Below are positions 1 through 64,000 of a DNA stretch of 64,000 nt, piece by piece (position 1 is the first letter of the stretch; each line of letters opens with the position of its first letter). The DNA is taken from contig CAMPDV010002024.1 in assembly GCA_946699065.1 (NCBI GenBank), forward strand, positions 1-64,000. The letters are read 5' to 3'. The notes beneath the pieces were generated by a model. The model had not been told where the DNA came from. It searched no databases and saw only the letters and a list, made by a program, of their open reading frames with translations. The position numbers and the translations under genes were made by a program. This DNA comes from Loxodes magnus (Eukaryota > Ciliophora > Karyorelictea > Loxodida > Loxodidae).

Positions 1-582
1 CTGCAGTATTAATAGAATAATACCAATCTTAAAACTTTTACTAAACATATAAGAGAAAAAATACAACAATATTTCTACAAAGTAGCTACTAAAAAAATTA
101 TGAGAATGAAAACAGCTAAAGTATATACTGAATAATTTGGTAATCTTTAACAATTTCCACAAATTACTTATACCAAATTAAACAAATAGTATAGACGAGA
201 AATTATCAGTATACATAAGCTTAGAACCTAAACTTATAATTTCCGTAAGGATCTTTAAGATCGTCATTACCCCATTGATAATCCCTATTGTATGTGTGGA
301 GAGTATGAAACTTTCGAGCATATCTTTAAATGTGTGTACTATTCTAATATAATGAATTGATTATCGGAAAAGATCGGAAATTATGACTTAAGGCGCCTTA
401 TACTATACGATCAAGAATATCTAAACTCATTTTCAAGGTCTAAATTGGAGTATTTAGACTTATAGATCAAAATATTTCATAAGAAACTAATGACAAGGAG
501 ATTTGAGATACTAGAAATGGAGAAAGCAAAAAAGGAAGAAGCTAAAGATGAATAGAAAGAAGAACTAATTAAAGAAAAATGA
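1..582 (+). CDS. LINE ORF, C-terminal fragment
   Basis: About 193 codons continue from outside the window and stop at the first TGA of a TGATGA pair. They match the last part of the intact ORF at 29,604-35,279 almost residue for residue. TGA also occurs inside the frame as Trp, in N-W-L-S-E near 355-363, which is TGG-equivalent in meaning. The fragment holds the zinc-cluster region and a lysine/glutamate-rich tail, but neither the endonuclease nor the reverse transcriptase. It was probably copied as part of a longer element. Recognition is by direct comparison inside the window. Confidence 0.85.
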
Positions 583-626
583 TGAAATGTAAACAAGATT
601 AAAAAACAATTTAAAAACATTTACTA

Positions 627-668
627 ACGTCTATAATTGAAAGAAGCAATTCTTGCAATTAAAGACGT
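627..668 (+). other. LINE 3' hairpin, copy 1
   Basis: Arms 627-639 (ACGTCTATAATTG) and 656-668 (CAATTAAAGACGT) pair over 13 positions with one mismatch, closing a 16-base loop. An A run follows. The same sequence stands at 35,324-35,365 and a diverged but still pairing form at 60,616-60,656 (minus strand). By analogy with other LINEs this is probably where the reverse transcriptase recognises its RNA. Confidence 0.75.
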
Positions 669-714
669 CAAAAAACTCTTTTAGTTTAAATTTATTTATT
701 TAAATTTATATATA

Positions 715-1581
715 TAATTGTCATTTTTAGAGAGATTCATACTTTTTATAAACTGACAGAGTAAGAGTAAAATCTAGCAAAGAACACTGAAAAAACTATC
801 TAGTATAAGCAAAAAATATAGTAACTTCTTCCAAGATTTTTAAGCGAAAATAGCTATTTATTATATTCTTTTCTTAGTAAGACATTTCATCTTAGCATGT
901 ATCCTCCTAGTTTTGTTTAAATATCCTGAGACACAAATGGCTATTATAAATTCACTATGCATTCTCTAGATTTTTTTCCTGGTTATTAACAAACTTTATT
1001 AAAATTCTAAGAGGAACTACTTCGAGTGTATAGTGGAAGTGTTTCTAATAACTTTATAAATGACTAACTGCTATTTAAAAAGTTAGAAAGTAATAAAAGA
1101 TTAGACTAAGTCAGAGATGATCAAGCAGTTTAATTAGGATAGTTATGCTAGAATAATCGAAATTGAAAATTAAAAATCAGAAGCTATAATTCAACAGATT
1201 TTAAGATCTTTAAAATAAAGATCAGAAACTAAGAGAGTTCAGTTAAGTGATTTAAATGATAAGTAATAAACTTACATCATAGATGCCATAGAGTTTATTA
1301 CAAAACGATAAAATTTTTTATTTTATTTCAAACTAAATGTCATCATAATAAATTAGGAAGAGAAAATGAAGGAAATAAAATTAAATTAAGAAATATTTAG
1401 TCCAATTTAGTAAGGTTTATAACTGTAAATATTAATGCTGAAGATTTAATACTATGATAAAACAATGGTAAAAATAGAGTATCTTACTAACTGTTAAAAA
1501 GATTTAGCTTTTTCTTATAGGTTAAATCCTGTTATCTGTAAAGGTAAATCAGTTGCGATTAAAATAGATAAATATTAATGA
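715..1581 (+). pseudogene. C-terminal part of a Cys-rich multi-pass membrane protein gene, cut by a LINE
   Basis: One frame encodes membrane segments and a cytoplasmic tail closely related to the gene at 6,446-9,203. Both share the block K-R-N-Y-F-E-C-I-[VI]-E-V-F-L-I (here about 1,009-1,050) and the preceding helices. The match starts directly after the LINE 3' tail at about 700. The coding frame runs without a break through a Gln/Lys-rich tail to TGA at 1,579-1,581. The N-terminal ligand-like domain, the Cys-rich repeats and the first membrane helices are absent, so the gene was probably interrupted by the LINE or by a rearrangement. Whether the missing half lies left of the window cannot be seen. 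Confidence 0.7.
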
Positions 1582-1784
1582 TAAGAATATGATTTTTAAT
1601 TCTTTTCATAAAATATGCTATAGAAGCATTTTTGTTGAGCACCTAACTTATTACACATCCAGATTTATAATTATCAAAAGATTTTTGATTTTTTATCCAG
1701 AGTTAAAGACGCAATAAATTCAAATAAATTAAAATTAATACATTCCAATATTAACTACAATTATATTATATGAAGAAGATTTTC

Positions 1785-2055
1785 AGAGGGGATTTCATGC
1801 TTAAATAAATTACCTGGAGGTCCAGCATCACTTTTACCAGCTAATCATAGATTATTTACTGTTCTGTGGAGAAATTCTAGATTTCCAAGCTCCTAATACT
1901 TTTATCCTATTTCCTAGGCTTTTCTTCAGAAGTGGGAAATTCGATTTGATGGCTGACCTTTTTGGTTTCCTTTTCTTGGTCTTAGTCTCTCTAGTATGTC
2001 GTTAACTCCTGCCTCTTTGGAGCCGCGAAAATCTTGATTTGAATCTTGACATCAT
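1785..2055 (-). mobile_element. Fragment of a zinc-knuckle (ORF1-only) element, N-terminal part
   Basis: This small island is clearly richer in G+C than its surroundings. On the minus strand one frame reads as a charged segment followed by Y-D-Q-L-V-K-V-M-L-D-L-Q, which resembles the coiled-coil start Y-L-I-K-V-V-L-N-L-Q in the zinc-knuckle element at 42,040-42,910. No zinc knuckle is left. I call it a truncated member of that family from composition and this short match only. Confidence 0.35.
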
Positions 2056-2099
2056 TATATATAGTATCTATTATTAAAATGATATACTCAAGCGGGTGG

Positions 2100-2945
2100 A
2101 GTACGTCTTTTAGTTATAAAGTATTTTGATTTTTGCTAATTCAAATTTGATTTTTTAAATATTCATGCAAACTTTAAAATCATAAAAGTTGGAAGATTGG
2201 CAATTTCATCATTCTTCTTACCAATGAATGAAAAGCAAAACATTTCAAAAATATAGGATAAGAAAATCTTAGCAATAATAGTTAGAATCCTATTATTCTT
2301 AGCAGTGACTTCAATGTTTTGCTACCTACTTAGGTAATAATCCTTCTTAAATAGCAAAATCACTTAAAAACTACTAGATTTTATAATAGTAAATGATCTA
2401 TTTTTTTAAATGATTTGGAATCCAACACTTTTATTCACAGTGCAAATTAAAATACTATTGTAATTACTATTTTTTTGACAACTTCGCATCTAAATTCTAA
2501 TAATTTTGTTGACTTTATACTAATTCATTGCTCAGACTTACTCACTGACAATTTTCCACTTAGCATTGAATTTAAATATAACTTGGTAAGATCTGAATAA
2601 GATTTAGAATAGCACCTTCTCTTAAAATTTCTAAATTATAGGATCAAACTGTTATCTAAATACTTTTCTTGGGTAATTTTAATAGTTCAAATAGCTTGGC
2701 CAAAGCGATGCGAAACATTAGTATCATTATATTTATAATCTAATCAATTGAAATATGAAGCTGCACTTTGTTTATAAAATTAGTCAAAGCATTTTTATAA
2801 ATTACTAAGTTTTCTAATCAAATTATTTTTTAAGCAAGGTAGGATAAAATTACGTTTAAAAGAGCTTTTGCTTTATATGCATGTTATAATCCAAAATTTT
2901 ATAATTATGTTAGAAAAAAATCTATCTTTTTATCACTTTTTACTA
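2100..2945 (+). mobile_element. Decayed LINE: endonuclease region
   Basis: Weak but collinear matches to the endonuclease of the intact LINE are present. N-P-I-I-L-S-S-D-F-N-V-L-L (about 2,287-2,325) corresponds to N-P-H-I-L-M-G-D-F-N-A-L-L, and a later D-N-F-P-L-S-I-E-F corresponds to S-D-H-I-P-I-T-V-D-F. The reading frame changes several times, so the copy is old and inactive. A zinc-knuckle element (about 3,050-3,860) separates it from what looks like the continuation of the same LINE at 3,950. Confidence 0.55.
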
Positions 2946-3049
2946 TTTTTTAAATTTACTTAGAAATCAAATCTATTTCAACTTCTCCAATTTTTACCTT
3001 AGCATTGATACAATATTTCCTAAAAATCTCATTATCTCTAATTAATTTA

Positions 3050-3860
3050 ATTAATAAAAAAAATGGAGAGTTGGAACAAAAGTTTTCTTATAAAAAAGAC
3101 GATCCATAGCACTTCTGATCATTCTTTCTAGAATTAACAAACACCAACCAAGATCTAAAAAAAACAATATTGCCAAATCTCGGAAGAAAAATAACTACCT
3201 TCCAAAATTCCAAAAAAGAGGCATACATTCGAATAACTAATGAAGTTAGATAAGGAATAACTTGTAGAGATCATTTTCGACTACACCGATAAAGTAGAGA
3301 ATCTCGAAGACTACGTCATAAACATATAACAAGACTTACAAGATCATGTCGAAGATGAGAAGCCACACCCTGAATTTATAACAAAATAGGACATTAATAA
3401 TAGGTATTAAGAAATAGAATGCGATATTGTAAGACTAGATGAACAAATGGGAATATATTTTAAAAAATATGAAAATGCCTTCTAGCAAATTATAGAAATT
3501 AAATAAAGATTAGCAAAATTAGAGAATTAACAATCCTAAAAAAATCAAGATCAAATGATAATAGAAGAACAGCCCATGACTAAATAAAAGTTCTTCAAAA
3601 AGAAGTACCACATATGCGGAAGCTAATATCACCTTTGAAGACAATGCAAGGAGAATATGCAAATTAGATAAAAGGTTTGAAACGAATTGACTACGTTTTA
3701 CCCATCCTCGTATGGTTATCTATGACGGAAAAAGATAACTCAAAGGCCATTCGGAAAATTCGGAAGTGAACTTGAGTGGAGACACCGGGGAGTCCGAGAC
3801 CCTGTAAAAGGAAATACAGGGGGTTATGGATCTTTTAAGGGAACACTCCATTAGCCTTAA
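3050..3860 (+). mobile_element. Zinc-knuckle (ORF1-only) element, copy 2
   Basis: This G+C-richer segment lies between two parts of a decayed LINE. It contains one ORF (3,240-3,725) of coiled coil plus a zinc-knuckle-like block, followed by about 130 bases of unusually G+C-rich sequence (3,725-3,855), probably the 3' untranslated region. The boundaries are estimated from composition and from where the LINE match stops and resumes. Confidence 0.55.
3240..3725 (+). CDS. Coiled-coil/zinc-knuckle protein of an ORF1-only element
   Basis: 161 codons run from ATG to TGA with no break, using TAR for Gln and TGA for Trp twice. The N-terminal two thirds is acidic and helical (heptad-like E, K, Q and L runs). 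Then comes M-I-I-E-E-Q-P-M-T-K, the family counterpart of an M-E-I-E motif found in the sister copies. It is followed by Y-H-I-C-G-S-Q-Y-H-L-W-R-Q-C, a C-X2-C-X4-H-X4-C knuckle in which the first Cys is Tyr. It presumably binds nucleic acid; with a ligand missing, metal binding is doubtful. The start is the first ATG of the coiled-coil frame. Confidence 0.55.
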
Positions 3861-3949
3861 AATTTTTAATTTGATTTAAATCTCTAATTAATTTATATAA
3901 ATTCATTATTAAAAGTAAAATAAAAAACTTGAAAATACCAAAACTTAGT

Positions 3950-4350
3950 TTTTAATCAACCTTTTTTTATAGTATATTGAATACTCTTCCAATTCTTTAA
4001 TCTACTCCATTACTCAAAAATGAATTAAAACATAAAGTGTTAGCAAGGATTACTAAACAAGTAAATTTGTTAATAGAAGATTTTAAAATTAACTGATTAT
4101 TAAATTCATAAGAGTGTATGGATATTAATGCTTCTATTTTTAATCTTTTTAGGAAATAAACAATAAAACTAACTTGTTATACACCTTCTTTTTTATCCTT
4201 TTACTAAAATATATAAGGTAGTATTTCTATTATAAGGTTTCTAAGTTTTCTTAGATTGGTTAAATGTTTATATATGGAACTTGGATATCCTAGATTAAAA
4301 AATGTTATTATAAAATTAAAAGCCTAAAAGAATATTCTCTCAATGTTTTA
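3950..4350 (+). mobile_element. Decayed LINE: reverse transcriptase region
   Basis: Frames here give short matches to the intact reverse transcriptase. One resembles the L-P-I-S-L-I-N...K-A-L-T-K-R-I region (about 3,985-4,080). A later L-S-F-Y-Q-N-I resembles E-S-F-Y-K-N-L. Order and strand agree with the endonuclease remnant at 2,100-2,945, so they are probably one old element split by the zinc-knuckle insertion. The match is weak and fades after about 4,350. Confidence 0.35.
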
Positions 4351-6445
4351 TGAATAAGTAAAAATTTCTTTATTAAATTAACTATCATTAATCCAGAACA
4401 TCTTTTAGAAATCTAACTTAATCCATTTAAGTACATAGATACCCATTTATCCTTATATCTTATATACTTTGCGATATTCTTACTTTTAATATTATGTCTT
4501 TTTAACTAAAATTTTTTAGATATCATTATTATTAATACAAATACCTACCCAATAGTTCCAAATATGAATAAACGAATTTCTTAGTCTTCTTTAATAGCTT
4601 AAACTCTTTGTCATAAAAATATAAGTCTAAGAGATATTTCTCTCTTTTTAGTTGTAATAAGCTGAAAGTATAGCCGAAGTACTTAGAAGGTATCACTCAT
4701 TAATAATTTAAAATAAAGAAAATTTTATAAGTATTTTCAATATAAAGTCTTAGAAATTTAGTTATATGGCTTAACAATTTTATTATATTAACACTAGAGA
4801 CTGTAATAATTAAAAAAATAAGTTGATAAAGTTAAGATATAACAATAAAAAAGAATAATTACTTAGACTAAATTAATAAATAGTTATTAATTTAATTTTA
4901 GTCTATTGGAATAAATAAATGATAGAAATGCTTTACTTACAACTATAACATTTTTAAATCTAGGATCAATATGAAACTTTTTTATCCTCTTAAGTTAATT
5001 TTTTAATTCAAATTTGTCTTTCTAACTGTATGGTTTGATGTATTTCAAGCTTTTAGAATATATTGCTTAGATTAATATTTTTATAGTTTAATAGAGGTTA
5101 AGAGGATTGTACTCTAACTAGAAAGTTAAAAAAGAAGGAATTTTTTAGTTAAAGAAGTTTTTAAGCTGATATTTATCTAATGTGTTGGTCGTTGATTTAT
5201 TCCAAAAGAATTAATTATTAAGCTAGATGTTTTATTTTAGTTTCCCTTTTTTCACATATCTACTTGAGATTTTCATAAAAACAGTCTAGGCTAATATCAC
5301 AAAAATATCTAGAGATACGGAAAAAAATTGAAAGAAGTTTTGGTTTATGAAAAAAGAGATAAGTTTGATTTGATGGGGAACTGTTTTAATTTTTAAAATT
5401 AAAAGTAAGTAGTACAAAATGCTCTTTAATAGCCTTTTAGGGATATTTTTTTATTTTATTCTCTTTAGCCCAGCAAATTTAATTTGCTCCGTGTATTTTG
5501 ATTTATGTTTTTAGTACAAAAAAGTAGTCAATAATTGGTGAAAGAAATCTTAATGAGAAAATTAGATAAATTTAGTTAAAGAGTTTAAAAGTTATCTTGC
5601 TCATATTTTTTTCATTCTTCTCCTATTATAACTTCCTTTTTATTTTATCTAAATCTTAAATAAAAAATAGGAGAATCTTATAGCCTTTTTCAAAAGCAAA
5701 TTAATTTAAAAAATAGTTGTTTATATTTACCCTTAGAGAGAATCTTTTAATTTCTAACTTTAAGTTATTAATTATAAAGCCTAAGCTAAGTTGCCACTTT
5801 TGTAATAAATCTTATTTGTTTATCTATCCTAGAATAAAGATTAAAATAAATAGCTAATTCAAGAATTGCTTGAAAACTCTTATCTTAAAAAGGAATAAGC
5901 GCAATATGTTTATTTACTTTAGTAAACTTTAAAAATAAATCTGAAATTAAGAATTAAGTCAGAAGAAAGATTGTTTCTTATAAATAGATTAATAGTTATA
6001 TTGCGCAAATTAAAATATAAACATCCTAATAATAAAAATCGATTTAGTATGAATAATAATATTAAGATCCTAAGATAATCAATAAGCTAAACATATGCAG
6101 TGAAAATATTTCTTTAAAGCTTAATCAAATTTTATTGGTTGATATGAAAGTAAGATAGATTTATTGTATTTCCAATAATTTTTTTCGCATTTCAATTTCT
6201 CTTTGAGTAACTTAAATGTGTATTCTAGAGAAAATTTATCTATTAAAATAAAAAATTGAAACTAAGTCTGTCTGTGAAACAATTTTAAAATGTATCCCTT
6301 TACCCTTAAACTTCGGTCTTATTTAAAATGATTTTAAATCATATCCTCTTCGACAGAAAGAAAGTGGTTAAAATAAAAAAAGGATATCAAATCAACAAAA
6401 GATCACAACTGATTTAAACTAAAAAATGTGATTTAAATAAAAAAA
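4351..6445. other. A+T-rich stretch without recognised genes
   Basis: I see no motif, RNA gene or repeat here. It may contain further eroded LINE sequence at its left end, and it holds the upstream region of the gene starting at 6,446. Confidence 0.5.
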
Positions 6446-9203
6446 ATGCTTAAAATCTTAACAATAACGATTTTGTTTTGCTTCAGAGTTAGCTTATCAG
6501 AATCATAATTCTTTGATATTTTAGTTCCAAACACTCCGACTTTTATTTCTCCTTCTAAAACTAACAGTTATGACTACAATCCTCAAAATTAAATTTAGTT
6601 TAGTATTACTTGCTGACTGAAATTTAGTTCATCTAACTAGAATGAAAAATGAGGCATTTTTGTTTAATTTTGAGACAACAGTTAAAACTTTATAGAACTA
6701 GGCATCAGTCAAAATCAAATTATTTCTAAAACGTTCTTTCACGCGAACCGTAAAAGTCACTAAGAGACAGAAAAAAATTATAATACAAATTTTATAAGCG
6801 ATATTTGGGTTTTTGTTGGGTTTTCAATTAATTCCCAAGGTCAATTTACATAAATTTGAACAAACTAGAAGATGCAAAATGAGATTGAAGTCAACGAAGA
6901 TAGCTTTAACGATATAATTACGTTTGAAGAAAAAATTAAAATAGAAATAGGAAGTAAAATTTAATCATGAAACTATGAAGGATACATGTATTCACTCAGG
7001 TATTTTAAAAACTAATATTTAATGTTGCAAGATTATTATTAGATTTTAAACGTAGCGTTCTAAGGATATGAAGAAAACTAAAATTAAGTAAAATGCACCA
7101 AATACTGTTCAAAATGCTACGGAATCAATAAGGATAACTGTTTATAGTGTTTCGAAGGATGAGAATTCTTGAACGATATGTGCTTCTGCTATATGAAAAT
7201 TTCATAAGAAAACAATATATGCATATAATAATGTCCAAATAAACAACACGACTATGAAAATATTGGAATTTGCATACTTTGCAATAGATTAATAGAATAA
7301 TGCGAAGCATGTGGTTAATTAGAAAAAAAATGTCTTTAATGTTAGACTCCATTTCTCCTATTTCAAAACGAATGCTTAAGTTAGTGTCCTAATGATACTT
7401 ATTTCATACAGAACTAAACATGTCAAGAGTGCAAATCTCAAATTTCAAATTGCGAATCCTGCTCTCTAAATGGGGCAGAATGTCTTTAATGTTTTGAATA
7501 TTTTTTCTTTCATGACTTTCATTGCATTGATTTTGATTATTAAAATTTTACAAGTTATAATTCTACTGGAAATGGATAAAAAGTTGCAGATTAGTTTTTT
7601 TATGTCGTTTCTAGATTTTAGTAACAAGTTTCAGTTATTACTAGTATTGGTATGTCTTATTCTTAGTTGGTAGGTCTTGCATCGACTAATATTTTAATAA
7701 TGGGAACTTCTTCGTCTACTAATTATTTATAAGCTTTTTGAAATGTTGCATTTATTACGTAAATGATTATGTTGAATGCTTATATTAATGTTCCTCGACC
7801 TGATAATTTGAATAACTACTACTTTCAGACTTTTTAGATAAACATTCCTTTTGGTCTCAATATTAACTTTTTCGTCATAAACTGAAGAGTCATGTTTATT
7901 GATAAGATAATTTGATTAAAACTTAATTATCATTGCTATGCTTTTTTAGCCAATTCTTTGTCCGCTCTTTTTATGTTATTCATATCTTTATGTTTTTTCA
8001 TTTTTGTTTTCAGCTTAAATTACTTTTTCAAAAATGTGAAATTAATTTAGAAGCTAAGGAAAGTTTTTAATTTTAGGATTGTTATCAATTTCTATTTCAG
8101 TTCTTGCTTAAACTTAAACTTCGCAATTTTCATGCAAATCTATTATTTTAGTTTGAAAGATTTCATTAATGCTTTTAACTCTTTTTTAGCTTTAATTTTT
8201 ATGGTAATTATTTATACAGGCTATTTAAGTGATAGTTATTTTTCTCTCTTGGAGAGGCACTTTTAAGGTTTATAAAAATAAGATTTAAACCTAAAATTAG
8301 AACGTAATCTCTAGTTAACTCTTTCACTAAGAAAGATGATACTAAGTCTACTTTCAAAATTTCCAGACTGATCAAATAGCAATTTACTGCCCTTTGTTTC
8401 TATTTAGTCGTTTTGTTTTGGGTTTAATTCTGATCTTCTTTATAAGCTATCCAAAAATATATATTTTTATAATGACTGGACTATGCTTTTCCTAGATTTT
8501 TATTTTACTAAAGTTTAAACCTTTTGAAGATCCTAAGCGTAATTACTTCGAATGCATTATAGAAGTATTTTTGATTTTCATTTATTCATCTAACTTTTAC
8601 TTCTCTGATCTTGAGTAAGGAAGGGAGTTGGGAACTATATATGACGAAGATTCTTAGTTCTTAGGAGCTTTTGTGATGTATTTCTCAAGTAGCTTTATTT
8701 TTGCGCTAACATTAGGAATGTTTATTATAAATATTAAGAACTCCATTAAAGGGTGTAGGCAAAGAAAAAAAGTTAGTACTATGTAGTAGCTTACCATTGA
8801 TAATACTACACTTAATTAGACCCAAATCTAGTTACAAAGAGAGTAAATTAGCAATAGGCTTTTTTCTGATCAAATTTAGAATTAAATAAAATAAGCTTAG
8901 CCAGTCTTTAACTCTTAGTTGTTCTAACTTACATCAGATAGATTTTAATAAAAGATTGCATCAGAGAAAAAATAAAATCAGAGCTTCCAACAAGATGAAA
9001 CTATTCTTCCACTTGAAATCTTTTCTCAGGAAAGAAATTAAATGCTACAACATAAAATGACAGAGATCGGAATTAATAACTACATAAAAAGTAAAAAGGA
9101 ACTTGGAAAAGCTTAAAATTAAAGAAAAGAAAGAGAAAAAATTAAAAAAAAGGAACAGAAAAGGAGTTCAATTATGATAGAAAAGTTAACTGAAAAGTTA
9201 TGA
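6446..9203 (+). CDS. Cys-rich multi-pass membrane protein with signal peptide (surface/receptor-like)
   Basis: The start ATG is followed by a clear signal peptide (about 18 residues, hydrophobic). Residues about 20-210 resemble a laminin-G-like beta-sandwich. Residues about 215-365 are C-X2-C-rich repeats of the furin/growth-factor-receptor type common in ciliate surface proteins. After about 7,600 come several hydrophobic helices and finally a long Gln/Lys-rich cytoplasmic tail to TGA at 9,201-9,203. Many Trp codons are TGA (for example K-W-G-I-F-V-Q-F-W). The coding frame shifts by one between about 8,290 and 8,350. A 28-base GT...AG stretch (about 8,304-8,331) would restore it if it is an intron and would give 909 residues; an indel is the alternative. 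Paralogues lie at 715-1,581 and 50,696-53,917. The ligand is unknown. Confidence 0.8.
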
Positions 9204-12200
9204 AATAAAATAAACTTATATAAAATATTTTTATTCATATTAATTATATAAATTAAAATTATTAATAATGCTATCTTTTTATTTTTTTCTAAGCTTAATA
9301 ACCAAAAATAAAAGTATCAAATCTCTCAGTTAAGCTTTTATAAATTCTAGCAAATGTTTTTTTTTCTTTAATTACTAACTAATAATTTATATTTCATTTG
9401 AGAAAATAAAGAATTACTAGACTTGATATATTATATTACAATATAGATGCTTATATTCTTTTTTTAAGTCTATTTATTTTTAATTCCATCCTATAAAGTT
9501 TTCTTTGAAGTTTTTCAACTTTTATTTCATTAAATTTTTCCTTTTGATTTTAAATATTTTTTTAATTATATCTGTAGTTAATAGATCAGAGTGGAGTTAT
9601 CTTAAGGAACTTTGCTTTTTTTACAATTCTTACACGCTTAGCTCTGAACTTTTACTTTCTTCTGGTAACATTTATTTTAGTGTTCTTTCTTAATATTTTT
9701 GAAATAAATTCCATATAATTTTCTTTCAACTTTTTCTTATTTTTTAAATCTAGGTTTAGTTATAATTAATAAGCTATCTTTAAGAGTATTAGTAACTATA
9801 TAATTTATCACTTGGATTTAATATAGCTTGAAAGTCTCAATCCTGAGCCAAATATTTTTTATTCTTGTCTTTGTGCGTTTGCTTTAAATTTCTTAGAGTC
9901 TAAATTTACCTTATGCTTGAAAGATTTCTTAATTGTGGTAATTGATTTTATATGCCTAGATTTCCTCAAATTAATTTGAGTTATACTTAGCAGATATAAT
10001 CAAAGCGAATTCCTGTTTTATGGGAGTCCTAATCGGTTTTTTGTATGTTAGATATTAAATTTAATTATAAAAGCCTAGATCCATTTAACTAAGGGCAAGT
10101 TTTGTAACTATTTAATTATAACTAATATTAAATATCTAACTAAGAGAAAATACTCTAATTTTCATTTTTAGATAAAAGTTATTACCTAAGGCTCCTTGCT
10201 TTCTTTCAAATAACTAATTTAAAATAATTTGCTTTATACTAACCTGAGTATTAAATAAATAAGCTCTATTAATATTTATAAACCCAGTTTTAGAATCTTT
10301 AGTTAGCACAATTAAGCAAGCAAAAGCTTAATAATAAAATAGTTACTTTTAGAGATAAACCAAAAAAAAGGAAAGTACTACATATGTACTATTATAAACA
10401 ATATGATTTAATTAGAGAAACTAGCTTTCTATATATCATTTGATTACTTCATTCTATTTTATTTTCTCTAGTTAACTTAACTATCCTTTTAGATTAGAAT
10501 GCTGTTATTTTAGTAATATAAGTATATTTTCCTTGCTTAAGAATAGCTTTTATAAAGGATTAATAGATTTTAATGACAAATAAACTAATTAATTTTGATT
10601 TGGAAGATGATAAATTTACTGCTAAGCAGATAAAGTTATATTAACTAGAATAAAGCAGAACTTATTATGAAAAGCAATACCAACAAAGCTAAATTTTATT
10701 TAGGAATTAAAATTTAGTCTTATACTATAACTCTTTAACTTAGATTAAGCATTTCTTGTATAATTTAAAGAAGCTATCGAGAGTAAAAATGCTAGAAGTA
10801 AAAGTAAGATACATTCCTTCATCAAGCATTTATAAAATAATTTTAATTTATTAAATAGCTTCCAGTCAATATACTAAATGCTCTTACAATTTAACTTGGA
10901 GTTAAGCCCTCAAAATATAAATCATTGTGTTAAATTATGTTCAAATATAAATAATTAAATCCTTATATTCTAAATAAACTATTTGAATCTAGCCTGGATA
11001 AATTATATTGCACTCTAAATTATTAAATTTTTCCTTAAGATGGTTTCACCGGACTTTTCTACTTAGTGTCTCTATTCATTAATAAATTGATTTTATTGCT
11101 AAAGCATGAAATTAATTTTAAAGGTATTTATAAAATGAATTTGAAGGTCTGTATATTTTTTAGTTTTTTAAGAAATATTTAAAAGATTTACTAAGTGTTG
11201 CTGCGTAAGGTATCTCTGTAATAATATTCATGAAAGCTATAACAATCTGGTCATTTGAATTTAAAATTAGACTTAAAATCATGTTTTTTATATCCTATTT
11301 CCTTTATTCACTCACTCTTGATATTGATAATATATTTTTAATTAACATATCTCATTAATTAAAGCACTTACTTATTTGATTTCTCTATCTCTGAATCACA
11401 ATAAAAGATGATAACTCACTTGATAAATCATTTTTTGAGCAAGAACAAATTATCAACTTCATTGATTACTTATTAAGTTTTTAATTTCATAGTAAGAGCT
11501 ATAAATAAACTCTAGTATTAGCTTCAAATATTTCCTCATTTTCTGAATTTATCTTATCATCTTAAATAAAAGAAAAAGTTAATAGTTCAGAAGAAATTTT
11601 GATTGCATACTAAATGATTACCCTACAAACATCTGATAAACAATAAAAGAAGAAAAATTAAATGACTAAGACTATCCTTAAATTTATAATCTTCAATACC
11701 TTCTTCTATACTTATTTAAATACCCCTAAATCTCTTATAAGGATTTACTTTTAAAGCTATCTTAATTCAAATATTTTAAACTTTTAGTTTATAAATTTTC
11801 TGAACTTTATTTTTAATTAGCGATTATCCTAAAGTTAGTTATAAACTAAGATAATCCTATTAAGTTTATAACTATTACTTTAGTCAATAGATTCCACTAG
11901 CTGAAATTAAATCCTTTATATTATCCAATTATTTAAATTTTTATAGTATTCATTATTAATTAATTGATTACCATATGAATTATTAACTATTGCCATATCT
12001 ATTTGATATAGTTATGGTATTATATTAGTTTAATATATCAACTATTATACACTTTTAATTATGCATTTGCTTACTTATATATGCTATATGACTAATCAAT
12101 CCATTCATTATTTCTCAAGTATTTATAGCTATATTTAAAATGAATAACGATTCTTTATAATTCCATCAGCTATATTCACAGATTTAAATTAGAAGACACT

Positions 12201-14664
12201 GATTTAGATAGGCTAAGTACTTATCTAAGTTTTTATTTTAGATAATTAGCTTATTCTATACAAAGTACAATATAGTAATAGTTAATATAATAAAAGCCAT
12301 TAAAAAGTAAAATAATCTGAGTCTAAATAAAGATCTTATGAAGCGATAGCTTAATCCAAAATAGTATATTGCTAGTAAATTAGATATTGTTGCTGATATA
12401 CAATAACTAAAGCTTTCATTTGTGTCTTAATAATAAAACTTTTAATTTAGTTTATTTTAAAATTAATAAAAAAGATAAATCTAAACTTCAAATTTATTTT
12501 GCCTTGAATAAAGCTGAGAGATCTGGAAATTTAATATATTAAATAAGTTCTAATTTTACTAGCTCACACTAAAGTCCTTAAATTTAGTATTATGATTGAT
12601 CTAGTGCTTTAGCCGGTTTTCTTAATTTTTATAAATTTAAAGTGCTATCATAATATAAATTATATGCCAATAATAAGCGTAGATTGAGTCTCATTGAAAT
12701 TAAAGCAAAAATAGTTAGAAATTTTCCAAGTTTATTTAAAAAATTAAAGATATTAATATAACTAACTAAGTTTTTCCAATTATAGAATAACCTTCCCATA
12801 TATCCTTCCTTTGTTTCTCATATTTATTAAAAAGGCAGTTTTTCTTAATTAGCTTAAGCAAATTTTTATTCTAAATTATGGTATATTATTAATTATACCT
12901 TCATAGATTAAATCATTTTCTATCTATCTTATATTTCTAGCAAAAATAAACCAAAAACTTTTTATAGTTTTTTTTCTAATTTTTGGGATAAAAAAGAACC
13001 AGAAAAGATTAAATTTATTAAATTAAATCTGAATAAAGAGGATATTTTATCGCTTAGTAAATAAGTAAAATCAAATAAATAAGGAAAAAGAATAAGAAAA
13101 GCTAGAATTGGAAATTAAGATTTTTTAATTTAATCTTAAGTAAAAGTAGATTATATGTTCTATTGAGATGGTGGCTATATTAGATACTTATGAAGAAAAT
13201 ATTTAAGATTTTTTAATTATTTTTAGAAGGAAAGCAAGAGAAATAAAAAGCCAATAACAATTTTTTAACACAATATTTATTAATTTAGAAAAATATTGAA
13301 AAAGAGGCAAAGGAGTGATTATCAAAAGGTAAAAGAGTTAACTAAAATTATTCCAATAGCAATAGATAATTAATAATGGCTTAATTAAGCTTTATGAGCA
13401 TCTTATGAGTTCTCATGGTTTAACAAAATTTAATAGATAAAGGAAAATATAATTACTAAATGAAAATTTTAAAAATAGCAAGAAGTTTTAAATTTATCTA
13501 TAGTACTTTGAAATAAATTTTTCATTATTCTTCTAATAACAAATATGTATCATATAGACTTTCACATAAGCTTTAAATCTTAAATGAGAAATTAAAAAAC
13601 ATTAATTTATAATAATTACTTGCAACTTAATTTAATTTAGTATTCATTTTATTTCAGGAATATAATAAGCTAAACTTATAAGGATAAATTAATATTACTT
13701 TGTCCTTACAAAGAAAGAGAATGGGGATATCTATAATATGAATTATTATAAATCACTTTTACTCTTGTAATGATGGATTTAATTTATGTATTTCGTTAAT
13801 TAAATAAAATATAAACAAATATCTTTGAATCCAAATAGAGATAAATATTAATGACTAAATGGACTTTAATTTAAACATCTCATTATATTTTATAGTTTTA
13901 GATAATTTCATTTTTTCAGATATTTCAAATTACGATTCTTGGTATGCATAAAAGCTATGCTTTGTTTAGCTTTATTTCGTTGGTTTTTTAGATCTTCTTA
14001 AATTACTAAATATTCAAATTAATTAATATCTTATGTAGCATCTTTGGTTTTGTTTGAAAGCTTAAATTCTATCATATAGGATTTTAACACTTTATTTAGT
14101 TATATATCTCATTAAGTCAAATATCTTAATCTATTTTCCTTGCTTAACTATACATTTTAGGTAAATTTATTATTCAACTTCTTATTTATGCTTATATAGA
14201 GTTTATGTAAAAGGAGTCTATAATATCTGATTTTTATTTCTTAGTAAACTACATTTATATAAAATTAACTTTTTGCAATTAATCTATTAGAAATTTAGTT
14301 AGCAAGTTACCATTAAGCTAATTAAAAATCTAAATAGCTTTTGCAACATAATTGAATAAATGTTCTGAATATTGAAGATGCTTAACTTATCTACTTTACA
14401 ATTCTTAAAAATTAATTAGCTAGATAAAATTTTAAGTTTTCAATACAATTAATTTATGGAAATTTGCATCTAATTATGAATATGGATGCTAGGATCTAAA
14501 ATATTCCATTCTTTTTTTCATTCTATTTTAAAGCCAAAACTTAGACTATATATTTGTTCTTAGTAATTCAAAAAAGAAAAGATAGAGTAAACTCTATAAA
14601 ATATCAGAACTTACTTCAAACAAATTTCAACATTAAAAAAATAAATTTGCTTAATAGACTAGAT
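9204..14664. other. Long A+T-rich region without recognised genes
   Basis: No conserved domain, tRNA or repeat family was recognised. A purine-rich patch around 13,000-13,450 has protein-like readings in more than one frame, so it cannot be assigned. An imperfect inverted repeat lies at 10,047-10,140. Confidence 0.5.
10047..10140. repeat. Imperfect inverted repeat (possible hairpin)
   Basis: The left arm begins GTTAGATATTAAATTTAAT (10,047) and the right arm ends AATATTAAATATCTAAC (10,140). They pair over roughly 24 positions with a few mismatches and enclose about 45 bases. It could be a tiny terminal-inverted-repeat element or a chance structure in A+T-rich DNA. Confidence 0.4.
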
Positions 14665-15126
14665 TCATTCTAAATCATTATGCTAAATTATAGGCAAACA
14701 AATTAGAAAATTTTAAATGTTAAATAAAAATTTTGTGAGAGTGAAAGCCAATAAATCGAAAGGTAAATAGTTATTAAGTTAGGAAGATTTTGGTATGAAA
14801 AAGAATGCTTTCAATTATGAATAAAAACAGAATTATATAAAGTTGCTACTGATACTAAAAATTATGAGAATTCTGGAACCAGGATTTGAAAAAATCTGCT
14901 TGTAGCTCTAAATCTTAGATAAATCCCGAAAAAGCAAAATCTTGAAATTTATATTTTCAGACAATTTACAGCTTGGCAGGTGATTGAAATCTTTAATTAT
15001 AATTATACGTTCATTACTCTTATTAGTCCCTATTTGCAGAAACTTTTCGCCCGAATATCTCTTATATCCATTAAGAGGTAGTTCAGAATAAAAAGTACAA
15101 CTAATATAGTTATTTCCAAAGTCCAT
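14665..15126 (-). CDS. Possible small protein, unrecognised
   Basis: The frame runs from ATG (15,126) to TGA (14,665-14,667), 153 codons with only a few TAR codons. The first 72 residues look like ordinary protein (M-D-F-G-N-N-Y-I-S-C-T-F-Y-S) and have higher G+C than the surroundings; the rest is hydrophobic and less convincing. I do not recognise a family. It stands alone in a gene-poor region, so it could be a small gene, a gene remnant, or a chance frame. Confidence 0.35.
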
Positions 15127-17290
15127 AGTTAATAATTAATATATACAACTTACAGTGAAAAGAAGCTTCTTTGAAAACTAATAATTAAATTATTTTTATA
15201 GCTTATCAACCAAAATTTTTAAAAAGAAAAATAAATTACAGCATCTATATAATAAGGATATAGTAATCATTAAACTAATTTTTTCAAACATTTTTATAAA
15301 CTAAATAATTTAATTTCTAACTAATTAATGAATAATAAAGCTAAGGAAAAAAAAACTAAAAATGATTATAATTATAACTCTTTAGATTTATTTAGTTAAC
15401 TAATTTAAAAACTAGAGCTAGCAATTTAGATAAATGATTAATGATATGTAAACGCTTTTATAATTTAAATTTGTATTATATGAGTCTTGCTTATAATTCC
15501 TAGTCTTTTTGAAAATTTGTATAATTTTTTATATATTAATGAATTTTTCATCTTTAGATTAGTAAGTTATAAGCCAACTCTAATTTATCTAATGAAGCTA
15601 CTACATTAAAGAGCTTCTTAGATTTTATAATTTCAAACAGAAAAAAATTTAGAAAGGAGAAAGCTAAAATTTAATTTAAGCTAATAAGCAAAAGAATGAA
15701 TTTTTAAGCTTTCATAATTAAATAAGCTTATACAGGGTTATTTAGATTTAAATTTATTATTAGTCTAATTTAGACTTTATGACTGAGATTAATATATAGC
15801 AGTTGAATTAGATTAAATTATTTTTATTTCATCTAAAATATCACTTTCGAAAATAATAAACATTTAGCATAAATACTAAAAGCAAACATCAAAAGTAGTA
15901 TAATACTTGAACTCAAAAGAATATAAGTAAATTCAAATGAGATATAGAAACTAAATAAGAAACAAACTTTTAAATTTATTTTATGAATTTTTATAATTCT
16001 AATTTATATGGGCTATATATTAATAAAATGCTTCATTCAACTTTGCTATTTTCTTGAATTAAAGAGAGATCAAATTACTTATATAGAAGTTATTGAATAT
16101 CTTAATAAAAATTTTAAAATAAGACTCGATAAAGCCTTTCTAGGTCCCTATAATTAAAAAATTTGTAAAGCCATATGAATAAATAATGTTCATAAGTGTT
16201 TATTATAAAATTTTTTATCCACTGTCTCTGTCTCTGTCTCTATCTTTATTTTATATTTTATTTGATTAATAACTTTTAAATTATACAAATAGTTTATTAA
16301 TAGATATTTATACATAAATTTCTCAGAGTAATCAAACTAAAATTTATTATTTTAGACTATAAACTCTAACTTGTTACTCAGAATAGTTCTCTTCTTGTAC
16401 TCCATTATTTAGATAGCTTTTCTTCTTAACAATATACATTTACTTAATATAAGATATTTATTTAAGTATAATAGTTATCAAATTTAAATAAATTATACTT
16501 ATTTATAAGTGCCTTCTTCCTATTTTATAGCCTTGTTGTTATCTATGTCTTTAGCAATCGTAGCTTTATACTCGATATTATTCTTGTACTTTATAATTTA
16601 TTTTTTATATTCACTTCAAATGCAAAGGTTTTATTTTTAAATCATTTACTAAATTATTTTATTTTAGATAATTTATCATACTATCATCTTCTATTTAAGT
16701 TTTTAGCAAAAGTTTAAACCAAACTATTAATATTTATGGATAATAAGCTGAAAGCTTTTATAATAGTCTAATTTATCTGTTTAAGATAGCTATTAAAATA
16801 ACTACTAACTTATCTCATTCTATTATGTTTATTAGCAATTTTTTAATTTTCTTGGTATTTTCTTTTAATTCTCAAACTTAAATTTTATTATTTCAGACTG
16901 ATTTAATATTAAACCTCATTATTGAAATATAAATATAGCAAGAGAGAATTTAATCATATTTAGCTTTATAATTAACTAGAACTAGCAGGTAACCTCCATT
17001 AATGGTAAAGGATTATATCTATGACTAGAAAGATAAATTTCTTTACCGCTGCATTTATTCTCAGATTAGTAGTTTTATTCAGATAATTGATTTCACTAAA
17101 TAAAATTTAAAGCATGATACCAAGAAACAGGCTATTAATCCTACTTTTGTACTATATTTACTAGTACTACTAAGCTTATTAATAGCAATTTCTATAATTA
17201 TAAAATAAAACCTTACAAAAGCTTATTTACATATAAAGTTTAAAATTTTTATTCTTTCATTTTCTAAAATAACCAAATATAATTAAAGTG
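15127..17290. other. A+T-rich stretch without recognised genes
   Basis: Nothing recognisable was found except a short CTGTCT tandem repeat at about 16,222-16,241. Confidence 0.5.
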
Positions 17291-17969
17291 CTAGGTTTCT
17301 TATATTAAAAAGAGAAAATAAAGGAAACTAGAAATTTAATAAATATGAATGATTAGATATTTTTTTCATAAAGGCTGAAGAATAAAGATAAACTCTTCTT
17401 TACATCTCTATTTATAAAAATTAAAAAACATATAGCTATATTTTAGAATTTATATAAGAGTGTTTTATTTCTTTACTTCCTCCACCTAATTTTGGTTCTT
17501 TTCACTCTCATTTTAATAAGATCTAGCCATATCTAATTTCTGCATGAATACAATTTTTTTATTTCTTCATGCAATATAAAATATTATCGTTTTTAATCCT
17601 AAAAGTTTCATCAACTTAGATCTCTGAATCAGTTAAATTATGCTTACTATCAGATTAGCTTATTTACCTTTTAACATTCATAATATTTGGCTTAATTTTC
17701 AACTTCTAGATTTTTCTTAAATCTAAATCTAATTAAAGGAAGCATTTCTTTAAGATAGATGAAGAATTTATATGAAATTAATTCTCAATTTTGTTCATTA
17801 AGTATCTATTAAAGGCCTTAGCTGTAGTTGTTTTTAAATATCTAGTTCGATATTATAAAATGCAGACAATTGCTATTCATCATTTAAATATTGATATACG
17901 TTTTTCATATATTTCTAAATAAAATACCAATAATGATTAAGGTAATTACTCTCTTTTCAAATAAAAAAG

Positions 17970-18870
17970 TTAAATCTAAAGGTTAAAAAGCTTTGTTAAA
18001 GCCTTAGTAGTCAGCTATCTGACCTATTCTATCAGCTTGTCTCCATTAATTTGTCTTGAATTTCTACTAGGCTTATTTAGGCGGTATAGCACTTCATTAG
18101 CGCACCATCCATTAATATTCTGAATAGTTTTCATCTTGCATGTAGCGTTCCCAATTATTTCTCCAAGGATTAAGATTTGAATTAAAGAATTTTTTACTAG
18201 AAATTTTTCCGCTTCCGCTTTATGTTGGATATATCCTAAATAGTTTTTTAAAAATATCTTATTTATTCTTTCTTTAAATTTCGCTTAGTTAGTAGCAGTA
18301 TTTTCATTGGTGTTATTTATTGCACACGTAGCATTTTATTCTTCTTTTAAACTATTATTCCTGTAGCACTTATTTAATTTAAATTTACTACTTATTTTAA
18401 ATAAACGTTTACTGTTTATTTTAATTTTAGGCTTAATTCTCTATTTCCATAGGATCTGATTAATTCTGTTAAATCGAAAATGGCGTAACCTGAATTTATT
18501 ATTAAATTTAAAGAATTCTTTGTTCCAGTTTGCCTTCTATTTCTTATGATGATTAATATTGTTTCTCAAGTAAAGACGTTATTAGTTTTTCTAATTTTTC
18601 TACTTTATCAGTGAGGTATCTATTTTTAAACATAAACACTTTTAATGACTTAGATAATATTTCTATTTTAGTTTGTGTCGGAAGTTTTTTTAGTTCTGGA
18701 TTTCCAAGTGGTTAATGTTCGTCATATCAATCATATTTCTCACTTTCACTCATTGCAATTATTTCGCTTTTTTATTTTTTAGAGAATTTTCCCGTTTAAA
18801 TGTTTTGTTCAAAGTTCTGTTATTTCTTAGAAGCCATTTTATTAATATTTTTTTCAAATAATCTTAATGC
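17970..18870 (-). mobile_element. Zinc-knuckle (ORF1-only) element, copy 3, inserted in the LINE
   Basis: LINE sequence stops at about 18,880 and resumes at about 17,970, so this element interrupts it. It is roughly 90% identical over its length to the element at 35,572-36,425. It holds one ORF (18,094-18,837) followed by a conserved 3' region of about 120 bases that includes a small hairpin (GTCAG/CTGAC). Confidence 0.7.
18094..18837 (-). CDS. Coiled-coil/CCHC zinc-knuckle protein of an ORF1-only element
   Basis: The frame is open from ATG to TGA (18,094-18,096): 247 residues, length divisible by three, no break. The order is a basic M-A-S-K-K-Q-Q-N-F start, an acidic segment, a coiled coil of about 60 residues, Gln-rich linkers, the family motif P-M-E-I-E, then C-Y-V-C-N-K-Q-H-Q-W-K-Y-C, a CCHC knuckle with three rather than four residues before the His. 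It is likely a nucleic-acid-binding protein analogous to LINE ORF1 proteins. It is one of the best preserved members and may still be functional. It contains one L-P-T-Q-T motif. Confidence 0.65.
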
Positions 18871-19699
18871 TATAATATGTTTGAAAGGCATTTAAATAAA
18901 CTCTCTAAAAAAATCCATATAAAGTTTATCCATTTGTTTAGAATGCTTTTTTAGATATAAATTTTATAATTGTAAGATTCTGTTATTAATTTATAAATTA
19001 TGTTTTTGTACCTCAGGATACTAACTCATCTCCATATTCTACTTTAGGAAGTTTATAAATCTAGCAAGGTTTTTGAAATGCCTTAATGTCACGTTTTTAT
19101 ATCTTGGCAATTAACAAAAAAAATTTTAATTGCAGCTAGATATTTGGTGGCTATTTTTTAAATGATTACCCAAGCTTTTTATTTAGTTGAAGTATTCTTA
19201 AATATGTGATTTATTATTTTTATATGATTGATTAAATACAATCTTAAAATTAAGATAAATATTTAAATCATTTTAAACTAGAAAGTTTCATATTTAGGAA
19301 TATTTACAGGTATTATGTTCAATTATAACCATTTTAGATTTTTTATTAATTATTGCATTATTTTTCTTTTTTTTAAAGTAAAAAGTAAATCATAACCTTA
19401 TCTTGCAATTAAAACTGGCCCATGAGAACTTTCCTGCATAACTCCATTGTTATTTTAAGGTTGTTTAGAATTTTTTCCATCTATAAGAAATGTTGAATTT
19501 AAATTTCTGTAGAACAAATTAAATGCATATTTGAAACCCATTGAAATTTAACTCTTCTAAGTTATTCAAATAATATTCTTATTTCTATTTAAACTAATAT
19601 TTTCTCGATATATTCTTAAGTTTACTTGCTAAAGCTTGCTTATTGTTTTCTGAGTTTTAATGCTTTTAGAATATAAAATTTTCTCATAAATAAATATGA

Positions 19700-20105
19700 T
19701 TATAGAGCGCGTGGCACCTTGCTTGTGTGCAGCTCTTTCAGTATTAATATTTGATTTTAAAAAAAGTGTTCTCATGCTTTTTGATTTCATTCATTCGTCC
19801 AATTAATTACTTCAACTTCTCCAAATGGGAAATCTTCTTATTAAAAATTATTCTCAAATTTTGAGTCAAATACTTCATTCTTCTTGAATTAGGTCCAAAT
19901 AAGAATTAGTTATTAAGTCAATATCTAGAAGACCCGTCAGTCAAACTTTCATACTACTAGAGAGAATCCTTGGTGTAAGTTAGGCTTGTCTCTTCTGGGC
20001 CACCCTTTCCCGTGGTGGCATCTAATGCGAGATTCTCGCAATGCAGTATACACTGCACCAAATTACCTAGCTTATCTGACGCAGCCGACATTCTTTTTAT
20101 ATATA
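19700..20105 (-). repeat. Structured dispersed repeat A, copy 1
   Basis: This G+C-richer repeat of about 400 bases is shared with 28,130-28,575 (plus) and 41,385-41,815 (minus). In its sense direction it starts near an AT run and a TATATAAAA-like stretch, carries the hairpin TGCAGT-loop-ACTGCA followed by TGCGAG-AAT-CTCGCA, and ends at GCGCTCTATAAT. No protein-coding frame is conserved. It lies directly beside repeat B copy 1 inside a decayed LINE. It may be a SINE or a structured RNA-derived element; I cannot name it. Confidence 0.6.
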
Positions 20106-20124
20106 TATAATAATTAATTTTAAC

Positions 20125-20440
20125 TTTAACTACAAGAGTTTTGGAGACCGGAAACTCCTTTCCAGTTAGACAATCCTTCACTCTCTTTTTAAGGAATAAT
20201 GTGGATATCCTTTTATGTTCCAGACACAGCTGCCCAGAGAACTCCATCGCTATGAGGAGCCAGATTTCAAGCCCTTACCAAAAGCGGATAATCTTGAAGA
20301 TATTGTTCACTTCAGAAAATGACTCTGACCAGGAACTTTCACAGCGACAGGAAAAGAACTTGTTCCTAGCTATAAAACCAGAAAATTTAATTAAGAAGAT
20401 CAATCTCAGCTCCTACCATATTTTTAATTATTTAAATGTT
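20125..20440 (-). repeat. Dispersed repeat B, copy 1
   Basis: This repeat of about 310 bases recurs at 23,598-23,905 on the opposite strand. In the sense direction it ends in a short hairpin, GGAAAGGAGTTTCC. It contains GGCTTGAAAT, weakly like a Pol III B box. No conserved coding frame was seen. It sits 20 bases from repeat A, in the same B-then-A order as the other locus. Confidence 0.55.
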
Positions 20441-21429
20441 CTCATAATCTACTAATTATTTTCTTGATAAAAATTAATTACAATTCTATGTCTAGGATTC
20501 AAAATTCTCTTTATTTTAGAAAACTTATCTCTTATACTATCATTGATAAGTAGATATTTTTATTTGCTTTATTTTTTTGAATTTTCACAGATGATACTCC
20601 TAACTCACAAGCTGTACTATGAAGATTATCTGCTTACTGATCAAAAGCCTCTTTATAGTTTGAATAACTAAATAAGTATCAATGTTTTTCTATATGTGTT
20701 CTCTTGTTAATATGCTATATTAAGAGTCGGGAATGAACCTAATATTTCATCTACATTACCTTATATGATACATTTAATTTATGAATGCTATTCCTCTAAA
20801 TTACCTCTATCAATCTATAAAATTCAGAGAAAACTCAGAAGAATGACTATTAGATATTTTTCCTATCAATAGAATCTTAAGTATTTTATTCGTAACATTT
20901 CTATAGTAATTTTGTAATAACTAAGATTTGCTTAAAAGAGACAATCTGATGTAACTGGTATATAATCAGTAATAAATTAATTGCAAAAAGTTCTAAATCC
21001 TGCTAATTTATTAATATTTAGGTAACTATTTATTACAATATAAGATTATTACAATACAAAAATCATTATGCCTCAAGTATTAATCCCTATCATTAACTAT
21101 ATCAAGTTCATTTCATAAAGAAATTTTTAAAGTCTATTTGTGTTATCATAATAATGGTAGGATTTTCACTTTAATCATGTAAAGATCAATTAAAATATGA
21201 GGATTATCAGGGAATTTATTCATAAGTAAGTTGTTTGATCGTATTGTTAATCTTCAATTTTCTAACTTTAATATCATCTGGCATATAACAAGATGTGATG
21301 AAAATGTTGTCTAGTTTGGTTGTAATAAATATAATTTTATCAAGATTACATATAATAAATTCATTAGTAATATTGAGTTATTCTTCAACAAATGGATAAT
21401 ACACCTCCCTCTTAGCTAAATTTTTATAT

Positions 21430-22330
21430 TATAATAATATACTATATTAATGTGACGTCTCCTTTATTTGGCTTGTCATGTATTAGTTTATAAAAAATCT
21501 CAAAAATCATCATAAAACTTGTTGAGATCATTCGATTCTTCTCTAGGTTCATATTCTTGAATAGCATAACTGTGCTGCAAATCTATAATCCCTTTACTGT
21601 TTTTATTTTATTCAAATCTCAGTTCTTTCCAAGCATTTGTTTGATTCTTCTTATTTGAGCATCTACTATTTACTCGAGTAATTCTTTTCCACCAATCATT
21701 TTCTTATAAATAAATTACCTTTAAATATACAATAAACATTGGTAAGGTGTTTTCAGAATTTTTTATTTTCGTAACTTTGAAATTTTTAGTATCTCCAACA
21801 TTTCTTTTTTATGTGCCCTATCTTTCTACAGAATCAGTACATAATTGGTCTTTTTAATAATTATATATTATTTTTAAGTTTGAATAATATTTATTTTGAT
21901 TATTCAATCTCCATTGGATTGTGTATAGCTTTAATCATAACTTGTTCGTGGTTTATTTAATTTATGTTTCGAATTTCTTATATTTTTGCTTCTGCTCTTT
22001 TAATTTCATAATTAAATAGATGTATTAAGATTTTTAATCTCAATTCTGAACCATTATTTTATTATTATTTTGGAGTTAATTTATTTTTATATCTAAGCTG
22101 TTTATTTGCTGGATTTGTTGATGTACTGCATCTTAAAGTTTTTTATTCTCAGCCTATAAAGGTAGGGTTTTAACTAATGTATCTTATTTTTAATAAGAAG
22201 ATTCATTTTAGGCTAATTGTTTCTTAGGTGATATTTTTATATTATCTTATTATAATAAGTTTTATAACTTTGCCTCGAAGTAGGCTGAAAGTCTTACTTT
22301 TGTCGGGTTTTATTTTTGAAAAAATATCTT
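21430..22330 (-). mobile_element. Zinc-knuckle (ORF1-only) element, copy 4, decayed, inside the LINE endonuclease
   Basis: It interrupts the LINE between E-D-F-I-R-K and the rest of the endonuclease. The N-terminal part (S-P-K-K-Q-L-A) aligns with the M-A-[SP]-K-K-Q starts of copies 3 and 6. A coiled coil follows, then N-P-M-E-I-E, then a knuckle-like Y-W-F-C-R-K-I-G-H-I-K-K-K-C. The frame is broken about twice. The 3' end runs into a short TTATTA tract. This nested position shows the element moved independently of the LINE ORF. Confidence 0.6.
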
Positions 22331-23597
22331 TGCTATTTTTCTTATAAAATCTTCAATTTCATATTATTTGCTTGCAATTCCATTTACATTGACATGTCCA
22401 ATCGTAATCTGATTCATTATTTATATTTTAGTTATAATGGCCTAAATTAATTTTATTAATAACTTCTTTTCACCCAAGATTCACAAATTTAAAATTTCCT
22501 TCTTTCATCTACTAAATTCAACATGAACGTATTTTTTTATGTTCTTTATGTTCGTCAAAAAATTATATTATAATGTAGATATATCCTATATATCTTCAAT
22601 AGTCTCTAATCAAAGTTAATTTTAACTATTTGACTGTTATTCTATCCTTTTTCGAGTTTTAACCAAGTATTATGTATCATTTGAGACTACCGCTTAGAAA
22701 TAAGTTCTTCTATATAAGTTAAATAATATAAGTCTTGTAACTATTGTAAATTACCATTTAATTTTTTATAATAGGCAAATTTTTCTTTTTTATCGCTGCA
22801 ATATTACTTTGTGAACGGTAAACAAGGATTTGGACAATATCTCTTAAGTTCATTTATGGTATCTTCTTTCTATACATTTTTTACATTTTTTAGCTCATGA
22901 TTTTTGGATGGGAATTATATCCTCATTGATTTATTTAAAAGATTTCTATAATTAAAGTTAATTTTTGCAATAATTAAAGCTGTGAATTTAAAAGTATAAA
23001 TCTAAACCTAATAAACTACATTGCTCATATAATTTAAATAATCAAATCTTTACTATATTTTAATTTATTTATCATATCTACTAAAATATACTTATACTTA
23101 GCTTAGTTAGCACTGTCTTTATATTTTTTCAAGCTGCTAATAAGTTTATAATGTTAAAGTTGCTTAATTTAATATTCTAATTCTAAGTTTTATTTTACCT
23201 CCTCTTTGTTTAAAAATTACCTAGATAATTCGCTTAAAAAGCATTTGTAATTATTTTTAGTTTATTTATTTCCCTAAATAAAAGGAAATAAATATTATAT
23301 TTAATTCCTTAATACTGAATAAGAAATAGCTTAATTAAACTTAGAGGTACTTTATTTTTTAAATCCTAGCAAAGTAATTAAATCTCCTTTTTACTTATTG
23401 AAGTTGACGAATTTAATAGGAATATAAATTTACACTTTAGAGTAAATAGTAAACTTTAGATAATGTAAATTCCTTTGATAAATATAATCAAATATTTTAA
23501 AACATATCTACTATTATTAAAAGTTTTCATTATGTAGCTTGAGTAAATATTATACTCATAATTTATAATATAAAAAGGGTATATCATATTAATAAAA

Positions 23598-23905
23598 ATA
23601 ATTGAAAAAATGATGGGAGCTGAGAATGGCCTTCGTGACTAAACTTTCTGGTTTTATGGCTAGGAACAAGTTCCTTTTCCTGTCGCTGAGAAAGTCCCTG
23701 GTCAGAGTCATTTTCTGAAGGGAACGCTGTCTTTGAGATTATCCGCTCTTGGTAGGGGCTTGAAGCCTGGATGCTCATAGCGATAGAGCTCCCTAGCAGC
23801 TGTGCCTGAATCACAACAGGATATCTCCATTATTCCATAAAAAGAGAGCGTCGGATCGTGCAATCGGAAAGGAGTTTCCGGTCCAAAAACTTTTTTAGTT
23901 GAAAT
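23598..23905 (+). repeat. Dispersed repeat B, copy 2
   Basis: It matches repeat B copy 1 (20,125-20,440) in opposite orientation over about 300 bases with moderate divergence. It contains GGCTTGAAGCC (about 23,758), close to a Pol III B box, a terminal hairpin GGAAA-GGAG-TTTCC (about 23,866-23,880), and then a run of six T (23,891-23,896). The T run is not kept in copy 1, so Pol III transcription is only a possibility. Confidence 0.55.
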
Positions 23906-23929
23906 TAATTAATCATATTAATAAAAAAT

Positions 23930-25640
23930 AGAAAGCTATAAAAATAAAAAAATCAGATAACTTATTATATTTATAGTTCTTAAAAATAGTTTAACATTTT
24001 GAAGCAACTTAAACATAGTTATTATTACATCTTTATTTCACCTTCTAGTAAAGAATGCTGAGACTATTTTAAATATATATTATCTAGCTAAAACTTATAA
24101 TAGTTATGAATTTTATCAACTATCAAATAGTTATTATTAGTTGCTAGGTAAAATAAAATGATAGTAATAAAGTATACTTAAATATCCTATATTAGATTTT
24201 AACAATATCAACTGAAAATTAAGCTTTAAGGAAATGTATTAAATATTAACTTTTATAATTATCACTTTAAGTAGATTTTTTATATATAGACCTGAATTTA
24301 TATAATGATATGCATGATATAGCATTTGCATGTCCTCGATAAAACTAAGTTCTGCATATATAAATTTTTAAAGGTTTAAATGAATCTTAAAAGTTACCAA
24401 AACAATTATTCAATTATTTCTTCAAACTTTAAGAAATTTCATCTCAATTAAATAAAAAATTAAGCTTGTTAACGCTTATCCCAAGGCCCTCAAATAAAAA
24501 AATGTAAGTTTCTCTATAAAATAATAGTGAATTTATTAATTGCATATTATAGGTAAAATAATAGTTTCTACTTTCATTTATAAACAAATTTTATAGCTTT
24601 AGCACCTACTTAATAAAATTTATTTTTATAGGTTACTTTTTTATATTAGAATAAAAAATTAAGTTCATATAAGGAAATTTTATTTCCTTAGTCTTTTATT
24701 TTATAAAAAGCCTTTAAACTAGAAAAAGAAATGATGCTAAGTTTTATTTTTAATTATTGATATACTAATTCTGAAATTTATCAATCATTTACTCTTAAGC
24801 CATTATACACTTCTAATAAAAATAAAGATATTCTATTATTTTCAGGTATTTAACTTAATTTTAACTTATCTTCTCTTTTATCATTCCAAAAGATTAACAA
24901 AACTAAAAGAAGGAGCATGTAGTATTCGAACTAATAGAAATAATACAAAACGGTTTATTTTAAGTGTATAATAAAAACCTAAAATTTGCAATTTTATTAA
25001 AGTAAAGAATGAATACAATACATTGAATACTTTTTTAGTACTCCTATAACTATAATGCTTAGATTTATACCATTGTGCTTAGTTAATATAGTGAAGAAGA
25101 TTAAAAAATTATTTATATCTAGTGCTATTCATTTAAAATATATATGCTTGGGAAAATTATCCCCCAATTGCCTTATTAGAAAAGCTTAACTTCTTAAAGA
25201 ATATTAAACTCTTCTAAGAGATCAAGTCCTTTACTTATATATCAGATGGAAATATTCCTTTTAAATTAAATTTGGTATTTTAATTAATATATAAACTAAA
25301 TATTTTCTAATATAGCTAAAATATTAAAAGTCAACCCAATCATCAAACTTTTAAATCTTTTATGATAAAACTTAAAAATGAAAGATCTAAATAATTAATT
25401 TATGGAAATTGAAATTAAAGCTTAGAGTTTTATATAGATTTGGCCATAATTATTCTTCATATAATATATAACCTAAAATATATAATTAATTTTGGCTTTA
25501 ATGGATAATAAGTATATTATATTGATTAGACTTAAAGTATGCTTCAAGTTAAAGAAATAATATAAAATTAAAAAAAAGAAACTCATTTGAAGTAACTAAA
25601 TACATCAAATAGTTATACTAATTAATTAATTATTAACTTT
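23930..25640. other. A+T-rich stretch without recognised genes
   Basis: No motif, repeat or RNA gene was recognised between repeat B and the short ORF fragment at 25,650. Confidence 0.5.
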
Positions 25641-25650
25641 TAGAGTTTTA

Positions 25651-25878
25651 GAACAGTATAACTGTATTTTCTGAACGGACTCTAAATAGACATAGCGAGA
25701 ATATTCTGTTGATCAGTTTCTAAAAAAGAAAAAACCATGTGAATTGAATGCATATTCATTGATAATAGACTTTAAGACCCTACCAAAGCCAAAAAACCTT
25801 ATGATGCACTCCTTTCAAGGTCTAGAATCACCAGGAATCTCTTTTAAGATAAGAGGTATCATCAGAAAATTTAAATGA
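25651..25878 (+). CDS. Short coding-like fragment, unrecognised
   Basis: About 75 codons of richer composition read E-Q-Y-N-C-I-F-W-T-D and end at TGA (25,876-25,878). There is no ATG start and the upstream DNA is plain A+T-rich, so this is at best the last exon or the remnant of a gene. I recognise no family. Confidence 0.3.
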
Positions 25879-26395
25879 CCTTAATAATCTTTTAGTTATT
25901 ACTCATTAATATTTATAAAATCATAAGCTTTATCAATCTATTTATTAAGATTCGAAGATTGATAAGATATTTTTGATTCACTATTAATAGTTATTAGAAT
26001 ATAACCTGGTAAAATTTAAAAAGTTAGGAAATTGATTCTGATTGATAAAGGAAGATATTATTTCTAGCAAGTTAAATTATAGGAAATAAGTATATAAAAT
26101 ATAATAAATATGAACAATAAAATTATATACTGTATTATGAGACTTTCAGGAATTAATTAAAAAACTCAATAAATGATTAAATTTAATCAATTTAGCAATT
26201 AAAAGCATCTAACTAAATTTAAATTTTTTAATTAAAAATAAGATAATCTACTATAAGCACCTTTAACATTTAATTTAGCAACTAAGAATATAAAAGATTA
26301 AAAATTCATGCTATACTTTTAAAAAGTTTAAGCTTGAATAAAACCAAATTAATATATAAAAGAAGTTCCACATTTTTTTGTATCATCACTATTTC

Positions 26396-27436
26396 TGTTA
26401 TGGAAATTGCTGATTCACTCTGTCTTGATCTAGTTTTTCATTCTCTGAATAATATTCTTCACATCCTCTTTTAATCAAAAAATTGACAACCTACTTTCAA
26501 AAACACTTTAAATTATTAACGAAGAATGAAGTAAGAAGTTAATAGAAAAAATTGCATAATGTCACAGTTAATTAAATTTTGTAAAACAAAAACTTTATCC
26601 GTATTAATCATATATATATAAAATTTGCAGTCAAGCTATTTTAGAAACATGTGAATACAGAAGAATATTGAGAAAACGATTTAAGCGTCACAAATTTCAA
26701 AAAAATCTATGAAAAAAGATTAATTTAAAGGAAACATTTCTATTGTAAACTATGCTTATAAAGTACCTAACTTGACTTTCACATAAATGAAAATTATTTT
26801 ATTCAGCTCCTCTTAATTCACCTCAATGACTTTAAGCAATTTTTATCAGTCTTATTATTAACTTGCATGGGTGTAATAGGATGAAGACTATTAGAATATA
26901 AGGCTTTCAGGATAGTTAAATGGAGAGAACTCATATATGATAATAATTATGTAGACAAGAATGTTGTAAAATACCAGTTACCTCAACATTTTAGTTATTT
27001 CCAACTGTAAAAATACTTTGATGCTAAAATGGAAAAAGTTAAAATTTATGGTGTAAGTAATGTCTTAAAATAAGTAAGAAAAGCTGACTGAATTTACTAT
27101 TCCTTAAACTGAAAGTTTGAAAGTGAGTCAAGATGTAAATAATTATAGGACTTAATTGAGTAAGAATATGGAAAAATTAAATTCCAAAGAATAAGGATTT
27201 TTACCATTTCTACAGTTCATTTCAATTTATAATTGATCTAAGGATTGATGGAAAATAAATTTAAATGGAGATGGCATGAATACTTTGATGCGAGAACTGA
27301 AGTAGATTTAACATTTCTATTTTATTTATTGAGTTAAAAGGGGTTTTTAATATTTTCATATTTAGTAATTTTTTCTTTTTTATTTATTAAAAGATAATTT
27401 GTTTTTGTATTTTTTTTGCATTATGTGATACTATGA
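26396..27436 (+). CDS. Unrecognised protein, possibly part of a mobile unit between repeats B and A
   Basis: One frame reads like real protein for about 300 residues and ends at TGA (27,434-27,436). It includes H-F-Y-C-K-L-C with downstream His residues (a possible zinc site), W-R-L-L-E-Y-K-A-F-R-I-V-K-W and Y-F-D-A-R-T-E-V-D-L-T-F. TGA and TGG are both used for Trp. No clear ATG opens the frame, so the start is set where the frame becomes convincing. It lies between repeat B copy 2 and repeat A copy 2, which share orientation. A transposase or a decayed host gene are both possible; I see no certain catalytic triad. Confidence 0.35.
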
Positions 27437-28129
27437 ACTCTATGATTTAAAATATTGCATTTCTAATTTTTTTAAATATTTTATTTAGGCCTTTATTTTT
27501 TAAGCGTGCACTGTATCACATATATTTATCCCAGGATTATATAAATTAATGTCATAAATATATTCTTTGGTATTTTTAATAAATTCTTGATTATTGAAGT
27601 TTGTATTCGTATCTTATTTTTCATTTTTTTTATAGTATTTTCTACTTTTTTATTTTTATTTTTTTATTTACATAATATTTTTTTCTTTTTCTACACTTTT
27701 TTCTTTAAAAATTCTTTAAAATAATTACAAGTAACTAAATTTAATTTTCTTTATATTAATATTTATTTTCATATTTTTTTTAGATGTCTTTCATCAATTT
27801 CAATTATCTTGAAATTTTTATAGTATTCCAAGAGGAAATATATTTTTCACTTGCTATTTTTTAATTTTTAATTTAATATCTCCTGCTTTAGATACTTTCT
27901 ATTCTTTAAAGAATTTAATTATCAAGAATAAGTTATTTATATGGAGGCTGAAAGACTATCCTGAAATTTAATTGTCCATTTTTGTATTTTTAATAGCTTT
28001 CAAATGTTTTCTTAAGTTCTTATTTATATTCTTATTAATAATCCAAACAAAAAATTTCTCTATTCATCATTATTTTATAAACTATTTATCAAAACAATCC
28101 TCATAAAGCTATTCAATTTATAACTATAA

Positions 28130-28575
28130 AACTATTTTATTATATAATATAAAATGAATGTTGGCCGCTTCAGAAAATTAGTAGGTAATCTGGTGCAGTG
28201 TATACTGCATTGCGAGAATCTCGCATTAGATGCCACCACGGAGAAGGGTGCATAAGCTCCGTTGAGACATACCTAACTTACCCCGAGAGTTCTCCCCAGC
28301 AGCATGAAAGTTTTACTGACGGGCCTTCTAATTACCGACTTAATAACTAATTCTTATTTGGACCTTATTCAAGAAGACTGAAGCATTTGACTCAATATTT
28401 AAGAATAAATTTTAATAAGAAGATTCCCCATTTGGAGAAGTTGACATGACTCGGCGGACTTCTAGAATTTTAACAAGAAACATGAGAGCATTTTTCTTAA
28501 TATTAAATATTAATATTGAAAGAGCTGCTCGCCAATGAGGTGCTACGCGCTCTATAATAATTTTTATTTATTATT
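28130..28575 (+). repeat. Structured dispersed repeat A, copy 2
   Basis: This is a sense-strand copy. It begins near TTTATTATATAATATAAAA, carries the TGCAGT/ACTGCA hairpin (28,194-28,209) and the TGCGAG/CTCGCA hairpin (28,211-28,225), and ends in GCGCTCTATAATAATTTTT with a TTA-rich tail. It is highly similar to copy 3 (41,385-41,815), including the flanking AT start, so both probably arose by retroposition or transposition. The nature of the element is unknown. Confidence 0.65.
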
Positions 28576-28579
28576 ATTT

Positions 28580-29470
28580 ATTTATATAAATTCTAAGAAA
28601 TAATTAACCTTATTCAATCTACTACTGTTATCATATATTATTTTGATTATTTACTTTTACTGTTAAGCTTTTTTTTTGAAATCCAAACATAAAAAGTATA
28701 AAAATTAGTTTATTAATCTAGATAATCTTAATTAAAAAAATTAGCTAAGATTTAATCACTTAAATTACATATAAAGTTATAAATAAAAATCAAAAATTTA
28801 ATAATGAAGTATAGGATTAGATTAAATATTGGCTATTCTATTTAAAATGTTTCACTTATAAACTAGTAAAATTTAATAATTAAAATAGCTAGATATAATA
28901 AATATGTTATATGCCATTTGCTTTTTCTATGGTAACTTAGTTTATATAAGTTGAAATTTTTATTTATTTAGTTGATGTTTCTTAGTTTGAGAAACTTAAA
29001 AATTATAAAAATTCTGTTAATCAAAAAAAGGGATAGTCAGCAGTTTATTTGATTGTAAGCACGAATCTTATTTGATGACTCATCATTCCATTTAAAACCT
29101 AGATGCATCATTAACAATTAATTTATTCTTCTTTCAAAATAAAGCATTTAAATTTTATTTTATTAAGGTCTTTGGTAGAACATTAAATATTTACTATTAT
29201 TTATTTAATTAATAAACGTAAATCATTTTAATTTTAATATCCTATATTTAAAATAGTTATCTAACTTTATATGCTATTTAGTTGGAAAATAGACTGTATT
29301 TTATAAAGAAATACTAATTAATTATTAATGAAGCTTTATAGTGCAAACCTTTCTCTCCTACTGTTGCTAAATTTTTTAAAAACTTTGCTATCCAAGCTTT
29401 ATTAACTCATATTTCTCATTTGCTTTTCAAAATTTTTTCTATAAAGCAATAAATTTTAAAGAATCAGATT
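28580..29470. other. A+T-rich stretch without recognised genes
   Basis: Nothing is recognised. It probably contains the left flank and perhaps the 5' untranslated part of the LINE. Confidence 0.4.
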
Positions 29471-29603
29471 AAAACTAATTTGTATTTTTCTTAAAAAAGA
29501 GAGAATAATAAGAGTTAAAATAATCAGTAAATTAGAAACAAAATGGTTAGTTTGGGCAAATAAATATAGAATAAAGCTTAATTGATTATTTTTATCTGAT
29601 AAT

Positions 29604-32600
29604 ATGAAATAAGATTATGCTAAATTTCTTTTTACATTAATAAAAGCGAGTCAAATCAAAAATGAGAAGCTAGAATATGCAATCTTACTTATTAAACTAT
29701 GAAAAATATTAAGATAAAAGAAAATAAGAAATTAATAATTTATTATTATCTTAGATAGTTAGAATTCAAAAGATATACCTTCAAATCCTAATTAAAATTC
29801 AAATAAAGATATCCTTTTATGGTAGTCAAAAATAACATAAACTTAAGATTCATTTTTGAATAATACTAATTAACAATTCTATTAAATTTCAAATAACGAA
29901 ATTAATCAGAAATAAAATAATACTACTAATCCTGATAATTCAAATAATCATTATTTACCTGATCTTCAGAGCAAACAAGCTTAAAATTAAACTGCTGATT
30001 TAAGAAATGTAATATAAAATTAAATAATTAATTAGTCTAATGAGAATTTATTTACCTTAGAAATAAAAGAACTTAAACATAATATATAAAGACTTATAGA
30101 TAAGAACCAATAATTAAATGAAATGCTAATTAATATAAAAGCAAAATATGAACGAGATATTGAAACATTGATAAGTAACTAAGAAATATCCAAAATATAT
30201 TATAAAACTTATATAAATAAAATTTATTAGAAATATAAGCAATTATAGAACAATTTTTAGTCAATCAAATCTGATATATAGCAATATCACAAAAAAATGC
30301 TATCAAAATAACTAGTTCATAAAATTACTTAAACAAACTTCTCCACTTATTACAGTAACTAAATAGTTTAAACAGATGAAATAATTAGTATATTTCAAGA
30401 AATTTAGATATAATAGAAAAACTATGAGAATTAAGTCAATTCAAAATATGAAATATAATCTAATTAAGAGATTCAAATTGAAGCCAATGCTAATTAAAGC
30501 TTTACTTAAGCTTAAATGATAGGAGCAAATAATTCACTATGCCAAAACTTTAATAAAATTAAAAATTTTACTTAAATTGAAATAGATAACTTTCTAAATA
30601 AAACTTAGCAAGGATATCAATAGACTATATTAGAATAGAACTAATATTTACTTCAACAAATTACCTAATAAAAAATAATAAACGAAATTTAACTCCAAGA
30701 GTTATATTCTTAATATTAAAAATTATAAAACTAAAATAAGTAATTTATAGATTAAGAATAGAAAGCTTAAATGGAAATTTTAACTTTTAAAATCGAATTA
30801 GATAAGTAAAGATAATAAAAATATGAAATAAATATAGTTTTTCAAAATTAAATTCTATTAAAAAATAAGGAAATTCAAATGTATAAAGAATTATTTTAGA
30901 ATTAAATCTAACATACAAAAGAATTTAGTAATTAATAGTAATTTTAGAAGAAGTAATTTGTAGATGCATAAACTTAAACATTATATGGAAATATTTAAAC
31001 AAAGGATAGTATTATCTAAACAGATAATATAAATAAATAATAAACAGCTTTTTTGTGTCAAAAATTTACTCAAACAAATATAATCAAGCAAGACAAGTTA
31101 ATGTAAACTTAAAATAATTAATAGGAAGCATAAACTAATACTATTATAACATAATATAATAACTAATACTGTCAAATAAAATTGCCAGATGAAGATTTTG
31201 TTTTACTATAGCATTAATATCACTAACTCAACTTAAAATTCATTTAAAGTACCCAAAATATGTAGACACTTGAGATAAAAATAGAAGAGTTTTAAAAACT
31301 TAATTAAAATTTGAAAAAAGATATATTTAATTATTCTACTAAAAGATGAAAAAAAGATTAATAAAACTAAACAGATTCGATCGATGCTATTTATCAGAAT
31401 TAAACCTTATCTTCCAATATTAATCTTAATATTCTTAAAAGGAAACATGAAGAAGAAGATAAAACAATTCCGCCAGCAAAACGTATGAGTAAACATAATA
31501 ATAAAAAAGAGTGCGATTAAATAATATGTTATTTCAATCTGACTAGTCTATAACTTTAAAAGTTTATTAAATCCGAAACTTGAAGACGTCCATAGTACGA
31601 AATGCACAATATATAAGGTAGATATGTCACACTTACTTAAGATTTAGAATAAGGTACATGTGATAGTGTGAAAAGTAAAATTGATATAGATAGAAAGCTA
31701 CTTAAAAAATATACGACGTAAGTAATATATATTTTGATACAATATTTTCATTAACATCCTGAGTATGGAAAAAGATTAATACATATTTAGATTAACCAAT
31801 AAGGATAGAAAAGCATTTGCATTTACGAAAGTGGTCTATCTACAGGCTCGGAAAAAATTAGAAAGGACTAATAAATTTAAAAAATAAAGATGGGACATAT
31901 AAATATTAATGGAATAGCGAGCAAGTGCTTGAATATTGAAGAATTTATCAGAGATAACAGTATAGATATTTTATCAATAAACGAAACCTGATAAAAAGAT
32001 GACTTTCCTCCAATATTGATAAATGGATTTAAAACATATTTTAAGAACTCAGGAAAAGGAGGAGGTGTATGCTTAATTGTAGGAGAAGAATTGAATAGTA
32101 CAGAAATACATATATAAGTTGAAAAAGAAATAAATAGATTCATAACAATTAAACTGGATAATATTTTAATCACGTCTTGTTACATGCCTGATAATGGAAA
32201 AAGTTAAGATGTTAAAGATTTAGCTTATGAACAACTAAATACATTGCTGAATTTATATAATGATAATCCACATATACTAATGGGAGATTTCAATGCTCTT
32301 TTATAAGGCTTCGGTGATAATCCTGAAAATGCTTATGATAATAACATTAGACTATAAGAATTCTTACTATAAAACGATCTTGAGATAGTGAATGATAGCA
32401 ACATTAATACATGTATTCACAAAGGAACAGGAAAAACGTATTGTAATGATTATATCATTATAAACAACCATTTGAACGTTAATTAGTTTGCAAATTTCAC
32501 TGCTCATAATAATAGTTTATTTTCTGATCATATTCCAATCACTGTCGACTTTATCAATAATTCTATAGTATATTGGGAAAAGATAACTCAGAGAAAATAT

Positions 32601-35279
32601 AAAATAAATAGGTTATAAGATGCAATAGATAGATAAAAATATTAAGAATCTTTCCTACAAACTTATCTAGAATTCTTTTAAATAGATTAAGATAATCTTG
32701 AAGATTAATATGAATGCATCAAAAGTAATATTTAAGACAATGCTGATCAAACATTAGGTTCGTTTATTCCAGATTCAAATTATAACAAACTTCCTCGAGC
32801 TCTCACAAAGAAATATATAGAGGCAAAAAGAACTAACTCAGAATATAAGGAAGCTCACGTAAGATTTGGAAGAATAAACTAGCAAGTAACTAATCTTCAT
32901 GAGGAAGCAAAACGACTTTGGAAAGACTTCAAGTATAATCTATGAAAATTTAAAAAAAACAAAGCAAAAAAGAAATTTCTACTTCTTAATGGAGATTCTA
33001 GGGAAATTTTTTCACAGGCTAAGAAAATTCTAAATCCTTTGAAGAGAAATACTATGAACTTTGATTAAGAAATCAAAAATAAATTCATTGAATCATGGGA
33101 AAATTGTGTTTTTAACAAGCATTATAATCTAACTCAAGAATAGATAAATCTTAGTAATTAAAAAATAGATAAAATATACGATAATATTTAAGAAATTAAA
33201 GATTATCCACTCTCGTATTTGTAAGGATTTGATCTTTTTACCATAAAAGAAATATAAGAAATTATAAAAGAAATTCCGAATGGAAAAGCAGCTGGTCCAG
33301 ATGGAATAAAAGGCGAACTTCTGAAATATGGTGGATAATATTTATTAATAATTCTTCATTCTTTTCTGAATAATATGCTAAGACTTGGAAGAATCCCTTA
33401 GGAATTAAATATATCGGTGATAATTCCAATATTTAAAAAAGGAAATAAAGATGATTGGAAAAACTGACTACCTATTTCTCTTATTAATACTATTCTAAAA
33501 CTATATGATAAAGCTTTAACAAAAAGAATATACAATCTGATTTATTAGAGAAATTTGATTCACCCTTCATAAATGGGATTTATGAAAAACAGATAAACAA
33601 CTTAATAAATTTGAATAATATAACAAATAATTGATAACTATCGGAAATGTGCTAAAGGTAAGACTAAATTGATAGCAACACTGATAGACGTTGAAAAAAT
33701 GTTTGACTCAATAGAAAGAAGACTCTTGTTTGATTAACTTAAGAGAGTTAAACTACCACTTGGAATAATAATAGCATTAGAATCGTTTTATAAAAACCTA
33801 AATTCTTCATTTATCATAGATGGTAAGAGCACCAGAACTTTATAGTTCAACAATGGAGTTATGTAAGGAAGTTCTCATGGACCAGTTTTAGCATTATTGT
33901 ATTATGACATAGTAATTAGATATCTGGAAAGTAAAAGTAACTAATTGGGATTTAAATGCCAGGATTCAAGTATTAGCTTCGCTTGTAGAGGATGGGCAGA
34001 TGATCTTATTCTTCTTTCCAAATCTGCAAAGTAGATGTAGAATTTAATAAATGAAGCAAATAAAGTTTTTGCATGAACACATTTAAAGATTAATGTTACC
34101 AAATCCGAATGCATCTAATTTCTAAAGAAGAATCAGAAATAATAAATTTTAAATTTATAATTAGGAAATTAGCCAATTGCTTAAAAAGAGCAAGTAACAT
34201 ATTTAGGAGTTATTCTACATTAGAAGAAGAACTTAAATCCCCATTGCAAAGAAACTGCATTCAAGTATATAGCTGCAATGAAGAAAGCTGTTTTTTAACT
34301 GATGAGATATAAGAATGTAACTCCTTGACATTTTAAAACTTTATGTAGACTTTTTACATTACCTAAAGCAGAATATGGAGGAGACTTAGTACCATGAAGT
34401 ATTCAAAAAGGAGTAACTGGAGTTCTGAACAGAATAGAATCAAGCATGAGATTAATTTCAAGAAAAGCTTTTTAAGTAGCAACTTCAACATTTAATGAAT
34501 CATGTTATATAGACCTGAATTGATTACCCTTTAAGCACATTATGGCTATAAAATTCTTCAGATTCTACCATAAAATTAAATAAGAAAGTACTGATTTTCC
34601 AAGATCAACAATAGGCTCTCTTTTCATTAATATATGGAAAAAAGGATTTCAATACTACGATTAAGTGTAGCAATTATCAGACCTTTATAATATCGATCTG
34701 CAGAATTAATAGAATAATACCAATCTTAAAACTTTTACTAAACATATAAGAGAAAAAATACAACAATATTTCTACAAAGTAGCTACTAAAAAATTTATGA
34801 GGATGAAAACAGCTAGAGTATATACTGAATAATTTGGTAATCTTTAACAATTTCCACAAATTACTTATACTAAATTAAACAAATAGTATAGACGAGAAAT
34901 TATCAGTATATATAAACTTAGAACCTAAACTTATAATTTCCGTAAGGATCTTTAAGATCGTCATTACCCCATTGATAATCCCTATTGTATGTGTGGAGAG
35001 TATGAAACTTTCGTGCATATCTTTAAATGTGTGTACTATTCTAATATAATGAATTGATTATCGGAAAATATCGGAAATTATGACTTAAGGCGCCTTATAC
35101 TATACGATCAAGAATATCTAAACTCATTTTCAAGGTCTAAATTGGAGTATTTAGACTTATAGATCAAAATATTTCATAAGAAGCTAATGACAAGGAGACT
35201 TGAGATTCTAGAAATGGAGAAAGCAAAAAAGGAAGAAGCTAAAGATGAATAGAAAGAAGAACTAATTAAAGAAAAATGA
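29604..35279 (+). CDS. LINE polyprotein: coiled-coil ORF1-like region fused to endonuclease and reverse transcriptase
   Basis: 1,891 codons run in one frame, ending at the first TGA of TGATGA. Residues about 1-760 are helical and Gln-rich, with seven Q-T-containing motifs (K-I-T-Q-T, K-F-T-Q-T and others) and a basic P-P-A-K-R. The endonuclease follows from about 763 (G-H-I-N-I-N-G; N-E-T-W; G-D-F-N-A near 895; S-D-H near 977). The reverse transcriptase follows (G-K-A-A-G-P-D-G, N-W-L-P-I-S-L-I-N, L-I-D-V-E-K-M-F-D-S-I, G-V-M-Q-G-S-S-H-G-P, W-A-D-D near 1464). A C-M-C-G...H...C cluster lies near 1796. All key catalytic residues are visible. Trp is written both TGA and TGG. The true start may lie upstream, because the frame stays protein-like to about 29,500. 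The fused arrangement is supported by the matching pre-endonuclease region in the decayed copy at 23,060-22,420. Confidence 0.85.
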
Positions 35280-35323
35280 TGAGATGTAAACAAGATTAAA
35301 AAACTATTTAAAAACATTTACTA

Positions 35324-35365
35324 ACGTCTATAATTGAAAGAAGCAATTCTTGCAATTAAAGACGT
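35324..35365 (+). other. LINE 3' hairpin, copy 2
   Basis: It is identical to the hairpin at 627-668: a 13-position stem with one mismatch and a 16-base loop, 42 bases after the TGATGA stop and followed by an A run. It is the probable recognition site for reverse transcription. Confidence 0.75.
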
Positions 35366-35571
35366 CAAAAAACTCTTTTAGTTTAAATTTAATTTAATTT
35401 AATAATTTATTATTGCTAATAAGTTAGAAGATTAGTGGTTGTATGTTTCTTTAATAATCAGCATGACATCTTTATAGTTCAATTTGAACTTTCTTAATAG
35501 TGAATCTAGATAAGTTTTAATGGATTAAGAGAATTTAAAAATAAGAAAATTTTTTATTTAAAAAAGTTAAA

Positions 35572-36425
35572 AAGCTTTGTTAAAGCCTTAGTAGTCAGCT
35601 ATCTGACCTATTCTATCAGCTTGTCTCCATTAGTTTGTAATGAATTCCTACTAGGCTTAGTTAAGCGGTATAGCACTTCATTAGTGCACCATCCTTTAAT
35701 ATTTTGAATAGTTCTTATCTTGCATGTAGCGTTTCTAATTATTTCTCCAAGGATTAAGATTTGAATTAAAGAATTTGTTACTATAAATTTTTCCGCTTTA
35801 TGTTGGATATATCCTAAATAGTTTTTTAAAAATATCTTATTAATTCTTTCTTTAAATTTCGCTTAGTTAGTAGCAGTATTTTCATTGATGCTATTTATTG
35901 CACACGTAGCATTTTATTCTTCTTTTAAACTATTATTCATTTAACACTTATTTAATTTAAATTTGCTAGTTATTTTAAATTAATGTTTACTATTTATTTT
36001 AATTTGAGGCTTCATTTTCTATTTCCATAGGATCTGATTAATTCTGTTAAAACTAAAATGGCGTTACTTGAATTTATTATTAAATTTAAAGAATTCTTTG
36101 TTCCAGTTTTTTTTACTATTTCTTATGATGATTAATATTGCTTCTCAAGCAAAGACGTTATTAATTTTTCTAATTTTTCTACTTGATCAGCGAGGTATTG
36201 AACATAAACTCTTTTAATGACTTAGATAATATTTCTATTTTAGTTTGTGTCAGAAATTTTTTAATTCTGGATTTCCAAGTAGTTAATGTTCGTCATATCA
36301 ATCATATTTCTCACTTTCACTCATTGTAATTATTTAGCTTTTTTATTTTTTAGAGAATTTTCCTTTTTAAGTGTTTTGTTCAAAGTTCTGTTATTTCTTA
36401 GAAGTCATTTTATTATATATATAAT
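35572..36425 (-). mobile_element. Zinc-knuckle (ORF1-only) element, copy 5
   Basis: It is a close relative of copy 3 (17,970-18,870) over its whole length, with the same ATG, family motifs and conserved 3' region. The ORF (36,408 to 35,678) has a net length change, so the frame is broken about once or twice. It lies just beyond the 3' end of the intact LINE, on the opposite strand. Similarity to copy 3 begins and ends at the same points in both, which defines the element as about 870 bases. Confidence 0.7.
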
Positions 36426-36891
36426 TTATAAAGATAGAATATCCAATCTAGTTAACTGTTTAATATCAAAAAATTTATTTATATAGACTAATATATCAAA
36501 GAAGCAAAGAATAAATCTATGAATATAAATATTACTTTTAATCAATTTTGAGAGCTATAAAGTTATAGATTCACTTAAAATTAAATTAGAAAATATGAAA
36601 TAGATAATATTTTTAATACTTCTAGTTAAATCTATAGCAGCTAAACTTTCAAATTAGAGTTATAATAAAAGAAAATTTTATTGCTACATGTTTTATAAGA
36701 GAATAAGGAGATTTAATTTATTTAAATAGTGAAATAAGGAACATAAAAATTAAAAATCCATTTTATTTCTATTATTTATATTGAATTTTTAGCAGGACTT
36801 TAAAAAATTCTGATTGTAACCAATTTCAATACTTAGATTTATCTTTATATCTATTTTATAATTTTATTTCAATAAAAAGGTTAAATTTTAA

Positions 36892-37509
36892 ATGAGCATC
36901 TATAAGTTATGTTTATATTAGAAAAAATGACTATCTAAGAGAGATATTTATTAGCATTACTAACATAACCAAACTATTTACTTTAATTGCCTTTCGATAA
37001 ATATATAACCAAGATTATCTACTTAATAATTCTCTTTAATGGTGCTAAACTAATTATCGCTTTAATAATATAAAACTAAGAAATTTAGGAATTATTCTAA
37101 TTATCTTAAGAGTATCTTTAATTAACCTGATATGGTTTATATTAGTATACTATTTCTTATGAATAAAATGTTAAAAAGACTAATTTAGTTTTAGTTTGAA
37201 AGTAGTTAAATTTCTCTATGGTTAAACTTAATTAGATTCAATTAAGAACAATAACTTTCACTAAGGAGTTAATTTAAAAAGTTAGAATCAATTATAAAAA
37301 TGTTGTGGTGGATTTAAAATGCCAGTTATATGTTATTATTATGCAATAAATCAAGGAAGAATTTACTAAACATAAAACTAAATTTTATTCTAAATACCAA
37401 TTAGTTTTATTTAATAAGTTGGATTCTTCCGAAAGTTGAACAAAAGAAAAAGAGAATAGTCATTTTTAATAGAAACTTAATTTAAAACTTCAATAAAAGA
37501 AGAGGATGA
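36892..37509 (+). CDS. Coding-like stretch, unrecognised
   Basis: ATG (36,892) to TGA (37,507-37,509) gives 205 codons of plausible composition (for example F-K-K-L-E-S-I-I-K-M-L-W-W-I). However, another frame from about 37,330 to 37,620 also looks protein-like and ends in a hydrophobic helix, so the frame is uncertain. No family is recognised. Confidence 0.25.
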
Positions 37510-37929
37510 CAAAGGAATAAGTCTTACTATATTTGAAGCTAACTATTATTGTATTAATTAGTGTTTTAGATATTTCAACTTTATTATTAAAATACAAATT
37601 TTAAATTCATTACTTGTAAACAGCTGATTTAATAGTAAGGTTAAATGAAGAGTAGCTATTATAATTAGATTAGATAAAATAATAAGATTTAAATATTCAA
37701 TTAGTTTTTAACTTACTTCTTTATTATATAAAGCAAAGGTATTTTATTACCTCAAGATTTCTAGTTGTTTTGTTGTAATCGAATTTCTCTGGAAATAATT
37801 TATGAGATATCTAAAAATATAATTTTAGTTTTTCTTAAAATTATTATAAACTGAAAAGAAAGAGTAGCAATTTATGGTTATTTTTATGTTTCTAATATAT
37901 CAGTTCCAGGATTACATAAAATAATAATC

Positions 37930-38825
37930 TTTATTATAATATTAAAAAATGGCACCTAAGAAATAAGAATTCTCCAACAAAGTCTAATAATATTTAGCAG
38001 GATGCAGTCAATAATTTCTCCTTCTTTTGATAGAGAATTAAGAATTAGCAAAGTCTATTAAAGATCTTTATCAACGAACTAATGAAATATTAAACTCTAT
38101 AGAAATTCTAAAATCTGAAAATTCAACACTACGATAGGAGTTAGCTCTAAACCCGTACTTGCAACAAACTTAAGGTAGAATTTTACAGACAGAACAAATA
38201 GTAAGAGAAATTTAAAACTCGAAAATATGTAAGCCAGAACAATCCTTAATATAAATAACCCAATGGAAATAGAATAACAACCTGTAACAAAACACATTCA
38301 ACATAAGAAAATAATGATATGCTGATATTGCAAGCTTTCAGGACATAAAGCAAGAAATTGCTACCAATTTTAATAAAAATAAAAGAGATTAATATAAAAT
38401 AAATGGTAAGATATATTTAGAATCTACTGCACAAGTGAAGGCTTACTCTATCGGAAAAAAACACGCCAATTAAACAAAGAAGCTCCAAATATACAACAGG
38501 CAATTAACGAATTCAATAAGAAATGAATGGGAATCGACCTATCGGAAACTCTCAGAAAAAAAAATTAAAAATCCTCAGGACTTATGATAAACAAGATCCA
38601 AGCAAATATGAAGTTTCTTTTATTTAACATTAAACTTTTAATTTATAATTAACCAAATAAAGGCGAAATCACTTAAATTAGCAATAATAATTATTATAAA
38701 GTTCATAGTAGATGGATAAATATAATTAATATTAAACACTGCTTATATGATCATGATATTGACTTTATTATATCGTGGTTATTCAAATAATAGCGCCACG
38801 TTAAATTATTATTATTATTATGTTT
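37930..38825 (+). mobile_element. Zinc-knuckle (ORF1-only) element, copy 6
   Basis: It starts M-A-P-K-K-Q-E-F like copy 3, continues as a coiled coil, then N-P-M-E-I-E-Q-Q-P-V and a perfect knuckle, C-W-Y-C-K-L-S-G-H-K-A-R-N-C (C-X2-C-X4-H-X4-C). The Trp is TGA. The frame is broken about once. The 3' part carries a hairpin with arms CGTGG/CCACG (about 38,776-38,802) and ends in ATTATTATTATTATT (about 38,806-38,820). A decayed LINE reverse transcriptase begins shortly after, so it could instead be the ORF1 of that LINE. Confidence 0.6.
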
Positions 38826-38829
38826 TCTC

Positions 38830-41230
38830 TAATTATGTTTGAGCCTTGTATGATACTACTAAGAGAATCTTAATAATTGGGATGGAAAGAAAAAAATAAG
38901 AAAGGAAAAGAATAAAATTAAAAAATTAATTTTATTAACTTTCATTAACATTTTGAGAGAATATCTAAAAAGATAATTATAATAACTTCAATTTCATTCT
39001 AACTTTCTTTTGAGAGAATAGTGAATAATATCATTTTTATTTTTTATTGGAAAAAATACTTCTAAATTACAGAATTCACCAACAAGAAGCTGTTATTAAA
39101 ATATTTTTCTTGGACCTACTTTAATAGTTTAATAAATTGATTAAAGTTGAAATTTGATACTAATTTATTTAAAATCTGGTTAATTGAAATGTGGAAACTG
39201 CATTTTATCTTAAAAATTAGCCAAAACATCAGGTAATGATAGTATCAAAGCGGAACTTATCAAATATGTGGATGAAGATTTACGTTAATAATTACAAATT
39301 TTATCATTAATATATTCAGAACAGTTACTATACCTAATGCTTTGAAGAAAGTAAATAATCTTCCTATTTTAAATAGATAATTAAGAGTTTTTAGCGAAAA
39401 TGACGCACTATTGCTTTATTTGTTGTCTACTAAAATACATAACATTGTAATAACTTAAAGATTAAATAAATACATTTATGATTGAAATATTTACTTTCAG
39501 CTTAATTTGGATTATTCGTTAATACTCTGCAACATATCAAATTTAAATTATTTAGCAAATTATTGATATATATCTTACATGGTTACATAAAAGTCAGAAT
39601 ATAACTACCCTAATAATGTAGAGCAAATATTCGTACTATATAAAGGAAATTACTTTTGCTCATTTGAGAAACAAAGAATTACCATCAAACTTAATTTTTG
39701 CTTTATAATAGTTTTATGGCAATATTGATGCCAATTTTATTATTGATAATTATCTCACAACATTAATTAAAATTAATAACGTAGTATTGCAAGGAAGTAG
39801 TTATGATCCTGCTTTTACATTTTATGTTACGATATTTATAAGTTTTCTGGAATAAAATTTAAATAACATGGAATTACTATCTGCTAGAAAATTTTTGTAT
39901 TTGTGGCATGATGAACATTTAATAAAACTTCATGATCATAGCCAAGTGCTAGAAAATACTATAAGCCACAGCTTAAGCTTTCTCTTTAATAAAATTTAGA
40001 ATAAATATATAAAAAAGGGAAGTAATTACTTAATAAAAAGGAAAATATAAATTAACTAAATTTAAGCATTAATGGATAGCCAATTAACTAAAAAGAAGTA
40101 AATGCTTACCTAAGGCATAAGTTAGAGGAAAGAAAAATTATAAGCTCTACTGCCAGGAAAAATTTTTTATTTCAGAATAGCAATTTCTATATCTATTATA
40201 ATTATGTCTAAGATTGGATTTATATTGACACATAATTTTGAAACATTTCGTAGAAATTGAATTTTACTTAAAGGAAAGTATCTTATGATATTAAATCTTG
40301 GACTAAGTCAGGATTTAAATGAATAATTAATAAAATAGCAAAATCTTAAAGACTAGTATCAAGAATTCCCTTTAAATTTTTTTATCTACTTTTAATGAAT
40401 CTTGCTTTATTTACTTAAACTGATTTCTTCTTGTCCACTGAGAATCAATGAAAATCATGCGCTTTCAATACAATTTAAAATAAATCAGTTAAAAGAATTC
40501 AGACTTTGATATTGAATGTAGTCAAAATGTTTTGAATACAATTTACCATATCAGAAATATTTAAGTAAAAATCTTTAATTGTACCAGATTGAAGTTTTAA
40601 CAGAGGGCAATTTCAAAGGATTTATCAATTATATAAAATAAAAAGTTAATGAAAAGTTATTCTAGGAATTTCTCTAAAGAATTTAACTTATATCTACTGC
40701 AAGCAAGAGCATCAATAAATAAAAATTTATTAAAGTGAGTTTCCCTTAGATAGCTTATACGAAATTTAATAAATCCTTATTTAAGTGACAATTTAAATTT
40801 ACAGCTGAGATTATATTAATATATTTTTTAAATTAACTTAAATTACATCATATTCCATTACATTTTGCTTAAATGGCTAAGATTTTGGAAGATATAAAAA
40901 ACATAATAAATTACTTTTACTATAAGGATAAAATTAAACAGGAACAAATTGGTAATAATGTATTTTATTGACTAAAATTACAGTAACAAAAGTGCACTAA
41001 AGTTAAATTCCTAAAATTTCTAATTTATTAAATCTATCACAAAGAATTTCTTAAGGGATGCTAAGAAATTTTAAAATTTTATCAAGAAACTAAATAAATT
41101 CTTTAGATGAAGAGAACTGCGATGAAGAAATAATTGATTGGAATATAGTAAGATGATTGAGACTAAAGAGATTTGATGAAATAAACTTTTAATTTAGCGT
41201 TACTCCATGATTATTACAATTAATAATGCA
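38830..41230 (+). mobile_element. Decayed LINE: reverse transcriptase and C-terminal region
   Basis: S-G-N-D-S-I-K-A-E-L-I-K-Y (about 39,210-39,250) matches A-G-P-D-G-I-K-G-E-L-L-K-Y of the intact LINE. V-L-Q-G-S-S-Y-D-P-A and L-W-H-D-E-H-L-I-K-L (39,780-39,935) match G-V-M-Q-G-S-S-H-G-P and W-A-D-D-L-I-L-L, so the Y/W-x-D-D site is altered. The frame changes repeatedly and there is no full endonuclease. It is an old, inactive copy. Confidence 0.6.
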
Positions 41231-41384
41231 TTTAAGTCTAAATATTACTAAAAATTGAAACTCTTATAGTTTATTATTATAATTATTATATATTATATTA
41301 GACTTTATTTAAAATCTATGTTGATAATGAAATAAATAATTCAAACTAAATTTATATAAATAATAAATAATAATAAATAAAAAT

Positions 41385-41815
41385 TATTATAGAGCGCGTA
41401 GCATCTCATTGGCGAGCAGCTCTTTCAATATTAATATTTAATATTAAGAAAAATGCTCTCATGTTTCTTGTTAAAATTCTAGAAGTCCAATGAATCATGT
41501 CAGCTTCTCCAAATGAGGAGTCTTCTTATTAAAAATTATTCTTTAATATTGAGTCAAATGCTTCAGTCTTCTTGAATAAGATCAAAATAAGAATTAGTTA
41601 TTAAGTTGGTAATTAGAAAACTCGTCAGTCAAACTTTCATACTGCTAGAGATAACCCTCGGGATAAGTTAGACATGTCTCAACGGAGCTTATCCACTCTT
41701 CCCCGTGGTGGCATTTAGTGTGAGATTATTCGCAATGCAGTATACACTGCACCAGATTACCTACTAATTTATCTGAAGCGGCCAACATCCATTTTATATT
41801 ATATAATAAAGAATT
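41385..41815 (-). repeat. Structured dispersed repeat A, copy 3
   Basis: It is an inverted copy of the repeat at 28,130-28,575, similar over the full 400+ bases including the AT-rich start and the TTA-rich end. The first hairpin (TGCAGT/ACTGCA) is kept exactly; the second is imperfect. There is no repeat B close by. Confidence 0.65.
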
Positions 41816-42039
41816 ATCAAAATTTTATTTTCTTCTACTTTCATCAGAAATTCCCCTTGATAACAATTATATTTATCCTTATTTCTGTAAATTATTTATT
41901 CTAATAGTTAGAAAACTTTCATAAATACAAAAATAATTATACAGATATATCAGTTCTAATTTGAGTTTACCATCAATTTTCTTCTTTTATTATTTTTCTT
42001 ATATTTAAAATTAAATTAGTCTTTAATATTATTATTATG

Positions 42040-42910
42040 AATTAAATTGTTTGGCCTTCTTGTAGGTATTTCAACCTATTTATAGCCTGCCTCCAGATTT
42101 CTCCGGAGGCTAAAATTAAATGTTTGATCTCTATCTCCATCCACTGTCCTGTCTTGCTTGTTCTTGAAATCTTCAATTTCTCTTCCATTATTAATTTCAT
42201 TTTTTCTTTTATATATTCCCAAGAGCATTTATCCATAACTGTTCTCTATTGCTTCTTACTTGAAGCTGTTGCTACCTTTTCCTTTTTTCCTACTGTTATC
42301 TTTGCTTTTTCCAGTAACTCTGTTTGAAATTTAGGAATTTCTTACACTCCTTTCACAACTGTTCTCTTGAGTCACAGTAGTAGCAGAATTTTATTTCTCG
42401 CTTGTATAAAGGCTTGTCGACTTTAATTTCTTCGATTTCCATCTTGTCTTATTTCTAATCTCTTGATTCAATTTACTTTTGCAATGTTTGCTGATTTTCT
42501 AGTAGCTGTGCTAATTTACACGATTTCTCGGTATTTTTAATCTTGATTCTGGGATTAACTGTTCTGACTCTGAGATATGTTCCAGAAAGCGCTTAAATCT
42601 CTCTCCTGAGACATGAGTCTTGATTCGATTTCCTCTTGCTTGTTCAGATTTTACATTAGTTTGTCATTGTCCTTTTTCAGCTTTCTGACCTCTTCCTGGA
42701 GGTTCAGTACCACTTTGATAAGATATTCCATACTCATCTGGCTAGAAGGATTAAACTATGAAACCTCCTAGCGAAGAGCAGACTTCATCTACTTCCTTGG
42801 CTTCTCTTATGAGTTTGGAGTTATTGCATGATTTGTCTTCTGAACTTGTTTCTGTTCCTCTCCAACTTTTTGAAGGTGGTGTAGAAACCTCTTTTGAATC
42901 CTTCCATTTT
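42040..42910 (-). mobile_element. Zinc-knuckle (ORF1-only) element, copy 7
   Basis: This G+C-rich island on the minus strand has ATG at 42,907. A coiled coil (L-Q-E-E-V-R-K-L-K-K-D-N-D-K-L) is followed by K-M-E-I-E-E-I-K-V-D and the knuckle-like C-Y-Y-C-D-S-R-E-Q-L-W-K-E-C, in which Gln stands at the His position. A TGA at 42,197-42,199 would end the frame. Internal frame use suggests about two breaks. The 3' region has a 9-pair hairpin with a GAAA loop, a second small hairpin, and a short ATAATA tail near 42,030. It belongs to a different subfamily from copies 3 and 5. Confidence 0.6.
42088..42109 (-). other. Hairpin with GAAA tetraloop in the 3' region of zinc-knuckle copy 7
   Basis: On the minus strand GCCTCCGGA-GAAA-TCTGGAGGC forms nine pairs (one G-U) closed by a GNRA-type loop. 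A second stem, TAGGT/ACCTA, follows before the short ATAATA tail. The place and form resemble LINE/SINE 3' recognition structures. Confidence 0.6.
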
Positions 42911-43216
42911 ATATTAATTAGTCTTTAATATAATTAATATTTTAAATTAATAATTATCACTTATATTTGTAAAGAAATAATTAAGTAATCAATTGCTAAT
43001 TTATGTGCTAGATTATAAAATAGATCTTTCATAATTTAATCAGATATTCTCTTCTTTAAAATATTACCATAAAAATTTACCCAATAACTTACATATTAGA
43101 TACATTTTTGCTAGGCTAGAATAGAATTTAAAGCTTTACTCTGTGTTAATCTTATTATAATTATAACTTATCATATATTCTTAGTAGCAAGCAAGTGCTT
43201 TTTCTAAATATTTATA

Positions 43217-44302
43217 ATGAAGAGTTTATTTATAGGTTTACTTTTAATTTATTCAATCTTTTTAAGAAATTTTGTTTTTTGAAATGAGAATTTTTAAGAT
43301 TTAATAAATAGTTCATAGTTTCAGTGGTTCATGAGCGAAACACTAAAAAGATAAATTAATTTAATCAGAAATTTATTATATAGCTTAAAAAAGCACAGCT
43401 CTAATATGAGGTAAAAAGAAAATAAGCAAATTAAGGAATATCTGTTTTAAGTGAAAAATAAATGCGAATTTGAAGTAAAAACTTAAAGAAATTATTCTAA
43501 AATAAAATAAGAAGAAATGCTAAATTGAAAATATCATAAATAGACTTTACACTAATAAAATAATTAAGATATTAGAAAATTTATTAGATAATGAGAAGAA
43601 CAAGATCTTCAAAAAATAAATATTTTAAATAAAAAATCTATTTTTCTAAAAATTTCATACCTTTAGGAGACTTAAGATGATTTAGAAGTTTAATAGAAAA
43701 TTAGTTCTGAAAATATAAAAAATAGAATTTAAGTAACTAAGTCTAATAAATTAATTATTTACTTAATTATTTTTTAATTTCAATCCTAAAGTCAAACATA
43801 AATATAATTTTATAACTTTTTATTACATCTGAATTAATAACAAATAATAAGATAAAAATTATCAGCAAACACTTAAATAATTTATAAAAAAGATTTAAAT
43901 ATCCTGAGAAAAGTAGATTATACAGATTTTATCTATTAATCTTAATGCACTTGACTATAAATAGGTAGCTTTTACGAAAATGCTTTTAATAATTGTTAAT
44001 CTTATGTTTAATTATTCTGCTAGATAAAACTTACAACAACTTTTTTACTTTAATAATTTTTAATACAATTGCTTTTAAATGAAGCATGCTAAAGAATGGA
44101 TTTAGATGAAAATTGCAAATAAAAATAAAGAGTATTTAAAAATGATATAAGTATGAAATAAAATAATGAGACTATAATCTATTTAAAGTATATATTTAGA
44201 ATTCAGTGGATATTAATTATATTACGATTGTTTTATACTATAAAGCAAAAAAATAAAGTTCACATAACAAGGTATTCCACCTTTGATTTTTAATTAGCTT
44301 GA
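43217..44302 (+). CDS. Probable secreted or membrane protein, unrecognised
   Basis: ATG is followed by a textbook signal peptide (M-K-S-L-F-I-G-L-L-L-I-Y-S-I-F-L). A charged, helical Gln/Lys-rich region runs to about residue 180. Then comes a segment with five or six cysteines (about residues 250-300) and a hydrophobic stretch near the C-terminus (about 325-345) that could be a membrane helix. The frame is open to TGA at 44,300-44,302 (361 residues); a second in-frame TGA follows at 44,318. Internal TGA codons must be read as Trp (four seen). It is very A+T-rich. I recognise no family. Confidence 0.45.
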
Positions 44303-44384
44303 CACATAATCATTACTTGATAGTTAAGAAATATAAATTTAAAATAACTAAGTCTATTATAATTTATTTTATTCTTAGTTAAGG

Positions 44385-45226
44385 ATATTAAAAAAATGGA
44401 TTAATCTCTTCGACTCTCAAAAAATTAACTTAGAAACCTAAAGAGAAAAGCGGCAAAAGAAATTTAGAAAAAATAATAACAATAGGAGGAATCAAGCTCT
44501 TCTTCAGAAGGTAAAGTTATGGTAGGATAAATAGAGATAAGTTAACCTAAAAACGAAACTAATCAAAAACTTTAAATTTAATTAGACCAAATGTAAAAAG
44601 TAATCTCAAATTAGGAAGAAACAACTTACAACTTAGGCGAAAAAATACGGGAACTAATGAGTAACATAGAAGATTAGAACAACGAATTACTAATACTTAG
44701 AAGATAACTTATTTGTAGCAAATTAATAACGGAAGAATAACTCTGAACTTAATCATAATAAAATTTTAAATACGACACAAAAATGGAAATAGAAAAAATA
44801 CCAATAGAATTAAAAACAGAATTGAATCCAGAAAAAGAAATGATTGCTACAAGTTTCATTAAAAGATTAGAAAATATAGAAAATAAATTATCATAAAAAA
44901 GAACGAAATAAAGACAATAATACAAACTTTGTTGATGTTGCAAATCAAATCAACATATTTAAAAAAACTGTTGATAATGAAAGAAAATAAACGAATAAGA
45001 GCAGAAAAGAACATGGAGACAACTCAATAAACTATGAATAACTCCAACAGGGATCTACAAATAAAAGCTTTTTGCAAGACCACTTGAACGGTTACAGTGG
45101 TAACCTTCCACTTAATAAAAAGTCGTGGATCACACCCACGTTAAAAAACTGTCCGCAGGAACTGGTTGCAATTCCAGAGAACGCAAAACTCTACTAACTT
45201 TAAGTATATTATTATTATTATTATTC
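44385..45226 (+). mobile_element. Zinc-knuckle (ORF1-only) element, copy 8
   Basis: It contains one intact ORF (44,396-45,037) and a 190-base G+C-richer 3' region with two hairpins, GGTTAC/GTAACC (about 45,091-45,107) and CGTGG/CCACG (about 45,124-45,140). It ends in about seven ATT units (45,209-45,226). Copy 6 has the same CGTGG/CCACG arm pair and the same ATT tail, so these two form one subfamily. Confidence 0.65.
44396..45037 (+). CDS. Coiled-coil/CCHC zinc-knuckle protein of an ORF1-only element
   Basis: 213 residues run from ATG to TGA with no break. A basic N-terminus (L-R-N-L-K-R-K-A-A-K) is followed by an acidic serine run and a coiled coil. Then come K-M-E-I-E-K-I-P-I-E, a second helix, and C-W-C-C-K-S-N-Q-H-I-Q-K-N-C, a complete C-X2-C-X4-H-X4-C knuckle whose Trp is TGA. 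It is the best-preserved zinc site in the window. The stop is the TGA at 45,035-45,037; an earlier in-frame TGA shortly after the knuckle is an alternative. It presumably packages or chaperones the element's RNA. Confidence 0.65.
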
Positions 45227-45229
45227 TTA

Positions 45230-48200
45230 GTTAAGATAAATTTAAAGATAATTAGCAAATAATTAGTAATTTATATTAATTCCTAATTTATTAGAGAAGT
45301 ACTTAAATTTAAAAATAATACGTAGTACTTCATAATAGAATGAATTGTAAATTAGAAGTATATTAATTATTCTAAAAGTTGCATTCAAATGTTGAATGCA
45401 AAACTAATTTATTAATAAGATCCTAGCTTATTTATTACTAGATTAACTTACTTCCAAACTCATGAAACCATATATTTATTTTATGGATATTAATTAATGA
45501 ATATTCCTTCAGATTTAGTATATATTATAAATATAGAAAGATTAGATTATTTCCTTAATCCTTTAACTAGATTATAAAATAAATGATTATAAGAGTGGTA
45601 TCTTTATTTAAGTAATTTGAAAATAGATTATTTTATATTATTAAGCTATTAATAGGAATAAAAATGTAAATACTAGCATTTATCTCAGATTAATTGTTAT
45701 TAAATTTACTTTAATGTAATTTTTCTAATTAATCCATTTAAAGTTTGTCTTCGTTATTAATTTTCTGGAAATAAGATAATGGGTATAGACAGCCTGTAAT
45801 ATTATTAAAAGACTTTAGCTATTAAATTTTAAAGTTTTAAATACTAAGGACAGGAAATAATAATATTATGCTTATTTGTAAAATTCTAAGTATTAAAGCA
45901 TAACAATAATAGAATAATTTTCTACTTTTAATCAAATATTTCTTATTTAATATAAAATGCATTATAATTAGAAGAGCTAAACTAACTAGACTTAGAGCTA
46001 GTGTTTTAATTAAGTTTGGATGATGTATATCTATCCAATTTACAAGTATTTAGCATTTATAATGGACTTTATATAGAGTAAACTATTGCTTAAAATGATT
46101 TAAAGTATGAATAGATGTTTAATTGATTATTTCTAATAATTATTGCTTTGAAAGTAATTTAAATAAAATTAAATAACTATTAAAGCAAAAGAGTTTAGCA
46201 ATAATCATCCATAGATTAATAAATTTATTAGGAATTTAAATTAAAAATTTAGCTTAAAGAGTAAGTTAATAGATTGATATAATTTACTATTTTTTAAATA
46301 TTAGCATTGCTAAATTCTATTTCAACCTGCATAGCTAAATTTTATTAAATGCTGCTATCCTTAATATAAATATACCGTTTTAGCGATTTTTTAATTGGAC
46401 TAACTAATTAGTTTTAAATAAAATATTTTCTACTATAAACTGGCTAAAATTTAAAGATTTTGTTACTTAAATAGATCTATATCAAAATATAAAGAAGGCA
46501 ATATTTAATTATTAAGATTATATTCTGTTTTGAGGCAGTTCCTTACACAGAAATTAGTTATCCTTTTAGCTATTTTAATTAAATATTTATATCCTCCTAA
46601 TTAATTATAACTAAACTTTATAAAGACTTATTATAAATGAAATAGTAATCTATATAAGAAACATATTTCTTTAGTATATTCAATCAAATATTAAAAAGTT
46701 GGATTGAAGGTTTTATAATGAAGACTTTAATTAGAAGATTTTTATTAGCATAGCTTTACAGAAATCTTTAGTAAGTTATCTTAAGATTTATTTTCCTAAA
46801 ATGTTTGTTAGAGTCATTATAACTTAGAGATTAGAATCTTCAACTATAAGTTACTTAAATAGATTTAGATTCCTTTTGTGTAAGGTCTAACAAAACGATG
46901 AATTAGACTTTTGATCACTAATATTTTAAAAAGCTTTTGTTTAAAAATAATTTATTTATAAAAAAGAAAAAAATTAAGCTATACATCCTTAACTTATACT
47001 CTCAACTGAGTATAAGCTTAGATGAAGTTCTTAAAATCTCTCTATTTAAATAAGCTAAGATTTAATGCTTAGTATTTATTCTACTATTATGCTTTTTATT
47101 ATATACGAATTTACTTGTACAATTTTAAATTTTTATTATAAACACTAAATAAGCATAACATATGCTATTAAGATTATAAGCTGCTTTAAATTAATGATTC
47201 AAAAGGTATTTAACTAGGAAAATTCTATTCATCGTGTAAAATTTTAGCTAAGTTAATATTCCTTCTAATTATTCAGATTTTTACCAAAGCAAAAAATTAC
47301 AAAAATATTAGCTAAGTAAGTTCTATTTAGAACTATTATTTATACAATTTAATTTAATATAATTTTTAGAATCTCGCATCTTATTTATTAAACTTTAAGA
47401 ACATTTATTAAATTTATTTGAGAAATTTAGTTATGTCACTTTAAGTTCTTAACTTTTAGTCAAGTTGCGCACTTTAAATTATATATATAAACTAAATTCT
47501 TCATCTTGAAGGCTATGATTCATGATTTTTTTTGATTATATTGTTTTATATAGCATTATTATTTCATTTCTTTAAAAATGATTTAGTTCAAACATTTTTT
47601 AAGAAGCTGTTTTAATCAGTCACTCTTAGAATAATTATAATTAGTCTATGTTAATTATGCTTTATTTGTAGCTCCTTATTAAGCCGTTTGAAGTAAAATG
47701 TTAAATGCCTCTAATATAAATAAAGCCTTATTCCTAATTTTAGATTTTAATTTTTCTAGGTTCTTTTATTCATTTAAAATAGGCAATTTCTTAGTTTTTC
47801 TAATTTTAATTATTTAAGTTTCTTATAAATTCATCTAAATAATATAAATTATTTTCTAATTCATAAAGTTATTAATAACTGTGGGCTTGAAATTTTAAGC
47901 TTTTAGATTCTCTATTTTATTTAGCACTAACCTTAATAACACTTAAGAATAGGGTAATTTTAATTGGCTTAAATATTAAATAGAATATATCCCCTTAGCA
48001 TTTTTATATACTTCTATTATTATCTTTAAAGCTTTATTTCCTTAAACTATGATATCTCACTAAGCTATTATTAATATATTAATTATACTTTTGATTATTT
48101 ATAGAAATTATATCTATTACTATTCATATCACAGTCTATTAGTAGGAATATCTCTAAAATTAATTACTTTATTTGCTTTAATCTTAGCTAAGCTTATATT

Positions 48201-50690
48201 TAATTCAGTTAGCTATAAACTTAGGAATTAACACTTTACTTTCACTAATTTAATTAAGAATAGACTTAATAAACTAAGCCTAAATAGAAAAAATAGGATT
48301 TAATGTTTATCTCTTAAGTCTCTCTTACTAAAGATGATATAATCTAAAGGAATTTAAACTAGTTTCAAATTACTTCAAACAAATGACTTATCCTTTCATT
48401 TGCAACTATCCTTAGCTATATAATAATAAAGATCTTTAGAAAATAGATTTAATATCTGCTAAAAAACAATCTAAGTAGTTTCTTTATTTATCTTATATTA
48501 ATATATCAAGTATCTCATTATTCAGTGTCTAAAATAATTAAAATTAAAACTTATCTATAACTAGCTTTCACTATTAAATAGTCCTTTATATATTTTCATT
48601 TATCACTAGAATTTCGCAAGTTAAATAAAATAATAAGAGAAACAAAAAGTTAATAATAGAACCAATTTATTTCTAAAAACCAACTATTTGCTATTACTAT
48701 TTAAGCTTATCCGCTTCTTCAAATTATTTAACTTAGAAGTATAATATACTCAAGATTACTTCTAGTAAAAGACTTCAATTTCTTTAATTGAACTTAGTTA
48801 ATATAATACCTAAGGAATAGTTATATAAATAGGGCATTATTGATTTCTTTTAACTTTATTATCTTCATTTTTGTTAATTGACATAGTAAGATTAAAAAAT
48901 CTATACAGGTAAATGAACTAAATCAATTAGCCTCTTCTTCTATAGAAAACTCACTTAGATTTTAATTTCTTCTAACCCTTCTAGTGGATATCTCTTATTA
49001 TAATATAAAACTTCTTTATTTAAAGATGTTAATGGCTAGTCTAGCTATAAGAATAAACATTATTTGGAACTCTAGCAACTAATTATTATAATAAGTATAA
49101 ATTAAAATTAAAAGATATGAAGGTAATTATGATTCAATATCTGGTATGAAGCATAAGCACTAACTAAGTATAATACTCTATTTGTTGAAATAAGTTTATA
49201 ATTGAATGTTTAGAATCATTTAGACTCAACTTACTTTAATTCAATTACACTCATAAATTTTTACATCTATACATTTATAAAACCCCTATTCAGTACTAGA
49301 TATTTCTACCCTTTACCCTATTTATCAACCTATTTTAGTTTTGTTAGTTATATAGAAAATTATTTTTCCTTTTAGCATAAAATATAAATGTTTTAATTTG
49401 GATAAATGATTGCATAGATTTCTTAAAGCTCAACTTTCACAATCTTTAATTCTGGAAGGTATATATTTGTATAAATTATAAGCCTATTTAACTAAATTAT
49501 CAGGTAATAATAATTGAGTAGAAAAATACCTAAGTAATTAGAAAAATCATTAACTTGTTTAATTCTTCTTAAAAATGATTTTCACTTCTAGATTAATTAA
49601 TTTCTTCATCTGAAAAATGTTTAGAATTTTTTTGAGATACTCTTTTTCTATTAGACACATAAGAAAGGAACTATGAGCGCACTAAATGCTATTATACATA
49701 AACTTTTTAAATAAAAATTTTAGTTTCTTAATTATATTAGAGTCTAATCTAGAATATCTACTTCTTAATATTTCCTCACTTGCATTATACTCTGAAATGA
49801 AAAGGTTAGAATCATAAATACAGTAGGCTCTATGGTTTTTAATTAATTAGCAAATATTAAGTTAGCTTGCTAATGTTCCTTATTAAATTAAAAGTGACAA
49901 ATAAAGATTTAATTTATCTTTAATTTATATCTAAATATAAACTTTAAATTTACCTTCATCAGGATCCTTATATTCATTTTGCTTATACTTAATGTATGTT
50001 ATCTCTTAAAGGAGATTTATACCTTAAAAATAATACTTCTATAAAATTCAATTTGTATTTAAGCTATAACATGCTTAGGCAGCTTAAATCTCTATCAGAT
50101 TTATAAGAATGATGCATATGTTTTAAACTTAACTAAGTTTTAGGTAAATCAAACTTAGAATTAATTCTAAAAATAATAAGCTAACTGAAACTTTAAAAAT
50201 ACTTTTTTTTATTATTTTCAATCTCAAAGGAGCATCCAAATTACTTTTGCTTATCTTTTCGCCAACACTTAAATAAATGGTATAATATTTTAAATTTTAT
50301 AACTTTAAATAAAAACAAATTTCTGAGAGTTATAAGATAAGTGTATTATACTTAATTTTATTTTTATTATATAGGGGAATATAAGATTAAATGGCTACTA
50401 TAAATAGATTTATTATGAGAAGATATAAACTATAAAAGATATTGAGATATTTAATAACTTAGAAAAGAATGCTAAAAACTTACCTTATGTTTGCTACTTA
50501 AAAAAAATATTTTATTTATAAATAATTACTTAGTATTTGAGCATCTTCTTCGGTATTTTTTTTCTTAAGCAATACTTGTTTTTTTAATTTTATTGGTAGA
50601 GTAGCTTTTTGAATTTAGATATCTGAAGAATTAAATAAATTTAAAAGCTTATAGTTTAAAATAAAGTAAATTAATTTAAATTAACAATGT
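45230..50690. other. Long A+T-rich region without recognised genes
   Basis: No conserved motif, RNA gene or repeat was recognised. Hydrophobic readings around 47,500-48,000 might be remains of a membrane-protein gene but are too weak to call. Confidence 0.45.
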
Positions 50691-50695
50691 ATCCA

Positions 50696-53600
50696 TCATT
50701 TTCTGGCTACAAAGTTAAGTCCTCTATCTTTCAAATATTGTATGAATTGATCTAAGTCTTTTTTACTTTCATTATATAAGCTACTTTCTTCATTCTTTTA
50801 ATGGATGGTAAAAAATCTATCAGTAGTCTATGACTAATTTTATTTTTAAATTACTGATACGTTTTAACTCTATTCATTGTATACTTATATCTGGCTTTTT
50901 CTTAGTGCTATTCGTTCTTTGCATTTAAGATATAATCTATACGTTGAAAATATTATTATTAAAACTAACCCAAACAGAGTAAAGATGGTAGATATCATTA
51001 TAATTGCATTTCCAAGTCTTCTATCTTATTCAGGATAAGTGTTATTTACTTCATTTTCCTCATCCAGTTACATAAAGCTAAAATTGCTTAAATAGATAAA
51101 AAGTAGGAGTGTTTCTAAGCTAACCTCTGAAATATTAGCTAGCTTATTTGCAAAAGGTCTAACTATTAGAATGTAAATAATTCATACAAAACAGGTTAAG
51201 GAGATTAGTATTATCTAAACTTAAGGAAAATCCATAAACATAATAAGCACTAAACCTAAAAAATACCTTCTACAAAGGAAAAGTGGAAAGTAAAACACTC
51301 CATAATCATTTTTCATTTCTTTCAGAAGGATACGATATTTGAATTCGAACCTTTACCAAACGTTCTTGTCTTCTTCTTAATTCTACTGACTCACTCTTTT
51401 CTTTCACTTGTAAATTATTTAAAAGATCCTAAATATAATAAAAGCAGAAATTATCTATATAAAAAATGTTACCAAGCAAAATATAGAAAATAGAGAGTTT
51501 ACTGATTCTTCTGCGTTATTGAAAGAAAGGTGATAGATATTGAGAGAGAAACTCAAGAAAATCTACAAGCATTAAGCTTGAAATAAAGATAAAACAAGTG
51601 TGTAATGTGTTTACTTAAGTAATTTTTCTGCAATTTAGGCAAATTTCTAAAATCTTATGAGAAATACAACCAAAAGATCTAGTAGCATCATTGTTAGCAT
51701 GATTAGTAAAGAGTAAATTGCATTTACTAAGAAGGCATAACTAGAGTAGCCTAGAAGTTTTAAGTTCCATTTATCAATTTTCATCACTTTCCAAGATTCT
51801 ATAAGTTAAGCGTTTAGGCCAAAAGGAAGGAAATTATCAAAATTCTAAAAGTAATAAGCGTTCAAGTTATCGGGTCTCTTAACATTAATAAAGGAATTAA
51901 ACATGATCATTTATTACTTACAGACGATACTAAAGAACATCCATAGAGAAATTGGGTTGGACGCAATTATAGAAGCAGCGATAGAAAAAGTTGCAATAGT
52001 AGTCTACTACTAAAAAGCTATATTTGAGGATAGATCTATAAAATTTTTTTCTGTTTATGAAATATTAAAGTTATCTATATCCTCATAAGACTCTATCTCT
52101 TCCTTGACGACTTAGTCTTGCCTTTCTTTCACTTTACATTGATTGTTCTCAAGTTAATAACCAATATTACATTCAGAACAATTAGAGATTCAGCACTTTT
52201 AACAATTTTCAACCTAACACTCACATGATAAACAAAATTCACATATATTGCATTCTTCTATTTTTATCTAATATTTTGTTTTATTTTACTTAATTGTATC
52301 CTCAGTACAATTAATGCATTTATTATAATCGCATTAATTGCAACTATAAGTACTATTACTAATATTAAGGCATTATTAAGTTTTCTCATCCCAAAAAAAT
52401 TAGTCCTAACATTGTAAGCAAATGCTGTCATTTGAGCATAAGATACAATTTTATATCAACAACTCGCAAGAAAGACATGCTCCATTTATTCTTATTAACC
52501 CCTCAGAGCATTTAAGTATGCATTAGTTATCTTATAATTCGTAGTTTTCTTAGCAAGAATAACATTCACTTCCAGTATTTTAATCACAAGTTTTGCAATT
52601 CTGGATTCTATCTGAGCAATTTTAGCAGTTTTAATATTCTTCAAGATATTAAAATTCTGTGCAATTTCTTATGCATTAAGCATTAGACAGAATAAAATCT
52701 GACTGACAAGCGTCACAGTAGGTAGAATTTGTACATTCTAAGTAAGAAGGAATGGTTTTATTGCAAGGTATGCATTATTGATCGGGAAAAAATCCATTTG
52801 TACATTTGAGGCAAGTACTTCCTGCTTCATCACATTCCAGGCAATTGGAAACGGAAAAGTTGCAAGATAAGCATTATCCATGCTAGAAATACTCCAAATT
52901 TTAAGCACACTTAAAGCATTTATTGTTGTGTCAGATGGCCTCATCTTCACATTTAGAGTAATTACTTCCAGTAAGATCACATTCTATGCAATAATCAATA
53001 GATTTATTGCAAAATTAACATGATCCATCTTTGTTGTATTCGTTACTTTAACATGATAAGCATTAGTTCTGTTTTAATATTTTAGGAAATTAGCATTCAT
53101 AACATTAATTTCGTATTAGATCACATGAAAGGCAATCTGTAAATGTATTATTACATCACTCACATGAAGAATCATTTGTGACTGATTAATATTACAAGCA
53201 CTCAGTATAATTAGTGTTACTAGTCTCTTATTTATTACAATTTGCCGTACAATTCTAGCAAACTCTGTTTGAATTAGATTACTCTTGTGAAGGACAAGAA
53301 TCAACAGCTGATCCATTAGAAATATATTTAGAATCTGAACAATTGAAACAACTATTTAATGTATTTCCACATTGACTGCAGAGAGATTTATTATACGAGT
53401 CAATTTCAGAAAAAAAGCAAGATATGCATTAAACTAAAAAATAATTACCAAAGTAAAGTGATTCGAATTATATAGGAGTTAATTGTTAGTTATCAGTATA
53501 AAATCTAACATTAAATAAATACCCTCACATATAATATTCGGAAGATGAACTCCCTAATTATATTTATGCTTTAATTTTATATAAATTATATAAAGGAAAT

Positions 53601-53917
53601 CTCCAACATATCAATGAGTTCCAATCAAAGCTTGGTAAAGCTCCACACATTCTAAAATTATAATCAGGATAGCTTTGAAGACTTTTAGCAGTAAAAGTTG
53701 CTCTGGAAAAAATTCATGAGTTACAGCTTTGACCTAAATAGAGCAAGCAAAATTTTTTATAAATAGCAATGGAGTTTACAAAAAAATATTTGACACAGAA
53801 CAGATCTAAGTGAGATGGTTAAGGATTGTAACTATCCACATAATAAAATGGTCGAGAATCCAAATTCAATAAAAATAGATAGCTGGATCTGTCTGAAATT
53901 CCAATGAAAGCTAACAT
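50696..53917 (-). CDS. Cys-rich multi-pass membrane protein (surface/receptor-like)
   Basis: The frame is uninterrupted from ATG (53,917) to TGA (50,696-50,698): 1,073 residues. Residues about 1-160 resemble the laminin-G-like N-terminal domain of the paralogue at 6,446. Residues about 162-595 are dense C-X2-C repeats (over 50 Cys) of the furin/growth-factor-receptor type. Residues about 625-990 hold several membrane helices, including F-Y-F-P-L-F-L-C-R-R-Y-F-L-G-L and I-V-R-P-F-A-N-K, aligned with the same places in the paralogue. A Gln-rich tail ends N-F-V-A-R-K. TGA encodes Trp inside the Cys repeats (C-E-W-C). The N-terminus lacks an obvious signal peptide, so the true start may be elsewhere. 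A pure AAT tract lies 20 bases upstream of this ATG. Confidence 0.85.
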
Positions 53918-53937
53918 TTATAAAGCTTATAGTTGAA

Positions 53938-54996
<1,059 letters not shown>

Positions 54997-56421
54997 TCAG
55001 AACTGTTTTAGTTCCATAAATTTAATAAATTAAAAAGCAGATTCAACATCAAATTACAAGCTTAAGATGAACTCCTTATCAGCATTTTCAGCTGCAATCT
55101 TTATAATCAAAAGATTCTCAAAATTGTATTTTTCCATCGTGATTTCAATCTACTCCTTCCAAGCAAATAAACAGATCCATAAAATTTAAAGGGAGAAAAA
55201 AGCTATAAGTTAAGAAAGGCCCTATATAATAAGATACGCTTCCTATTAAATAGAAAATTGTTCATCTTGAAAACTCAAGCCTAAGTAGGATAGATAAAAA
55301 GCATATCATTCATAAAACAGCAAAAATACATGCAACTATATAGTTAGAGTATTGCTTATTATTCGAATCAACTAAAATATTTACAAAGTCTAATTTAACG
55401 CAGTTTATAATAAACTATACCAAATTTCCCTAGCTAGAGGGTCCTACTGATGCAATCTATAAGAAATATAAAAGTAAATGCAAGATATAAATAAAGTCTC
55501 AAGTAGACATTACAAATACTCTTTCAAGCTTAACAAATTGATAATTGTAATTTACTTTTATTTCCAATAAAGAAACCACCACTTATATAAATACCATTGT
55601 GATTAATATAGCATATTTAATTACTTATCTATTTTTAAATTATTTTCTTTCCCTTTCTTTAAAAGGACATGATAACTATCAGCTATCTTAAAAGATCCCA
55701 GTACTTCCATCTCCTCACATAAACTATTAATTGAAACTAAAAACGACATTACAAGTGAGACAATATAATCCTATATTCTAAATTTATCATTGGCTTTTAT
55801 TGTTTTTCCTATAATTCTAAATTATTCATTGAATTGAGGCTCTATCGTTGGAGTTATAATCGATCCTTACTTTTCCTGTAGAGGCGATAAATTTTACGTT
55901 TCTTATTGCTTTCTAAAGATTTGATTAATCTGTATAATTTTATCCTTATTAAACTTTATAAAGCATAAGGTCCTAATAGTACTCCATCAAATTCAGTATA
56001 AGCTATTTATCTACTAAATTCCAAAATAATTCTAAAACTATTATTTTATTTCTTATCCAAATTCTCCTTAAATTCCTGCAGGTTCAAATTAAATCTCCTT
56101 TAATAACTTCTTATATTTCATTTGCTCAGCATCTTAATCAATAAAGCTTAATGTAAGCCATGAAAAAGATATAAAGACAAAATCGCCTTCTCTTGCTCCT
56201 AACTCATAAAACTAATTAAGTATTATTTTGGCATCATCTTCATAAACTATAACTAGCACTACTCTCGTTTTATCGTATATTTCTTTAGCAACTTCTTTTA
56301 ATTAATTCTTTTTACCTTTATTTTACAAATCATTTAGTTATTTTGCTTAGTTTACAATCTTAATTTGGAAATTACTTTATTCATTCTAAAAGTAGTTATA
56401 GACTCCTAGGCTACAGGGCAT
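54997..56421 (-). CDS. Receptor-like membrane protein with a partial type-1 periplasmic-binding (ANF-receptor) fold
   Basis: From ATG (56,421) the minus strand encodes R-V-V-L-V-I-V-Y-E-D-D-A and G-A-R-E-G-D-F-V-F-I-S-F-S-W-L, typical of the second half of ANF-receptor ligand-binding domains. Then, in another frame, comes Y-T-E-F-D-G-V-L-L-G-P-Y-A-L. Several membrane helices follow (Y-A-I-L-I-T-M-V-F-I-Q-V-V-V near 55,610; Y-I-V-A-C-I-F-A-V-L-W). The end is at TGA 54,997-54,999. The coding signal changes frame at least three times, so the gene has several very short introns or is decaying. The first half of the binding domain and a signal peptide are missing; a tRNA gene lies just upstream. 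It might bind amino acids or other small ligands; this is inferred from fold only. Confidence 0.5.
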
Positions 56422-56474
56422 CTATAATTAATTGTTTCACTACAATAAGTATCATTTTTTATTAAGACTTTACT

Positions 56475-56479
56475 AAAAA
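56475..56479 (-). terminator. Pol III terminator of the tRNA gene
   Basis: A run of five T on the minus strand begins immediately after the discriminator base. Confidence 0.8.
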
Positions 56480-56560
56480 CGACACCAGCAGGATTTTAAC
56501 CTGCGCGGGAGAACCCAACAGATTTCAAGTCTGTCGCCTTAACCACTCGGCCATAGTGTC
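56480..56560 (-). tRNA. tRNA-Ser, anticodon UGA (reads UCA)
   Basis: A full cloverleaf is visible. The acceptor stem GACACTA pairs with TGGTGTC. The anticodon stem ACAGA/TCTGT has the loop CTTGAAA, so the anticodon is TGA. There is a long variable arm, a T stem GCAGG/CCTGC with loop TTAAAAT, and discriminator G, as expected for serine. There is no intron. Five T residues directly follow on the minus strand (56,475-56,479), a Pol III terminator. This is an ordinary serine tRNA and not a suppressor of the UGA codon. Confidence 0.95.
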
Positions 56561-56817
56561 TTAATTTTATATGTTTTACTTCACTTAAAAACCTTACTGT
56601 AGTTCTCTGACATAAACTAGTTTACATCTAGTTATAAAATGTATAAAATGAAAGTTATACTTTCTGTCATTCTAATAATAGACTTTAAAAGAGATTATTT
56701 TAGAAGCAAATGTTCCGTGTTTTTAAGTTAGACAACATTTTTAAAAGTGAAGTAATAGGAATTCTATAAATATGCTTGTTAATAAACTTATAATATTTAG
56801 AATAAACAAAAGAAATA

Positions 56818-59800
56818 TCAAACTGTAAAAAATATAGCAATCATGTTTAATTATATCTACCTTTTAACACCCAAATAATTAGTTCCTCAATAATTCCATA
56901 ATATCGCAATAAAGTTACTTCATTTGGAATAAAAAACTTTTGACATACTATCAAGATCTTCTTTAATAATATGTTTTATTCTTTATATTCTTTCTTATGT
57001 AAAACTTACAAACAATATCTTACTAAATTTCTTCAGATTATCTTAGCATTCATTATTTTTACATTTTTTATAAAGCTATAGATATAAAAACTTCTTTGCT
57101 GTCTTAGGATCTTTTATTTAAATTGTCTTATCATTACTTCCTTATATTATAAATCTGTTATCATTAGTTACCACTACTGAACTAGCATAACAATATGACT
57201 TACTAACGTTGGCATTTTACCAACATTAGACTAACTCATTTTTGCATTATTAAAGTTACAATTCCTCAATCATGCTCTACTGAAATTAACTTTAGTCAGA
57301 TTAGAATTTCTCAAATCACAACTGTCAAATATTGAATCACTCAAATCTGCTTCAGCTACTTATATATCTGAAAGGTTCTATTGCATTAACTGATAATCAT
57401 CCATTTACTTTTGAAATACAGTTAGTAGCTGCCTATTATAACTTCTTATTTTCTTTAGTCAACTATACTATCTCCAACAAATATTTTCATAATTCACTTT
57501 AATTATTTATTTCACAAACTATTAGATCTCCTTATTGTCCACTATAGAATACTTATTTATATGGTGATTCTCAATGATTTTTCTATTACTTTGTAAATTG
57601 ATAGCTATATTTACTATATCCCTTGCGATATAGTAATCTCTTATCGAAGTATGGATAAATTAAAATATTTTCTTTTAGTTCTAATTTTTGATTTATATCC
57701 TATATGGTTTTTCAGTAAATTACTGAATTAACTTTTAAGTAGCTTAATCTATCTAACTCTAACTGACCCCTTAACATTTAATATGGTGCACTTATCTAAA
57801 TATGCTGAAATATTTTTCTAGTTGATTTGCTATTGATCGTAACCTATATCCTGCAACTTTTTGTATATCTTTTCATTCCATATAAAGATATATTTTTGGT
57901 TTTTATAGTTTTTAAATAGTTGATTATTTGTTCTTCACTCATATATATAACAAAAATGGATTATTAAAAATATCGATTAATCCTGGAATATTTGAGATAA
58001 TGTTGATATATTCTTTAACCTCAGTATTTTGTATTTACTTTTCTTTGTACTTGTATTTGGATTTTTATTTTGCTCTTTATCTAGTTTCCTCATGAATAAC
58101 TTTATATATTATTCTATCTAATTTTTATCAAAAGCTTTAAAACTCTTCCAACTCTTATGTTTAAGCCTTTTCATTTTTGTAAGGAGAATAGAAATTCCTA
58201 TAGTTTTCAGCTGTCATAGTTAATTCTGCATATATATATTGCTTAAGGATATTTTTTGCTTATTGCTACCGATAATAGCTATATACTAGCCTAATTCATC
58301 ATATGCGTCTAATAAAAATAGTAGCTTCTTAAGTTTCAAATTTTCGTTCAATTTAATAGTTGATTAAAGCAGATTCTACTAAATTGTTTTCAAATGCTTT
58401 AATAGTTGGAAGGTTTACGTATATAGGTAAGTACTCATGCTTTTACTCCAGATACTTTAATGCTAAAGTTTTCAAAAGTTTTCCCTGAATCCCCAAGAAG
58501 TAATAAAGCAGTTTTATTTTAATTGACTAAAAATGTTTAAATTTCTTCTTCAATTTAGATCTAGGAATTAGGATTAGGTGCACATAGTAAACTAACGTAA
58601 TATTCTGTTTTCTCTTAAATATCATCTTTCAAATTTTTATCATATTTTAATAGATTGTACTGTGTGCCAGTCAATTCCATAGTTTATGTGATTTACATGC
58701 TCTGGATTTGTAAATAGCTCTATTATTATCTAATGCTACTTAACATGTTAGAATAAGCTTTTTTATTTAAATACTCATGGTATATTGTTCATTACTTAGT
58801 TCTAATAATGTTTTTAAAGCATAATATCGTATCTACCAATTTATATCATTATTTAAATATTCTAAAAGTAAACATGAATCCTTAATTAGGAGTAGCTTTA
58901 GGATTTTTTATCATCTTTTTTAGAAGAAAACATGCTCTAAATCTCAAGTCCAGCTTTCAATATGGTATCTTCAAATTATTCCAAATTCTCTTTTCAGTAT
59001 TACCTTACTAAATCATATGCTAAAGCATCTAAGACTCCTAACTACTTTTTATAATTCATACTTTATTCATCCAAGTCCTCATACAAACCTTTATAATGGA
59101 GATCGCCTCTAACAGCTCCAACAAAGATAAACAAACTACTCAAGTTCTAAAATTCGTAAATACTCAATCTCATTGTTGTCTGGAATATTCTCCAAAATAA
59201 TTAAACTATATCTTAAGGTAAAATCAAGTTCTGGGCCTCCTATTCTCATCTACTAACTATAATCCTTATTTTTACCATTACATTTTTCTCTTATGAACAA
59301 GTCTCATTATTCTAAAGATATCCAATAACTCAGGGACATTTCTTACAATCTACTCTTAAGGCCAACTTTCAGAATAATTACGAGAAACTATTTCAATAAA
59401 TTGATTTATAAGCAGCAAAGAATTGCTTACATCGGTAAATTTTTTTGATTGAATGATTTAAATTCCTTTTATACTTGTTTTATTCCTCCGAGGCTTCTTG
59501 TTATAATCCTTCTTAATAAATATTTCCTTAAGTATCTTTTACTACTTCCATAGTTTTTTGCTCACTAAACACTTAATTTGGTATTTAATAAGTTCTAAAT
59601 TTAATTGCTCTTATTTTGTTTGTTTGGAACTATAACAGCCTGCTGCTTTAATTTTTACAGTATATATTTATTTTTGAAATTGGTTTTCCAACTCTTTTAC
59701 TAGATATTAACTTAAGCCTTTATTCTTAAAGATTAGTTTCTTTTTTACTATTTTTGCTGCTTTAAACTATCCATATTGATAATTTTAGCTAGAAATTCCA

Positions 59801-60060
59801 TTGATAGGGAATTTATCCGTAGTTTACTTGTCTAATTAATTTGGTAGAGTAGTTAGGTTCTTAATCCCCTTATAAAGAGTTTGATTTATAAATCTACTTA
59901 ACTTTGGTTGTTCCTGAGTATCTATTGATCCTTTATAATCTCTTAAGGTAGCCTAATGAGATATTTTAGGCCATCTAATGATCTAAAAAGCTGAAAGCCA
60001 TATAGCTACTGAAGCCATTTGCAATCTAAACTAAGCTTTTTATTATTTTTTAATATCCAT
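56818..60060 (-). CDS. NACHT-type STAND NTPase with pentapeptide and WD40-like repeats
   Basis: The N-terminal region (60,060 to about 59,000) is a lysine-rich helical segment. A Walker A-like L-L-L-L-G-D-S-G-K-T lies near 58,480-58,500; it is shorter than the usual G-x4-G-K-[ST]. L-P-T-I-K-A-F-E-N-N-L-V-E-S follows, then a NACHT Walker B, L-L-F-L-L-D-A-Y-D-E-L (58,289-58,321). Further C-terminal are pentapeptide repeats (A-D-L-S-D, S-I-F-D-S, S-N-L-T-K, V-N-F-S-R; about 57,241-57,356). Next is a WD40-like unit, T-N-D-N-R-F-I-I-Q-G-S-N-D-K-T (about 57,130-57,180). It ends at TGA 56,818-56,820. The order matches ciliate NACHT repeat proteins. The frame changes near 59,190 and again around the NTPase, so short introns or decay are likely. 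It is probably a signalling or sensing ATPase. Confidence 0.6.
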
Positions 60061-60067
60061 TCAAATT

Positions 60068-60585
60068 ATGCAATTTGTATAAAAGAGTCAATAGTTTAGT
60101 TATTCTAAATAGATGCTTAGAATCTAAGCCATTAATAAATAATCCTATATTGCTATATAGCTTAATTAAGATGCTAGACCTATTTAGAGCTATTAAGCAA
60201 ATCTAATTTGCTACTAATATAAGCATACTAATATCTAAAATTCATATCCTTTCTAACAAAATCAGGCCAAACTTATCTAGTACTATCAGTTATTACTTAA
60301 CACTCTCATAGTCATCCAATAATACCTAAACACTTACTCTTTAGCTACAAACAAAAAATCTCATATAGCTCTTCCAATACCTTACAAACCTAACCAACTT
60401 CAAACCTCTTATATTAAATAACAACAACCATAAATTACCCTTTCAATCAACACTTCAACTCATAAAGAACACTAAGCAAGAAAGCAAATCTAAAAAAATC
60501 TAAATTAAGACATCAAAAAATCGTACTAGTTTCTTAACATAAAGAAGAAGGAAATGTAAGAAAATTTAATTAAGCAATTGATCAA
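60068..60585 (+). CDS. Coding-like ORF cut by a LINE, unrecognised
   Basis: The plus strand here is rich in C and A and almost free of G. From ATG (60,068) one frame reads as plausible protein for about 170 codons: a Gln/Asn/Thr-rich start, then a lysine-rich helical part (K-K-K-E-M-Q-E-N-L-I-K-Q-L). It stops where the 3' tail of a minus-strand LINE begins (about 60,585). The low-G composition resembles the Thr/Asn-rich linker of the RING-kelch gene at 61,813-63,389. Its ATG lies only 7 bases from the divergent ATG at 60,060, so one of the two starts is probably wrong. No family is recognised. Confidence 0.35.
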
Positions 60586-61480
60586 AATTAATATTTAAAC
60601 TAAAAAGATATTTGGACATCTTTAATTGTAAGATTTCTTCTTCCAATTAAAGACATTTAAATGTTTCATCACTTCCTATCAACATTTATACATCCTTCTA
60701 TTTTAACTAGATCAAGTAGCAATCGGTGTAATATTTTTATTTCTAAATCTATCTCTACTGCTTTACTACTAGGAAACATATTTATATACACTTAATTATA
60801 AAGAATAAAACTTTTATTTCAAATCTTATACTATAGTCATTCCCTTATGTCTCAATAGTAGTTACATCTTCAAAAGTGTCATAATCTTCATAGATGCAAT
60901 AAGGGCTATCAATAAGCAAATGACGGTCTTAAAGATCTTTTCGGAAATTTAATTATTAGGTTCTGAGCTTATATACTTATAATTTCTCTTCTATATGATT
61001 TGTTTAGTTAATTCTGGAAATTAATATAGATTTTTAAATTATTCAGTATAGTAGGCATTCTATCAAATGGTTGCAGCTGTATCAAATTTAAATTTACATT
61101 TTTATATGTCAATTATTTTAAACTGCAATTATGTAGTTATCTAAGGATTATAGTATGCAGCCATCTAATTACTCATATCCTTATTCCAATTACAAAACCC
61201 TATATTTAGATAATCAATACTTTCAAATTAAACTATTTAACCTCAGACCCATAATGTGCTTCAAGGGCATTCAATTCATATCAATATAACACCATTAGTT
61301 AATTGTACCTTAGAATACTTTACTTGAGATAAATCATATACTTGATTCTATTTTATTTACTACAGCAGAGATTCCTTGTAAAGTACTTCAAGGCACTAAC
61401 TCGTCTCCATATTCAGTTTTTGGAAGAGTGATAAGTCTCACAAAAAGTTTTGAAATGACAAGATGATATTTTAAGTATAT
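60585..61480 (-). mobile_element. Decayed LINE 3' part (minus strand)
   Basis: It aligns with the C-terminal third of the intact LINE. L-P-K-T-E-Y-G-D-E-L-V-P-W-S (about 61,380-61,430) matches L-P-K-A-E-Y-G-G-D-L-V-P-W-S. I-D-M-N-W-M-P-L-K-H-I-M-G and F-R-K-D-L-Q-D-R-H follow in order, then the 3' hairpin and a TTTAGTTTAAAT tail. The frame is broken several times. It ends the coding-like ORF at 60,068-60,585 abruptly. Confidence 0.75.
60616..60656 (-). other. LINE 3' hairpin, diverged copy
   Basis: On the minus strand the arms ATGTCTTTAATTG and CAATTAAAGATGT still form 13 pairs, two of them G-U, although four arm bases differ from the intact LINE. Pairing has been kept while sequence changed. 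Confidence 0.75.
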
Positions 61481-61812
61481 ACAGTAATTAGTTTAAATGA
61501 TTAAAGGAAATAATGTATTTTAAATTTCAAGATTTGCTTTGATGATAGTTGTAATGACTTAATTAGTATTTAGAATATAGGTATAGCTTAATGATTATTG
61601 AATTATAGCTTTCATTTAATTAGATAATTGATAGAGTAATCTAAGTAGTACTTGTATAATTTTAATATAAGGATGTATTTAAAGATAGTTTATTTGACTG
61701 TTTTGAATATGTCTTGGTATGTTATAAGTTGCATGTTTGAATCTGAATAATGATAATATATGAATAATAGAATTTTAAATATATTTAGATAAAATTTGAT
61801 TCTTTATTTATT

Positions 61813-63389
61813 TCAGACTCTTTAAATATTTTAATAAGTAGTAACATATTTACCTAATTATAGATCTTTAAACTACTTCTTTGTATATGAGATTATATTT
61901 ATTATAAATACTATTAGTAATATAGATATTATTATTATGTTTATCAGTCACTTACTTTCAATACTTTTATAACTCAATTTTTCTAAATCAATCCTCATTA
62001 TTGAAACTCTTGGTTATTCCTCAGCAAAAACATATCCATAGTTATTTCTTATTTTAATCTCCGTTAAAGCTTCAACATCTTTAAAAATTTAACTTTATTC
62101 TCATTATTCTTTGTTTCTTTTATATATTCTTCTTGAATATTCTTGCGTAGAATATTTTTTTAAACCTCCAATTATGACAAAAGGCTCTAAAGAAACTATA
62201 GGAGAAGCAACAGCTACAGGAAGATTCAAATTATACTTACTCCATCTATCATTCTATATGTTATACTTTAATATTTCTTTTAAGTATTATTTTTTCTACT
62301 TTTAGCCTCCAAAAGAATAAATATTTTATTCATCTTTATCTACTACTAAAGTTTAATCTGCTATTTAGAATGGAAATTAAAAGCAGTTTTATCATTTACT
62401 TTAGTTTCCTATCTTTAACTTTTCTACTGATTATAAAGCTTCATAATTATTAGTACATCCTCCAACCACATAAAGATATTTTTAAGCAGCTGCTATTCCA
62501 AAATCACTTCTTCCTTCATTTAGATTATTTAGTTTTATATTATTGCCTTAAAAATCAAATTATCAAGTTTCTTTTATTGCTTTATTTTAACTTTAGTTAT
62601 ATCCTCCAATTAAATATAACTTATTTTAATATTCTATACTTTTACTAAGGTATGGAATTATAATTTAAACTTAGATTTATCTTAATTACTCTGTCTAAAT
62701 ATTAAATAAACTTAATTTTTAAATATCTTAATCAAAATAGTGAATATAGTTAGATGATATAAAGTGCTAGCTTAGTTTATCTTTACTAGTATTTTATTTT
62801 TCTTACTTAGTATTGTATTATAGTTTCTATCTTATTTGTTAGTTATAACTTTAAGTTAATTTAGATAGCTTTTGTATTAAAGCTGGTTATATAGTGGAAT
62901 ATAGTTAGACTGCTTATGTTATATTAGATTTTAGTTGGTTTTAGCTATTAGTAAATAGGGAATTAGGATGATTGTATAATATTTGAGTGTTATTAGTTGT
63001 AGATAAAAGTAGGTTAATGGTAGTGTATTGGATGATATTAGTATATGGTATTATGAGAGTATTAGTAATGTTTGATAATTTGGTTGTAATGGTTTTAGAT
63101 TTTTGCATAATTTAGCTTTTGGTTTCTTTTAATTTCTATCTAGCATCTTAAATCTTTTATATGTATTATTAGTTTTAAAATATCATTCTTATTAAATCAC
63201 TTTCTTAAGCTAAGTAAATCTAAAATGGAATCCTTTTTAACAAATAGGACATTACATTATGCCTTATAATCAGTACTGAGTATTCAAACACAAACCACAG
63301 TAAATATGTCCACAAGGTAAGACAGTTGGAAGAGCATTAGTTAAGTTGTAATCTTCTAAGCAGATTAAGCATTTTGGTAACGCTTACAT
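61813..63389 (-). CDS. RING-finger/kelch-repeat protein with C-terminal membrane helix (probable E3 ubiquitin ligase)
   Basis: ATG at 63,389 opens a C3HC4 RING: C-L-I-C-L-E-D-Y, V-L-P-C-G-H-I-Y-C-G-L-C and Q-C-P-I-C (residues about 7-48). A helical linker and a Thr/Asn/Pro-rich segment follow (about 63,110-62,650). Then come kelch blades (L-Y-L-I-G-G-Y, L-Y-V-V-G-G-C, I-Y-S-F-G-G-Q) at 62,620-62,150. A hydrophobic helix near the end (I-I-I-I-S-I-L-L-I-V-F-I-I-N-I-I) precedes TGA at 61,813-61,815. The total length is 2 modulo 3 and the frame changes once just after the RING, so one short intron or an indel lies near 63,150-63,250. RING supplies E2 binding and kelch probably substrate binding, at a membrane. 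Trp in the RING is TGA. Confidence 0.7.
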
Positions 63390-63587
63390 TTTTATTATTA
63401 TTTAGACTACAAAAGCTATAAAGGTAATTTATAACAGTTACCATCAAAAATTCTAACCATTATAAATTAAAATATCTATTATTACATTATTTAAAAGACA
63501 ATATTAACCTATTATATTAAGTACCGATCATACAATCCACATACCACCAATCTTGGTTGGAGATTGCTTGGTAAATTTAACGAAGAC

Positions 63588-64000
63588 ATGAAAGAGTTTT
63601 ACAACTTAATTAGATTTTTGATATTATTTTTAAGAAAAACGTCTCTGCCGCAAAATCTTTAAAAAATGCTAGAAGGAATGCACTAAAAATCGGGACAGAA
63701 ATCTTAAAACTAAACTTCCTATCAAAAAAAGTAAGTAATTTAGAACATCAACTCAGACAACAGCTATATGCAAATTATTATAATGAAAGAAGAAAAGAGC
63801 GAGCAAATACCATAAAATGAGGAAGATAATTTGTCATTAAAACGGCTAAAAGGGTAGGAGTTACCTATATCAATAAATTTTTAAAAGAAAAATACTACAA
63901 CCAAAGATTTAGTCCGACAGAAAGGCAAGAAATGAAATCATTCAAGCATTTTTCAGATATCTGAATTAAAAATATGGTAAAAATATTGAGAGTATGAAAA
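63588..64000 (+). CDS. Partial ORF running off the right edge, unrecognised
   Basis: It is divergent from the RING-kelch gene, with about 200 bases between the two starts. ATG (63,588) begins M-K-E-F-Y-N-L-I-R-F. From about 63,640 the convincing frame is different and strongly basic (A-A-K-S-L-K-N-A-R-R-N-A-L-K, later Y-N-Q-R-F-S-P-T-E-R-Q-E-M) and is open to the end of the window. The switch could be a short intron. The basic, helical content suggests a nucleic-acid-binding or structural protein, but I cannot assign a family. Confidence 0.4.

What the first reader, a model, noticed from the sequence alone, without database searches (positions are those of the whole stretch)
6446..9203. All three standard stop codons are used as sense; TGA is both Trp and stop
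Conserved positions decide the code. TAR stands at Gln in reverse transcriptase M-Q-G-S-S, and TGA stands at Trp in N-W-L-P-I-S-L-I-N (33,455-33,480), T-Q-Y-W of the RING, C-W-Y-C of zinc knuckles and many other places, side by side with TGG. All seven protein ends I could place are TGA. This matches the karyorelict code (table 27), known from Loxodes and relatives, and makes standard-code gene finding fail completely on this DNA.
Basis: partly seen in the sequence, partly recalled or inferred. Interest (0 to 1): 0.85.

Follow-up and report, generated by a model that had tools for sequence, protein, structure and literature searches.

The report
Known karyorelict ciliate genetic code
This DNA comes from a ciliate that reads all three usual stop codons as amino acids and still uses one of them, TGA, to end its proteins; the reading is right, but this code was already described for what appears to be the same organism.

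Summary
The window is contig C2024 of a 705,730,643-bp assembly. That size fits the published Loxodes magnus macronuclear assembly (706 Mbp), whose authors state NCBI table 27: UAR = Gln, UGA = Trp or stop. I did not confirm the species by rRNA.

In the window TAR = Gln is clear (RT 100.7 bits; best of nine other residues 92.8). TGA = Trp is best of ten residues, narrowly (Arg 99.8). Cutting the RT at TGA drops it to 23.9 + 51.0 bits.

The decisive evidence lies outside the window. In two actins and an aminotransferase, 4 of 7 TGA codons fall on Trp of solved relatives, and both actins end HRKCF-TGA. TGA follows known C-termini in 47 of 48 readable actin-pattern hits, 9 of 10 histone H4-pattern hits and 16 of 17 EEVD-type HSP70 loci.

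The machinery fits: tRNA-Trp(CCA) with a 4-bp anticodon stem, and eRF1 with Ala at human position 70. The gene at 6446-9203 has one inferred 22-nt intron.

The parts
6446..8234 (+). Gene A, exon 1: signal-like start, Cys-rich (growth-factor-receptor-like, by eye) repeats, first membrane part; 9 in-frame TGA, many TAR
   Evidence: Translation; paralogue B, 26% over 440 aa, E 2e-28; no Pfam match
8235..8256 (+). Inferred 22-nt intron GT...AG of gene A
   Evidence: Frame change shown by the paralogue match; removal joins the frames. No RNA data.
8257..9203 (+). Gene A, exon 2, one sense TGA, ends with TGA at 9201-9203
   Evidence: Paralogue B, 31% over 166 aa, E 1e-16
50696..53602 (-). Gene B, paralogue of gene A (5' end not determined), 6 sense TGA, 5 TGG, stop TGA at 50698-50696
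31803..35282 (+). LINE-like ORF2: endonuclease and reverse transcriptase, ends TGA TGA at 35277-35282 (start not determined)
   Evidence: Exo_endo_phos 36.9 bits and RVT_1 95.1 bits
33444..34217 (+). RT domain used for the code test: 13 TAA, 5 TAG, 3 TGA, 2 TGG
   Evidence: RVT_1 100.7 bits under table 27; cut at TGA 23.9 + 51.0 bits; counts
33864..33866 (+). TAA at the Gln of V-M-Q-G-S-S
33465..33467 (+). TGA in N-W-L-P-I-S-L-I-N
   Evidence: Tyr in 8 of 8 other RT copies
63270..63272 (-). TGA near the second Cys pair of a RING finger (C-L-N-T-Q-Y-W-L)
38323..38325 (+). TGA in a CCHC-type knuckle C-W-Y-C-K-L-S-G-H
   Evidence: motif name from recall, not run against Pfam in its own stretch
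61948..62727 (-). Kelch-repeat gene, 3' part, stop TGA at 61950-61948
   Evidence: Kelch_4 49.4 bits

Best explanation
The window is a piece of the Loxodes magnus (karyorelict ciliate) macronuclear genome, read with NCBI table 27. UAA and UAG are Gln. UGA is Trp inside coding sequence and the only regular stop at its end. Shown by sequence: the codon meanings, the TGA ends, tRNA-Trp(CCA) genes with a 4-bp anticodon stem, and an eRF1 with Ala at human position 70. Inferred from the literature: the short-stem tRNA-Trp(CCA) reads UGA as a near-cognate, the altered eRF1 leaves room for it, and UGA close to the poly(A) tail is taken by eRF1 instead, so the same codon has two meanings by position.
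For: Assembly size 705,730,643 bp against the published 706 Mbp MAC assembly; the paper states table 27. TAR = Q best of 10 residues tested; TGA = W best of 10 residues tested; RT cut at TGA scores less. All 150 scored RT matches hold 3-9 in-frame TGA plus TAG and TAA. Two actins and one aminotransferase: 4 of 7 TGA on Trp of the solved relative, two of these invariant-looking actin sites, about 1e-6 by chance at an assumed 1.3% Trp. TGG in the same three genes: 9 of 11 on Trp. Ends: HRKCF followed by TGA in 47 of 48 readable hits; LYGFGG followed by TGA in 9 of 10; EEVD followed by TGA in 16 of 17 loci; eRF1 ends with TGA. tRNA-Trp(CCA) with a 4-bp stem. eRF1 residue 70 is Ala.
Against: The species name rests on assembly size and biology, not on rRNA. 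In the window alone the lead of Trp over Arg is 0.9 bit, and in zf-C3HC4 Trp is not best. Three of seven TGA in the conserved genes face T, G and S. In gene A only 1 of 10 TGA faces TGG in the paralogue; the three TGA of the window RT face Tyr, Phe and a gap in the other copies. One histone H4-pattern end is not TGA (against 73), and one actin-pattern hit has TAA, on a contig without any actin match. TGA depletion before stops could not be shown with four window genes: at about 1% TGA per codon, the TGA-free tails seen (50 codons or more) are expected often.
Confidence: 0.96

Rival explanations
1. Ordinary ciliate code (table 6): TAR = Gln, TGA only stop; the internal TGA mark decaying transposons and pseudogenes.
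For: Much of the window is repeats and LINE pieces. The highest-scoring HSP70 hits (31 rows before the first with TGA) and the large actin and alpha-tubulin families hold no in-frame TGA.
Against: Two otherwise intact actins and an aminotransferase carry TGA on Trp positions; decay would scatter TGA. The RT loses score when cut at TGA. Non-transposon genes A and B hold 10 and 6 internal TGA. The tRNA and eRF1 changes point the same way.
Confidence: 0.02
2. Condylostoma code (table 28): same sense meanings, but TAA and TAG are also used as stops.
For: One H4-pattern end is TAA, TAG or TGG (letters not readable). One actin-pattern hit has TAA.
Against: TGA follows in 47 of 48, 9 of 10 and 16 of 17 conserved ends. 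The TAA hit lies on a contig with no actin match, and the reversed-pattern control gave 2 hits. The published L. magnus work names UGA the only stop.
Confidence: 0.02
3. TGA stands for another amino acid (Arg, Cys, selenocysteine) in these genes.
For: Arg is within 0.9 bit of Trp in the RT and better in zf-C3HC4.
Against: Trp in 4 of 7 TGA positions of conserved genes, none with Arg or Cys. Selenocysteine would need a SECIS per gene; not searched.
Confidence: 0.01

Closest known systems
Karyorelict nuclear code, NCBI table 27, in Loxodes magnus (PMC11441545: abstract, passages and sections 9 and 11 seen)
   Same: TAR = Gln; TGA = Trp or stop; short introns (paper: mean 19.3 bp; here one of 22 nt inferred); large, LINE-rich genome (paper ~2,700 RVT_1 copies; here 3,403 first-look candidates)
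   Different: No difference found
Condylostoma magnum code, table 28 (PMC4967479: passages seen)
   Same: All three stops also sense, meaning set by nearness to the transcript end
   Different: There UAA and UAG also end proteins; here the ends tested are TGA apart from one unresolved and one probably unrelated hit
Blastocrithidia code (PMC12153298: passages seen)
   Same: tRNA-Trp(CCA) with a 4-bp anticodon stem; eRF1 replaced at human Ser70
   Different: There UAR = Glu, UAA is the stop, and residue 70 is Gly; here UAR = Gln, UGA is the stop, and residue 70 is Ala

Membership tests
Karyorelict code (table 27) | UAA and UAG code for Gln | tested here: met
   RT score best with Gln of 10 residues tested; TAR on Gln in 8 of 18 (eRF1) and 3 of 9 (actin L082) aligned places, CAR 2 of 13
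Karyorelict code (table 27) | UGA codes for Trp inside genes | tested here: met
   4 of 7 TGA on Trp in two actins and an aminotransferase; best of 10 residues in RT, narrowly
Karyorelict code (table 27) | UGA is the only regular stop | tested here: met
   47 of 48, 9 of 10, 16 of 17 conserved ends; two exceptions, one unresolved, one on a contig without actin match
Karyorelict code (table 27) | Coding UGA depleted before the true stop | tested here: inconclusive
   Four window genes have 50-287 TGA-free codons before the stop, but chance allows this
Karyorelict code (table 27) | Organism is a karyorelict (Loxodes) | tested here: inconclusive
   Assembly size equals the published one after rounding; rRNA not examined (only the window was scanned with Rfam: one tRNA)
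Condylostoma code (table 28) | UAA and UAG also serve as stops | tested here: not met
   As above; at most 1-2 exceptions in the ends tested
Ciliate code (table 6) | UGA only stop | tested here: not met
Short-stem tRNA-Trp mechanism | tRNA-Trp(CCA) with 4-bp anticodon stem and no tRNA-Trp(UCA) | tested here: met
   ARAGORN on L013 and L040; 133 pattern hits, of which the 100 listed are CCA; UCA pattern 7 hits against 9 in the control, letters not readable
Short-stem tRNA-Trp mechanism | This tRNA translates UGA in vivo | not testable with these tools
   Needs a reporter or tRNA-seq and ribosome profiling

The most novel reading that the evidence does not exclude
Loxodes carries both halves of the Blastocrithidia solution: a 4-bp-stem tRNA-Trp(CCA) and an eRF1 changed at human Ser70 (here Ala, with T58R and S60Q in the TAS-NIKS stretch). 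The two would work together to make UGA readable as Trp while leaving UGA as the stop near the poly(A) tail, so ciliates and trypanosomatids reached the same pair of changes separately.
Probability: 0.55. Interest if true: 0.4.

Novelty: already known. Interest (0 to 1): 0.2.

Why it matters
A genome in which no codon is reserved for stop is a strong case of context-dependent meaning of a codon, and it defeats standard gene finding. The case is already in print for this lineage. What this check adds is conserved-gene evidence read straight from the assembly, and an eRF1 residue that can be tested together with the known short-stem tRNA.

Tried and rejected
Unsupervised coding models gave patchy frames and were used only to choose regions to scan. 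Pfam scans of regions totalling about 42,000 aa of the roughly 128,000 aa of six frames found few domains; two searches found none. The first RT comparison used six loci on the wrong strand and was redone. PDB search with the LINE protein gave no match; with HSP70 at E 1e-200 none (threshold too strict, not repeated). In one search the printed context row for the LINE is out of frame; its stop was taken from the two-copy comparison and checked. Comparison of the two LINE copies (98.0% DNA identity) showed TGA kept in place but no TGG/TGA exchange and no sign of selection, so it does not bear on Trp. Residues tested for TGA and for TAR were 10 each, not 20. tRNA-Gln(UUA/CUA) was not searched.

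Papers: PMC11441545 abstract, passages, sections 9 and 11; PMC13092985, PMC4967479, PMC12005148 and PMC12153298 passages only; others in listings only. Seah et al. 2022 and Swart et al. 2023 were not seen; they are cited by the papers read. For eRF1 of Loxodes the search gave 4 papers, of which two were opened in passages and two not opened, so I make no claim that residue 70 is unreported.

Full report
What was checked. The finding says that all three standard stops are sense in this window and that TGA is both Trp and stop. Standard-code frames are nearly absent: 5 of 100 aa or more in 64 kb.

Where the window comes from. The own-genome search names the window contig C2024 of an assembly of 705,730,643 bp in 7,843 contigs. 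The published Loxodes magnus macronuclear assembly is 706 Mbp, rich in retrotransposons, with about 2,700 RVT_1 copies; here the first look gave 3,403 candidates, of which 150 were scored. That paper states that Loxodes uses table 27, with UGA the only stop and also Trp. I take the window to be from that assembly; rRNA was not examined.

Meaning of the codons in the window. For the reverse transcriptase at 33,444-34,217, reading TAR as Gln gives 100.7 bits, against 92.8 for Ser and less for the eight other residues tested. Reading TGA as Trp gives 100.7, against 99.8 for Arg, 98.4 for Tyr and less for the seven other residues tested. If TGA is taken as a stop, the domain breaks into pieces scoring 23.9 and 51.0 bits, with nothing for the two outer pieces. 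For the RING at about 63.3 kb, Trp leads in zf-RING_2 (38.0, next 36.8), ties with Gln in zf-RING_UBOX (42.9), and is not best in zf-C3HC4 (28.6; Arg 30.2). So the window alone proves TAR = Gln and readthrough of TGA, and favours Trp only mildly.

Meaning of TGA in conserved genes of the same assembly. Actin L082 has four internal TGA; two fall on Trp of the solved actin (D-W-E-E-M-E-K-I-W and A-W-M-G-G-S-I), two on Thr and Gly. Actin L083 has one internal TGA, on Trp. An aminotransferase next to the best eRF1_1 match (L009) has T-G-W-K-I-G-W written TGG then TGA, both on Trp of the solved kynurenine transaminase, and a second TGA facing Ser. Together 4 of 7 TGA are on Trp; TGG in these three genes is on Trp in 9 of 11. 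At an assumed background of 1.3% Trp, 4 of 7 has a chance of about 1e-6. Genome-wide, the actin motif around the first of these Trp codons is written with TGA in 2 places and TGG in 54, so sense TGA is rare in these genes.

Stops. After the conserved actin end V-H-R-K-C-F, 48 of 55 pattern hits were readable: 47 have TGA and one TAA. The TAA hit lies on C11, which holds none of the 96 actin matches, and the control pattern gave 2 hits. Most of the 47 are near-identical repeated copies, so independent cases are few. After L-Y-G-F-G-G of histone H4, 9 of 10 hits have TGA; the tenth (C24:778889) is TAA, TAG or TGG and could not be read. After E-E-V-D of HSP70, 16 of 17 loci have TGA, from three gene types; the seventeenth (L046) has lost the end by a frameshift. 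The alpha-tubulins printed in full (3 of 20 loci) and eRF1 also end at TGA.

Machinery. A tRNA-Trp pattern with C or T at anticodon position 34 gave 133 hits (control 9); the 100 listed all have CCA, 99 of them one 31-mer in tandem arrays on C67 and C148. ARAGORN reads those tested (L013, L040) as tRNA-Trp(CCA) with a 4-bp anticodon stem, the top pair being A.C. The UCA version gave 7 hits against 9 in the control. Passages of two papers already report this 4-bp tRNA in Loxodes. eRF1 (L010) aligns to human eRF1 over 425 residues (532 bits). It reads R-A-Q-N-I-K-S for T-A-S-N-I-K-S and Ala for Ser70. In Blastocrithidia the Ser70Gly change is tied to UGA readthrough.

The named gene. Gene A (6446-9203) has no Pfam match. 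It is a Cys-rich membrane protein by eye, with paralogue B at 50,696-53,602 (-). The frame changes once; removing the GT-AG stretch 8235-8256 (22 nt) gives one reading of 911 codons and a TGA stop. The published mean intron is 19.3 bp.

How it works. Shown: codon meanings, ends, tRNA form, eRF1 residues. Inferred: near-cognate reading by the short-stem tRNA-Trp, a weakened claim of eRF1 on UGA, and termination where UGA is close to the poly(A) tail, as proposed for Condylostoma and Parduczia (passages) and stated for Loxodes. The window offers no test of the last step: TGA-free tails of 50-287 codons in four genes are not beyond chance.

Verdict. Observation confirmed, interpretation supported, novelty none beyond details. 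The open points are the one unresolved H4-like end and the role of eRF1 residue 70.

Noticed in passing
6446-9203 and 50,696-53,602: Two paralogous Cys-rich membrane protein genes on one contig; a further fragment like gene A exon 2 (46% over 90 aa) lies at 817-1083.
   Followed up: partly
1-693 and 34,698-35,390: Second copy of the LINE 3' end, 98.0% identical in DNA, keeping every TGA including the final TGA TGA.
   Followed up: partly
17,963-18,697 / 35,538-36,269; 28,162-28,593 / 41,348-41,791; 20,122-20,437 / 23,592-23,907: Other repeated stretches within the window, some inverted; not identified.
   Followed up: no
56,480-56,560 (-): A tRNA-Ser gene with anticodon TGA (ARAGORN, Rfam 63.5 bits).
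   Followed up: no
own genome, C67:482-491 kb and C148:155-169 kb: tRNA-Trp(CCA) genes in long tandem arrays, spaced about 187 and 241 bp; HSP70 (C45, C86, C854) and actin and tubulin genes also in many near-identical copies.
   Followed up: no
own genome, C24:778889-778909 and C11:882275-882295: The only conserved-end hits not followed by TGA: an H4-like end (codon unread) and an actin-pattern hit with TAA on a contig without actin match.
   Followed up: partly
L042-L044: HSP70 loci of another type (ends ...EEEADFK...) that lack EEVD; their ends are not fixed by a known C-terminus, so they were left out of the stop count.
   Followed up: no
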